The translations under genes were made by a program, and so were the position numbers. A stretch of 64,000 bases of DNA from Darksidea phi (lineage: Eukaryota > Ascomycota > Dothideomycetes > Pleosporales > Lentitheciaceae), in the NCBI GenBank assembly GCA_030770425.1, contig JASJFT010000113.1, positions 81,994 to 145,993 of the forward strand, in the 5' to 3' direction. Below are positions 1-64,000 of the stretch, in pieces (the stretch's first letter is position 1; every line of letters begins with the position of its first letter). The notes below the pieces were generated by a model. The model searched no databases. It saw nothing but the letters and a program-made list of their open reading frames with translations, and was not told the origin of the DNA.

Positions 1-106
1 TGATGTTTCTGGGGAGAGAGATAGTCAGGAACTTTTGTCTCAGGCTGAGATGCGGCAATTGCTGAAATGGTTCAGTGAGATCTTTTCCCGGGGGAAACAT
101 GCCTAA
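1..106 (+). CDS. 3' end of a truncated unknown gene
   Basis: The window opens inside a reading frame that runs from base 2 to a TAA at 104-106 and gives a 34-residue tail with no start in the window. It is charged at first and then holds a KWFSEIFSRGK segment. I do not recognise a family. It may be the C-terminus of a gene lying mostly outside the window, or chance; the short length does not decide. Confidence 0.25.
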   Translation, partial: DVSGERDSQELLSQAEMRQLLKWFSEIFSRGKHA

Positions 107-2219
107 CGTAAAGTTCCACCGGAACCCGTCGCTGAAAGTTCTGGGACGTAGCTATCGCGGCAATTTTCGGTCAAAGATTGAGATGAGCCTGCGATAAGTA
201 TGGAAAATGGGTATGGAGGTTTCTACCTCCTGACTCTCATTAGCACGCTCATTCATGAAGCCATCGATGTGAGGTGTCCAGCCTAAGGCAACAGGCGCCA
301 AACCCCCTTGGATAGACTTTACAGACTTTTTTCAACCGGAACTAGGTTTTCCTCAACTATCATGGTTGCACAGATTGCTGGAGCTTGAAGCTCGGCCAGA
401 ATAGCGGTCATGACCGCACTTTTCAAATCATTGGTACAAAGTTGGACGAGGTCTTCCCACGTCTCCTTGGACTACCGCTGAAGCTTGGACGTTGAGAAAG
501 ACTTATTGCGTCCTGGGATAATTTAAACCATCTACCAAGTCCGCATGATTTAGTAACATTCGGCCTCGGGAACTTGAGCTAGGGTTCCAACGAAGATGAG
601 GATAACAGTACACTCCTCCATCTTACCCATCAATTATGCTGCTACGTTAAGGTGGAACACATGGGATTGGAGACGCTGAAGAACCTGGAGGATTATTAAT
701 ATTGCAGCAATACCGGAGCGGCGTTTAGGACGAGACGAAAATGGCAGGTTGATCGTGGGAGCGCGTCAATGCGTTATTGAGGGAGAGCCTGAGGATTGGG
801 AGCAGATCGATTGTGGGGATGTGGACGGTCGTTGATACTGGTCTTGTGCGGGGAGCAAGGTAGCTAGGGTAGGTAGATGGGCGTTGCCGCGAGTTTTGCC
901 GTACCGTCCAAAAGCTCTAAACGGCAGAAAATCTTCTAATGATACCCCTTTGCCATGCAATTTTGTCATGTAGCCCATTTTTGCTGGTACTCTATATGTT
1001 GAAAGCTTGCGTAGTTTCTATGACTAGGTCGGGCGAAGTCTGCATCCGTACGTCAAGGGTCTGAACTTCAATGGATGCCCATCGCACGCAATCAAAGTGC
1101 GATGGAATGACATGACAACTAGAGTGAGCCATATCGCCAGCATAAAAAGATAAAATGTCATTGGAATACGACAGCTCTTCATAGTTACTTGATGTCGATC
1201 GTGGTATCGCGAAGCGTGCGGGGTTGCAGCCTCGTGAATGCGCGGATGCCTGAACGCGGCGTCAAAGACCCACACCATCGTTCCCTTGGTCAGCATTGTG
1301 CATAAGCCCTTGGCATCCTTCACAAACCTCGCCGCCGCAGCCACAACTTGTGCGAGGCGTAAGCTGCGTCGCGCGGGGAAACGGGACGCGGCAATCTTCT
1401 CAACATGTGGTAGTGTTTCGCCGCTCAGGGGCGCGGGGGCTTTGAGACGGCTCGGTTTCTCGGACGGTCACATTCTGTTGATTCGCGGATACGTGCGATG
1501 GGCGTTTGATGGCCGTTGCACCGCGGCCGTCGCCTTGCTTTTGTTGAAAATGTGAAGGGGAGGTACCTGGTCATAGCTCCAGGATGCATCCTCGGGAGCA
1601 AGGGAGTGAGGAGTCACTTTTCGGATGGTCATCGGATGCGTCGCCTTTTCCATCACTTGTTCAAGTTTTTGAAGCAATTGAAGCAGCGTAAATGCTGTAT
1701 CTCATCGTTGAATATTTTGCTCCACCTGGTGAATCTTTTTCTGCGGGCAATCTCCATGTCTTGCACCCGCAATGTCCGCGCCACAATCCCATTTACTTTT
1801 ACCGGCCTCGTGTTACAGCCCCTTGCGCCTGTGCGCCTGGACCAGGTCTAGGGCTTGAGCGCAGTCCTCGACCTGACTCTTACGGGGCTATTTTCGGACT
1901 AGTGGGCATGTGATATCGCGTCACTAATATACGCGTTCCAATCGCGTCGAACATTCACTCCACCCCCCGTCGCTGGGCAGATAGCGGCCTGCCGACAGGC
2001 ACCCTATTTAACAGCACCAGCGGGCGCCCTCTATTTGCCTGTTATCGCCTGTTCGTCGCCCTTTGAAGTTTCTGCCTAAGGTTATTTCTGGAGGAGACTT
2101 GCTTGCGCACAAGGACTCGTTTACTTGCTGCCTATAATCGGACTATAAGTACTCGACTCGCCTCGCTTCATCAATCGTTGTCTTTTCGTCGGATCCAATA
2201 CGTTTCATCACATTCCATC
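107..2219. other. Long gene-poor stretch upstream of the BTB gene
   Basis: I see no supported gene, tRNA or mobile element here. Open frames of 70-111 codons exist on both strands but lack recognisable domains, good starts or intron signals. The last ~150 bases before 2220, rich in C and T, are the likely leader of the BTB-domain gene. Confidence 0.5.
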
Positions 2220-3093
2220 ATGTTCTCATCAAACCGATCAAAATATCAGGAAGGCAGCTTCTCGAAACACAGAGCGAGCAAGTCGAAATCGCACAGGAAG
2301 AACCCCTCTTTCAAGGACTCGCCACGCAAGGTCGAGAGGCTCGCGCAGGCTGCTCAAGCCACATCACCACAGTCAAACCAGACATCACCAACCATCGGAA
2401 GGTGAGTCAAACCGTCACTGATCAATCTTTGATGAATGTTGATGGCTAACCATCACTCTCATCAGTGCAATCATTACACTCTCTGTCGGACGAGAGCAAC
2501 GCCTCTTCGCAGCTCACGAAGACGTTCTTTGTCACTCTGCCTTCTTCCAATCCGCTTGTCGCGATCAGTTCTTTTCATCCACCAACAAACGCATCGACCT
2601 TCCCGATGAAGATCCTGAAGTCTTCTCCTCGATCCTAGAGTATCTTTACAAAGGCGACTACTACCCTCGTCTCGAGTATGAGTCTAAGCGCAAGACATGG
2701 CATCTTGAAGACGGCGGCAATGCCAACGGCACTGCCGAAGCCGTCATCAACACTGTCACGGGTCCGATCCTCAAAGACACTGTCATCTACTGTCAGGCCG
2801 AGAAGTATGGACTACAGGAGCTGAAGAAGCTGGCGCTGCGAAAGCAGGGTCTGCAGTCTGGTATACAGTGCTCGACCATTCTGTCGTCTGCTCGCTTCGC
2901 ATACGCCAATACTCCTGACAGCGACTCGAAACTACGAGCACACTACCTTGCTCTGATCATCCGTGCGCGACACACATTCAAGCGCAGCGGCACGATGCAG
3001 AACGAGATGGAGAATGGTGGCAAGCTCTTCTTTGACTTGTTCGTCGCTATGGTGAACCACATGGACGACTTGTCTCAGAAGACGCCTCGCTAG
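2220..3093 (+). CDS. BTB/POZ domain protein
   Basis: Two exons (2220-2401 and 2466-3093) joined across a 64-nt GTGAGT...CAG intron give 269 residues. The first ~60 residues are basic and Ser-rich. A BTB/POZ fold follows: residues around VGREQRLFAAHEDVLCHSAFF give the usual 'internal cargo, hidden inside, accessible to self' core of BTB, then DLPDEDPEVFSSILEYLYKGDY, the typical BTB helix pair. The C-terminal half is helical. Fungal stand-alone BTB proteins of this size usually serve as dimerising adaptors, often for Cullin-3 ligases; that role is inferred, since no Kelch, MATH or zinc-finger partner domain is present. An in-frame upstream codon at 2103 is not ATG, so ATG 2220 is chosen. Confidence 0.85.
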
Positions 3094-5049
3094 GCTACTT
3101 CCCTCCATCATCATCACTCACCCCCTTTCATCAACATCGTTCCCATCTCATCTCCGACTGCTTCATTACGCACTCTCCTCCCTATTTGGCACCTCGTTGT
3201 CGTCACAGCCCTGCGTGGTTGTCCACGTGCGCATCTCTTCTCTACACTCACTCTGAGTCACATTTTCGCCCCCTCCGATTCACATCCCGCTCATCGACCC
3301 CTTAACGCCCCGACCACCGATCTTAACCAGCACCAACACGCAACGCACATACGCGCGTCGGACTCATCGTCTGCCGTCGCCGTTATCTTCGCTTCTTGTA
3401 TCATACACTTCCCTCGATCAGCCGCAAGGCTATGACTCTGAACCATCGAGGCTTCTACTCTTTCTCTCTCAGTTATGTTTTTTCAGGCGTTCAGGTTCCA
3501 AGATACCATTCTGGCGCTCATTTGCCAAACTCGTTGTACTATACTTATCTTTCTTCATCGTGTTAGCTTTCGCGTTCATCAGATTGAGTCACGATTGTAC
3601 TTCTTCATCGCTGTTCTATCTCATTGGCCATCAAAATTTGCGAAGGATACTCGGCCTTGTTGTCTGGAGCGTTTGCCTTTTTCCGTTCTTCAAATAAAAC
3701 GTGGCCATGTCACGGCGGCCTACCAGGTTGTTCTCAAACTTTTCCCTTTTCGCGACTTTTCAACATAATAACGACTCTCCACTGGGTTATTTCTGCGGGT
3801 CAGATGGGCACCAAATTGTACTACTGTTGAGAATGGGCTGCTTGTATGTTTGTCGATATTTCGGGTACTGCGGGAGTTGGAATGAGCTGGTGCGTAGTGC
3901 ATCTACTATAACTATCATGGTGAATCGAATCTTGACTTGAGCGAGTCAAAAACCCATCTACTCTCTATGCAGGATTTGAAACACATAGCCAGCGGCCGAA
4001 GCGCCAGCTTCCTCTCCAGCCTCGTGATTAAAATACTACCTGTCACTCGCCGAGTCTCAATATCACACAGCGAAAAATCGCTCTCAGCAGCCCAGCACAG
4101 AACGTTTCAGCCCGAGAGAAAACCCCTCCCCAGTCTCCTCACGCCCAGCAATTTCCCAGCAAAGCATCCCAGATGCTACGATTAGCAAGCACACTATATC
4201 ACACCAACAAGGATACGACCGCCAAATTAGTACCCCCGCCGACCCATCCAGCCCCTCGGGACGGCAAGTCTCACCTCTGCGCTCAGCGAGGCGTTGGGCG
4301 AGAAGATTGCCTCTTCCTCACCTCGGACGGCACGCTAGAAACATCTAGCCGCACAGCCGCGGTAACCAGCGCTGCGCCAGATGAGGCCGCCCACAGCCAA
4401 CTTTCGCTCTGGTACTCACGCATCGTACAATGACTCACCACAACGGGAGCATTGTTCCGCGGCTACCAACACCGGAGACCGAACAAAGTTAAATGGTGAG
4501 ACAAAGAATCTATGCAAGGTTCACAAAACGACGATCAGGGATGCCAAAACGCCTTTCGCGGGAGCAGACCCTCCGGTGCAAGAAAGTGGGAGCGAAGCAA
4601 GATCGGATACCAACAAGGAGGGGCGCTCTGGTATGGGATTGGATGGCATTGCTGGTTCAAAGTGGGATAAAGTGTTGGGGTACGTGTCGGAGGCTGACGC
4701 GATATCACATGATAGGGTGACAGTGCGTCCGTGCGCGCGGGATGCCGGGATGCTACCTAATGGGGTGGCAAAGCTATTAGAGAGAGAGAGAGCATGCACA
4801 AGGGTATGTCCCTTAAAGTTCTGTAACGTATCCTATTCTGGGTATATATGCTGTGCCATGGTCCGGTGTTCCTTGCCGGCGTGCTCGCAGCTCCGTCTCG
4901 ACGATCCGCAGCGGAACTGCATTTTCCCATGCAGGCTTACAATATAGAGCCATGTCCGCCAATGAAACACTGCAGTGCCATCCCGGAGAAAGTCAGGGCG
5001 CAGCGGTAGAGCAGTAGCATAAGATAGTGTAGGCTCAACACTTTAGGCA
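3094..5049. other. Intergenic, CT-rich trailer then no visible gene
   Basis: The first ~400 bases after the BTB stop are C/T-rich and look like a long 3' trailer; an AATAAA lies at 3693-3698. A frame of 188 codons at 4381-4947 has no domain, poor composition and competes with frames on the other strand, so I do not call it. A short (AG)n run lies near 4780-4793. Confidence 0.5.
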
Positions 5050-6848
5050 TCAGACCCCTGTCCCTGGAAATGCGCCCTTTTTATTCACCACAACGATCCC
5101 ATGGTCGCGCGAGATGTAGCCTTTCATGAGCCCCTGTGACTGTCGTAAGCTCTGATATATTAAGCGGCCACGTATGAATGACAAGGGTGATAAGCGAGGG
5201 CTACCACCTCGAATGAGGCGAAGAAGCCGGCCTACTAGGCTTAAGGGCGCATGAGACACGGGTAGATGCAGAAAAGATGGTGGTGGGTGGGTTAGGGTTG
5301 CAAGTGGAGTGGCAATAATCGTAACCGCACATACCTTGTATATCATGTTGGCCAAGAGGCACTCGACCTCGTCATCGTCAATCACTTGGCCACTGCCTGC
5401 TCCTGCGGTGCCCATTCGAAAGGCCGTTGCGAAGTGACTGATTGGTATTCTCGACTTCCTGATCTTGTTCTTCTCCGTTTGTCCTTCCTTCAAGTCCTCA
5501 TAGCCTTCAGCTAGGAAGACCTTTCTCAACAAATTACGCAAGGCGATGTCGCGGCTTCGTTCCAGGGTCAGAAAGACACGGCGTTTCACGAACTCCGGTT
5601 CACCTTCCGCTAGAGCCCTGTCGAAGCCTGATAGGTCGCCCCTCCTTATCGAACTAACGAGGTCGCCGAAGAGGCGTCTCACATGCGGATACTCGTTGAG
5701 CAGTTGCGCGCTCGGGATTTTATGCTGCGTGATGAGTCGACACGGAACGAGGTAGGTGAGAATGAGCCTGGCCCCTTTTAGCACAACACGCGGGTTAGAT
5801 TGACGGTGGCTTACTCCTTATTGCGCACGCTTCGCGCGAGGCAGGTGTTCCATGCCTCTGTCAGGTGGACTTCTGCCTACGAAGTGTGAGCACATGCAAA
5901 CGAGACTAAGAGTGGCCTCTGACCTTGGCGTAGTCTTCCTGTAGGAAGGAGAGTACCCCGACATAGTACTTGTACGTAACTCGATGCGACGCGGGGAACA
6001 ATTCGAAAGGCGGTAGATCTGTTTGCGCATCGATTGACTTGACCACATTCTTTGACAAGGAGATAGCTTTGAGCTAGACGAGTATTAGTATTGGCGCAAT
6101 GATATCGGTCTAGGTCAGCTACCTTGAAATAAGTTTTGAACTGCAGGTTTGCTATGCAGTAGACACCCCATTTGCGGGACGACATCATGTCAGGGTTTCT
6201 AGCCGAGTTACCTCCATGACCGTGATAAGGATCAATAGAAGTGTTGTTAACCCACCTATCATACACGCATAGTGAGTATATCCGATTGAACACACGCGCA
6301 ACTTCCTCCAGCTTCTCGTTCCTTGCAGTCGTGCTCACAATGTCATCCTGGAAGCCTGCATTGAACGCAGCCGGCTTCTCCTTCGCTATCTGTTCGTCGG
6401 CTTTGATGGCAAATTTTCTAAGGTTATTTGCTGTAAAATAGAGCGTGAAGACAGTCCAATGAGGCAAGCTTCCGTTTGAGTTGTACTTTATGAAGTTGCT
6501 GGTCAAGTCTTTCCACGCATCATACACGTCCAGCAATTGCCGTTCTGAAAGCTTTCCCTGATTCTGAGCTTGCTCTGCCTTAATTATCCTGTCCACAGCA
6601 CGCCAATAGCAAGCGATTATGTCGACCCAGCCCTGAATCTCGTCGAACGAGGTCCGGTTCGGCATTCCGTTCTGGACCGCATATCGTACATCGCCCAAGA
6701 CCTTTTCCTCATTCGAGGAGCGCCAGAAGTCATATAGGCGGCCGGGATCCTGCGGCGGAGGAGTTGGGCTGAGGAAGTGAGCTACCGACATGGCTGAGCG
6801 AGAGGCATAGGCGGCCAGAAAGGGCTCGAGAGCTGCCTGCAACGCCAT
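5050..6848 (-). CDS. csn12: CSN12-like PCI-domain protein (Thp1/PCID2 family)
   Basis: Six exons (6848-6256, 6198-6123, 6073-5924, 5876-5815, 5767-5335, 5133-5050) sum to 466 codons, 465 residues. The N-terminus carries the family start ([18 protein letters not shown]), the middle [18 protein letters not shown] and [19 protein letters not shown], and the C-terminal PCI winged-helix region [15 protein letters not shown] through [19 protein letters not shown] proteins of this type associate with the COP9 signalosome in fungi or, as Thp1/PCID2, with the TREX-2 mRNA-export complex; sequence alone does not settle which. All five introns are 40-200 nt GT-AG. It is divergent from the ribosomal protein gene starting at 7158, sharing a 309-bp promoter region. 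Confidence 0.9.
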
Positions 6849-7157
6849 GTCTAGTGATGATGAGTGCGAAGATCAGCCAAAATTATGCGGTGGTATATCC
6901 GGGGAGCCGCGCAACATCGTTGATGGGCGTTAAGCGTGAGGCGTTGTGGATATGTTTTCTTCAGGCTGGTGGAGGGGCGTCGATGATGCCAAGACCTTAG
7001 CTCGGAAAGCGCTTAGCGTGCCCACACGAAATTCGACAGACGAATTCAACACCCGACACTTGACCTTACGACAACACCGGTACTAACACCACATAGCATC
7101 AAGGTAAGGCGCTGCCATGCTATACTATCTTCATTTGGGTTGCTAATTGAGTTGCAG
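6849..7157. promoter_or_regulatory. Divergent promoter of csn12 and the eL20 gene, with a leader intron
   Basis: 309 bases separate two outward-facing start codons. On the ribosomal protein side a GTAAGG donor at 7104 and a TTGCAG acceptor ending at 7157 directly abut the ATG, so the leader very likely contains a 54-nt intron. No canonical TATA box is obvious on either side. Confidence 0.55.
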
Positions 7158-8163
7158 ATGGGTAAGCAGTTCTTCTTTTCCTTTCGCCGTCGATCCAGCA
7201 GTTGCAGCTCTATTTCGCACCTCGATACCTGGATCCCCCGATCGCAAAGCGCCGCATACCGCCCGGTTCGATTTGCAGATGAAAGATCTCAAATATTGAG
7301 CGGGGAACAAGTGAAGAGGCGGGGCTTGCGGCTTTCAGAGGATGGCGGAAGTGGCAGATATGATACCAACAGCATTACTTTGTCATACCCATAGTCGCGA
7401 CCGCAGACATCGCACCCGCAGAACCGCACCTCGCTTGGCACAATATTTACAGCGCAAATCGGATTGCAATTGTTGGACTGGGCGGGTCGTGATAAATGCT
7501 TCGGTCAGAACTGACTTGCGCAGGTCGCCTTCAGGAATACCAGGTTATTGGGCGCCATCTGCCCACCGAGGCCAACCCGGCTCCCAAGCTCTACCGCATG
7601 CGCATTTTTGCGCCCAACGACGTCGTCGCCAAGTCGCGGTTCTGGTACTTCCTCGGCAAGCTCCGCAAGATCAAGAAGGCGAACGGCGAGATCGTTTCCC
7701 TGAACCAGGTGCGTACATCAGCCATGGGCCACAGACGCCTGTGCAGGCCACTGCGGAACGTAGACTAATTTCCTCCAGATCTACGAGAAGCGCCCCCAGA
7801 AGGTCAAGAACTTCGGTATCTGGATCCGCTACGATTCCCGCTCCGGCACCCACAACATGTACAAGGAGTACCGTGAGATGTCGCGGACCGACGCCGTCGA
7901 CGCCCTGTACCAGGACATGGCTGCCCGTCACCGATCACGCTTCAGGTCGGTCCACGTACGTTGAACCCTCCCTGCGTTCTCCACCACAGACTAACCCCGG
8001 CTAGATCCTCAAGGTCGTTGAGGTCGAGAAGACCGCCGATGTCCGCCGTCCGTACATCAAGCAGCTCCTCACCAAGGGCCTCAAATTCCCGCTACCCCAC
8101 CGCGTCACCAAGAAGGCTGGAGGCAAGATCTTCGCTTCCCACAGGCCGTCAACTTTCTTCTAA
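7158..8163 (+). CDS. rpl20: 60S ribosomal protein eL20 (L20/L18a)
   Basis: Four coding exons (7158-7161, 7524-7708, 7779-7955, 8005-8163) encode 174 residues. The first coding exon is only four bases (ATGG), and GT from exon 2 completes Gly2, giving [15 protein letters not shown]. The body shows the family landmarks [58 protein letters not shown] and a C-terminal RPSTFF. It is a structural protein of the large ribosomal subunit. The 362-nt first intron is far longer than the others here, as is usual for fungal ribosomal protein genes. I looked in it for C/D or H/ACA snoRNA boxes and found none convincing. Confidence 0.97.
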
Positions 8164-8442
8164 GCGTCTTCTTTCATGGAGTGGGATCTGGATGGCAGGC
8201 AAAGCAGGGATGATATGGATTTCTCGGGCTTTATGGCATGGCTTCAAAAGTGAAGTGTACTAGGAACGAATCAAAACCCCTGATACCTACCATGGACTAT
8301 TCAAGGCAAGGCCGAAGTGACGCACACAGTTTGCAATTTGGCTTTCTTTCCGAAATCGAGAATGATACTAACCAGTCATTGGAGACAGGCGATGGACTTG
8401 AGAATGTTCGCCTTCGTCAATCCACGATGCAATACTCATACG

Positions 8443-9526
8443 CTAAATCTTAGACTTCGGACCCGTCTCAAATTTTGGCCTCCTCACAACATCAATTGGA
8501 CTCCACCACGGATACGCAGATAGATTTGTCTTGTCCATCGTCCCTGTGAAGTTGGCAGGCCGCTTCTGCAAAAACGACTGCACGCCCTCTTTGTTATCGC
8601 TACAAATCACGTCAGCGCAGGCACTTCGAGGAATGTTCTGGCCAAAGGTGACTTACGCAGACGTGAGCAATTCAAACAAAACCCGCGAGTCAAGAAGATG
8701 CGTCGCTTCCGGCGAACCTGCATCGCGAAACATCATCTCCTTCATCAGATACGTACTCACAGCACTAGTATTCCTAACCACCTCCACCGCAACCTCCAAC
8801 GCCCTACTCAGCACCTCTTCCGGTCTATCCACCACCTCCGCGAACAAGCCACTCCACACGGGATCCGTAGCTAGATACGTGCTCCCCGTGGTGACCGCCT
8901 GCATAGCACGCGAGTGTCCGATGAGCCGCGGCAGATAGAAGGAGGAACAAGCTTCCATGACGAGGCCACGACGCGCGAAGACGAAGCCGATTTTGGCGAG
9001 CCGGTGCGTGATGCGTATGTTCATGGGGAGCGTCATTGTGATGCCGACGCCGACGGCGGAGCCGTTCAGGGCGCCGATGGTGGGTTTACGACAGTGGGCT
9101 ATGGCCAGGGTTACTCTGCCGCCGCTGTGCAATAAATACTGTTAGCAAAGCACCCTCCTACATCACTCCCCTCTACCACCAATATTTACCATCATGGATG
9201 TGAAACATTACATACCCATCCCTATGCTCATTAACACGCTCGTCACCGCCCATAAACCCAATTTCCAAATCCGCACCCGCGCAAAAAATCTTGCCCTCCC
9301 CACCCGTAAATACTATACATTTCACTCTATCGTCGACATCGAACATGCTATATGCCTCTTCTATCTCTAGCATCATGGTTTTGGTGAAAGCATTGTGGTT
9401 CTGCGGCCTCCAGAGCGTGAGGACGATAATGCATGGATCGAGGGAGTAGTGCTGTGTTTTGATTTGCGTCCAGGGGAGGTCGTCGTAGCGGGTGGGCAGG
9501 GTTGGTGGGGCGCGGGGTTGTGGCAT
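8443..9526 (-). CDS. Enoyl-CoA hydratase/isomerase family protein, probably peroxisomal
   Basis: Three exons (9526-9216, 9124-8657, 8599-8443) encode 311 residues. Crotonase landmarks are the oxyanion-hole segments FCAGADLEIG (residues 81-90) and ALNGSAVGVGITMTL, and the FVFARRGLVMEACSSFYLPRLIG segment that normally supplies an acid/base residue. The protein ends in SKI, a plausible type-1 peroxisomal signal, so a role in peroxisomal fatty-acyl or related CoA metabolism is inferred. The exact substrate cannot be told. The family also includes enzymes recruited to secondary-metabolite clusters in Alternaria, but no such cluster is visible here: its neighbours are ribosomal protein eL20 and Nup85. 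Confidence 0.88.
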
Positions 9527-10069
9527 CGAGGCGGCGGCGGTGGGGGTGGTGATGGGAAGGGGGGACGTGGGACGTTGGCGGCGGGTGGAAGGTCTATAGA
9601 GCTGTGCTAGCAGTGAGTTGAAGATGTTAGCATATACGTAAGATCAAAAGCAGACTCTCAATGGCGGTAATGTAGCTCTAGTACTGGCTCTAGCGCGTTG
9701 GTTTGTTGTGTGCGGAGTAATCATGCTTGGGGTAAGCTTGCAGACCGAGGTTCGTACGTCAGGGCGGCATATCCGGCTTGGCGGGGGTTTTGAGGTAAGT
9801 TGATTGGTAGGACTCTCACGAACGTAGAAGCTGTATAAAATTGGTTTCGCTGGGATTACTGATCGGATGGGTATAGAGAGGGTGGAAAAGAGCGGATGGA
9901 TATGACGCAAGTTCACAAGACGTCATCGACGACCCGTGTCTACTCCAGCTATTACTTCGGACTTGTATAGTGTCTTAGCTTCTGTTACGCTAGAAATGCC
10001 CTCCAAAATACACTGCTCTACAATTACACTATCGTGGTATCTTTTCCTTGATGTTCCCTTACATGCCTT
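9527..10069. other. Intergenic region between the hydratase-like gene and NUP85
   Basis: This stretch is the 5' side of the minus-strand enoyl-CoA hydratase gene and the 3' side of the minus-strand Nup85 gene. A 90-codon frame at 9644-9916 has no domain and no homologue I recognise. Nothing else is visible. Confidence 0.5.
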
Positions 10070-13000
10070 CTAGGCTGGCGTAACTTCTCCTTCCGCAAAA
10101 GCTCTCCCCATCTCCCTTGCAATACCCAGCCTCAGCACCCGAATAACATCTTCACCCTTGGCACCACGTGGAAAGCCTTTCCGCCAATCCCAACCCCGCT
10201 TCGCGTTATCAAACGTGCTACCCCCTTTGACTAACACAGCAGAGCTCTCGGTACTCAGCCCTTGCATTGATCCAAGGTCCGTGCTACCGATGAGTGAAAA
10301 CTGCGATGATGCTGTCGTGAGGTTTGATGTGGATTTGCCTAGTGATGGTTCTGAAGGGAGCGTGGCAGCTAGAACTTCTTCGCATTGGGCGATAATCATG
10401 CTGGGTGCGGTTGATAGGTCTTCGACGGCCGAGAGGAGGGAGTAGAGGTGACGGAGGGTAAGTGTGCGCTTGGGTTCTGCAGCGTTATTAGCCATAGTTC
10501 ATTAAAGTACGGAGGATAATAGACATACGGTTTACAAAGACCAGCGCCTCTCCCAACAGAGGCAGAAGCACGTCGACCTGCACCACAGTCTCCACCTCAG
10601 GATCGTATAGTCCTCCTCGGATACTGGAAGCGGCACTCGAGATGATGACCGCAAGTGCGTTGGCCGCTGCGCGTTTCCGAGCCATCGGTCTATGCGCGGG
10701 TTTCTCTCCTTCCTTGAGTAGCACCTCTTCATCCCTAAGATCATAGAACTTGCGGATTGTCGCATAGCCACTAAGATTATTTGACAGAAGTTCTGCTGCT
10801 TCTGAGTCGAGGCTAGAGAGCTTCGTAAGCGTCTGTTTTGGAGAGGCGATGAGGGAATTGAGAGAGCTATCAAGCTCCGCCCGTGGAGGGTATGCAATGG
10901 ATTTGACGAGGCAGTGTGCCACGAGCACACGGAGTACTTCTTGGATTTTAGAGGCTGCATGAGCACGCGCGTAGTACAGTAAGGTGTCTCCATAGTTTTG
11001 CGTGTTTGTGCGAAGATGATCGGCGTATTTCTATCTAATATCAGTTACATGCTCTAATCTGAGGCTGAAAAAGTTATACTTACCAGGGCAATGCCCAGAG
11101 CTTGTTTGGATAAGCCCATGTTATGACATAGTTGCGTGATCTTGTCCACCCTATGGCCAGAGTGCAGTGGAAGTTGATCAAGTATACGTTCGATTCGCTC
11201 GTTTGCAAGAACAGTGTCATCCAACCGTCCGAGCACTTGGATTGCTAGCTCCCAACCTTCCTTCGTCGTGCTGCCATCCCGGGTTGTAATCCGGTCCTTA
11301 GATGTGAGAAGATTAGAGTAGGCGATGAGAAGGTCATCCTGGGAGACACCATTCCGCTGCTGCTCGGTGTAGCTCAACACCATCAGGTCGCTCCGATCAA
11401 AGTGATTAAGAATACCGTCTGCCCGCATGAACCATTCGCCCGCCGTTGCAACCTCGGCGACAGCAGCGGCCATTACTAGCGACGATCCGCGCAGGATCTG
11501 CAATGCACCTTCTACATTATCGTCGATAATGCACGCGAGTCCGACTTCGAAACGGTCTACCGTGTTGATGGTGAACTCATCCTCGCCTTCAAGCGCGGCG
11601 GCGAAGGCGGAGGATAAGCGCTGAGTATATGCTTTAACAGGGGTCACGTCAACACTACGTATCCGCTGTGACCGCGCAAGTGATCGGCGACTCGCTGCGA
11701 GACTTCCCTGGGCGACCTCGTCCTCATCGCCATCCCACCATATTGTAAGGCCTAAAGTAGCATCGATCCAATCCGAGGAGATTGCCATGATCTCTTCCTC
11801 GTTTCCGAGCAGTAATTGGTACAACCTGCTAAGGTTTTGATAGATGGACCATGGGACCTTACTCTCAGCTTTGCGGCTGCGCGTGCTTAGATGAAACATA
11901 GCCTGTGACTGGGAGATGCCGAAATGAGAGGCTTGGAAAGGTTGCGAAACCGAATGCCTGTTCTTGCTATCGCCTTCTGCAAGTTGTTCGAGGTCACCGA
12001 GAGCGTGATCCACTCGCTTCCTGAATATATTCCAGTCATGACCCTTGACATCCCAGTCATTCAAGCGAACAGCGGGGCATTCATCGAGGACATCGAAAGC
12101 ACGGCGAGCAGCGAGTCTTGCGTATTCAAGTTGCGTACTTGTGTACCCGGAACGGCCTGTATCATCCTGTGCCGTTTCAGCAACCTCAAAATTGGCGCCT
12201 TTTAAAAGCTCCATAGTCTTGGTAAACTGCCCGCGAGAAGCCGAGGCGCGAACAGCATCCCAGAAATACTGATGCCTCGAATACCCTCTAGTCTCCTTCA
12301 AGACTACGTCTATCTCGGATTCAATGGGCCGATAGGTGTTAAGCCAGTCAAGTAGCACCTTAGGAATGGGTGTGAAACTGTCTACTCCCGGACGTGTTAG
12401 TGCGAGCGAGGACGCTGCAAGACCCTTTTCATCGACTTTTGGGGTGGGGTGGTGGATGCTGAGGAGCAAACTCGCCAACCGAGTGGCATTTGAGAGAGCG
12501 GCAGCAGTGCCGGACCGACTCGATGCTAGCCCTCCTCGTGCTGTCGTTTGTGACGAAGCCTGCCACAGGGCCAGCAGCTCATGCGCAATCTCTCCGAGCA
12601 CGCTCGCTCTCTTGTCGGGCGCATCATTTGCGTAGGAGTCGGCCAATCTCTCCATCAGCCTCTCCGTCTCCAATATCATCTCATCGGGTTCGTGCAGGTT
12701 TGCGCGGTCGAAGCTGGGCGTCATGCCTTTCGCAAGGCTCATGAGATCATATTGCGATTGTTTTGCGCCCGGCCGTACAATGGTAGGGCCAGACAGAGAA
12801 TCCGCAGCGCTGGTTCGAGACGCGACGGATTGAGATAGCCGGTTCTGAACTTTCGGGTGACGCTGTCCTGACACAATATCATCCTTATAGGACTCGTCGT
12901 GCATTCCTTTGTCCTCATTGTCTTCTGCATCCTCCTCCTCCTCCTCATCATCATCCTCCATGTCTTCATCCTCATCCTCCTCTTCTGAACCTTCGGCATC

Positions 13001-13369
13001 TTCCTCCTCAGCCCGCGGCGGACTGCTTGGAAGGCGGTATGCAGAACTGGACGTCCTTCCCCGCTGCGATCCCGGCCGACCTAACGTTGATGCCCTTATA
13101 GACCCCAGACCGGTTCCCTCAAACAGACCACTTTTCGGCGGGGAGCTGCCATATGTCGATGCCTGGAAATTGTACCTGCTGGGCTGCTCAAAGTTCGGGC
13201 GCGAGTTGCCAAACAAACTGTTCGCGGCTGGAGGCGCTCCAGCAGGAGTGGAAGAAGGGATGACGGAATGATCAGGCGGTGGACCTGCGGGGGTCGTCGA
13301 GGGCGCAAAGCGACTTGAGCGGCGGGAGTCGGGGGTAGACGGGGGCGTGGACGAAGGGACGCGGAACAT
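10070..13369 (-). CDS. nup85: Nucleoporin Nup85
   Basis: Three exons (13369-11084, 11030-10529, 10476-10070) give 1,064 residues. The first ~200 residues are disordered: Ser/Pro-rich, then a long Asp/Glu run around residues 120-155. The rest is an all-helical Nup85-type ACE1 region, with landmarks such as SRHQYFWDAVRASASRGQF, a WSIYQNLSRLYQLLLGNEEEIM segment, DWIDATLGLTIWW and a C-terminal helical stack. Nup85 is a member of the Y-shaped (Nup84/Nup107) scaffold of the nuclear pore. The acidic N-terminal extension is longer than in yeast. Introns are short (53 and 52 nt) and the start at 13369 precedes a clear Ser/Pro-rich N-terminus. Alternative: another ACE1 nucleoporin, but the order and motifs fit Nup85 best. 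Confidence 0.85.
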
Positions 13370-14249
13370 GGCTGCGTTGGTTCTCAGGCGAGCTATGAGT
13401 CCAGACGCGGGGGATCAGGCGGCCGATTACTGCGCAATTGGCATTTCAAATCAAATTGCAGATGCGAGTTGGTCTCGAGTTGTCTGTACTTGGGCGAGGG
13501 TGGTGCTGAGGGGTGAAAGGGTCGCGGGTGCCCGTTGCGCTGCCCAACCGTAAACTTCACGAGCTTCAAACATTTGGACGCGCGCAGATGCTTGGCAATG
13601 AGCCCTTCCCTGTTCCAGCTAGGCGAATCTTTTCTCCAGGCGCAGGCATAGCGTCGGACTTAATATCCACGTTCATTACGCCGGGGAGTACAGGGAACCA
13701 ACGCCCCCAACACGTCCCACTGCAAGCCCCGGCCCCAAAGTCAACTGAGACCTGGGGCATTGCCGACGCACTTATCTCACCATTGTCCTACTGTGGGCAG
13801 TATCCCAAGAGTTCTGGCACCGAATCAGACACAGTCGGCTTTCGCACGGGCATGCCCACTTGACACGCGCCTTATTCCCGTTTAATTACACAGTAGTCTC
13901 ACCGCATATATTCTTACGCAACTAGGTGAACAGTAGAGTACTGTCCTTTCTAATATGAACTCTATTTATTTTCATATTCCGCTACCATGCAGGACCTGAA
14001 CAAACCTTCTGTTGGTAACTCACGCATTATGTATCATAGTTGCATCGCGACTGTTGGGCAGACAAACGCTTCTTTGGCTCATACGCCGGGGCTCCACGCA
14101 GGAGGAAGAGCAAATTCGCGGTTTTATAAGGTGTTAATTCTGGCTCAATTTTCCCGATTGCGATCCGAGTGGGAAGAGCCGTTCCTTCTAGCTATCCAAC
14201 AACCGATACTCCCTAACTTGAATTTGGGCTCGGAGAGCATCGTTGAAAT
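13370..14249. other. Intergenic region upstream of NUP85
   Basis: Bases near 13370-13560 are the likely promoter of the minus-strand Nup85 gene. Several frames of 60-116 codons cross the stretch on both strands without domains. I see no RNA gene. Confidence 0.45.
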
Positions 14250-15185
14250 AACAATGTTACCAGTCTTTACGCAAGGAGCCCAGGGTCTGCACAAACCGTC
14301 CAATCGCTTCCTGAAGTAAACCAAAAAAGTAGGGAACGATCGTTTGAAGCCCGGAGTGGGAAGGTCAGGCATCCAAATGCCCAAAAATCAGAGCTTGTCG
14401 AGGCCCTTTGTTGAAAGAGAACTTCGGGTGCTAAGGATGCCGGTATGACCAGCTCTTTGGGAGGGCAAGTCGCAAAGAAGTATTCACCAAAGTCAGCAAT
14501 GCGGGTGGTGCCACTTAATCACTGCTTGTCTACATTTGTGTACTGCACTGGCTCAACAACTGTTCGAGGAGCGGACGCCTGCGGGGTTAAGCCATCCCGT
14601 AGTCGAAGCTGCGCCGTACAGGGCCGGCCTAAATATTGGTAGACATGGGTCTCGGTCCATGAATTGAGGTTGGATAGCTCAAATAGCACATTCGAGTCAG
14701 TGAGATGCCAAGATACATTAGCTAGGACTCCAAGGTACAAGCGGAGACTTACCGCCATGGCATATTCCCATGGAGTGCATGTGCATAAGCCCTGCAGCAA
14801 TCTGTTGAATAGCATTGCATATCAAGGGTCTCGAAAGGCAATGTTTCGCAAGCTTTCTCACGTTCGGCACCGCGGCAGTGAGCACTAAGCACGTGTGGCT
14901 GCCATTTGGTCCGTTTATCGTAAAAGAACCTTGTAGGTATACAATATTGGGAAGATTCGCGCCTTTGTTCCGAAGGCGGCTAAGCAATGCCACTTCCTGA
15001 TCAGAAGCTTTGGCTGTGACGCTCTTGAGCGCTACATGTCGGTCTTCATCTAGGATTTTGGCAAGTCAGATGGTCGCAAAATCTCCATAGCCGAGCTTAC
15101 GAATGATGCTGTACCCGCTACTTACCGCTTCAGTCAAGTTAACGGGATGGTAGTTACTAGCACGGTCCTTTTCAACATCTTCTGC
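14250..15185 (-). pseudogene. Decayed SRPK-like protein kinase
   Basis: Read on the minus strand, the pieces line up in order with an SR-protein-kinase-like domain: YHPVNLTEA, IIRKLGYGDFATI, VALKSVTAKAS, PNIVYLQGSFTINGPNGSHTCLVL, NAIQQIAAGLMHMHSMGICHG, an intron, VLFELSNLNSWTETHVYQYLG, VEPVQYTNVDKQ, RIADFGEYF and LAPEVLFQQRASTSSDFWAFGC. Two in-frame TGA codons sit where the family has Trp (after FATI, and after NVDKQ), and the reading frame is lost after the DFWAFGC segment. The catalytic loop itself is interrupted at the intron after CHG. It therefore cannot make a full kinase. The family identification comes from the block order and is firm; the exact ends are approximate. Confidence 0.8.
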
Positions 15186-15908
15186 ATCGTCTAGACGCGG
15201 GATTCAGTATAACATGGCTTTCTGGTGGGACAGGCTAGCGAGCAGAATACGGAATTTTTGGCATACTAAAATCCTAAAAGAGATACATATTGTTAAGACA
15301 AAAGGCGCACTGAATGATTCTATAGCTCATGTGAGATTTCCTACACATTCTAACCACTGTCTCCCTATTCTTCCCTCTTTCTTCTTCAATATAACTTGGT
15401 ATTTAACTTAAAGAATTGATCATAAAGAAGCACTTCACTAAAAACTTCTTATCTAAAAGAATTTAGGTAATACTATTAGACACTAATGAAGTTGTGTTGC
15501 CTCAAAAGTAATTGTTTGTGCACTGCTGCGTATTTACGTGAGCCATAGAATTATAGATGATACCCCTTGTATGGGCTAGATATCTTAGGACTAATATAGC
15601 GCCTCTGCTTCCCTTTTATTATGTAGAGTCTTTTGCTGAAAGATAGAGCCATGGTAATTCACATCTCGTGGAGCTGATCCGCCGCCGGTCTTCCGACGCC
15701 ACACTTGGCTGCCTGCGGACGACAACAACATCCCTCCCAAAGCATGATTCTTGTATGAATGACTTATGGAGCATGCACTCTCCAGTCACGACTCAGAGCC
15801 CGCGCTCGCTGCAGCCGCACCACCTGCTAAACGGTGCAGAAGGCATGCCGAAAGCAAACCCGCTTTGCAGACACTCCCCTCGCCCGCGAGGCGCTCTCCA
15901 CGCTCTAG
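15186..15908. other. AT-rich intergenic stretch
   Basis: Roughly 15200-15660 is noticeably richer in A and T than its surroundings and has no open frame longer than ~65 codons. It may be a remnant of a mutated repeat, but I find no terminal repeats or recognisable transposase fragments. Confidence 0.4.
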
Positions 15909-17077
15909 GTGTCGCCAACTGAGGGCGTCGCATCTGTCAACTGCTGGGCCAACCCCTGCAACCACGGCGAAGGTATGGATCCCAACCAGGCGCACCCAAG
16001 ACTACCGGCCCGGACAGTGCGACCAGCAAAGGTGCGATCGCGAACACCGAGCTCCGTAAAGAAGCCACCGCACCGCGCCACCTCTGAATACCGGAATAGA
16101 ACCATGAAGCTAGCCCTCGTCTACGTAGAGCGCGACCTCCAACCGCCCGTTCACATTACTGCACCACGTCGAACGCATATTAGGGACCGGCATAACGAGA
16201 AATGCAGGCGGGCAAGAGGGGAATAAGAATATAATACGAGATGCATTTCTAGCCGCCCTTGCTAAGACCTATAAGGCCAAATATCAGTCGCTGGATGGTG
16301 ATTGCACCAGCCAGGGCGACGATTATTCAGGTCTGATGCAACCTCTCAGCAGGTTCCGGTCACCCATACTGAAACTGAGCGCATCTGAGAAGCGTGAGCC
16401 TACAGCTGTCTATTTGAGTATCCGCCCAACATGATGAAGCATGGAACATACATCTGAAGCCCACCCTCCCGCAATGGAAGTGGGTTTACGCGTCACTAGC
16501 CTCGGCAGACCTCCCCGCATTCCCCACTCCCGCTGCTTCGCTCTGCCAGGACGACCCCTCTACTAGCAGCGCCGCCTCCGTAACCGCAAGCGACTCCTCT
16601 GTAGACGACAAACTGCAACTCTTGACCCCCAAACTTGACGTCACCGTTGGCCTCGCATTAGACGCCATCAGGAAGGCCCTCAGGCTCCCACAGGACATCC
16701 TTCGTCTCAAGACCAATCCAAGCTTACCGCAACCCTTCGTCAGCGATCCGCACCAAGTGCCATTCGGACTGCGGTTCCCGAAGGGCCTAGATACGGGTGG
16801 TAATCTCATACATGCGCAGAACCAGACAGCTGTGGCGGCCGCATCGGCCCTCAAGATCCTCAACAATCTCGATGCTCGTGCTGCGCCCGCCCCCGATGCC
16901 GCTATCGATGCCAAGATTTCCACTCCCGCAATCATCTTCGCCATCGCAACAGAAGGCCGCACGCACGAACTGTGGGTGCATTACCAAGTCGGCTACGAGT
17001 ACCACATGTCCTGTCTCCGGTCCTGGCGCACTACGGTGCCGGGCCATGCGGAGCTGTTTGTTGAGTCCCTAGCATGA
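15909..17077 (+). pseudogene. Broken DUF7924-like gene
   Basis: Three consecutive pieces on the plus strand look like parts of one gene. Piece one (15909-16226) holds SSVKKPPHRATSEYRNRTMKLALVYVE. Piece two, shifted by one base, starts near 16228 with IIRDAFLAALAKTYKAKYQSL and ends in two stops near 16432. Piece three (about 16439-17077) runs HLKPTLPQWKWVYASLASADL, LDVTVGLALDAI, PFGLRFPKGLDTGGNLIHAQNQ and ATEGRTHELWVHYQVGYEYHM to a stop. From memory this resembles a widespread Pezizomycotina family (DUF7924), unknown in function. Members I remember carry a short FLVVEA-like stretch between LRFP and KGL; it is absent here. Frame breaks plus that loss argue for a pseudogene. Some breaks could be introns, so a living gene is not excluded. 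Confidence 0.5.
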
Positions 17078-17861
17078 ATAATGGGGTGGGGGCGGGCGGG
17101 TTTAAAGACAAAGTTGTAGAGAGAGTAGGTGCGTTATGGGGGTCTATGTATACCCTGGGGAGTGAATAGGAAGAGGTGAAGCGGAGTAATAGGAAGAAGA
17201 GAATCCATCCTCAGGGTGGCCGAGCCCGTGGAGGGTGTTTCTCGACTCCATCTACGTAAGTTCTCTGGATCCGAGCAACAAGGAGCGGGCTAGAAATGGT
17301 AGCCATACATTTGGGATGTGTATCGTCACAGGGAGCCGTCGGTGGGGACAGACTGGCCTGGGTGTGTGGTAGGGTCCGAGATTATTGTTAGGGTTAAACT
17401 TTGTAATCGAAGTCAATTAATTTCGGGGATCTGACGGAGCCCGGGGGGCGCTGTCGCTTAGGTTGCCGTTCAATGTTTGCATGCATGCCAATGACATGGG
17501 GGCTGATGCAGCTTTCTACTAGTCTAGCGCTGACTGGCCACATGCAATGCAGCACTTGACGTTATCGACGACCAACACAGCCGCGGGCGTCCGAGCACTC
17601 CAGCCTGCAAGATCTGCTGTGCGCCCGCCTCCACCCTCCGCCGTTTCTTACATGCTTCAAAGCCCGATGCAGTGTAACGAGGACGTTGATATGTCTGCGC
17701 CTACTTGTAGCCGGTGCCCTGCCGTTCGTTGAGTTTTCCAATCATCCCGCAACCCCCGCCCAACATTTCTGCGCGCGCCGTCGCCCCTCAGCCTCATGTG
17801 CTCACACTGCTGAAATCACCCTTACACACCGTCGTCTTCCTCGTCGAGTTTCAGAGTGCCA
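17078..17861. other. Intergenic region upstream of the SYLF gene
   Basis: No supported gene. The final ~150 bases, C-rich with CAACATTTC and TCACCC stretches, are the likely promoter and leader of the SYLF-domain gene. Confidence 0.45.
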
Positions 17862-19952
17862 ATGTGGGCCAAAGCGAAATCTGGGAAGGCGAAGGCCGGA
17901 TTCGACAAGCTGTATAGCTTGGTCGACAAGCTTGGCCCGCCTGTCAATCGCCTGTCGAATAAACTAGGTTCCGAAGCATTCTGGCCAACAACCCTCGACA
18001 AAGAGAGCGACAAGGCCGCGAGAATCTTAAAGAGTTTCTGCAGTATGTTCTTTGCACAGTGCGCCAGATAGCCGCTCACATGCGACAGAGGATGGCTTCT
18101 ACCAAGAAGAGGATCGGCCCACTGCCGGCGTCCCGAAGGCGAAGCAGAAGGTGGTGAAGAAGATACCCGCAGAGGTGCGTCGCTTTCTATCATACCGTTC
18201 CATCAACACAACACCGAGCGCGAATGCACTTATTGGGACATGGAGCCAGTGGGACGTCCGTCTAGGTCACAACCCCAGTCTTGCAAAGTTGTAAAACGCG
18301 TCTCCTGCCTAAGCTCCCTGATGGCTCCATGGCGGAACCACTCCCAGCCAGCTCTGAGCAGCCACATCCGAGTATCGTTCTAACCATTTGTCCAGGTTAT
18401 ACGAAATGCGAAAGGTCTTGCCATCTTCACGACGATGCGCTCGGGCTTGTGGGTATCCGGAGCGGGCGGCAGCGGCGTTCTCCTCGGTCGCATGGCAGAC
18501 GGAACATGGTCCCCGCCATCGGGAATCATGTTGCACACGGTTGGCCTCGGCTTTCTGGTCGGTGTAGACATCTACGACTGCGTCGTCGTGATCAATACCC
18601 AGGCGGCCCTCGACGCATTCTCCTCTATACGGTGCACATTGGGCGGAGAGGTCAGTGCTGTTGCTGGGCCTGTCGGCGTAGGTGGAGTGCTGGAGACCGA
18701 AGTCCACAAACGACAAGCGCCAGTTTTCACATACCTTAAATCCAGGGGCTTTTATGCTGGAGTACAGATGGACGGCACCATCATCATCGAACGCACTGAC
18801 GAGAATGAGAAATTCTATGGAGAGCGGATCTCAGTCAAAGACATCTTGGCCGGAAAAGTACGGCATCCTCCGTATGAAGTCAGGAAGTTGATGGAAACCA
18901 TCAAAGCCGCCCAGGGCGATACAAACGTGGACGAATCGCTTCTTCTTGATGGACCACCCCCTGGAGACTACGAAGTGCAGCCGGCGGACCACTCGGGGGA
19001 GATATCGTTCGGGATTCCCGACAAAGAAGATCCTGATCCTTATGGAGTCTTAGCACTACAAAACGCCGGCCTAGAAATCCGCGAGGCAGGTACTCGTGCG
19101 CGCCCAACAAGCGAGCAGTTCGAGTTCCATCCAAGCCCAACAAGTCCTATCTACAGCACTTTTCGAAAAAGCATGGATCGGTCAAGCATAGATAGCCGGA
19201 GCATTAGCCAGCGATCAAGTTGGCGAACAAGCACCATCAGCAGCCTTCGGGAACCCAAAACGCCCACCATGGTCGATATGTGCACGCAGACTGATTTCGA
19301 CACACCCACACCTATCAAAGTACCTCAATTCCCACCGCCACTACCAAAAAGGCAGAGTCGCACCCCGAGTCCTACCCTAGCAGATATTCCCGAAACAAAG
19401 CCTGCTGAGGAGGGTCAGCAACCAGAAAAGCAGGTAGATGCTGAGGAAGCTTTACACCCAGAAAAGCAGGTGGATGCCGAGGAAGCTTTGCAACCGAGTA
19501 CTTCAATGCGAGATTCGATCGTTCTCGATGAGGTTGATCTAGATGATGACGAGGAGGAGGAAGAGCCTATTATTGAGACGATTCACCAGGCTGCAGCTCC
19601 TCAAGCCATTACGCGCGCGCGCGTCGTTCAGGTCGCGAAGGTCGTTCCACCGAAGCTTCCCCCAAGAAACCCCTTCCGTAACCAGAGGATCGCCAATTCG
19701 AACGGGTCAAATGATGAAATGCCTCATGAGGCCTTGGCCAATGACTCGCCAACGGCCAGCCACAGCCCTCTTGCTACCCCATCGCTCAAGGGTGACGGTT
19801 CCTCGGCGTCATCTCTTTCCTCCATTGAGGGGTTAGAGCATGTGAGTCACCAGCTACAGCCAAAGCCTTCCAATGAGCCCAAGGACGAAAAGAACGACAT
19901 CCATTCTCTTCCGGAGTCTCCAATCAAAGCCGTTCCGGGAGGTTTCAATTAA
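17862..19952 (+). CDS. SYLF-domain (Ysc84/SH3YL1-type) lipid-binding protein
   Basis: Three exons (17862-18042, 18089-18174, 18396-19952) encode 607 residues. Residues ~1-275 form a SYLF (DUF500) domain: SDKAARILKSFCKDGF, KKIPAEVIRNAKGLAIFTTMRSG, WSPPSGIMLHTVGLGFLVG, DCVVVINTQAALDAF and the final YLKSRGFYAGVQMDG block. SYLF domains bind phosphoinositides and, in Ysc84/Lsb3, act with actin at endocytic sites. The long tail is disordered, with Pro/Ser-rich stretches, an acidic run and a PPKLPPRNP class of SH3-ligand-like motif, but no SH3 domain of its own, unlike Ysc84. A 36-nt coding unit (PEKQVDAEEALH/Q) is repeated twice at 19422-19493. The first ATG at 17862 starts a natural basic, helical N-terminus. 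Confidence 0.92.
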
Positions 19953-20582
19953 GAATTTCTCATCCACGCTTACTCTTCTGGATGGCCGCTGTCCTAGGCA
20001 AGTTCTAGAAGCAAGGCGGGCTGTGCAATATCCCGCCCGCATCCGCATGATGCAACCGAGCCGATAGCCTGCGGTTGTTGATTCTTCGCAAACAGGGTTT
20101 ATTTTGCCACGGGACTACAAGTTTTGAGTTTGGCTGTTCGGCCTCACGTGGAGTAGCTTCGGATAAGCACGGATCGCTGAATCAGCGTGTTACTTTCCTG
20201 GAGGATTAAGGTACGATATTCGGCGATTTGTGTTTTGGGATTTTAGTACGATTTATTTGAGGATTTAACGACGCCATGTATTTACCATCTCGCATCCATC
20301 TGACCTTGCGCGGTCACTTTTGCGAGAAAGCATTGAATAGCTTTGAAGAATTAGTAATATTTAGATACCCACTTATAATGTTGTTTCAAGTGCGTTCGCC
20401 GCGTAGGATATGTTATGTCGTTGGAAAGTTTCACTTTCTTCGCATTCCGATGCCCCAATTGATTCTAATGTGTACGAACGCCAAGACCTGTGTCCGTGCA
20501 ACCCCTGCCAAAATTTCTAGCAATTCGGCATCCCACGACCTGGTCAACTCTCTCAAATCCATACGGGACCGGGACCATCGCA
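19953..20582. other. Intergenic region between the SYLF gene and RRP7
   Basis: 3' trailer of the SYLF gene followed by the promoter of RRP7. No supported gene or repeat; the segment 20210-20400 is moderately AT-rich. Confidence 0.45.
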
Positions 20583-21678
20583 ATGGCTGCCGTAAAGCCG
20601 CAAAAAGCCTCAAAGTCTAAATCCGTCCCCACATCCGTCGGTGAATTCACCATCCTTCCACTCACGCTACCAAAACTGCCGGGTCTGCCGGAAGCCTACA
20701 GCGATGCGAAACATTACCTCTACATAAAAGCGCACGCGCCCTCAGTTCCTACACCTTCCGCCGATCGAAGTCTCTTCATAGCGAACGTACCAATCGATGC
20801 GTCTGAAAACAATATACGGCAGCTCTTCGCAGACCAACTAGGCGGCTCGCGCGTTGAGAGGGTGGAATTCGATTCTTCGATTCCTGCTGCGCCGACACAT
20901 AAACGGTTCAGGGACGGGGCTAAGAAGTCAAAAGAGGGTGATGGAGAGGTTGAGAAGAAAGGCAAGAAGCGGAAGAGAGATGAGGATGTGGTTGCGGAGG
21001 GTATAGTGGAGGATGAAGAGAGTGCTTTCCCGAGGATTTGGAGTGGGGAGCTTAGGAGGAGTGGAAGTAGTGCTGTGGTGGTTTTTGTGGATAAAGAGAG
21101 TAGGAGGGGCGCGCTGAAGGAGGTGCAGAGGGCGGTAAAGAAGGGGAGGGATGTGAGCTGGAAAGGCGGGGATGCGGGGGTCGTTGGCGTTGAACGTGAG
21201 TATCTTCCTTTCCGTGTATAACCCTACGATATACACCAAACCATCGTGCATCTTCGTCCTTAACAGTAACGCTAACATCCCCCTAGGCTACAAATCCCAC
21301 CTCTCCCTCCGCTACCCCGAACCAACTCACCTCCTCGCCACAACAACCGCCTACCTCACCCAATACGACCGCATAACCACATCGCGCAACCGCCTCCTCG
21401 CCGCCTCGCGCGCCGTCCCCGACGAAGACGGCTTCATCACCGTGACCCGCGGCGGTGGACGCACTGCCCCAGCGGCGCGTATCGAGCTAGCCGAGCAGAA
21501 GAAGACGGAGCTAGAGGAGCGGAAAAAGAAGAATGGTGTCAAGGCCGACTTTTATCGGTTCCAGAATAGGGAGCGCAGGAAGGAGGAGGAGATGAAGCTG
21601 AGGAGGGGCTTTGAGAGGGATCGGAGGAGGGTGGTGGAGATGAGGGAGAGGAGGGGCGTTGTTAGGCCGGAGGATTAG
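20583..21678 (+). CDS. rrp7: Ribosomal RNA-processing protein 7
   Basis: Two exons (20583-21195, 21287-21678) give 334 residues. After a basic start, residues ~55-100 form an RRM-like segment (RSLFIANVPIDASENNIRQLFADQL). A Lys-rich acidic insert follows. The second exon ends with the family's C-terminal block GVKADFYRFQNRERRKEEEMKLRRGFERDRRR. Rrp7 works with the Utp22/CURI complex in early 40S assembly and pre-18S rRNA processing in the nucleolus. ATG 20583 is preferred to upstream non-ATG codons in the same frame, because MAAVKPQKASK begins a typical N-terminus. Confidence 0.92.
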
Positions 21679-22274
21679 CGGGTGGTGGGAGTAGGGAGGG
21701 TTGTGGGGCGGTGTTCTTAGTAACGAGATATGTCCGAAGAGATGCCTTGCGTTGGCAGAATACTTTTTCACTATTTCTCTTTGAAGCACTTCTTTCCCAT
21801 GCTTTAGCGGAGGAAATTGGACAAGTCGATGTCACGATGTTGCGATGTCGGTTTCCACACATGAGCTTCACATATCAAAAGGCCCGAAAACCCAGTGAAA
21901 CAACGGCATCTAAGCCTATCAACCTCAAGGCGCACAAGAGGATAAATATGTACCCCCAACAATATCCCACAATTTCCCACAAAAAAGCCAGCATGTCACA
22001 AACATCCATTCAACGCCACCTTGCCCATAATCCCCACATACACCAGCACTCACACCTATAACAACCACTCTATCGCATCCCCTCGCATCCCCGCCTCTCC
22101 TACACCTGTGCCATAGAACTCTCCCACCAATCTAAAAGCGAAATCGCCAAACGACCGCTTCCAGAGGATGTAATCATGTGTCAAGAGAAAAGGACACCGA
22201 TGGAACTAGGGGCGAGTTTTTAAAAGCCGTGTTTAGAGGTCTCTGTGGTGGGGGGGGGGAGAGGATATAGTGTG

Positions 22275-22346
22275 GTGAGGTGCGGTGCAGTGAGGTGCAG
22301 TGAGGTGCAGTGAGGTGCAGTGAAGTGCAGTGAGGTGCAGTGCGGT
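22275..22346 (+). repeat. Decamer tandem repeat (TGAGGTGCAG)n
   Basis: Seven consecutive 10-base units, with one changed base in some copies (tgcggtgcag, tgaagtgcag), stand head to tail in the intergenic space between RRP7 and the kinase-HET gene. A short G homopolymer precedes it near 22250. Confidence 0.9.
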
Positions 22347-22552
22347 ATAAACACGAGCTATCCAAGAGGGGATCGAGAGAAGAGTGGTGCTGGATTAGTG
22401 GGTATGTAGTTTGATACTGAATACGTTGGTTTAGAGTTATATTTGTGGATGAATGTTGGTTTTGCGGGAGAAGGGAGAGGCGAGAGGCGATGGTACTTTT
22501 TTGTTTTGTCGCTGGGTGTGCTGTGTTAAAGATTGGAGGGGTTGTGTTTGAT

Positions 22553-22615
22553 AGGAGGGGAGGGGAGTGGAGGGGAGGGGAGTGGAGTGGAGGGGGGGTG
22601 TTAGAAGGGGAAGGG
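22553..22615 (+). repeat. G-rich purine tract (GGAGGGGA/GTGGA repeats)
   Basis: A run of GGAGGGGAGTGGA-like units ends in a short oligo-G. Runs of four Gs recur at short spacing, so the plus strand could fold as a G-quadruplex. It lies about 180 bases from the stop of the minus-strand kinase-HET gene. Confidence 0.75.
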
Positions 22616-22794
22616 GATATTCTACGATTGTTCATTCATTCTGGTTGGAAGAAGAGGTACATGTGAGGCGGGAGGAGCGTCAACTTAACGGAGGAGCCGT
22701 GATGACGAATTATGAAATGAAATTGCTCACGCATATAACTCCTAAACCAAGCTGGACTACAAAAGAAATTTGTCAAGGCGCCGAACGGTAATGA

Positions 22795-25700
22795 CTAAAC
22801 GAAAAGATCCATCAGTCCAGCACCAGCATCACCATCCACTCCGGCATTCATCCCATTCAAATCCATTGTCGCTGCGGCGGTCTTCCCCTTTGGGTTCCCA
22901 TTCACTTGTCCACTTGCATTCATGTCCAATCCTACCCTACTGCCAAAGTATGAGTCGAATCCAGCTGGTTCGCCATATTGGACGCCTTGTGCGCGATAAT
23001 CTGACCCTGCTGGGAGAGGATATCCTCTCCCAAGCTGTGACTGGTCTCCGTTGACGCATGGTCGGAGATCGTTTTCGATTGAGGGGCCGAGGTCATGATT
23101 GTGATCCGAGTATTCAGTCAGCTCCCTCTCCAGGAGTGACTGCAACAGATCATCCTGCTCTTCGTCCTGAATCTTGGACTGGACGTTGTCGATGGCGGCG
23201 GCCATTCTTATCTCGTGAGCAGCATGAAGCTCGCCTTGAGCTTCCATCGGATCTCCGAACCCATCCCCTTCTTTCCGGATCCATTGTTGATTGCGAAGGC
23301 AACTTTTCATGGGAGGCGACTTGTGCATAAACTGCTTCCCGGTAGCTTCCACATCACTGAGAGGGGAGAGCTTGCGCCCATCATCGCCATGTGGCGATTG
23401 AGCGTTGGCGACGGGGGTCGTCTTGGTGTGGACCCTCTCCCAGAGGAGAGGCGGTAGACCTCGTGGGAAGGTTTCACTCGCTTTGAGCGTGTTGCACTCC
23501 CAGTACATCTGCTGTTCGCCAAGATGGAGATGGCGGGGTGAGAGGAACCGCTCCTGGAGCGCCCAGGCCCGTGTATCCCAGCCGAAGCCCGGAGTCCGGA
23601 AGTCGATAGCGGCGAGAGCCGCTGACGAGCTGTCTGTCCTACCTGGCGTTCTACAAGGAACCTGTATACCATCATGCGTGCTTCTACTGCCCTCGTGTAT
23701 ATTGGCTTGGTCATACACGGAGCTCTGAAGCTGGTCAAGCACGATCGTCAGGGCTGAGTTACGATAAACATCCGCCATTGCAAGACATTCTCGTTTTTTG
23801 TCTTCTTCGGAATCCTGCAGAACACAGAGCGAATCGACCCAGATGTAGCGGTATCCGATGCGACGCGCAGCGGAGATGGCTTCATTGAGAGCCCTAGGCA
23901 GTAGCTCCCGAGAAAGTTCACTCTGCATCGCCTGCAGACGATTGGTCGAAAGGACGGGTTCATCCCGGCCCCATAAGTAGCCTAGTGAGACATAGTCAAT
24001 TGAGCCCGACGTTGATTCAAGCTGAGCGCTGTCCACAATGCGCACAGAGCTGCCTGCGACATCGTTGGGTCGGATGTCGACTAGACGTGTAGGAAGGGCT
24101 TTGGCCCTGTTTGCCTGTTGGCGACATGCGTCATGATCGTGCGAGCATTCATCTAGCCAACTCTTCGCGTGTGCGACTGAGTCGCATAGCTGCTTGTCAT
24201 CGTTATCGCCATGTACATGGAAGTGTGCACGGCAATCGATGCCGTCCCCGCGGACGAACATCTCTACCGATGCGGACTCCTCAAGCGGCCCAGGATAGGA
24301 TACTTTCTCGTTTGGCCAGCTGAGACAGCAGGGGGCAGGTGTGAAGGTCATTGTCAGTTTCGCGGCGTCGGGCCGCAGCGTGGGTTCGGGATCCAACATG
24401 GACTTGACTGTGCGGACGACTGTTGCTTCGGTGAGGTCCTTGGCTTCTGCCAAGAATTGAGACAGCCAGTCGTGCACAGCCGGAACATCTTGCCAGTAGT
24501 ACTTGCCTTCACGACCGCGGAATTCCCGGCGGAATTCCAGCCAGTCCGAGTTGCCTTCGCTGAAGGCGACAGTCGCCATTTCAGCAAACACACAACCCAG
24601 ACTCCAGATGTCAGCAGCTTGTTCGCGTGAGGTTCCTTCAGGGACCTCTGGCGCGCAGTATTGGCGTGTAAGTGGCTTAGACTTGCCGTCCGAGGTCGTC
24701 TCCTCGAATGAACTGATACCGAAATCGCTCAGTACGACGTGAGGGAACTCTTGGTCGCCTTGCATGACCAAGATGTTTTGGGGCTTGATGTCCATGTGCT
24801 TGACCACCGGACGTTGCTCGTGGAGATACCGAACCGTCGATGACAAGCAGCCGAGCATGCTGACGATGATTTGAGCTAGGCCCAAGGGCCGGTTCAATAT
24901 GGACGTGTCAAGCCATGCTGCAAGTGTTGTTTCTGCCACGGGTGAGAGGAGGATCGACATCTTGTCGCCCTTTGAATAAGCGCCCAGGAAGCGGACAACG
25001 TGGGGGTGCCGAAGCTTTTGGAGCACGTCTACTTCCTTCTTCAACTCTTCAAGAGCCGAGTGGTCGCGGTTCTTAAGTGTCTTCCGACTAACCCTTAGGC
25101 TTGTCTCGCGATGCACAACCTCGTCCACTGTACTGAAGCCGCCCATACCGAGTAGCTTCACGCTGAGGAATGATTGTGAGTTCAGCGGAGATACAGACCT
25201 CCGTAGGGGATCAATGGCGTTTAGTGGACCGGTAACCAACGGATCATCCGATGGCAGGTCGACATCAATCGGTGGGTCGGGCGCGATTGCCGCAGGTATC
25301 TGACAGATTTGTGCTGTCTGGGTAGCGTCGTCCTGCTGGCCTGAGCCGTCTGCACCATGGTTAAGCGGGCGATTGCCATCAGAGTGCACTCGACCTAAGG
25401 ACTGGGTGACAACATTTCCGGCCAGAGCATGCGAGTGAGTTCCCTCTGTCGTATCAGACCTTCCATGTACCTGTTTCCCGTCGGATGTAGTTGGGTTGCA
25501 GGTTGGCTTAATATGCCTTGTGTCACTTGTGGTTTCGTGTTCTGTAGATTGAGCGAGGTTGAAATGGAAGTATCCGCCCTGTGGAGGCTGCTGTCCACCA
25601 CCATTATTGCCGCCATTGCCGTTGTGTTTGGAGCCGGAGCCACTGCCGCGTTGATCTTGGTTAGGTGGGAAGAACGGCTTATTGTTACCGAAGCCACCGC

Positions 25701-27227
25701 TATCGGGTCGATCACTGTCATCATCGTTATCGTCCGTATTGTCGGAATCGCCGTTGTGTTCATCGTCATCGTCAATCCAGTCTAGCATACACTTCCCTTG
25801 CTTGAAGTGCTCCGCAATGTGGTCAATGCGATCCTGTCGCTCCGTGAAGCGATGAGGACAGAAGCCACAATTCTTGGGGAACCCGGTGTCAGATTCCACA
25901 ATACTCGCCTGCTCATAGTCGGCGCAGTTGAGACCAGGGTGGATGTTCCGGAAGTGTTGGGAGAAGTGGTACTTCCGGAAGCATGGCTTCACTCGTACGT
26001 CGCCCTGGCTGACGCAGAGGGCACCTACAACTAGTCAGCATCTACTAGCTTCGTCGCTGCGCAAAATCAAGCCAGCTAATTACAGCCATAACAATCCATG
26101 TAGAGACATGGAGAGAGTTACTTACAGATCCACGATTTCGACGGATACCCCTCTTCCTCGTTCCGCTTCCAGTCACACTTGCGACCGTACCGCTTGCCAC
26201 ACTTCCGTGTGCATTGGTAGATCTTGTTAGAATCACGCTTGAGCAACTCGGGGTCATCTGTAGGGTTGCAACCTTTTCGACCGCCTCGCAACGGGCTTTG
26301 GGTGGTCGTTGCCGTCGCGACCGCCTGCGCGTCGAGATTGCAGGGAAGTTCAGGGAACAGCGGCTGCGCAACAGTCTCTGAAGGTCCGCTGGTACCCGTA
26401 TATAGGATAGGGTCCAGCTGCTGAGTGAAGCCCGTTTGCGACTTGTAGGCAGAATCGTGTGTCATGCCTTGCTTCAATGCCTGACCGAACCAGTGTCGGA
26501 TGGCTGTCGCCGACTCGCCAGTCAGTTGGGATAGAGAGTCAATATGACGGTCGCTAATATAGATTAGTCGATGTACTGCTGTTGCTGAAAGTCTCAAAGA
26601 CTGATACATACCTGGGCAGCACATTGTACTTGGTGAACCACGTCGCGCACACATCAGCAGCCTCATCACTAAGCCCCACATCGCCGGAGCTGGATGGCGT
26701 CGGCTGAGTATCAACAGCCCAGCTGGACCCCGAGACCGAGGCCGACCCAGTGAAGGGCGAATACGCAACGCTCTCGTGTCGCTTGGGCTGCGGAAAGTCC
26801 TGGATATCGAGTTGTAACGGTCGCTTGCCCAGAGCGGAACCATTGAACTGAGGGTTGTAAATAGTATCGAATGACTGCGCAGGCGTAGTCGGGAACGGGG
26901 CCATTGTGGTTGAGCTCACATCACCCCATGACGCTCCTGTCGAGGTGTTATCCAAGGTCTGCACTGTCATCAGCCATCCATCCGACCGTTCTAAAGTGTG
27001 ACACTTACAAGAGGCTGCTCCAGACCGAAGCTTGTGCTGATACTAGGGTCGAATATCGAGTCAAACGATTGCTGGCCGAATATGGAACCGCTGGTAGTCG
27101 TATCGATGCCCTCATCGAAGTAGCCGGACGCGGTATTACCCTGTCCGGAAGCCTTCAAGCCGTTGAACGACGGTTGGGGCATTGTGAAGTCGAAGTCGAA
27201 GTTCAAGGTAGCGTTGTGGGCGTCCAT
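22795..27227 (-). CDS. Homeodomain-like / C2H2 / protein kinase / HET fusion protein
   Basis: Four exons (27227-27009, 26958-26612, 26553-26126, 26024-22795) sum to exactly 1,408 codons with canonical splice sites, giving 1,407 residues. In order: residues ~169-217 homeodomain-like (SDEAADVCATWFTKYNVLP...AIRHWFGQ); ~302-405 C2H2 region (first finger degenerate, then CVSQ...KYHFSQHFRNIH and CGFCPHRF...DHIAEHF); an Asp/Asn/Gly-rich linker; ~617-887 Ser/Thr kinase with Gly loop GMGGFSTV, Lys646, HMDIKPQN (Asp743), DFG (765) and CAPE (789-791); ~955-1180 HET domain with LPTRLVDI, SLGYLWG, YIWVDSLCVLQD, YRNSALTI and WALQERFLSPRHLHL. All kinase catalytic residues are present. HET domains drive vegetative-incompatibility cell death; C2H2/homeodomain parts suggest nuclear DNA binding. 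How the parts cooperate is unknown. Fusion by missed stop is unlikely: kinase and HET lie in one 3.2-kb exon. Confidence 0.88.
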
Positions 27228-28416
27228 TGTGGCAGAGGACAGGCCGTTGAGCTCTCTAGTGCTCGGATGATCCAGATCGCGAACAGTCAACAAGAGTGGA
27301 TGACGGAAAATGAGTCAAAATCTCGCGGATTGGACTGGTTCCAAGCCTTTTACATATCAAGCATTGACCGGACGCTGTAGCTCCTGGAGTTGTGACTCTT
27401 CGAGGAAGGGCGGTACAGCGGCTGAAGGGCGGAGTGCAGGTGGGATTAGACAGTTTGACTCGGCAGCATGTTGTGGTACGGTAAAGCTAGGCGGAGCCGT
27501 GCTGCGGCTCCCTGGTCTACGAATGCTTGACGAGAGGAACATTAACAACTAGCTAGGGTCCATGCATCGTAAGTAATTTCCGGACGCGCGTTCCAGCCTA
27601 ATGCCTTGCACTGAAAAAGAAGCCGGTGAACTCGACGTCCACGGACAGATCACGTAACGCGTAAACTACCGCCTGTTCGCCAAGAAAGTAAGCCCAATAT
27701 ACAGCTTTTAGAGAAGGGCGGCATCATGTGGGGTTTCTTCCCGATCGGGCGAGGCTGTGAGTCCGAGCTCGTGGCTGCGTTGAGGCTTTGCTCTCACCTC
27801 CAACACCCCAGCCGCTCACCGAAGCGACGGAAAGACCCGCCAAAGGCGTCACTCTCGCACGCACACAGAATGCAAATCTCGCACTAGCGTCCCACGGCCT
27901 CGAATTCCGAGTAATAGTAAACCGCACCATCCTGACGGCCTCCGCGGGATCCGCTGAACGGTGGGAGCTTACGTTTCCTATTAAGGCGCTAGTTCCGCGT
28001 GACACTATTCGGCCGGGCTTCCATAGTATGCCCTCCCTGTGTTTTGTACGAGCGCCTACACCACACATATGTATACATCTTGATGCACCTCTACAGTGTA
28101 CAAACTCCTGCTGTGTTTCGTACGGACCTTACAAAAGACTCCCATTGTGTAAACTCGAGAGACTGAATAGCTAGGGGCTTTCTCACCTCGCAGCCGAAAA
28201 GCCGGGACAGCGACGCAATAGAGAGGGTGCCAACGCATGTCATAGGTATATCGTAACGCATTAATTCCTAACAACTTATTTCTCCCAGTTCCATCAGGAA
28301 GGTTTCCAATCACCATATGAAAAGCATTACATATATACAAACCCACCACATCGCCGTGTGTACTTACCTCAATCGACCAGTGCGGATCCCCATCAAACCT
28401 CTTAAGCACCCCAAAT
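27228..28416. other. Intergenic region with one dispersed-repeat copy
   Basis: Upstream of the kinase-HET gene and downstream of the 838-residue unknown gene, both on the minus strand. Except for the repeat copy at about 28085-28156 I see no supported feature. Confidence 0.45.
28085..28156 (-). repeat. Dispersed repeat, copy A (partial)
   Basis: On the minus strand this segment reads through an ATGGGAGTCTTTTGTAAGG start, then CCGTACGAAACA and AGGAGTTTGTACAC...GTAGAGGTG, matching copies at 47394-47600 and 58747-58947. It loses similarity after the GTAGAGGTG block, so it is shorter than the others. A second, weaker GTGTTTTGTACG word lies about 70 bases away (28038) in the same orientation as the CTGTGTTTCGTACG word of the core. 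Confidence 0.7.
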
Positions 28417-30933
28417 TCAGTCCAAATTCTCCACAACAACCCAAACCACGCCCTCCATCCCCATATCCCTACCCGCAAGCCCACCCTCCCTAACAGCCTT
28501 CTTCATCTCCCACCTCGCGTCCCTCAAATCCCTCCTCAAATCCATCTTCTCCCTCCGCAACACCCTCTTCTTCTCTCGGAACCTCTTGCGCATCTCCTTC
28601 CACTCTCGACTCTTCTTGCCCAAGCCCTGCCGCTTCAACGCCCTTCTCTCCCGTCTATACGCCTTGCGCAACTCCCGCTTCTTCTCGCGGCACTCCCGCA
28701 TAACAGCGCGCTTCGTCTTCTTCGCTTCAATTTTGATTTCCAGGGCCGTCTTCTCGCGCGTGGCTTTTTCAATGGCGTTTCCGCGCTCGAGTTGGATGGC
28801 TGCGGGACTTTTCTTGCCTTTGAGGCGTGCAGATTCGGCTGCAGCGTTGATGTCACGGATGCGCTCGTAGAAGAGCTTTTCGGCATCGGGGTAGTTCTTT
28901 TCGTCATCATCGTCAACGTCTGAATCTGAGTCTGAGTCGCTGTCGGAGGAGATGGTGGAGGCGTCGTCGTCATCGTCGTCATCGTCCTCCGCTTTCTCCT
29001 GAGTTTGGAGCGAGGCATCAACTGATCTGTCTCCGCTCTTCTCGTGATGCACACCCGTCTCCTGCCCCCGAAGAGGCTCTGATTCAGCAGCATGGGGCGC
29101 ACCCGTGTGCTGTTGAGACTGCTGAGTGGGCCACTGTCCATGTCCACTCGCCGGCCCTCCACCAACATTCCCACTCGCCCTCGCAGCAACATCTTCACTC
29201 CAAGCCTGCGCATTCCTCCCAACCTGCTCACCCCAAACCTCCATCCTCTTACCGAGCTCCTCGCCCCACTTGCCAATGTTCTGTCCCCAAGCTTCCCAAC
29301 TATTCGGCGAATGTGGACCAGGTCCGCGAGGCTGAGAACCGCAGCCGTGACCGGGACGACCACGACCCCAAGCGCCATTTCCAGGCGCACCAAATGGTCC
29401 ATTTCCCGGTCTACCGAAAGGTCCATGTCCAGGTGTCCCAAAGGGTCCGTGGCCAGGTGTGCCAAAGGGGCCAAGTCCGGGAGGTCCAAAAGGCCCATTT
29501 CCTGGTCCTCCAAGGGGAAGCCATGGCTGGCCACGATGGCTTCCCCATCCTCTTCTACCTCGCCCTTGCCAGCCAACAAATGGCGGCCACCCAGGAGCTT
29601 GTGGGCCGTCTTGCGGACCAGTTGGGAAAGCGCCCGGGATCGAGTGCGGAGGATCGTCTTCATGACCCGGAACAGAATGCGGAGGATCATCATTCCCGAC
29701 CTCCCTTGTCTCAGCCATATCGCCAGATGCAGTCTGATTTGGCGTTCGTGGTAGATGCTGGAGACGCTTGACCATCTCTGTAAGGATAAGAGCTGAACTA
29801 CTCGATTCGGGGACGTTGGTTTCGAGGGCTTCGATCCAGGGGTGTAGTGCTTCTACTTTGTTCACTGGAGTCGTCGTCCTGTCGAGAATGCTCGCTACAG
29901 CGCCAGCGCGCTGACCTCTTTCTTCTGGTATCTTGGCTACATCCAACAGCGCCGCTAGTGACTTGACTGAAACTCTCAGACCCCGTGGAGCGAAGAACAC
30001 CTCGTTTGTAGCATTGATATAATTCCGTACAAGTGCAGCAGATGAATCTCCGTCCAACGCTGCTTCGGTGATATCGGCGGGTGTGGTTCCAGTAGCAGCG
30101 CACAGAGCGTTAAGACCGTCGAGGAAGTCGAGAAACTCAGCTGGTCGAATCGAATGCGCATGCAAAGCCTTCGCATAAGCTCTCAGGAACTCGGCTGGCT
30201 CTTCCTCCCCATCCACCCCCGCTGCCAAAGTCTCGCTTGAAGTGTCGGGCCACTGCCCCGGTACGTGTCGGCTGCCCCATCCACCTCTTCCTCTGCCGCG
30301 TCTAGCTCTCCTATCACGACACCCATGCTGCTTGCCCTTTCCCTTCTTGTCTGTCGAGGAAGAAGCTTGAGCTAGAGGAATCGCCACGCAGCGCGTAAGG
30401 CGCGGCGCATACCGCGTGTCAGCATCGGGCTCATGCTTTGTGAACTCCAACGCCGTACTCAACAGAACAGCCGTCGGATCGATAGGCGGAGTACCCACCC
30501 TCCCTACAGCAATACTTTCACTACTACCAACGTGCTGCACCGGTACACTCCTATCCCTTCTCTCTTGCTCAAGCTCAGCAGTCGTCGCGCGATGCGCCCT
30601 TACATCCGCACTCGGCGGAATCTGATAAACGCCGTTATCATTCAATCGCAACCGCTGCACGTCGATAGTCTCCGGGTTCACAGGCGAGATGCCGTTCCGC
30701 GCATCTCTCAGAGCCTGTTCTTGTGCCTCGTCATACGTGGGCGGTAAATCATCGTAGTGCGGTCCTGCACCGGGACTCTGCGTAGGGGTCGCTATGAAAA
30801 AATCCTCATCGTCTGATTCTAGACCGTCTGGGAAGGTGCTCGATCGGGGGGTAAACGGCGCATTCGAAGCCGTCGATGAAGATGGCGGGGGCGGAGGATT
30901 GATGTTGAGGTTTGAGAGCGGTTTGTCGGGCAT
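28417..30933 (-). CDS. Unknown protein with PPxY motif, Gly/Pro repeats and basic coiled-coil tail
   Basis: A single exon of 838 residues. Visible parts: a Pro/Ser-rich start; LPPTY at residues 63-67, a PPxY motif of the kind bound by WW domains of Rsp5/Nedd4-type ubiquitin ligases; an Arg/Gly-rich basic patch; a conserved-looking helical block (~245-395, around EFLRAYAKALHAHSIRPAEFLDFLDGL); a Gly/Pro-rich array of octamers of the form GPFGxPGx; a long acidic run with SDSDSDSD; and a highly basic, heptad-like C-terminal tail rich in Arg, Lys and Glu. I recognise no named family. The PPxY and helical block suggest a ubiquitin-ligase adaptor or membrane-trafficking role, but that is inference only. 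Confidence 0.75.
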   Translation of the reverse strand: MPDKPLSNLNINPPPPPSSSTASNAPFTPRSSTFPDGLESDDEDFFIATPTQSPGAGPHYDDLPPTYDEAQEQALRDARNGISPVNPETIDVQRLRLNDNGVYQIPPSADVRAHRATTAELEQERRDRSVPVQHVGSSESIAVGRVGTPPIDPTAVLLSTALEFTKHEPDADTRYAPRLTRCVAIPLAQASSSTDKKGKGKQHGCRDRRARRGRGRGGWGSRHVPGQWPDTSSETLAAGVDGEEEPAEFLRAYAKALHAHSIRPAEFLDFLDGLNALCAATGTTPADITEAALDGDSSAALVRNYINATNEVFFAPRGLRVSVKSLAALLDVAKIPEERGQRAGAVASILDRTTTPVNKVEALHPWIEALETNVPESSSSALILTEMVKRLQHLPRTPNQTASGDMAETREVGNDDPPHSVPGHEDDPPHSIPGAFPTGPQDGPQAPGWPPFVGWQGRGRRGWGSHRGQPWLPLGGPGNGPFGPPGLGPFGTPGHGPFGTPGHGPFGRPGNGPFGAPGNGAWGRGRPGHGCGSQPRGPGPHSPNSWEAWGQNIGKWGEELGKRMEVWGEQVGRNAQAWSEDVAARASGNVGGGPASGHGQWPTQQSQQHTGAPHAAESEPLRGQETGVHHEKSGDRSVDASLQTQEKAEDDDDDDDDASTISSDSDSDSDSDVDDDDEKNYPDAEKLFYERIRDINAAAESARLKGKKSPAAIQLERGNAIEKATREKTALEIKIEAKKTKRAVMRECREKKRELRKAYRRERRALKRQGLGKKSREWKEMRKRFREKKRVLRREKMDLRRDLRDARWEMKKAVREGGLAGRDMGMEGVVWVVVENLD

Positions 30934-31639
30934 AATGTACTATCAGATGTAGGAAAGACAAGGACTTTAGACGATGTGTGTAGATTGTACACTAATATAG
31001 GGAGCTCAGAAGCTTATGTTGACCTTTAAACTCAGCGCTGCGACCCAGCCGTCTAATCTAAGTTCTATCCGTATTCGTCATCGCATCTGCAAGCGAACCG
31101 CCACATTGGGCAGGCTGAAGCTTGTACGAGCTGCTGCCTAGTTGCATCTGACCACCTCCAATCAGCCATTTTCGACCGCGCGTCTTGCGCCCGTAAAGCG
31201 CTGGTATCGGTCGAAGTATGCTGCCGAGCACCGCGATGCTACACAAATGGTCGAAGGATCAGAGCTCTACCTTCTTCTGGACTTCGTCGCTCTTCGACGT
31301 CTTTCTAAGTCGCGATGGAACTGTGGATGCCTGGTGTGGGGTTGCCACTCCACGCGTCATCTCCACGCTGCACAAGCTGTCCGTCAATACGAGGAGTACA
31401 CGTTGTAAATTTCCGCTTCCTGTTATCGCGGCATAATTAGATAACATCGTCACGCACCGAGACTAGTTTATGTCCTCATCTACTCAACCTCGCACAATGA
31501 ATCCCGAGGTTTAGCTCTCAAGGAGAACTAGATGGATCAGAGCGCTGGCGATCGTAAATCATCAAACATAAGCCATCCTCATCCGCTTCAGTAAATCATT
31601 GCGAGGATGGAAGCACATCCCGTAGACCGATTACGCTCC
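30934..31639. other. Intergenic region between the PPxY gene and DMC1
   Basis: Promoter side of the 838-residue gene and trailer of DMC1. Frames of up to 88 codons have no domain. Nothing else is visible. Confidence 0.45.
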
Positions 31640-33008
31640 TCACACTTTCTCAGGATCGTTGATACCACCATTAGTGATGATGTACGTCGCTTCCCTCTCG
31701 GGCATATCTAGAATACCATCAGCGGCCGCGTAGAGAACGAGGATAGGCGGCATACCAGGCGAATCCTGGATCTTCGCAACACGCTCTTCGCCACGACCTT
31801 TGCGTAGCAGAATCCTCGTCGCGGAAGCATGAGCTAGGATATGACCGCCTATTGGCTTTCGACCATCTGCACTGGCGAAGAGGGCGCTGGCCCCTGGATC
31901 GCTCTGGACCTGATTCGTCAGGAGCACGGCGACATTGAACTCTGAGGCTGGTCAGCATTTGCGCATAGAGCAACAACCTGGATGTCCTACCTTCAGCAAC
32001 GTGTGTCAGCTTTGAGAGGAATTGATTAAGTTTCTGTTGCCGTTCATTGAGCTCGCCACGGCCAACGTAGTCAACGCGGAACAAAGCCATAATGCTATCG
32101 ATGACGAGAAGACGGTACTCATTCCCAACAAAGTACTCGGCGACCTTGTTGAGAAGCTCCATCTGATGCTCAGAGTTGACGGCGCGAGCATAAGTAATGT
32201 TTTCTTGGGCTGTATAACGTTAGGAGACTGGTGTTAGACCGGTAAGAAAAGGCGCACCAGTCTCTGCATCTACACCGAAGCGTTCTGCAATCTGCACAAT
32301 TCTCTCCGGCCTGAAGGTGCCTTCCGTATCTGAAGAGGGCTATCAGTGCGTGCAATATGACCATTCGAAGCAAGTGTACCAATGTATGCCACCTTGCCCT
32401 CAGCACCACCCAGATCCTTCGGCAGCTGCGTGATAACGGACATGGTATGGGATAGCTGCGTCTTGCCGCAACGAAATTCGCCAAAGACCTCGCTGATACT
32501 CATAGTCTGGAAGCCACTGTACAATGTCAGCGCACGAACACCCATCGATGTATCTTCACTCACCCTCCCAGGATGGCATCGAACTGCTTGCTCCCCGTCG
32601 AAATCTTCGTGACCCTCTTGCGCTGCTGACCAAGCTCCTGCGCAGTCTGGAAGCCTCCACCAGAAGGCTGACACTTCGCCAAAGCATCCTTAACCTTATC
32701 CACCTTAATCTCACTAAACCCCTTAATCTTGAGCAGATTCCTCCGCGTAGCCGCATGCACGGAAGCAATCGTATAGAAGCCATTCGCCTTGAGCTTCGCG
32801 ATATCAACAGCGCCGATGCCATGAGCTTGAATCGCGTCGATGTCGACAATGAAGCCGTCCTGCCTCTATCAGTAGGATACTCCGCAGAATGCTGAGTGCG
32901 CATGGTGAGTGTAGAAAGACGGGACGAGCTGGAGGACCTGGGGGATGGAAAGGGATTGTAACATACGTCGTTCCCCGAATCGTCGCTCGCAACTGAGGAT
33001 GGTGCCAT
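31640..33008 (-). CDS. dmc1: Meiotic recombinase Dmc1
   Basis: Seven exons (33008-32967, 32859-32564, 32516-32380, 32329-32258, 32209-31991, 31941-31756, 31707-31640) give 339 residues. An N-terminal helix-hairpin-helix segment ([20 protein letters not shown]...) precedes the RecA core. Walker A is GEFRCGKT (124-131), Walker [16 protein letters not shown], and L2-loop/C-terminal blocks [11 protein letters not shown] and [48 protein letters not shown] and GGHILAHAS separate it from Rad51. Dmc1 forms the strand-exchange filament on single-stranded DNA in meiosis. The Walker A Cys replaces the Thr of animal and yeast proteins; I recall it from other filamentous fungi. An intact gene implies sexual capacity, present or recent. 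Confidence 0.95.
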
Positions 33009-34476
33009 TGCTGATGACGAGAAATAGGTGGGTGTATGAGTGGAGTGAGTAAAGGGATGATGGAGCGACGCGAAGAAGCGCTGCGATTTAGAAATAGGTG
33101 AGTGATACCGAGAGAAATTCCTCGCGGCCTGCAGTTTCCTCCATCACAAGCGACCAGACGCAAAAGAGGAAACCGCGACCCAGCCAGTTTTCGTCGACGC
33201 TTAACGCGATCCCACGTGCCCAAGTAGCAATGTAGGAAGGAACGGTTGGTAGCAGCGCACCCTCATACTCATACTGTTAGGTGCACTCGAGAAGATCAGA
33301 AAGGTTGACATGCATGAAAGCTAAATTACATATACCTTATATATACAGTAAAAACCATTAGGAACAAGCTTGTATATAATCCAGATATTCAAAATCCTAT
33401 ATCCAACACAATAAACACTACCTACCTAGCACACCAAAGCTCAAACAAACCCCCAACAGCTTCCATACTACGATACCCATAGAACAGCACCCACAACGCC
33501 CCTAGACCTATTGCCCCTACTTGTAAAAGACCAAGATACACGAGTATACGTATCGACGTGAAGCACAGATGCATCAAAATCAGATATATAGAGTACAAAA
33601 GGGTATATATACCGAGTACCCGTAGTGCAGCTCATGGTGGATATGGAAAAGTATGTTTGATATGAATCGAGTTTGCTTATCGAGGCCTGAATGCGCACCA
33701 AGACCGCTTATATACAAACCCGTTTGCCAGCACCTATCTCTTACACGTCCGATTCCATTCTTACGATGTACAACACAGCTCATTCACACTCAACAACCAG
33801 CAACTAGCAACCACACACACTAAAACACCACTCTAATGCACACAGAGTATATTCGACGAAAAATATGCCATGCTATGCAACCTTGCTAGCGCAAGGGGAA
33901 AAGGGGAGAGAGCAATCAGACAAACACTGAAAGAAAAAGACAAAAAGAAAAGAAACCAAGGGCAAGGGTAGTGGGATTGACGACGCCAAACAGACACATC
34001 TCCGACAAAACACCACACACACAACTTCCATACACGTTCTCACACCTCTAATTCCCCCATGCCAGTCTCCCTCCAAAGCGACTTTCCACTACCAAACCAC
34101 CACAGCCGCCCTTCCGATGAGTAAAAGGTCCCCCGGGCAATTCTAAACTCTATCCAAGAAGGGGTGCCCTGAATGAGAAAGAGAAATTGCCACCGTACTC
34201 AAGTTCGCCAAGCCGTTTGTCCAAATATGGTATGATGGTTTTTCCGCGTAAAGGGATAGATAACGTTCGTGGGTATCAGCGTAGGATCTCGTGAAAACTT
34301 TTCTTTGCTCGTGATTGCGTGAGGTTTGCCGGAACAGTGTGCCAAGTAAGACGAATGAAGCGACTGTGATTGTGAAGAGCCAAACAAGCAGTTATAGTCC
34401 GTCGATATATATTCCGTAGTAGAAGTCATGACGATGTTACTCGTCGTGACGCGTGCGCCGAGTACCCATGTTGGGC
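33009..34476. other. Long intergenic region between DMC1 and the zinc-knuckle gene
   Basis: No gene is supported. 33330-34080 is AT-rich with scattered TATATA words and would contain the long 3' trailer of the GIS2-like gene. Short frames (60-77 codons) are low-complexity. Confidence 0.45.
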
Positions 34477-35350
34477 TTAAGCAATCGCGGCGGCGGGGGC
34501 AGGGGCGGGAGCGGGAACCGGAGGCTGGACAGCGACAGGCGCGGGAGTGGCGCTGTCGCCGTTGACCTCAGCCTGGGTGCAATCGCGGGAGATGTGGCCA
34601 GTCTCGCCACAGCGATAGCAGGTCTTGCCCGCGGTGTTGAGAGGGCCGCCGTTGGGAGCGGTGCAGTCGCGAGAGATGTGACCCAGTTTGCCGCAGGCGT
34701 AGCACTTCATGGCCTGGGCCTGGCAGTCGCGCGCAAAGTGATTGGGGCCTCCACACTTGTAGCAAGTGGCCGGGCGCGGGCCTCCAGCATATCCACCCCG
34801 GAAGCCTCCATATCCGCCACGAGGAGCACCAGCGCCGCGACCAACTCCGCCAGCAGCCGGGTTCGGGCAGTTACGGGCCAAGTGGCCAGTGAGGCCACAA
34901 GAGTAGCATCGTCCGCTCGTGCCGGCGCCGCTCAGGCGCAGAGTCGGGCAGTCGGCCTGGACGTGGCCAAGGCCCTGGCAGTGGTAGCACTGCTTCGTCT
35001 CAGTGGTGCGCGGGTGCGGGCATCCGTTGGACTCGTGGCCGGGCTGCTTGCCTGTACAAGATCAGTACTCGTCGCGCGCTGTGGTGGGGACCAACTTACA
35101 GTTGTAGCAGAGCCTTTCAGACGACGAGCACACCTCTGTCCATACGTCAGTCGCGTGTCCCTCGGACGTTTAGGTCGCACAGCTCGCGCGTGCGCGACAA
35201 AGGTACATGTCTTGAGAGCGCCGTTTCGCGACCGGCGCCGTCTCAGCGTCCCACAGCAGCGCAGCCTTCAGCCAACGAGTAGGGCGGCTCACCAGCGTAG
35301 TGTCCAACGTTTCCGCACTTGAAGCACGCACGGCGAGATAGAGAAGACAT
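34477..35350 (-). CDS. gis2: CCHC zinc-knuckle nucleic-acid-binding protein (Gis2/Byr3/CNBP type)
   Basis: Three exons (35350-35293, 35135-35100, 35051-34477) encode 222 residues with seven CX2CX4HX4C knuckles: CFKCGNVGHYAEVC, CYNCKQPGHESNGC, CYHCQGLGHVQADC, CYSCGLTGHLARNC, CYKCGGPNHFARDC, CYACGKLGHISRDC and CYRCGETGHISRDC. A Gly/Arg-rich spacer between knuckles four and five looks like an RGG-type RNA-binding linker, and the tail is Pro/Ala-rich. Proteins of this type bind G-rich RNA or DNA and tune translation. The second coding exon is only 36 nt. The yeast protein has a similar seven-knuckle array, so symbol transfer is reasonable. Confidence 0.92.
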
Positions 35351-36711
35351 GTTGGTGCTTCCTCCGCGTAATCTGTGTCAAGGTATGAGTATTGCGTGTG
35401 GTCATGGGCGAGTGCGAAAAGGGGCTGTCGAGCAGCGGGCGGTTAAAAGGCGCTTGAGCGATGCGTTTGCGACGCGTGCGCAATTGCCTGGCCGTTTGCT
35501 CTGGATGCGCGGAGGCGTACACACCTGCTGTCTACACTTCTTTCGGGTCCTGTTTCCTTCACCTGCGGGTGCTGTCAGCCGGACTGCGCGCAGACTCGAG
35601 GACACGGAGGAATGCGAGCCGGGCGATAGCGTGGCGCGCAAACAGAGAGAGAGAGAGAGAGCGAGGTGGGATCGAGGGCAGTGGTGGGCAGTGGCAGTGG
35701 CGCAACGTACGATCAAGTCTCCAAATCCTTCCCTCAACTCAGCTACGATCCGTCCTCCGAGAGTGTGGGCGCTGAAGTGGTCAAACTGGTGTTCTAGGTG
35801 AGAAGCGGTCGAGGTCTGGCGCTGCAGGTAAAAAAACTAGCGAGCATGCGCAATTTCTGGTTCAACCGCCGCCCGAGGTCATCACGGCGCAGGGTCCAGC
35901 CAGAGCGAGAGCCCAGAGCCAGAGCTGGCACGGAGCCCAAAGGCCTGCCACGTTGTGTTTAGAGATTTTCCACCTCGTGTTCCGGCATATCAGCATCCTC
36001 TGTATGGCTGCACCAAGCGGAACGCGCCTCTTTCCAGCGAGTCGCAATCTTCTCGCCACTCCGCCTTTGCCGCGTGCCTCCCACACTCCCTCCCAGATCT
36101 TGCCCCGCGTGTGCAATATGACACAATGGCCCGCACGGTCGCAGCGTCCCCCTGTATCTGCTTCGGACAGGCCCATCTATCCCCTTTCACCCACATGTGC
36201 ACCGTCTTAGGCGGTAGATGCTGCCCCTGAAATGCTAGTGCCGCTGTAGCGGCGGCTGTGGTACGCTACACCCATCCGCTTTTTGATTTTTTTCTTACTT
36301 CGCTTTCAGCCATTGACTGTCGTCGTGGACGAATCGGTCGTTGGCTATGGAACACATAACTCGCCTGAAGTTCGAGCTAGCCGTTGCAAGCGCTGAGCTG
36401 AAGCCTGCTCGGTGCCCTTCGGATGGCATGCAAAAGCAGATGTTGGTCTTAGAATGCTGACTGATGCGATGGAAGCGATAGACATAGCCAGGCTAAGCCG
36501 AGCCGTCGTGGTGGAGCGTGGATGGGTTCCTGCATTAAGGAGACGAATATTCGGGTATATCTTGTACGACGCTGACATCACTATGCCTAGAACTCTTCAA
36601 GACCATCTGTTCAATTATATTGTTGATACCGTCAGACTGCGCTGATTCTAAGTCCATGTCCATTCGTGTTCCTTTTTTGATCCTCATCACCTTCCTCAAC
36701 GGGAGCGACAC
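35351..36711. other. Intergenic region between the zinc-knuckle gene and UAP1
   Basis: Promoter of the zinc-knuckle gene, with an (AG)n run at about 35646-35662, then the 3' side of UAP1. Frames of 65-160 codons on both strands overlap one another and have no domain. Confidence 0.45.
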
Positions 36712-38362
36712 CTAGTCCTCAGACTCCAGGACAGCCGGCGCCTTGATCGTGCGCGCCTTGAGAAACTCGAGGCCTTCGCCGCCCTGCACAACCCATTAGC
36801 AAAACACTCAGAATGGAACAGGAAGTTCGGCAGGACTTACGTAGGAAATCAGCGGCGAGACCTCAATCCCATCATCCGGCTCCTCGCTGACCACCGTCGC
36901 CCCCGCAGCCTGCACCCACTTCTTCCCCTGCGTCATGATATCCTTCTTGCTCGTATCCGGATCGTCCTCGCCCGTGCCCTTCGCATTCTTCAGCGGCGAG
37001 AACTCATCCTCGCGCTTGACCTCCATGCACGCAAACTTGTCGAGTGTCAGGAAGGGGAAGCAGTCGAAGACGAACTGCTCGAGCTTGACGCCATTAGGCT
37101 TCTCAGGCTTGACGGTATCGCCGGTTTCGGTGTTAACGAATGGAATTTTCTTGCGGGCGACGTGGTGAGGAAGCTTCTTCACCCACTCAGGGATACTCTC
37201 TAGGAAGCTGTACGAGTAGTAGTGGTTCACAATGTTTGCAGCGCGGAATTTGAGGAGCTCAGCGTTGTTGCTGTCTTTAGCCTCTGCATCTTCTGCGGCA
37301 ATCTCAGAGTACTCGACAACATCGGGCTTGCCGTTCTTTTGCAGAATGAGGCCGACTGATTCTTTGGCGTTGCGCTTGCGGACGACCTTCGTAGCGATGT
37401 CGACCGTCTTAGAGGCAGAGAAACCGATGAAGGCGGGGTCGGCGACCTTTACCAGGCAGTTGTCGACACAGTAGGCGTGGATGTGCTTGATGCCGCGTTT
37501 GCCCATGTCCGAGACGATTCCGGCGGTTATGAGGGCTTGGTAGAGACCGCCGTTGCCGTCTGGAGCCACAGCAACCTACATCATTAGCAGCTGTACTCAT
37601 CTTTCATGCGACTGGGTGGATACATACCTTCGACTTGCTTTCTAGCAAAATCTTGCCCTCGTTCGAAATACAAGGCAACACACCCTGCTCAAAGATTATG
37701 ACATTCTCCTTCTTCAACCCAAAGTACTTGTGCTCCTCGAAGAACTTCTCCGTTGGTCCCCGTGTCGGTCCACTGGTCATAACATACCACGGCACGATGA
37801 CGCTCTCCTTTCCATGCTTCTTCTTGGCCAACTGTTCCACCTTCGCGATCCGCTCACCCTGCAGCTGAAACAGCGACTTGTGGCTCGGCAGACCAATGTC
37901 GAAGCAGCCTTTAGGCGCCGAGCTGCCCAACCGTGTGCCTTGCCCACCAGCCATCAACACGACCGCCACCTGGTTGTTCGCAATCAACTCCAGGCCGCTG
38001 TCATACCACTTCTGCAGATCCTCCGGCTTCGAGTCGAGGACGGATGAGGTAGCATTGGCGGGGAGGGGCTCGAGTTTGGCGGCTTCTTCTGTGCCTTCGG
38101 TCTTGGCTGGATGGAGGGCTTTCTCGGCGAGCTCATTGATGTATGAGGGGTCGAACTTTTGGGCCTGCTCGAAGAGCCCCGCCTTTTCGGCGGTGGAGAG
38201 CTTGTCGTAAAAGGCGAAGACTTGCTCCTGGCCTGCCTTCTCGTACTTGGATCGGACCTCGTTGAGTTGCTCTTCGGTAGGTTCTTTGGCTGGGGCACCC
38301 TGTTGGCCTGTGAGGTTCAGCTTTTCGAGAGCCGTGTTGATGGTGTCTTTGACGGCTTCCAT
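36712..38362 (-). CDS. uap1: UDP-N-acetylglucosamine pyrophosphorylase
   Basis: Three exons (38362-37628, 37575-36841, 36783-36712) encode 513 residues. The nucleotide-binding signature [17 protein letters not shown] is near residue 140, followed by the uridine/sugar-binding blocks [37 protein letters not shown], and FVFDCFPFL. The enzyme joins UTP and GlcNAc-1-phosphate to give UDP-GlcNAc, the donor for chitin, N-glycans and GPI anchors; it is cytosolic. The length matches other fungal UAP1 proteins. The short last exon codes for the final [15 protein letters not shown] tail. Confidence 0.96.
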
Positions 38363-38891
38363 GATGCAAGCGGGGTAAACAGTGGCGGGGTAAAGGAGAA
38401 CGTAATAGCGAGGATCGTGCCGTCAAGCAGATTGTAATGGAGCTTTTTGAGGGAATCAAAGGCTTCGTCAGTTGTCGTGGCCTCAATTAATGTTTATTCG
38501 ATTGAGATCAGTAGCTCAGCTGTGGTGTACTAAAACCACTTTGCCCCACTCCGTGCACTCTCACCGCGTCATTGCCGCACATGGGACAACCAAGACCCTC
38601 ACAACATGTGTCAGCGGCTGCAGAAAGTCACTAAAAATAGGCAGGCAAAGAGCAATCGCTGCCAATCATTGTTTTTGTGATTATAGTCATCTACAGGTCA
38701 ATTTGGTGTTGCAGAAGTTTGTAAGAGCGAGCCAGTCGCATGCGGAAGATGACAGAATTATCTAGAGGTATTAAAAAAAAATGCAACGCCACGAATATGT
38801 AGAACGAATCCTCTAATGCAATATAGCTGATAGGTAAGGCAAAGATCGATCGGAAATGAGAGTCTCATATCGCCCTAGAAGTCAGCGCTTC
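38363..38891. other. Intergenic region between UAP1 and LRA3
   Basis: Promoter of UAP1 and trailer of the L-rhamnonate dehydratase gene. A 97-codon frame on the plus strand has no domain. Nothing else is visible. Confidence 0.5.
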
Positions 38892-40323
38892 CTATGAGAC
38901 GTGGCCATTTACCTGCACGCCATTGGTCTCCGGTTCTTCAGCCTTCGATTCCTTAATTTTCAGTGGTTTAGCCGGCGCTGGATTGAGAATGCGAGCGGCA
39001 TCGATCAAACGGGCACTGGGGTTCAACTGAAGGCCAAAGCCAGGCTTGTCCAGTTGTGAGACATCAAGGTAGCCTTTGGTCGGAATGGGTTCGTTGAGAA
39101 ACAGGTCGCCGAATACTGGTAGCACCGACTTGCCGTCTGGAGAATTCGCGAGGTATTCTTGAAAGGGCGAGTTGGCCTGGCTGACGACAAAATGGTATGA
39201 GTAGGGTCCGCTTGCGTGCGGCACGACGGGAATGTCGTATGCAGCGGCCATTGCTGCGACTTTGAGCAGCTCTGTCATACCGCCCACCCACATAACGTCA
39301 GGCTGAAGAATGTCCAAATTGCGACCCTCAATCAACTTCCGAAAACCATATCTGGAGTATTCATGCTCCCCGGTAGTGAACTTCATTTGAGGATGGGCAC
39401 GCTTGATTTGCTCGAAACCATCGGAATCATCAGGCGATAGGCACTCCTCCCACCAGTTGAGGTTAAGGTGTTCGGTCGCTTTCACGACTTCGATCGTGTA
39501 TGGAACGTTCAAGCTCATGTAGCAGTCCACCATGAGCGGAAAGTCGGGACCAACACTCTCGCGGTGCTTTGTGAGAAACTCAACATTCTTCTTCAAGCCT
39601 TCCACGCCCTCGGCAGGGCCGTACGGGAGCGGGACCTTTGCACCGAAAAACCCCATAGCTTTGGCTGCTGCAGGCTCGGGGCCGGTGCAGTAGAAGTTCA
39701 ACCTCTCCCGTGTCGCACCTCCAATCATCTTGTATACAGGCTCGTTCCGTATCTTGCCGAGCAAGTCCCAGATGGCGAGGTCAATGACCGATATGACAGC
39801 GACTGGAAGTCCCTTGCGGCCGTAGAACATCGAAGCACGGTACATTTGCTCGAACATGTGGTTGGTATCTCGTGGATCTAGAGCTTGTTAGCAGCTGTCT
39901 CACAAACGAACGCCCCAAGACTAGCTCGTTGATCCCAAGAAAACAGCTACTGGAACTCACTACTCAAGTCACGCAGTTATGAGAAAGAGACGTACCTTTT
40001 CCTATAAGGAATCGCTCGAAATGCTCTGCGACCAACCAACATGCTGGCGGTCCTCCAAACCCGGTCGCGAAGCCTTTGATACCATTGGAAGCCTCGATTT
40101 CCACACAGAACGAGCCCAAGACGTTGATGCCCCAGCTTGTTCGTGACTTCCTGTACTCTTCGTACTGAGACATCGGCGTAGAGATCTTGCTGTCTATCAA
40201 CCAATGGCCGCCGTGCACGTTGTGATAGTCGCCGCCCGAGCCAGGACCCTGAGTGACGAAGGTGCGGACATGCCGGACAGTAGGGAAGCCGCGCAGAGCG
40301 CTATCGTCAACGGTAGACGGCAT
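38892..40323 (-). CDS. lra3: L-rhamnonate dehydratase (enolase superfamily)
   Basis: Two exons (40323-39996, 39877-38892) give 437 residues. The enzyme removes water from L-rhamnonate to give 2-keto-3-deoxy-L-rhamnonate, the third step of the non-phosphorylated L-rhamnose pathway. Expected catalytic set for the rhamnonate dehydratase family is all present: His34 (GGDYHN), metal ligands Asp227 (MVDCYMS), Glu253 (WWEECL) and Glu280 (TTGEHEYSRYGF), and Asp303 (QPDVMW) with His330 (VPHASGPY). The divergent neighbour, 476 bp away, is a Zn2Cys6 regulator. The last residues form a short, charged, non-conserved tail. Other acid-sugar dehydratases are possible, but GPEPAAAKAMGFFGAKVPLP and the residue set fit rhamnonate best. 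Confidence 0.9.
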
Positions 40324-40799
40324 TTTAGGTGGAGATAGACGGGATAATGGGCACGAGGAGGGGACGTGGGGGAGAGTGGAATAGAGATGGGGGAGCGTCC
40401 AATGTTATAACAGACCCACGATGAGACGAGAGGCATGTTTGCGGCGGAGAAAACTAGGCCAAGAAGCGCTGCCGAATTTCCATCTCGGTCGATCTCGCTG
40501 CGATGTGAAGACCGAGAGATAAACCATCGTCAATAATAGTGAACTGTTGGGGGGCCGGTTGGTGATGATGGCAGAGACACTAGGGTTGCGGCGGCAATGG
40601 GTTTGGCATTACTTTCGGCTTAGTCATGGTGACAGGGCCAATCAGACAGCGTACCAACCACCAATGCCGAAAGAAACAGAATCTGGGGTAGATACGAAAG
40701 CGGACTACCGACAGGGCGCGCATCTGCGGGGCGCATCGAGACATCTCGGATTGAAATGTCCCGACCCTTTCACATTGTTCGCCCACCTGTGCATTCCTG
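40324..40799. promoter_or_regulatory. Divergent promoter of lra3 and the Zn2Cys6 regulator
   Basis: 476 bases separate the two outward starts. At 40701-40710 stands CGGACTACCG, an everted/inverted CGG-N4-CCG pair typical of Zn2Cys6 binding sites, about 90 bases before the regulator's ATG. Other single CGG/CCG triplets lie in the region. Whether the regulator binds here is not shown. Confidence 0.55.
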
Positions 40800-43741
40800 A
40801 TGGAGCCGTCTTCTTTCAACGAAAACGCGCTTCACCCAGCGTATGGCAGCCCAGACAGCGGCGCCAAATTGGCTCAACAGTCGCCCGCTGGCGATGAGCA
40901 TGACTGGAGCGGCGACGGCTCGAGTGCGGACGAGGAACGAGGCTCTAAACGCAAGCGGCCGCTTTCCGTGAGCTGCGAAATATGCAAGCAGCGCAAGGTG
41001 AGAGCCGCGAGGTTGCGCATTGAGAGGCGCTAACGCTAACGTGCAATCAACGTAGGTGAAGTGTGATCGCGGACAGCCCAGCTGCGGGTGGTGTGCGAAG
41101 AATCATTCTACCTGTGTGAGTCCGAGATGCGGATGCGGACATTCGCCTTCCACGTCCAAATGTGACCTTCTATGGACTACTTATCCCGATAGCCTTTGAG
41201 GGGTAATATATCCTCGACGCTGTCCGTCGGACGTGGGAGGACGCCGTAGAACTGTGGCTTATTCCAACTGCAGATATACCTTCCGCGCAAAAAGCCAGGA
41301 CTACGCGCAGGCTATGGAAGAGAATTAGAAGCGCGCTTAGGTCAGTGGTTCCTCGTATATCGCATGCATAGCCGTAGATCCTGTGCAACAGAAGATGCCG
41401 AAACGACGAGTGGAATAATGATTATGAACAACGAGCCCAAGAACTGCAAGCTAACAAGACGCCCAGACAAGCTCGAATCCTTGATCCAACAACAGCAGCA
41501 CCAGATCAATCAGCTATCGAACAACCAGCTCGTCCCATCGGGCTCTTCCCCACACGATGGTTCTACTTTCCGCAGCCCACCCATTATACAGACGCCTCAT
41601 ATACCTCGCCCAGAAACCGCCCTCTTCATTCAGAAGCCTGCCACCTTTCATGCGCAGACAATCCAACCAAATTTCGGTAGTGGGATAGCGGAGGCGAGGC
41701 AGACGTCTACGGGAGCCGGCAATGGTTATCATGTGCCGTCAGAGGAGGTGCAGTCTGCATTCAGTGGGCTTCAGCGGGATTCGTATGGCAATGTCGCCTC
41801 ACCCTTCAACAATGACCGATTTGGCGCATCCTCAATAAGCGGCGCACTTAACCAGGGGGACAATGACTTCCCGCCGTATGATCTCTTGTATGGCTTGGTC
41901 GACCTCTTTTTCAAACACGTATATCCGTGGTGTCCAATACTGCATCGCCAGACCACTCTCAACTCTCTGTTTGGTGACTCGAGCCTGGATGAAGCGGATA
42001 GGATTATTCTGCACGCTATAGTTGCCACCACCCTCAAGTTCTCTGTCGATCAGCGGCTGACTCAGGAGAAGAGGGCTCGGTACCATCGGACCTCGAAAGA
42101 GAAGGTGCTGCTGTATAGTATCGAGAACAGCTCGGTGAAGTCGTTGCAGGCCCTTGTCATCCTCTCCCTAGACGTGGTGGGCTGCTCGAACGGGCCACCC
42201 GGTTGGAACCTATTAGCCCTCATTACTCGCTCAGTCGTGCAACTTGGTCTCTCTATGGAGGTCTATTCGCCTATGGTTGCTCCTCAGTACGCCTCTATCT
42301 ACACCCTACGAGCAATTGTGCTCCCTGAACCCAAGGACTGGATAGAAGAGGAAAGTCGACGGCGTCTCTTCTGGATGATCTACGTGCTCGACCGCTATGC
42401 AACCGTCGCAACTGCATTCGAGTTCGCTTTAGATGAGAAGGAAATCGACCGCAGGCTTCCATGTCGTGACGACCTCTTTGCTCGCAACGTACCTGTGGAA
42501 ACGCGGTGGTTTCATACACCCACGCGGTCGGACTACAGTATGAACCGCCCTGAGAACCTGGGGTCTTTCTCCTACTACGTAGAGATTCTCGGCATTCTCT
42601 CGCGCATCCACAACTTTTTGAAGAAGCCTGTCGATATCACTTCGCTCTCGGATGTGGAGAAATGGCAGGGCGAATACCGCGAACTCGACAATGCCATCGA
42701 GCAATGGAAATACAATCTGCCACCAGAGTATGGTAACTCTGCACGCCTCTTCTCGGGACCTGCGATCAACAAGAACCTGAACAGCGGCCTTGTGATGCTG
42801 CATGCGGCCTTCCACACGTAGGTACAAGCGCACAGGTGTATTCTACAACACTAATCAGCTCGCAGCACCGTGATTCGCCTCCATTCCTCAGCCGCCTACC
42901 CCACCCATCGCTCGCCGATCTTTACTCCTTCGTTCAGCGCTAGCCAGAGGTGCCTTAATGCCGTCGAGAGCATCGTAGCCCTTTGTGCGTGCATTCAAGA
43001 GAACGGTCTATTGACCAAGCTTGGACCAACTTTTGCGTTCTCTCTCTGGGTCGCGGCCCGTGTTCTTCTTGTTCATGGCTCGACCATTGACCATCGTGTT
43101 GACCAATCTATCAATCTCCTAGTCAGCACTCTGCAGGAGATTGGCCAGTATTGGGAAGTCGGCACACGCTATGGGAACTTGCTATCTCGCGTGTTACAAG
43201 AGGTACGTAGCATAACGGTGCAGAAGATGTGACACTTTTGTTTGTGCTTAGCTGGTGCCTTCGATATATCTAGCATTCGAGGTATCTTGAGCCGCTAGTC
43301 TTATAGCTACATCCTGCATCCAAGACCCCTCTAGGTAGGGCTATGCTAACCAGAATTTTTTTGTAGTACCAGGAATCTCAACGCACTCCTGCGGGCGTGA
43401 ACGGCGAACGCGTCACGCCTTCTACCGTCAAGATACTAGCTGATATGCGGCGGTGCGCATTTGATCTCGACTTCCTAATTTCAAGGCAGCCAAAGCTGCC
43501 CTTGGGGACCCGACCAGCCTCTGTTACGCCAGCCAGAACGCCAGGCCCCAATGAGCTGGAATACTTGGACGTGTTTGACTTCTTCAACATGCCACGGCTA
43601 CCAGTGTCTATCGACGGCGCCGCGAGCTATACAGCTACAGATGGCGTGATGCAACTACCAGATGGCGCCCAAGGGAACGAGTTTAACATCACAAACTACA
43701 TGGTGGATGCAAGCTCCGATTGGTTCAAAAGCGCAGCATAG
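40800..43741 (+). CDS. Zn2Cys6 transcription factor with fungal-specific TF domain
   Basis: Six exons (40800-40997, 41056-41115, 41274-41340, 41467-42817, 42866-43202, 43367-43741) sum to 796 codons, 795 residues. The binuclear cluster SCEICKQRKVKCDRGQPSCGWCAKNHSTC sits at residues ~58-86 across the first intron, then a basic linker and a Gln-rich coiled-coil (DKLESLIQQQQHQ). The fungal-specific middle homology region (~250-680) includes FFKHVYPWCPILHR, IILHAIVAT, WNLLALITRSVVQLGL and EEESRRRLFWMIYVLDRY. It is a sequence-specific nuclear regulator. Placement next to lra3 suggests control of L-rhamnose catabolism; that target is inferred from gene order only. Introns carry gctaac branch sites. 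Confidence 0.93.
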
Positions 43742-45848
43742 GATGTTTCCAGCTTCCAAATTTCTTCCATTGTCGTTCGAAGAAGTGTGGTCGCCCAATC
43801 GAGCAGCGGTTTCTAGGTGGATATGGGATTAATCTATCTATTCTACTGGCCTGTCCCCTGCCCACACATTTTTCATCCTTCAGATACCCCACCCTTCCAT
43901 ATAACGAACACGGCACATCGGGCGGCGTCAGCTCCGGTCTGAAAATCTGCCCAATGCATGTATACATAAATTAGTTTAATCCACCTTCTTACTCCAGGAA
44001 ATCACGTCATTGACCTCATCTTTTTAGTCGCATTTGGGAAATGATTCCGCCCTCCTCGTGTAGACCGGATCAACATCTTGGCAATCTTTCTAGGATCTAC
44101 CAGTAAGATACACTGCATGCTCCAGCTACGTCGGCCCCATGTTCATGGTTTACAGCGACCGAAGGCCGAGATCTGACGCTAGTAGGGGTAAACGTCCGAC
44201 ACTGGGTTCCCCGGAATTGGATGCCTGGCTACGAGAGTATCCCCGTCAGCGCAGGTGGGTGCTAACAGGGTTAAGCTAACGCCGCCTCTTCGGAAAGTGC
44301 AAGCTAAATGCACTTCAACGCTATTCTAAGCATGCACCCTAGTATCTCAGGAACATCAATTCTGAATTCCACAATCTTGCCAGGTGCGAGCTGCCTTTGG
44401 CCTCCGCTTCCCGATAGCCAACAATGGAAGCATTGTTCTCAATCTGCGAGGGCTTGTTCACACTAGCGAATGCGGTAGCCACGAAGATCGGCTTCATCAA
44501 GACATGACGACTGAAGACTGGAATCAAAAAATTATACCCCTAGGGCATACCTATTCCGATCAACTAGTTTGGGTCACTCGAGACCTAAGAAGATGTGCGC
44601 ACGAAACTCTCTACCTTCCTACCGATAATTAGTCCTTCTTAGTAGTATGAATGGCGTGTTTCAACCTCTAGATCGGCACCCAGCACAGATATAGTTCTCC
44701 AATCCCGCTAGTGTCTGCAAGGGTAAGTCGGATGTCAAGAAAGCTTGCGAGTGTTCCACATAAGTTTCACTCCTAACTTTTTTGCTTCTCGCACACTTAA
44801 ATCTGACATGATATAGGTGCTGCTATCACTCTCCCAGCTGGCACTGTTACCCGCACTGCTAGTTCGACTCCCACTAGCACCGCATCTAGCACCGCATAGG
44901 CCGGTCTACTCGTCATCCGCTGGATACAAACATGAATTGCTTTGTAGTCTAACCACGGATTGTGGAGTACCGTTTTACCCATCGCCGCTCTCACTTTCAT
45001 TCATCACACAGTGCCTTTTGTTGCATATGATGCGTGGACATGAAGACGGTTTTGAGCTCGAGCTTTCTTGTATATAAATTTTACAGTGGAGTGGGCACGG
45101 CACCTGCCTTTCTCACTGCTGCTGATCGAAGGCGTTCCATGAATATAAAAAGGATCTATCACTGCTTTGAAAAAACTATGCCCTCTGCATATGCTCATGG
45201 CATTCGTCACATTATGACCAGAAGATTTCAGCAATATAGTTTTCTAGTCTGGGGGCCTAATGAGGAAACCAGTACAAAGGCCCTATCTATGCACTTGCAC
45301 ACCTCATTGCCAATAACTCGATATTTATACATCTATATATCATATTGCGGGAGTAGACTATCACATACGACCACAGGAACAGAAAAGCTAGCCATCCCGT
45401 CCGCTCTGGCATATATAAACCTGTTACCGGCGGATTAGTAGTCAAGTGGGTGACCATTGGCGAATACCCGCTGTTGTATGTTTTTGAAATTTTTTGCCAT
45501 ACTTAGACTTTGAGGTAATTATTAAGAGCGCGGGTAGAAGGCGGTGGCTGGATAGTTTGGAGGTTAGTGAGAATATGGTGGAGCGAGGTAGGGTGGGGGA
45601 CTAGCCGCCCAGGAAAATTGGTTCGGTGCCGAATCACTTTTGCTTCGCCCTTGCGCGCTAACAACAACGCGATCATCAATAAACACCTTTTTGCATCTCG
45701 TGCGCTTCGCATTTCTTAAGCTCAACTCCAATTCCCCATTTTAAAGGGCAATAAGACGTACGTAAGGATATGACCACGGCAATAAAGGCGGGTCAACGTT
45801 TGTGGGGGCGGTTAGGGACTTATGCCATCTTGAAGAATATACATAAGA
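43742..45848. other. Gene-poor stretch before the kinase pseudogene
   Basis: No supported gene. Short frames near 44384-44632 and 44817-45077 on the plus strand have no recognised domain and are broken in other frames; they may be debris. 44640-45450 is AT-rich in parts. Confidence 0.4.
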
Positions 45849-46864
45849 ATGTTTGGACTGCCAGGTAAGGCCGCTTAGTACCGCTCCAGTAGGGACTTAT
45901 CGTTATAGCGACACAAACGCGGGAACGGTCATCGTCAAGACCGCACCGATAGAACGCCTCGACAATGAACGGGAGATATCAAACCTGTTTCAAGGATGTG
46001 CAAATATTCGACCATTGCTCGATCAGATCGAAGAACCACCAGATCTAGTGTTGAATTCCTTCAGGATAACTTGCTCAAGGCGTAGAACACGAGAAGACTG
46101 GAAAGATCAGAGATAAAGTTCGTTGCAAGAGGGGTCCTCAAAGCATTGAATATCATCCACGAAGCAGGTTATGCGTATACAGGTGGATTATGAGGACTAT
46201 ATATTCGAGAGAACTAGACGTGATTAACTAATTCATAGATGTCTAGCCTGACAACATTCTCGTGAACTATGGACACGGGACGAATCGGTTTAGCGAAGTC
46301 AAGCTGAGTGACTGTGCAGACGCATACCGCATTGACCCAAATGCAGGCCCATTCGAGGAGGGCCAACTCATTGGCGCAGCGATTTTTCGCAGTCCTGAAG
46401 CAAACCTTCAACTCCGGGGGGGGGGAACCGCTACGGATATTTAGTCATTTGGTGCTACAGTAAGTGCCCTCGATGAGCTACCGTACTCGACCGCCACTTG
46501 TAGGACTGACTAGTATGCATTACAGCTCATAAGCCTTATATGGGGCCAAGGCTGGCATATCTTCATACCCAAGGGTTATTCGGTGGGTGACCGGGATTAT
46601 CCCACACAAGTGCTGGTTAAGCAAGCATCTATATTCGGGCCTTTCCCTCTTAGTTACGTCGACATTGCCGATGATGAGAGACAGGGTATAATTGCGGTTA
46701 TTAGCAACTATATTAATGAGAATGGATTGCGGAAACCTTTCTTAATGGCGGAAGATCCGGAACTTAGTGTGGAGGATAGAACTTGCATCTACAAGATCAT
46801 GAAGATGGACCCAAGAGGTAAGCCCACGGCGAAAGAGCTGTTGGAGGATCCATGGTTTAACTGA
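45849..46864 (+). pseudogene. Decayed protein-kinase-like gene
   Basis: Ordered blocks of a Dothideomycete-type protein-kinase-like protein lie across three frames: RPLSTAPVGTYRYSDTNAGTVIVKTAPIERL, EFLQDNLLKA, IKFVARGVLKALNIIHEAGYAYT, PDNILVNYGHGTNRFSEVKLSDC, FEEGQLIGAAIFRSPEA, then DYPTQVLVKQASIFGPFPLSY and MKMDPRGKPTAKELLEDPWFN to the stop. Stops fall after EFLQDNLLKA, in the catalytic loop (DV, then stop, before PDNIL) and where Trp of the DIWSFG block is expected (TAG). The catalytic Lys is lost at the loop, and a frameshift follows the start and another follows PPDLVL. A run of ten Gs sits at 46416-46425 where the frame would normally read RW. The last block (46583-46864) is open and uninterrupted. 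It cannot encode a working kinase. Confidence 0.8.
46416..46425 (+). repeat. G10 homopolymer inside the kinase pseudogene
   Basis: Ten consecutive Gs. It lies at a frame-relevant place just before GTATDI, so it may reflect slippage or an assembly error. Confidence 0.9.
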
Positions 46865-47393
46865 ACTTCTTATTTAATTTGTTGGAGTCGATGTTAATGA
46901 CGCACATGAGATGTACCAATGCTGCCAACTTCTTGCCAGACCAGACCGTACGTATGGAAAATGTCTCGTCTCTTTGTCTGGGTCGGAGACGTTCGTGAAT
47001 GTATTCTAGGGCAAGATATCGTGAGCTCCACAGAGTCGACGTTTAGAATGCTATCGTTATAGATGTAGAGCGAACGGAAGTAATGTATGGACCGACCGGG
47101 CATGCCAGCACAAAGCAAAGTAAGACAAACAAAACTTCGCATGTCCTGTCGGCCAGACAGCCGAACCAGGTCGCACAGAGTGTTACAGTACCTCTGATTG
47201 GCTTTATTTTGGCAGCTAATGGAAGTCAGGCCGTTCTTGGAGCTAGCGCAGTTACCACCTGGCGGTTGTTATTAGCTAAACTACTTTGCCAAGGGGAGTC
47301 TCGTCGTCTCAAATGCACTACTATTACTGCTTTTCAATCTGTTTTTATCAGGCCATCTCTTCCTTACACGAGCCTATTACCACAGAGATCACG

Positions 47394-47600
47394 ATATTTG
47401 ATTTGGATTTGCATAATGGGAGTCTCTTTATAAGGTCCGCACGAAACACTGTAGGAGTTTGTACACAGTAGAGGTGCTATACCCACACCTCATACACGAT
47501 AATAGAGCTGTAGAGCTGTACACAGTACTGTCGATCGTGAGCGACGAGGTGATGTTTCGAACGAGATGTCGAAACATTGAAACACAATGAGGCGAGTAGA
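47394..47600 (+). repeat. Dispersed repeat, copy B
   Basis: Starts near ATTTGATTTGGATTTGCA, continues through GGGAGTCTCTTTATAAGG, ACGAAACA, AGGAGTTTGTACACAGTAG, GAGGTGCTATACCCA and CACGATA, and ends near GAGGCGAGTAGAA. It matches copy C (58747-58947) over nearly its whole length and the core matches copy A. I see no long frame, target-site duplication or terminal inverted repeats. Confidence 0.75.
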
Positions 47601-47620
47601 ATCACGAAAAACACAGCCAG

Positions 47621-47667
47621 CCCAGGAGCCAACGTGACGTCACGCGGTAGTGGCCCAAGCTCCTGGG
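47621..47667. repeat. Nested inverted repeat around a CRE-like palindrome
   Basis: A 9-bp perfect inverted repeat (CCCAGGAGC at 47621-47629, GCTCCTGGG at 47659-47667) brackets a 12-bp perfect palindrome CGTGACGTCACG (47633-47644) that contains TGACGTCA, the consensus of CREB/ATF-type bZIP sites. It sits just past the end of the recognisable APH pseudogene. Confidence 0.7.
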
Positions 47668-47679
47668 GGAGGGGGTAAA

Positions 47680-48790
47680 TTGGAGTATAAACGGCTTGTT
47701 GCGGCGTTCTCGTCTTAGGTATTGATGTGAAAGCGTTCGGAGTAACGCTTTGACTGCTATTTGACCGCGACAGTCTTCCTCGTCGTAAGTTGCGTTTGGC
47801 TAAGTTAGGAACCGATTATCATGGAATGTGAGTATATCAGATACAAAAGCTTCGATAGTCGAGCAGGAAAGAGGCCGGCTTGCCAATGCTATAGTGCCGT
47901 CATGACGGTATCGGAATGATCCTATACTTGCTTGAGGGATACGAGCAAGAGAGTATCAGGCGAGACATGCCTCGAAATAGGTTCTGCTTCCGGAGGGGGT
48001 CTTCCAGGCTGTTGTCCCATGTATTAGAGAGCATCTGCCCCTTGTTTGACTCAATAAACTCGAGGATCATGTACCCCGTGCGCAGGCTGTGAAAGGTCGG
48101 ATTGTGGGTGTAATGTGAGAGGTGTGGGTATTGGAGAAAGGCATAAAGGCAGCGCCATGCCATATGCATGAAACGGATATAAAAAGGCCGGTATATTGCA
48201 TGTGTCTACTAGATGTTGCAAAGTCAGTTTTGCCTCCATGAAAGATGATAGGAATATATAGTGGAAAGCGGTCTTACGTGGCGGCCATCCGTGAAGCCGA
48301 AATCAAACAAGTGAGGGATACGGACATCAGGATAATTGCTCTGCACATAGTCGTACGTCGCTGCCTCGCAGCTAAGCTTCTCGTTCCACCGTACTAGAAT
48401 ATTTTGCTTCAGCAAGCTTATACGGCATGGGGCAGCGTACAATAACTTTCCTAGACACGCTACTAGACTTCACCTCCACTGGTATGCAGACATTGAAGCT
48501 GCCTCAGATCCATGGATGTTGAACTATGCAGGTGTCATTCCTGCCCAGTCCAAGATGGTGTGTGGTGAGGGCTTCGATTGAACCACTCTGTTGCGTAAGA
48601 TACTTATATAATTGTTTAGTCTTATGGGCATAATCCACCTTGCTGATGAAGTTTTCTTCATCTTCCGCCGCGGTTTCGTATGCGATTTCGTCGCCGTCAA
48701 GTTCAAAGTAGCAGGCATGCCTACAGGATCGAAGGCTGATTCGTCTTCCAGTTTAGATACCTTTGAAGTGCGCGATGACTCGGGCGGCTT
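47680..48790 (-). pseudogene. Decayed APH-family (aminoglycoside phosphotransferase-like) gene
   Basis: On the minus strand, blocks of a fungal APH-like kinase-fold protein occur in order: ELDGDEIAYETAAEDEENFI, DYAHKTKQLYKYL, LTTHHLGLGRNDTCIV, GSFNVCIPVEVK, RCPMPYKLAEAKYS, NEKLSCEAATYDYVQSNYPDVRIPHLF, RYTHNPTFHSLRTGYMILEFIE, TWDNSLEDPLRKQNLFRG, ARIPQASIGSFRYRHDGTIAL, FVSDILTFHDNRFL, TYDEEDCRGQIAVKALLRTLSHQYLR and RRNKPFILQF. Breaks: TGA after HPWI, a frameshift before the NEKL block, another after SRLILS, and a TAG after NRFLT. The 3' part that should hold the catalytic Asp and metal site is missing beyond 47680. It is therefore a truncated pseudogene. Confidence 0.75.
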
Positions 48791-48912
48791 AGTTGAAAAC
48801 TTTTTCAATCGTTGATGCATAGACACGCTAACAGCTAGAAAGCTGATGCCCGCATGTTCAATTCAGAGACGACACAAATATTATGAATTTTATTGGTAAA
48901 GATAGTACGTTT

Positions 48913-49364
48913 TCAGGGAGGCCCACGTTTACCCCAGCCAAAACGGCCTTCTAGACGTTTACGTGGCATCGGGGGACTGTGCGGCGGAGACAGTTCTACG
49001 ATTCATCATTAGCAGACAGTAAAACAATAAGCAACTGGAACACTTACATCTGGCTCCCACTTGACATTGGCGTATAGCTTTTGAGAGGCACTTCTGCTAG
49101 TTCATGCTCAGCGACGTTACAATCGATCAGAACTTGGCATTTTGTATAGCCATGTTGGTTGTCAAACCTCCCAGTCCATCGCATGTATTTGCGCCCTGAG
49201 AAGAGCCTCATGGGCAAGATTTCCAACGATGACACGATGATGATTTGATTGACAGATAAACAAAGATGCGTTGAGCCATAGTAGGCAAATGGCGGCAGTT
49301 GGGCGATTGCGTAACCGGGTATGCTGAAAGCGTCGTCTGTAGTAGGGTTGTGACTGTCTTGCAT
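48913..49364 (-). CDS. Weak candidate small gene, unknown function
   Basis: Two possible exons (49364-49048 and 48976-48913), with a GTAAGT donor and a CACAG acceptor, sum to 127 codons. The predicted 126-residue protein has a charged C-terminal PRKRLEGRFGWGKRGPP tail and no domain I know. It is divergent from the PD-(D/E)XK-like gene 233 bp away. Start and acceptor are guesses; a longer frame upstream of 49364 lacks an ATG. Confidence 0.25.
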
Positions 49365-49596
49365 ATACGGAGAAGTATTCCCGTCCTGCAGACTGAAGCT
49401 TGGTTCCACGTGTATGCTATGGTGGGTGGGGCGAGGACCACGAGCGAATAGTGGTGGCTGCACCGCGCCACTGTGGCAGCGAAGTGAGCGTAGCCCTGCT
49501 AAATTGCCCGAGCAACCCGGTCACCCCGCGAAAATCAACAACGGCAGCATAGCGCGCGCGTCATTCCTCTTCAACGCTTTATCTCTGTTCGCGTCA

Positions 49597-51099
49597 ATGC
49601 CTGTAGCCGCATGGCTCTGTGAAGAGTCGATTCAGTTACTTCCATCCTCCTTTGGCGCCCACTACGATACCGTCTCTTCATGGCTCTCGCATGCTCCTTC
49701 GCCTCCGCCAACGATCGTATCCGGGGGCAAACGGAAGAGGTCATACAGCAAGCAGATCGTGAACGAGATGTTTAGCCGAGACCCATGTTCCCCAAAACGA
49801 CGTCGCTGCCAAGAGACAGAGCATTCGTCGTACGCACTCGAAGATATTGAGAACACTCCCCGAGCGAAGCCTAATGCTGCCATTGGTCCGCTGTCCCCCT
49901 CTGACCTTACTACTTCAAGTCTCACGACGCCTTCTTCTCATTCCCGTCGATCGAGCAGCCTGAGGAAGAAACAAGCTGTCCGCAAAATGGCGAACCTCTC
50001 CTTACTACCGAATCCAATCGTAGTGAAATCTATAGATGACCCTACCGCTACGCCTCCAGAGGAACTAGAAGCCATGGTTCTACAACTAAGACGGATAGGC
50101 CGAGGCCTTGGAGTTATACCGCAGTCGGAGAAGGTGAGCTAGACCGACTCTGTTCCACACACTAAGCTAACAGCTGTAGGGGGCGATAGCGTCCATGTCG
50201 TCGGATAGATCATTCCGTCAAATACTCATCGACGAACACGCGTTTGGGGATGATGTAGATCGAGCATCTCTTGGACCGTGTCCCACCGCACATGAAGTTG
50301 CCAAAGCAGTTAGCCTTGCGATAGAGTGCGAGTCGAACGAGCATAGCGAAGCATCTTGGAATGGCAGGATACACACGTATCTTCTGGACCTAGCTCTTTA
50401 TAATGAGGCGTTTCGGGGAAGGGTTGGATTCTTAGATTGGTGGGCCTCTATGTCCCCTCACAACTGATTGTTATTGCTTACTTGTTTCCTAGTACTAAAG
50501 CCCGTATCGAACCGGAATCACTCTTGCCCTTGGACTATGCCGGTCTTCCTACTGAATCTAAAATGGTTGACTTTGCTTTATACCTCGACCCAGATGACGC
50601 CATGCACGACGCTCTGCGCCAGCTCGCTGCTCGAAATCCATTCACAACCGCCTCCTGGAACCATACTTGCTATGCGCCCTTGCAAAAGAGACCCATCGCG
50701 ATCAGTATTGAGACAAGGTTGACAGGAAGGGATTGGGACATGGCTAAGATACAGATGAGCATCTGGGCCACCGCTCAGCTGAACAAACTAGAACAGTTAG
50801 TGGCGCAGGATGGTGGAGGATTACCGGGATTGCCATTCCTTCCAGTCATCATGATTCAGGGACATGAATGGTATTTCCTAGCCGCTACTCGTGCTCAAGG
50901 CGGAACGGTTTGTTCTCCCCCTACGAAGTTTAGAGAAAGCATCTCACGTTTCCAGATTCTTTGGGAGAGGATACTCCTCGGTTCAACACAAACGATTCTA
51001 GGCACGTATCAAATTGTGGCTGCCTTACAGGTGCTTGGGAGGTGGTGTGAAGACTTCTTCCGGCCGTGGTTTAGGAGTCACGTAGTGGGAATATCATGA
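49597..51099 (+). CDS. Fungal PD-(D/E)XK nuclease-like protein
   Basis: Three exons (49597-50133, 50180-50439, 50493-51099) sum to 468 codons, 467 residues. The N-terminus has WLSHAPSPPP, a basic KRKRSYSK patch and a disordered Ser-rich stretch. The C-terminal half is the PD-(D/E)XK-like domain common in Pezizomycotina: EASWNGRIHTYLLDLAL, ESKMVDFALYLDPDD (Asp292), RPIAISIETR (Glu339, Arg341), PFLPVIMIQGHEWYFLAATR and GTYQIVAALQVLGRWCEDFFRPWF. Family members generally read ETK at the last position, so this copy has Arg where the catalytic Lys is expected. Function of the family is not established. All three exons are open and the introns canonical. Confidence 0.85.
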
Positions 51100-52379
51100 T
51101 GAGCAACACTGTTCCTTCCATTACCAATGAACACAAGCAATAGACCGCTCGAACTTCAGCTTCGATGCAAACTTACCGAAAGGGAAGTTGCAAACCTCTG
51201 TCGGAATCTCTGCACTTCAGCCAGACCTACTCTGACCACCTTTTAATCGACCATTTTATCGAGGACTCGGACTCCATGATTGTACAGGTCAAACCGCGGT
51301 CTATGTAAAAGTCTCGGATTGTGAGCACCAAAACTCGAAGTAGCTCATGCCGAAAGTCGGAGGCCGGTCGGTCGGCGAGCCATCCATGGATGACGGAGCG
51401 GGCAACAGATATGAGTTTTGTTGCAGGTAGACGAATTGCTGTGTGCGAATATTGAGAGCAGTGTGGTTTGCGACGAAGAAATAGCAGCATGCTGCACGTC
51501 ATTAGTAGTCGCACAGTAGCTGTTGTAGTTGGTGTGGCGAGGAGGATATTGCCATTGATCATCTCGATATAGATAGATTCTTACTACTTTGGTAAAGAGC
51601 GTATATCGTTAGTCTTTTGGGTATTAAATCTACTCTTTAGTGATTGCATAATGTGGCTACTCAATTGTTTGGAGAGTAGAGTGAGGAATAGGCTTTATAA
51701 ACGTACTTTAGTAGAGAATGGACTAGTACTTTGACCCCCGTACTGTTATTATTCCGTTTCCTTAGTAGCAGGTCTGTGCATTGCAACATCTATTCACGAC
51801 TTGAAAACAATCTTACAAAGAACGAATTCGTTTTCTACATCCCCTAGCGCACATATACCCCGCTTGCAACATCTACGAAAGCAACCATCCAGACGCCATG
51901 CCAGTCTCTGAATACGGCCTCTCTAGCTCGGAGAGGTGTACATTTCTACCTCCCTCCCTTCCCTCAACGCTTCCCAATAGCACAATGACCCAAATGCAGT
52001 ACTGTCTTGAACTACTATCAAAATTAGAACAAGAAAGCAACACCGCGTGGAGATGTATCAAGATTGAGCAGCGCGTTTTGGTTGAACATGGCTTCTAATC
52101 AGCCTTGATTAGATGCTATTGTACTTTTGGTGAAATGCGAACTTAGCCATGCCCCGTTCAAATCTTGCCAACACGCCCACACTACACATGAACAATATTC
52201 AAAACATATGACCGGAGGACCGTTAACATCGACGTGCGTTACCACGAACCCGTTGAGGAACTCACAGGCTGTCATCCATGTTAGGGTACTACGTCCGCCG
52301 GGTGTAACACGTCTCAACGTGTGCGCTAACGGAAAGGTAGCCGGGGGACCTTGTCAATGAAGTCTGATATGTAGTCGCT
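51100..52379. other. Intergenic stretch between the PD-(D/E)XK gene and the ArgRS gene
   Basis: AT-rich in 51560-51900. A 66-codon frame at 51898-52098 begins with ATG but has no domain, so I do not call it. No repeat or RNA gene is seen. Confidence 0.45.
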
Positions 52380-54530
52380 TCACATCCTAACGTAATAATG
52401 GTTAGTGGGACCCAAAAAACCTGTGGCGGGGATGAACGTACCTTTCAAGTGGCTGAAGGCCAAGCACACGCATGCCATGGTTAAGCACTGATTTCGTCGC
52501 ATCGTACAGCGCTAGCCTTGCCTTCATTATCTCGTGCTCACTGCCGATAACCCTAATCTTATGATAGTGGGAGTTGATGCCGTGCGTCAACAGAAAGAGG
52601 TAGGTCAGGATAGTCGTAGGCTCAAGCGTTGTGAGAGTCATTTGCACGATATCGGGATATTGGATAAGCAGGCGGACAAGGGCGTGGTCTAGAGGCTCAG
52701 TCAAGAGACTGAGATCGGCCGATGATTCGTATTCTTCACGTGGGAGATTCGCTTTGCTCAATACAGAGCGTAGTCGCGCGTGTGAGTATTGGAGATACGG
52801 GCCGGTGTCACCTTCGAACGATGTCATCTTGTCCATGTCGAAGTCGTAGCCGTGAATTCTGTGGACTGTCAGCTCACCTGTACTAACATGTTAGGTTCTG
52901 GACAGGCCGCATACCGCTTTCCGCCCATGTCTTGGATCATAACACTGCTGATGCCAAGAATATCGGCAGTCCCCTCTGGGTCGGATACTTGAGCGTACTT
53001 GTCCTCATTCTTCTTCATGACTTCATGCATATGATCTCGGACATCACGAAGAATGTCATCAAGGAATACGACATTTCCTTTGCGTGTGCTCATGCCCCGT
53101 ACCATTCCGAAGTTGACGTGCATGACCTTCGAATACAGCTCTTTCTCTCCTAGCAGATCGACGATGGTGAACAACTGCTTGAGATGTAGGTCTTGCTGAT
53201 TCGCTACGACATAAATCATCTTGTCGAAGTTATACTTGCGCACTCGGGAGAACATAGCGCCTAGATCACGCGTGATATATAGCGAAGTCCCGTCTTGCTT
53301 CCTGATCAGTACTTTGCCAAGCTTCTTAAGAGCCTTCCCTCGCTCCTCGAAATTGACAATTGTGGCGCCTTTCGATTCCTCCAACAAGCCTTTCTCGGCC
53401 ATCCGGTCCTCTACTTCTTTCATGCTCTCGTTCGTGACTTGGCTTTCGCCGTCGTACTCGTCGAAACGGACGTTCAGCCGAGCGTATGAGCATTTGTATT
53501 TTTCGATACTTAGTTTCCGGAACCTAGACCATAAAGCGACTGCCTCAGTATCATTATCGCACATAGCCTTGAAGTATTGGCGAGCCTTTTCGTTCAGACT
53601 CTTCTGCTTGAGCTCCGCCGCCTCAGACTCTTTTTTCTCGGCTTCTAGCTCCTTGATCTTCTCATCCTCAGCCTTCACGTCCTGGTTTATCTTGACGTAG
53701 ACTTCGAATAGATGCTGAATGGGATCAGCTTCCAGCGCTTTCTCGTCGCCGTACATGCCGAAGCCGAGAGCCAGTAGCCCATACTGCTTGCCCCAATCAC
53801 CAAGATAGTTGAGGCGCGTCACGTCCCAGCCGGAGATCTCATGGAGGTTGGCCAAGAAGCTGCCGATGATTGTACTTCGCAAATGGCCGGCGTGGAAGGG
53901 TTTCGCAATGTTCGGAGACGAGAATTCGACAACTATCTTTTTTCGGCCCTGTGAAGGATCATCTGCTTTTCTCAATCCGAGCTGCGGGTTGCCACCCCAC
54001 GTCTCTCGATTCTTTAGGATAGCGGGTATGACTGATCTGGTAAGCGCGGCGGGGTTGAAGAAGATCTTCAGATGGACGCCGTCAAGTTCGAGCTTTTGGA
54101 TAAATGGCGAGTCTGTCCATTGCTCAACAATCTTGGCCCCAGTCTCCTGAGGTTTTGTGCCCTTGATCCTGAGCGCTGGAACCGCAAGATTCAAGTCGCC
54201 TTGCTCTGGAACCCTGGCGCGCTGCAACGCAGGATATACAACAGCAGGCTCGACGCCAGCGATCTTCCCCACCCGCTCTGCTACGTGGATTTTGTAGGCA
54301 TCGAGGGGGTTGTATTCGGGGTAGCAGTTGGGGAAGCGTGCTTGCTCGAGCTTGAGGCGGCTGAGCTCCTCTTCGAGGGATTGCGGGGTGGCCATTATGC
54401 TGGCCTGAGCGATGGTGGGCGCAAATCGGGGGAGTCGACGGAGGTATCTGGTACAGGCAAAGGAGCGTGCAGGAGTTGAGGAAGTGCGGTGGAGTAGAGC
54501 GTGGGTACAAGTGAAGCGAAGAAGGCGCAT
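52380..54530 (-). CDS. rars: Arginyl-tRNA synthetase, probably dual-targeted
   Basis: Three exons (54530-52915, 52858-52442, 52386-52380) encode 679 residues, the last exon being seven nucleotides that supply the end of Arg, then Met and stop, giving the class-typical ...LERM C-terminus. Catalytic signatures are the HIGH-type PFHAGHLRST (~211-219) and, in place of KMSKS, MSTRKGNVVFLDD. An N-terminal Add1-like domain and a C-terminal anticodon-binding DALR region are present. The first ~45 residues are Arg/Ser/Thr-rich and lack acids, as in a mitochondrial presequence, and Met46 (MATPQSLEE) begins a typical cytosolic start, so one gene may serve both compartments. The enzyme charges tRNA-Arg. 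Confidence 0.95.
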
Positions 54531-54750
54531 ATAAGGAGCGGACGGTCGACGGGCGACCAAAGAGAGTGGGGTATGCGATGTTTGCACGCGATGAGTCAGG
54601 AAAGGAAAGAATGAAAACGAAAATGACGCGCGCTAAGACCGGCGCGGAGGAACGAAATCCCGAGTAATAGCATCTTTTCTGCATGATACGGTTGCAGTAT
54701 CTCAGTTGCGCATCTGACATAGGTTTGTTTGCTAATCGTTGTTGCGTGCC

Positions 54751-55877
54751 TCAAATCTTGCTCTGCCCCTCCTGCGGCACCTTGACAACCACCTTGCCCC
54801 AACTATCCCTCCCACCTAGAGCTTTCAAAGCGGCAGGTACGCTCTCCAATCCCACATACTCCTTGTCTGCATAAACAGTACCTTTATATGTGCCTTCTTT
54901 CATAAGCTTAAACAAGCCGTCCCATACCTTTTCTACCATCTCTGGTTCCATGGTCGCATACATGCCCCAGTGCAACCCGACGACACTCACATTCTTCAGC
55001 AACACCCTATTTGTAGCCAACTTTTCAATATCTCCAGCTGCAAACCCAATGACCAGTAATATTCCGTTCCATGCGGTGCACTTCATAGATTGCGCGATCA
55101 GCCCAACGGGGTCGTATACGATGTCTACACCGCGGCCTTTGGGAGTCAATTTCTTGACGCGCTCGGGCCAGTCAGATTGCCGATAGTCGATTGCGTAGTC
55201 GGCACCAAATGAGCGCGCCACGTCCATCTTACGTTGGTTTCCCGCGGTGGCGATTACGGTTGCGCCGTACGCTTTTGCGATTTGGACGGCTGCTAGACCA
55301 ACGCCGCCAGCTGCGGCGTGAATGAGGACCCAGTCGCCTAGACAAAGCCCGCGTCAGCTTCAACTGTTTCCTATTATCACGATGGAGGGTAATGTACCTT
55401 TCTTGACGCCCGCTCTCACTACCAACCCGGCATAACTTGTAGGCCCCGTAACAAACAGACCTGCTGCGTCCATGAAGCTCCACCCATCAGGCATGGGCCT
55501 TAGACTTTCCTCTTTACACACAATGTGCGTTGCATATCCGCCCTGGCTTGCGCCAAACACCTTATCACCCTCCTTATACTTGGGTGTCCGACCACCGGGG
55601 AGAGACGAGGGTGCCTTCACGATAACACCAGAGAACTCGGACCCTGCAACCCACGGGAAGGCAGGTTGGTGTTGGTATTTGCCGCGGATCTGGAGCAGAT
55701 CGAAGAAGTTTGTTGCGGAGGCATGAATAGCGATGAGGTATTCGTTTGGCTTGGGAGTCGGTGTGGGCAGGTCGATAACTTTGAGATCATCTGGTCCCTA
55801 TGATTCTTTAGCCACGAACGATCTAACAGCCACGATATCATTACCTTTACGTATTCCTTGATCTGTATTCCCTTCAT
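54751..55877 (-). CDS. MDR-family quinone/zinc-type oxidoreductase
   Basis: Three exons (55877-55845, 55797-55398, 55337-54751) encode 339 residues. The N-terminal GroES-like domain runs through MKGIQIKEYVKGPDDLKVI, ATNFFDLLQIRGKYQ and PWVAGSEFSGVI; the Rossmann domain carries LIHAAAGGVGLAAVQIAKAYGATVIATAG, the NAD(P)H-binding motif, and later YDPVG and IGFAAGDI. No catalytic zinc ligands are seen, so it fits the quinone oxidoreductase type. Substrate is unknown. The C-terminus reads QSKI, possibly a weak peroxisomal signal. It is divergent from dsk2, sharing 488 bp. Confidence 0.9.
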
Positions 55878-56365
55878 TTTGATTCTGCTTTCGAAGATCA
55901 AAAATAGAAGTAAAGCGGTTGTCGTGACAAAGGTCCAATCTCGATTAGTTGTCAGTGAAAAGTAAGAAAACAAAAGTCAAAGACAAGACTCGAGATGTGC
56001 CGAAGATTCATGATGATTGCCGTGGCTTCGCAAGCAGACTTTGTCGAGATACCTCGGCCTGTTTCGCGCTCTCCCCACTCGGAGCTTGGACGTTCGACAT
56101 GCCGATGACTAAGCGGTTACCTATCCACAGGACGTCACGGGCGAATTGCGGGCAGTGACGAACTCGGGCGCTTTCTTCTACCATCTTCGACCGACGTCCG
56201 AGCCCTCTGATCACTACCTCTTCTCCTATACGGCAAACCTGCGCAACTGCACCACTAGAATCGCTTATTCATATCGAGTTAAAGAACCGCTGCCCCAGAA
56301 GAGTGCTTCGCAGCTCCACGGTCGCTGTTCCGCCCCGCAGTACCTCTATATATTCGTCGCTCACC
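55878..56365. promoter_or_regulatory. Divergent promoter of the MDR gene and dsk2
   Basis: 488 bases separate the two start codons. There is a CT-rich leader before the dsk2 ATG (CCTCTATATATTCGTCGCTCACC). No TATA box is certain and no repeat is seen. Confidence 0.45.
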
Positions 56366-57911
56366 ATGGCCGACGACGCCGTCACCTCCGCCGAGGAGAC
56401 GCAGGTCACCTTTAACGTCAAGGCTGCCAACGATCAGAAGCATGTCCTTACTCTGCCCACATCCACGACAGTCGCCGACGTCAAGGCGAAGCTATCAACG
56501 CCCGAATTCGTAGATCTCCCCGCCGAGCGCCAGCGACTAATATACTCTGGCCGCGTGCTCAAGGATCATGACACACTTGGCGGCGTCAAGATCAAGGATG
56601 GTCACACAGTGCATCTAGTCAAGGGTGCTGCGAGCAACGCACGGCAGAACCCAGCGAATTCAGGATCGAGCACAGCTACTGGAGGTGCAGCCGCGCCCCA
56701 GGTGCCAACAAACATCGCGGCGGGCACGGGAAACAACCCTCTTGCGGGTTTGACCGGCGCGCGGTACGCTGGTTTCCATGGACTGCCTGGCGCAGATATG
56801 TTCGGTCCAGACGGAGGAGTCAGTAGAACGACGCTTGCTGCCTTGAGGATCCACAGCTAACATTATGCAGATGGGCCCTCCGCCGAACCCCGATCAGCTT
56901 CTTGAAATGATGGACAATCCCATGTTTCTACAACAGATGAACGAGGCCATGAACAACCCCGCCGTCATCGACATGATGCAACAGAACCCCATGGTCCGAA
57001 ACAACCCCATGATCCAAGAGATGCTCAGGAACCCGGAGATGCGTAGGATGATGTTCAACCCAGAAATGATGCGCATGCAACTGCAAATGCAGCGAGCGAT
57101 GGGCCCGAACGGCGGCGCCGGAGGCTCCAGCTTCCCTATGCCGGGCGCTACAAACACGACACCACAAAACGCAACGAACACGCAGAACCAGTCTTCCACA
57201 GGCTCAGCGCAAACATCACAAGATCCCTTTGGTGGCATGTTTGGTGCAGGCGGCGCAGGTGGTGCAGGAGCTAACCCTTTCGCAAACCTCTTCGGCGCAA
57301 GCGCAGGCGCAGGCGCAGGCGCAGGTGCAAACCCTTTCGCTCCTCCACAAAACCAGAACACGGCCAACGCAACTGGCACAGATGCGAATGCCTCGACGAC
57401 CGGATCGACACAGCCCACAGATGGAACACCCCCTTCAGGAGCGCCCGCAAATCCCTTCGCCTCCCTCTTTGGCGCACCACCTACTGCCGGCTCAGACCCG
57501 CAACAAGCCAACCCTATCGCAGAAGCAGCCCGAAACTTGATGCAGAACCCAGAGGCAATGCGCGCTGCAATGCAGATGATGAGCACAATGAACGGCTCAA
57601 ATCTGGGAGCTAACCCCTTGGCTGGTTTCGGCGGTGCCCAGTCTCCAACCAACGCCACTGGCACATCAAGTCCTCCAGCCGCAAACCCATTCGCCGCGCT
57701 CTTCGGCCCCGGCGGTGGATTTGGCGGTGGTGCAGGTTTTGGTACCCCACCCCCACAAGATAACCGGCCGCCAGAAGAGGTCTATGAAGCGCAACTTAGG
57801 CAGTTGAACGAAATGGGCTTCTATGAGTTTGAGCGGAATGTGGCGGCGTTGCGGAGGAGTGGTGGTAATGTGCAAGGCGCTATCGACTTCTTACTTGGCG
57901 GCGGATCGTAG
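56366..57911 (+). CDS. dsk2: Ubiquilin/Dsk2-type ubiquitin shuttle protein
   Basis: Two exons (56366-56818, 56871-57911) encode 497 residues. An N-terminal ubiquitin-like domain (~14-92: VTFNVKAANDQKHVLTL ... RQRLIYSGRVLKDHDTLG ... HTVHLVKG) is followed by an STI1-like Met/Asn-rich segment (MGPPPNPDQLLEMMDNPMFL onward), a long low-complexity Asn/Gly/Ala/Pro-rich linker with a repeated NPFA motif, and a C-terminal UBA (~455-495: LRQLNEMGFYEFERNVAALRRSGGNVQGAIDFLLGG). Dsk2 shuttles ubiquitylated proteins to the proteasome. The linker is longer than in yeast. The first ATG in good context is 56366; an upstream in-frame codon at 56303 is not preferred. Confidence 0.96.
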
Positions 57912-59069
57912 TACGACGGCGTTGAAGAGTACGACATGGAGGATGACGCGGACTGTGATCAGGAATGCTGCAGTGACAATGACAGGGAGCAGTACATAAT
58001 CCACTGATTGGGTGGAGCTAGACGATAACGATTCTTCGCTTTCGAATGGGATGGGCTAGGTCAGACATAATTTAGTCTGGAGATACCTTGAGTAGTTCTC
58101 TTACGGGATCTCGGGGCCTTGTGTGCTACATGGCGTCCATAGGAATGGGTGGATGGCTTATAGGTTCCACGAAGGCGAATGCCTTTATTCACACATTGCT
58201 CCTCTCAATTGCATTGCCGCTCTTTTCTCCAACTGTGGTTTTAACACTGCAGACAATTGTTTTTTGTAGAGGTGTGAACGTGACAGTGCCTATTTGTTGC
58301 GTTTTACACATGACATAATTGGCTAATCAACATTGGACTGTGACCGGGATGGGATGATTAATAAAAGGCTTATCTATCCCCATTGCGTGTATTTCATTCT
58401 TTCTACGAGGAATGTGCATGCGCTCCCTAAACACATTCCGCTCTCCACTCACAATTTACTCGTCCATCCCACCGTGTAGCGACTACATCGATAGCCGTCA
58501 ATCAATGAGCGTAGTTAGACACGTCCCTCTTACCTCCGTCCTATCCAGTCTCATAAAGCGAACGACGTAGAGCCCATGGTTCTTGTAGTCAAAGTGCCAT
58601 CCACATCGATATATTCCTTTTTGTATGCCTTCTCAGCAACCTATTAGTGTATGTAGCGTGTCATCGACCAACTCTATGCTACCTGTCGTCTCTTGTCGAA
58701 CGATGCAAAGCACGAAACGGTGCGCTAACGCGTCACTAAGAACAAAATTCATTTGGTTTGGGTCTACATAGTGGGAGTCTCTTTTATAAGGTCCGTACGA
58801 AACAGAGTAGGAGTTTGTATATAGTGGAGGTGCTATACCCATACCTTATACACGATAACAGATTTATAGAGCTATAGATAGTACTATCGATCCTAAGATA
58901 CCGACGAGGTATTGTTTCGAATATTGGACATTGAGGTGACGAGTAATGATATGTACTGCCGAACTGTAGAGCGTTAGCAGACCGATAGCGGTAGCAATGA
59001 GTTAGTACACCCATACTACCGTCCATAATATAAAAGTTGCCTGGGATGCTGAAAAGCATTTTTCTCAGA
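57912..59069. other. Intergenic region with dispersed repeat copy C
   Basis: No gene is supported. Copy C lies at 58747-58947; the rest includes the dsk2 trailer and several short frames without domains. Confidence 0.5.
58747..58947 (+). repeat. Dispersed repeat, copy C
   Basis: Reads ATTCATTTGGTTTGGGTCTACA, then GTGGGAGTCTCTTTTATAAGG, CCGTACGAAACA, AGGAGTTTGTA, GAGGTGCTATACCCA, and CACGATAACAG, and ends near GAGGTGACGAGTAATGA. It parallels copy B across about 200 bases and copy A over the core. Confidence 0.75.
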
Positions 59070-60661
59070 GTCAGATCGGAGTATGAGGCATCGATCGCAA
59101 CAAGGACATCAAACTCACGAGGCGGGTGGCGCGGGCGTTTCCTCGACTTGAACGTAGTATCCGTAAGGCATCTTTTGGGCCTAGTAATTGCAGAATATCT
59201 AATGGGAATACAAAGTCAGCACAGTCCTATCGAACCAAGTCTTAATGCAATACAGATTGCCACTCTTAGAAACGAAATGACCAGGAATTTGGGCTTACAT
59301 AACTGTAGTAACGAGATTCTTCATCGGACTCTGCTGGAAGGCTGCTAGCCATTTCATCGTTGACTAGAATTTCCACGGTGAAACCTCCAGAATTATAGCA
59401 CGGTTTCTTGATCTCTAGCAACGTTTGAGACAGGTTCGGTGGAATTTGTACTGTGAGCCCTAGCCCGCCGATAGCTTCAAGGGCATGAGCGGAATCTGGG
59501 TTTGATTGGGAAGATTTCTTGTGTCTGGTGGGTGCTGATGATCTCCTTGTAGAGGAGGTGGCGACATTATTTGCAAGGTAAGCCTTGGTTCAGAAGCTTC
59601 AGTGGTCTTGAGGTTTTGTATTAGGTTCTCGAAGTGACTGTCTTACAAATCTTCTCCTGAGAATTGCTTCGCCAAAGCCTAAAGGAGAAGGTGTCACAGC
59701 AGCCTTGCCAAGAGATGAAGGAGCCATCATTTGCGGCTCGCTGTTTGCCCATAAATTGCTGGACAGGAGGATAGGGATGTTCAGCATCCTCGATGAGCTA
59801 GTTGAAGCTTTCGCTGGAGGCGAAGAAACATGCTTGGAAAACATGAACTGGGAAGTCTGTTTTGGCGTGGCTAAGTAGGATGCCGACGCAAGAACCTCTT
59901 CTTCGATAGACGGTTTGTTATAACTATCCTCTTCGACATGGGATGAGGAGCAGTTAGACTGTGGGATATGCGGACGATGATCAGTTGATGTATCGCAAAC
60001 GGTTTCTGCATAGGTCGTGAGGCTGTCGAGATACCTCTGTAGCATCAAGCCGGATTTCCCCTCAGAAGCTTCTGCTGGAAATCTTGCTTGAAGCCGTGCA
60101 ATCTCTTCCAGGATTTGGGCGGTATCATCTTTGATCGCAGCCGTGTCGTTAAGGATCTCCGTAGTGTCGTTCTTAATATTCCGGGTGATTGTATTAAGGC
60201 AACGCATTAGCATTCTGTGAGTGGAGGGGAAAGGAATTGCCATTACATAGCTAGCATCTCGAGAGCGATCTCTAGCGCTGATTTATGAGCTTCGAGGGTC
60301 GATCACAGCTTTGCCATATCTCCCTTACCGCCTTCCATCGTCCGGTATCTCGCCCGACCTAGCTTTGATTTCTCATGCTTGTTGAGCGTAACTTTGATCT
60401 CAATGACAACGCCGTTGCAGTTGATCAGGGTACCAGCAATCTGAGCCTGCAAGCAACAGGTAATGACTGATCTCTCTCCCTAACTGTATCTTCGGGCAGC
60501 AACTCGAGGACCGTTTCGAGCGACAATAGCTCCCGTGACACGGTGTCCAAGTCATACCGGGCATCTCGTACGTCTCTAACAAAGCTTGTTACTGCTATAG
60601 ATATCCTTACGATAGTAGCTACGAGGCCGACGCAGCTTGTTGATATCGAGATGGGATCCAT
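59070..60661 (-). pseudogene. Broken gene with fungal STAND-type N-terminal domain
   Basis: The start at 60661 (MDPISISTSCVGLVATIVRISIAVTSFV) has the shape of the fungal PigL_N/NACHT_N-like N-terminal helix found on STAND and related proteins. It continues through DLDTVSRELLSLETVLELL, then a one-base frame change near 60455, then QAQIAGTLINCNGVVIEIKVTLNKHEKSKLGR, a TGA in place of Arg after GDMAKL, and STLEAHKSALEIALEMLA. Later minus-strand segments (KNDTTEILNDTAAIKDDTAQILEEIARLQARF; then AYLANNVATSSTRRSS...LEAIGGLGLTVQIPPNLSQTLL; then ESRYYSY) remain open over long spans without stops. The gene is broken at the start but its downstream exons are well kept, suggesting recent decay, or a sequencing error in the first exon. 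Confidence 0.6.
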
Positions 60662-61145
60662 GGCTTGTTGCCAGTGCCTTCAGCGGGGCTGCGAAGCACA
60701 TGCTGTCTGGGCTGGGACCAGACGCGAGTAGAATGAGGCCTGAGCAGCGACCCAATCAGCAAGGTTGGCGCCCGTAAGAGCTGAAGTCTCGCATTGGAGT
60801 AAGTGCGGGGGTATATGGCAATCCGCTAGGGACTTCTGAGCTCAGCATGACTGCGTTGCTTGAGGCATCATTATTGATATAACACATGGTCTCGTGTAGT
60901 GTAAGAAGAGGAGATGTTATACCTGCTACGAGAACTAGCGTCGGTAGTAGCGTCGCTTACTACAGATAGAAGTGGAAGATCTAGTATATGACAGGCCAAG
61001 ATAGATATTGATTTCTTAAATCCGCCTTCAGTCAAGGAGGAAAAAATGGATTACAATTGCTTCCGGCCTTCCCTAGTCAAATATGTACATACAAAACGAC
61101 GGTTACTCTTATGCTGTAACGGCAAGCATGAGGCCATTACTACTC
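60662..61145. other. Intergenic region between the broken STAND-type gene and the TPR-kinase gene
   Basis: Upstream side of the broken gene and downstream side of the kinase gene, AT-rich near 60850-61020. No other feature is seen. Confidence 0.45.
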
Positions 61146-63632
61146 TCAATACCATCCATTTGGAACAGCGCAACACAAGCCACAGAATCTCGGCGCTCCT
61201 TCTACGCGCGGCGCACCAGCCATACTACCCACGAGCATTGTCGCAGTAGGCCGCTCCTCCTTGACAAGCTCAAGCATCCAGAGAATCCAATCCACCATGA
61301 AATTATCTGATTCTCGGCCCGACAACTTGAGATCTTCCACGTACCCTGCCAACGTTCCATAATTCGCGTGTATGTACTCTTCCTCTGTCCTGTTTTTCCG
61401 AAAGTACTCGCGCATAGACTTGACGGTGCGGCCTTTAAGCGTAACCAACATCTCCAAAAACACGATCCCGAGGCTCCAGATATCAGATAATGTATTTCGG
61501 GGTTGAAGGTCGACCACCTCGGGAGCAGCGTATTGTCTAGTCATGTCGTTCACCATGCTCACAGTGGTGCTGCCTGTAGCCTCTGAGAAGTCGAATGAGA
61601 GGCCGAAATCGGTGAGCAAGACGCTACCTTGATGCACTAGCACATTACTTGGTTTGACGTCCTTGTGTCGGATGTTTTGGTCGTGTAAATATTTCAACGC
61701 ATAGGCAAGACAACCGAAGAAGGTACGGAGCTCGGGGTAATTGGATGGGCTGGCGTCGGCGAGATACCTGGAGAGGTCCATGTCGGCGATCGGTGTCATG
61801 ACTAGGCCCAGGTATTGAGGATCCGTGTAACTGCCGATCAAATCCACTACGTGGTGGTGTTTGAGACGCTTCAAGGTCTGCAGTTCCGGCACTAGCGGGT
61901 TGAACATTTCTGCCTGTCGCCTGTTTGCAAAAATCATATTTCGTGGAACTCGTTTCCGTGTATATTCTCTGAAAGTAGTCAAACTTAGCACTTTGTCCAC
62001 CTCGCCGAAACTACCACTACCTAGGATGGTCATCCTCTGGAAGGGGACAGGTTCATCGTCCCAGAAATGGTGGTGCCCGCCGTGTTCTAGGTCCAATGAA
62101 GGAGTTAAAACAATATCTTGGATTTTGAGAAACGCACTGCGCTGGGATGGGGTAAAGCAAGTTGGCACGGTGCTTGCCGTGGCTGGGAAGTGAAAATCAG
62201 AGAAGCCAGAGCTGATCACGTTATCCAAGAGGTCGAGACATTGCATTTGCCGGAGTACGATGTACGTTCTTGGAAACTTGCTACATCGCGAGTCGGAGAG
62301 CTTAAGCAGAGATGAGATTTGGAAAATCTCCGCGTCCGTGAAGCGCGTTATGGCGCCGTGATCATGAAATAAGGCTGTTATTCGGACAGCTGCGGTTTGA
62401 GCTGTCGTTCGGGTAGGTATTGAGCGTGTTTCAAGGCATGGGCTCGTCGCCGTAGGAGAGAGCTTTTGGGCCGTTGCCTCAAGTGTAGACTCAAAAGCAA
62501 CGGTAGGAGCTGGTCTACTAATGGGTGTCGGGGCTATTGTCGTACGGATGGGCATTGGGCGTGTCTCAAGGTTTGGGCTCGATGCCATACGAAAGGGCGT
62601 TTGGGCTACCGCCTCAGGTGAGGACGGTCGGGGCGTTACCGAGCTTCCCTTTATTGCCCTTTCTAGAAGCTTCTCAGCTTCGACAATGTTATCTTTGATA
62701 AAATTGGGGTTGAAAGCGACTTCGCACTCCGAGGTATGGCCCTTTGTGCAGATCTCCAATAGCGTTCGGCATTGCGACTCGGACTGGTCATATCTCTCCT
62801 GGCCCAGCAGGCTGACCGTCAGCTCCCTTGCTCTTAATATTTCCATTCTTAATTTGTCATTGGATTTGTACTCCATAGCGTTTGAAAGTGCCTCTTCTGC
62901 CTCCTGCCACCTTTCTTGCCCATTCAAGGCCCGTCCAAGCTCGACCAAGGCGTAATGAGCGTCAGTTTCCACCAGGTGGTCTCGTTCGCCCAATGCATAC
63001 CGTATTATTCGCTCTGCGTCTAAAAAACAAGAGGCTGTCGACAGAATATTTGCTAAATTATTCAAGTACCAGCCGGCGTGGTTGTCGCCAGATTGATATT
63101 CACTGAACCATTTCTCAACCAGTAGCTTTGCCTCTCCCAACCTCCTTTGGTCAAAGATTAATCCAGCTAGGAGGATCTTACTAACATATTCTTTTCTTTT
63201 TGCAGCTGCGAGTGTTATCTTTCTATTTAAGAAGGCAGTATAAACTGAAAGATAGGGGCTTATCTTCTCTCTTTGCCGAACTAACCACTGAAGTATTGAC
63301 TCCGCCTCATGAGTTTTTTTTTGTTTTGCAAGGCTCAGAGCGAGCGATTGCGAGTCATCCAAGTATGACAAACCATGATAAATGTCTTCTTGAGTCCCCA
63401 TTATTTTGAACTTTCCGTGTACATTCTCGAACCATTTCTTCAATCGCCCATATAGGCGCTCCGCATCTTCATATCGCCCCTCTCTATAGTACCGATAAGC
63501 GCGCCGCCTATCATTTTCGATCCATTCTTGTTTCCCGATTACAGTTGCCTTTGCGCGGCTCGATTTCACGTAGTCCGATTGTTTCTTCGATTGTCTCTTA
63601 GCAAGTTTCCGTCTAAAGCCCAAAAACTCCAT
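61146..63632 (-). CDS. TPR-like repeat and protein kinase fusion
   Basis: A single open exon of 828 residues. Residues ~40-330 are helical TPR-like repeats (RAYRYYREGRYEDAERLYGRLKK, YLNNLANILSTASCFLDAERI, ALVELGRALNGQERWQEAEEAL). Residues 330-415 are a linker containing two imperfect copies of an ETRPMPIRTT / ETRSIPTRTT motif. Residues ~420-510 form the block commonly preceding Pezizomycotina kinases (ITRFTDAEIFQISSLLKL, FTPSQRSAFLKIQDIVL). The kinase domain (~535-805) shows GSGSFGEV, Lys560, HKDVKPSN (Asp658), DFG (675-677) and AAPE (702-705), so it looks catalytically able. A Cys-rich tail (CGLCC) ends the protein. TPR-kinase combinations in fungi are usually uncharacterised; a signalling or incompatibility role is inferred. 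Confidence 0.9.
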   Translation of the reverse strand: MEFLGFRRKLAKRQSKKQSDYVKSSRAKATVIGKQEWIENDRRRAYRYYREGRYEDAERLYGRLKKWFENVHGKFKIMGTQEDIYHGLSYLDDSQSLALSLAKQKKTHEAESILQWLVRQREKISPYLSVYTAFLNRKITLAAAKRKEYVSKILLAGLIFDQRRLGEAKLLVEKWFSEYQSGDNHAGWYLNNLANILSTASCFLDAERIIRYALGERDHLVETDAHYALVELGRALNGQERWQEAEEALSNAMEYKSNDKLRMEILRARELTVSLLGQERYDQSESQCRTLLEICTKGHTSECEVAFNPNFIKDNIVEAEKLLERAIKGSSVTPRPSSPEAVAQTPFRMASSPNLETRPMPIRTTIAPTPISRPAPTVAFESTLEATAQKLSPTATSPCLETRSIPTRTTAQTAAVRITALFHDHGAITRFTDAEIFQISSLLKLSDSRCSKFPRTYIVLRQMQCLDLLDNVISSGFSDFHFPATASTVPTCFTPSQRSAFLKIQDIVLTPSLDLEHGGHHHFWDDEPVPFQRMTILGSGSFGEVDKVLSLTTFREYTRKRVPRNMIFANRRQAEMFNPLVPELQTLKRLKHHHVVDLIGSYTDPQYLGLVMTPIADMDLSRYLADASPSNYPELRTFFGCLAYALKYLHDQNIRHKDVKPSNVLVHQGSVLLTDFGLSFDFSEATGSTTVSMVNDMTRQYAAPEVVDLQPRNTLSDIWSLGIVFLEMLVTLKGRTVKSMREYFRKNRTEEEYIHANYGTLAGYVEDLKLSGRESDNFMVDWILWMLELVKEERPTATMLVGSMAGAPRVEGAPRFCGLCCAVPNGWY

Positions 63633-63924
63633 TGCCAGGCCTTGTCTCGTAGTAAATTGTAGCTCGACCGGAAACGTGAGGCAGCAGCGCGGGGTATGCC
63701 AGGTCGGGAACGGCGTTGTTGCTTGGGCATCTGCCTTACAACTGTCGCGACAGCGGTGACAGGCGACGCGAGGAGACGATAGATGACCGCCAAGGTGATT
63801 GTAACGAGACCGGGAGAAAGCGCGAAACTAGGTGGAAGTATGGAGGAAGAATGTAAATGTGTGCCAGCGAAGAAACGGCGCACGGCTGAAATGTGTCATT
63901 CGGGCTCAGCCCAGTTGATGCATG

Positions 63925-63925
<1 letters not shown>
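63633..63925. promoter_or_regulatory. Upstream region of the TPR-kinase gene
   Basis: Likely promoter and leader of the minus-strand kinase gene. No motif is certain. Confidence 0.4.

Positions 63926-64000
<75 letters not shown>
63926..64000 (+). repeat. Terminal poly-G run, probably artefact
   Basis: Seventy-five consecutive Gs run to the end of the window. Such a run is not a known telomere repeat for this group and resembles the no-signal G calls of two-colour sequencing, or a scaffold end. Confidence 0.9.

Follow-up and report, generated by a model that had tools for sequence, protein, structure and literature searches.

A homeodomain/C2H2-like front end, a protein kinase and a HET domain in one conserved chain of Darksidea phi and related fungi

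A gene of Darksidea phi encodes a predicted protein in which a homeodomain/C2H2-like front end, a protein kinase and a HET domain of the kind associated with cell death in fungi are joined in one chain, a conserved and apparently undescribed signalling protein. The named hosts of the fusion appear to be Pleosporales and their near kin. Each module is already known; what appears to be new is the order in which they are joined and the conservation of that arrangement. We propose, with a probability of roughly 0.45, that this conserved protein is a nuclear kinase controlling a TIR-like HET domain in cis. Because a complete kinase and a HET domain stay together in many genera, with hardly any change in the distance between them, it can be tested whether phosphorylation in cis controls a presumably TIR-like HET domain. 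The gene is also an example of a HET gene whose conserved function is probably something other than allorecognition.

Gene Model and Domain Architecture

The window is the whole 64,000-nt stretch of DNA analysed (Darksidea phi assembly GCA_030770425.1, 51.35 Mb in 477 contigs; contig JASJFT010000113.1, positions 81,994 to 145,993, forward strand). The gene occupies its minus strand (27227-22795), and the four exons (27227-27009, 26958-26612, 26553-26126 and 26024-22795) total 4,224 bases, or 1,407 codons plus a stop, matching the 1,408 codons counted in an earlier note on this DNA. The product of 1,407 residues is laid out as follows.

27009..27227, minus strand: exon 1, residues 1-73; start codon at 27227
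26612..26958, minus strand: exon 2, residue 74 to split codon 189
26126..26553, minus strand: exon 3, split codon 189 to split codon 332
22795..26024, minus strand: exon 4, 3,230 bases, residues 332-1407 and stop; linker, kinase, HET domain and tail without an intron
26779..26826, minus strand: KR-x12-KR basic pair, residues 118-133, nuclear-localisation-like
26454..26685, minus strand: degenerate homeodomain-like three-helix unit, residues 165-222; intron 2 (26554-26611) lies within
25804..26279, minus strand: C2H2 block of the fungal homeodomain-C2H2 type, residues 281-405; intron 3 (26025-26125) lies within
25174..25803, minus strand: acidic/Gly-rich linker, residues 406-615; carries foreign domain pieces in some relatives
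24358..25173, minus strand: protein kinase, non-RD (H-M-D), residues 616-887, catalytic residues present
23551..23994, minus strand: HET domain (PF06985), residues 1009-1156
23419..23550, minus strand: conserved HET continuation MYWECNxLKASETFPRG, residues 1157-1200; mean majority-residue frequency 0.80 for residues 1161-1200
22798..23418, minus strand: variable tail, residues 1201-1407; a short motif around 1242-1260 is conserved

Among the splice combinations enumerated, with GC donors allowed, 48 keep the frame open, and two of these have strong donors at all three introns (GTAAGT, GTATGT and GTAAGT). The two differ at the intron 3 acceptor alone, giving 1,407 versus 1,409 residues; the corresponding junction in relatives reads SWxC(S/A)LC, favouring the shorter product. 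Many full-length relatives start with an M...F.FD-like stretch, as does exon 1. The four-exon gene is real, with splice sites as predicted from the sequence.

Pfam assigns a kinase (PF00069, residues 620-887, 134.3 bits, E 6.8e-39) and a HET domain (81.2 bits against a cut-off of 22.5, E 1.2e-22) to the window protein, both far above cut-off and in the same uninterrupted exon. This agrees with the earlier note, which had placed both domains in one 3.2-kb exon and had read the kinase catalytic residues as intact and the HET core as recognisable: Lys646, Asp743 and DFG 765-767 are in place, as are SLGYLWG (1011), YIWVDSLCVLQD (1058) and ERFLSPR (1156). The window protein gave no match to NACHT or NB-ARC at E ≤ 1.

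Conservation of the Kinase–HET Fusion

Relatives were collected from about 5.8 billion proteins, of which 239 matched at E ≤ 0.001; a second search, started from a distant member, gave 309 matches. The best 120 were taken from each list, making 144 distinct relatives. Each search scored just those candidates with the most words in common with the query, and the distribution figures below refer to the best 120 of 239 and of 309; further relatives outside Dothideomycetes may exist. Kinase and HET are annotated together in 119 of the first 120, the exception (P0104) being labelled partial, and in all 120 of the second set. Pfam scans, run on 136 relatives as alignments (A2, A6, A7 and A8) and on the remaining eight singly, detected the kinase in 144/144 and HET in 143/144. 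The distance from kinase to HET is 405-473 in 138 of 145 sequences (the relatives plus the window protein).

Among the best 120 of 239, orthologues are 41-72% identical across many genera, the named hosts extending from Lentithecium (68% identity) to Delitschia and including Alternaria, Bipolaris, Pyrenophora, Parastagonospora, Didymella and others. In a taxonomy look-up of five hosts, Zopfia and Lizonia are Dothideomycetes incertae sedis, and Delitschia, Lojkania and Clohesyomyces are Pleosporales; the other named hosts we take to be Pleosporales and near kin. The architecture proved to be conserved in many genomes, an outcome which the earlier note had named as supporting its single-chain reading. 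Being kept in many related fungi, the fusion is no chance event or gene-prediction accident.

Conservation differs between modules. The mean frequency of the commonest residue across 120 relatives is 0.82 in the homeodomain-like part, 0.84 in the C2H2 block, 0.76 in the kinase, 0.57 in HET and 0.80 just after it, with 0.62 for the N-terminus, 0.47-0.52 for the linkers and 0.33 for the tail. Of the 120 aligned relatives, 100 have the homeodomain part and 117 the last zinc finger; the remainder are shorter gene models. Many of the 24 relatives contributed by the second search have models starting inside the linker.

The gene is single-copy in its own genome as far as loci were scored. A search with the kinase–HET segment, in which 76 of 317 first-look candidates were scored, gave 78 matches, and both halves were covered at the window locus only, the others being kinase-only or HET-only. 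A second genomic copy is thus rejected among the loci scored, each other locus matching one half, and a weaker copy is possible. HET itself is abundant in this genome (152 matches; 150 of 346 candidates scored).

Among the titles listed by searches of open-access main texts, none describes a kinase–HET or homeodomain-C2H2-kinase-HET protein; the earlier note had likewise known of none for this domain order. An upregulated HET gene of Bipolaris is mentioned in PMC10993733, from which no tie to the window gene could be made.

The Front End

The N-terminus is loosely conserved except for two basic dipeptides with 12 residues between them. K118 is present in 93/93, and R119, K132 and R133 in 94/94, of the non-gap relatives among the 120 aligned. 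Such an invariant pair hints at a nuclear import signal.

Neither a homeodomain nor a C2H2 match was returned by Pfam for the full window protein at E ≤ 1, and nothing ahead of the kinase exceeds its cut-off. Searched as separate pieces, Homeobox_KN was matched in five of 15 homologous pieces (best E 0.033), staying below threshold in the window piece (13.4 bits versus a cut-off of 24). By hhalign, the C2H2 block matches L021, a homeodomain-C2H2 protein encoded in this genome, at E 4e-16 (probability 98.7%) and another own-genome protein, L027, at E 5e-14. A faint match to L021 is also given by the homeodomain part (E 0.003 with a probability of just 10%), the two parts following each other alike in both proteins. 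In the AlphaFold model of relative P0091 this part forms three confident helices (pLDDT 83-95); its profile searched against PDB returned antibody chains first and TGIF1 weakly, at E 0.089. Of 117 aligned relatives, 116 keep the whole last zinc finger, C-x2-C-x12-H-x3-H (C384, C387, H400 and H404), although Pfam does not call it. The homeodomain-like and C2H2 labels of the earlier note are upheld by the weaker evidence of the low-scoring Homeobox_KN matches, the L021 profile match, the helix model and one intact finger.

The front end looks derived from a homeodomain-C2H2 DNA-binding module and may have lost homeodomain-type recognition of DNA. The position aligned (to L021) with Asn51 of the homeodomain recognition helix is Q213 in the window protein, Gln or Arg in 95 and Asn in one of 100 aligned relatives. 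By eye, the first zinc finger is without the histidines of its L021 counterpart. Since Asn51 is replaced and these histidines are missing, DNA binding is doubtful, and the term "DNA-binding front end" used previously does not stand as worded.

The Linker and Its Foreign Domain Pieces

The linker between C2H2 block and kinase is predicted to be disordered in the structure model of P0091, and in 120 of 145 sequences, the window protein included, its length lies between 162 and 800 residues. Foreign domain pieces occur in it in six of 144 relatives at Pfam E ≤ 0.001, where about 0.14 chance matches are expected among the 144 proteins scanned. They comprise an ankyrin piece in P0001 (E 7e-14), NPHP3_N in P0018 (E 1.4e-13), ubiquitin in P0131 (E 5.3e-8), ketoacyl-synthase C-terminal pieces in P0064 (E 8.7e-8) and P0039 (E 2.3e-4), and patatin in P0031 (E 1.7e-4, its 22.3 bits being below the curated cut-off of 27.7). 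For P0064, the second ketoacyl-synthase carrier in A2, assignment and position are based on its sequence together with precomputed annotation. A seventh, ketoacyl-synthase match in P0113 (E 0.0016) is likewise below cut-off (18.5 versus 20.8 bits). A Kdo match in P0018 (1.4e-4) lies inside the kinase and was excluded from the foreign pieces.

All seven are partial domains within this linker, which in 108 relatives with a front end accounts for 45% of the residues lying outside domains (N-terminus, linkers 1 and 2 and tail, with the kinase–HET spacer excluded); this gives p about 0.004, a rough value that ignores shared ancestry, counts P0113 and includes P0064 and P0131, whose models start inside the linker. 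Compared with close relatives, the two ankyrin repeats of P0001 (68% identical to the window protein over the aligned part) are a clean insertion, as is the ketoacyl-synthase piece of P0064 (71% identical) elsewhere in the linker. Judged by eye from the sequence after it, the patatin piece of P0031 seems common to P0135 and P0131. Further pieces seen by eye and left uncounted are HSP70-like, Zn2Cys6, kinase-like, aspartyl-protease-like and, in P0121, a second patatin-like one, for which Pfam returned no match. Relatives also give weaker Pfam matches (E 0.0038 to 0.1), which could lie in the linker or elsewhere.

Ankyrin, NPHP3_N, patatin, ketoacyl-synthase and ubiquitin belong to large gene families in such genomes, and the plain explanation is therefore that a tolerant linker has picked up coding DNA at random. 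Following the integrated-decoy model of plant immune receptors, one could also speculate that the linker is a landing site whose pieces act as bait, a foreign attack on the protein they mimic being sensed and passed on to kinase and HET; we consider this unlikely.

The Kinase and HET Domains

Twelve kinase residues (K646, E662, H741, D743, K745, N748, DFG and APE) are complete in the window protein and in 120/120 relatives. The residue between H and D is Met in 100, Leu in 17, Gly in two and Lys in one, never Arg, so the kinase is of the non-RD type in all 120. These residues suggest an active enzyme, presumably a serine/threonine kinase.

Few domains of fungi are as abundant, or as poorly understood, as HET, its mode of action being open according to PMC10197012 and PMC10890737. 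All three HET blocks are recognisable in the window protein, the first in the form LGYLWG. The consensus LSYxWG, W-D-x-LC-x-x-Q and W-x-LQE is also seen in own-genome HET proteins, the minus-strand loci L008, L015 and L016 being left out. E1156, in a W-x3-E block, may be equivalent to the catalytic Glu of TIR domains. The HET part had no PDB match by sequence at E ≤ 1, and its model had no Foldseek match at E ≤ 0.001; a profile of the whole-protein alignment searched against PDB gave kinases in all of the best 60 of 2,480 matches.

Proposed Function and Alternative Explanations

We hypothesize that the protein most likely sits in the nucleus, where front end and linker would bind a partner or ligand. 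The kinase would then switch on, probably via autophosphorylation, and unlock the HET domain, whose output could be regulated cell death or immune-like reprogramming. Architecture, conservation, completeness of the kinase residues, the HET match with its predicted fold and linker disorder in a relative come from the analysis itself; from these we infer the activity of the kinase, the location, what is sensed, the control of HET by the kinase and the death output. The sensor-transducer-effector order and the cell-death output suggested in the earlier note are accordingly conjectural, while the single chain with a complete kinase and a recognisable HET domain is supported. The full-length P0091 model has a mean pLDDT of 55.8 and a pTM of 0.39, at which domain contacts are unreadable.

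The next-ranked reading, close behind and quite possible, is that HET is a catalytically dead or weakened partner-binding scaffold, the protein being mainly a conserved nuclear kinase that regulates development or stress responses and kills nothing. It is favoured by the lower conservation of HET than of kinase and C2H2 block (0.57 vs 0.76 and 0.84) and by the WG glycine, missing in 103 of 120 relatives and present in 17. The putative catalytic Glu is Glu in 89/120 and Asp or Asn in 30/120, and this replacement also speaks against our main proposal. Every record from a named Alternaria, Bipolaris, Pyrenophora, Stemphylium, Curvularia or Decorospora host within the best 120 belongs to these 30. 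Conservation over many genera, unlike hypervariable incompatibility genes (compare PMC10197012), points the same way. However, the core positions W1060, D1062, L1064, C1065, Q1068 and R1086 are kept in 117-119 of 120 relatives, Pfam recognises HET in all but one of the 144, and the window protein keeps both the Glu and WG. Because the presumed catalytic residues of both enzymes are retained, it is a good test case for control of HET by the kinase in cis.

Very unlikely, in our view, is a strict vegetative-incompatibility (het) gene, whose polymorphic alleles would cause death after hyphal fusion. Several cloned het genes do contain a HET domain, but incompatibility genes are only 4 of the 132 HET-domain genes of Podospora (both from PMC10890737), and the presence of orthologues with 41-72% identity in many genera and the one copy among own-genome loci scored argue against it. 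An artefact of gene prediction or assembly, to which the predicted splicing and the front ends missing from some relatives' gene models might point, is rejected as having a negligible chance, since kinase and HET share one open exon and recur together in 143/144 relatives recorded from different assemblies and sources.

Comparison with Known Systems

The closest counterparts are Pleosporales predictions named "Protein kinase domain-containing protein" or "dual specificity MAPK kinase 1" (for example P. nodorum SNOG_11618 and P. teres PTT_07438), in which a kinase precedes HET and whose full-length members share the front end of the window protein. They are known by database names only; no study of them was found in the open-access literature, and the two locus tags are absent from the open-access main texts searched.

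Fungal homeodomain-C2H2 transcription factors, represented by L021, share the front-end layout. L021 retains the homeodomain core WFANARR, whereas the window protein lacks Asn51 and the first-finger histidines; the 768-residue open frame of L021 showed no kinase or HET motif (judged by motif, without a Pfam scan). Another group consists of C2H2-kinase proteins without HET (L027 and matches from Byssothecium, Kalmusia and Amniculicola). In L027 a kinase follows a C2H2 block of the type seen in the window protein, and PF06985 is found in none of 23 such matches among the domains listed, the weakest being plant kinases. Since its kinase is only 27% identical to that of the window protein, L027 is probably a separate fusion, and an origin of the window gene from it is disfavoured.

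The RIPK3-MLKL kinase-executioner death modules use another effector fold and two chains, compared with one in the window protein, and we claim no kinship with them. Kinase and HET are each known as N-terminal domains of NLRs, as stated in PMC4986451. Among the relatives, P0018 carries a piece of NPHP3_N, and the window protein itself matches neither NACHT nor NB-ARC at E ≤ 1. The HNWD HET-NLR proteins (HET-E, HET-D and HET-R) and the HET-lectin BH also combine a TIR-like HET effector and a regulatory part in one chain, as published accounts, among them PMC10890737, outline. Unlike the HET-NLRs, the window protein has no NACHT/WD40 match, and its HET domain is C-terminal and would be regulated, if at all, by the kinase.

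Linker and tail of the kinase-HET protein

25174-25803: linker whose counterparts in some relatives carry foreign domain pieces (ankyrin, NPHP3_N, patatin, ketoacyl synthase, ubiquitin)
about 23239-23295: short tail motif RxxQWxxKEGDxxGDxMEA (residues 1242-1260)

The linker joining the C2H2 block to the kinase, a stretch predicted to be disordered, has counterparts in the relatives P0001, P0018, P0031, P0039, P0064, P0131 and P0113 that contain fragments of unrelated domains; no such piece was detected in the window protein's own linker. The tail motif is conserved, although the tail surrounding it is poorly conserved.

Related kinase genes

L027, 1458-4331 (G000:C444): C2H2 block and kinase, without HET
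61146-63827, minus strand: second kinase gene, TPR-like repeats followed by a kinase

Locus L027, found elsewhere in the Darksidea phi genome, is a member of a small sporadic C2H2-kinase family, and PF06985 (HET) is shown by none of the 23 matches in its family search, judged by the domains as listed. The second kinase gene of the window, lying ~34 kb from the kinase-HET gene, gives no HET match. Its TPR-like repeats score below the Pfam cut-off; its kinase, possessing an H-K-D motif recognized by eye, shares 30% identity with that of the kinase-HET protein.

Neighbouring features

28417-30939, minus strand: open frame of 840 residues
20469-21678, plus strand: Rrp7-like protein gene (RRM_Rrp7, E 1.1e-20)
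about 22280-22345: short tandem repeat of GTGCAGTGAG type, identified by eye

The upstream neighbour of the kinase-HET gene, the 840-residue frame, yields nothing above the Pfam cut-off; by eye, it is Gly/Pro-rich with a basic C-terminus. The tandem repeat is located directly downstream of the kinase-HET gene, and the Rrp7-like gene is that gene's convergent neighbour.
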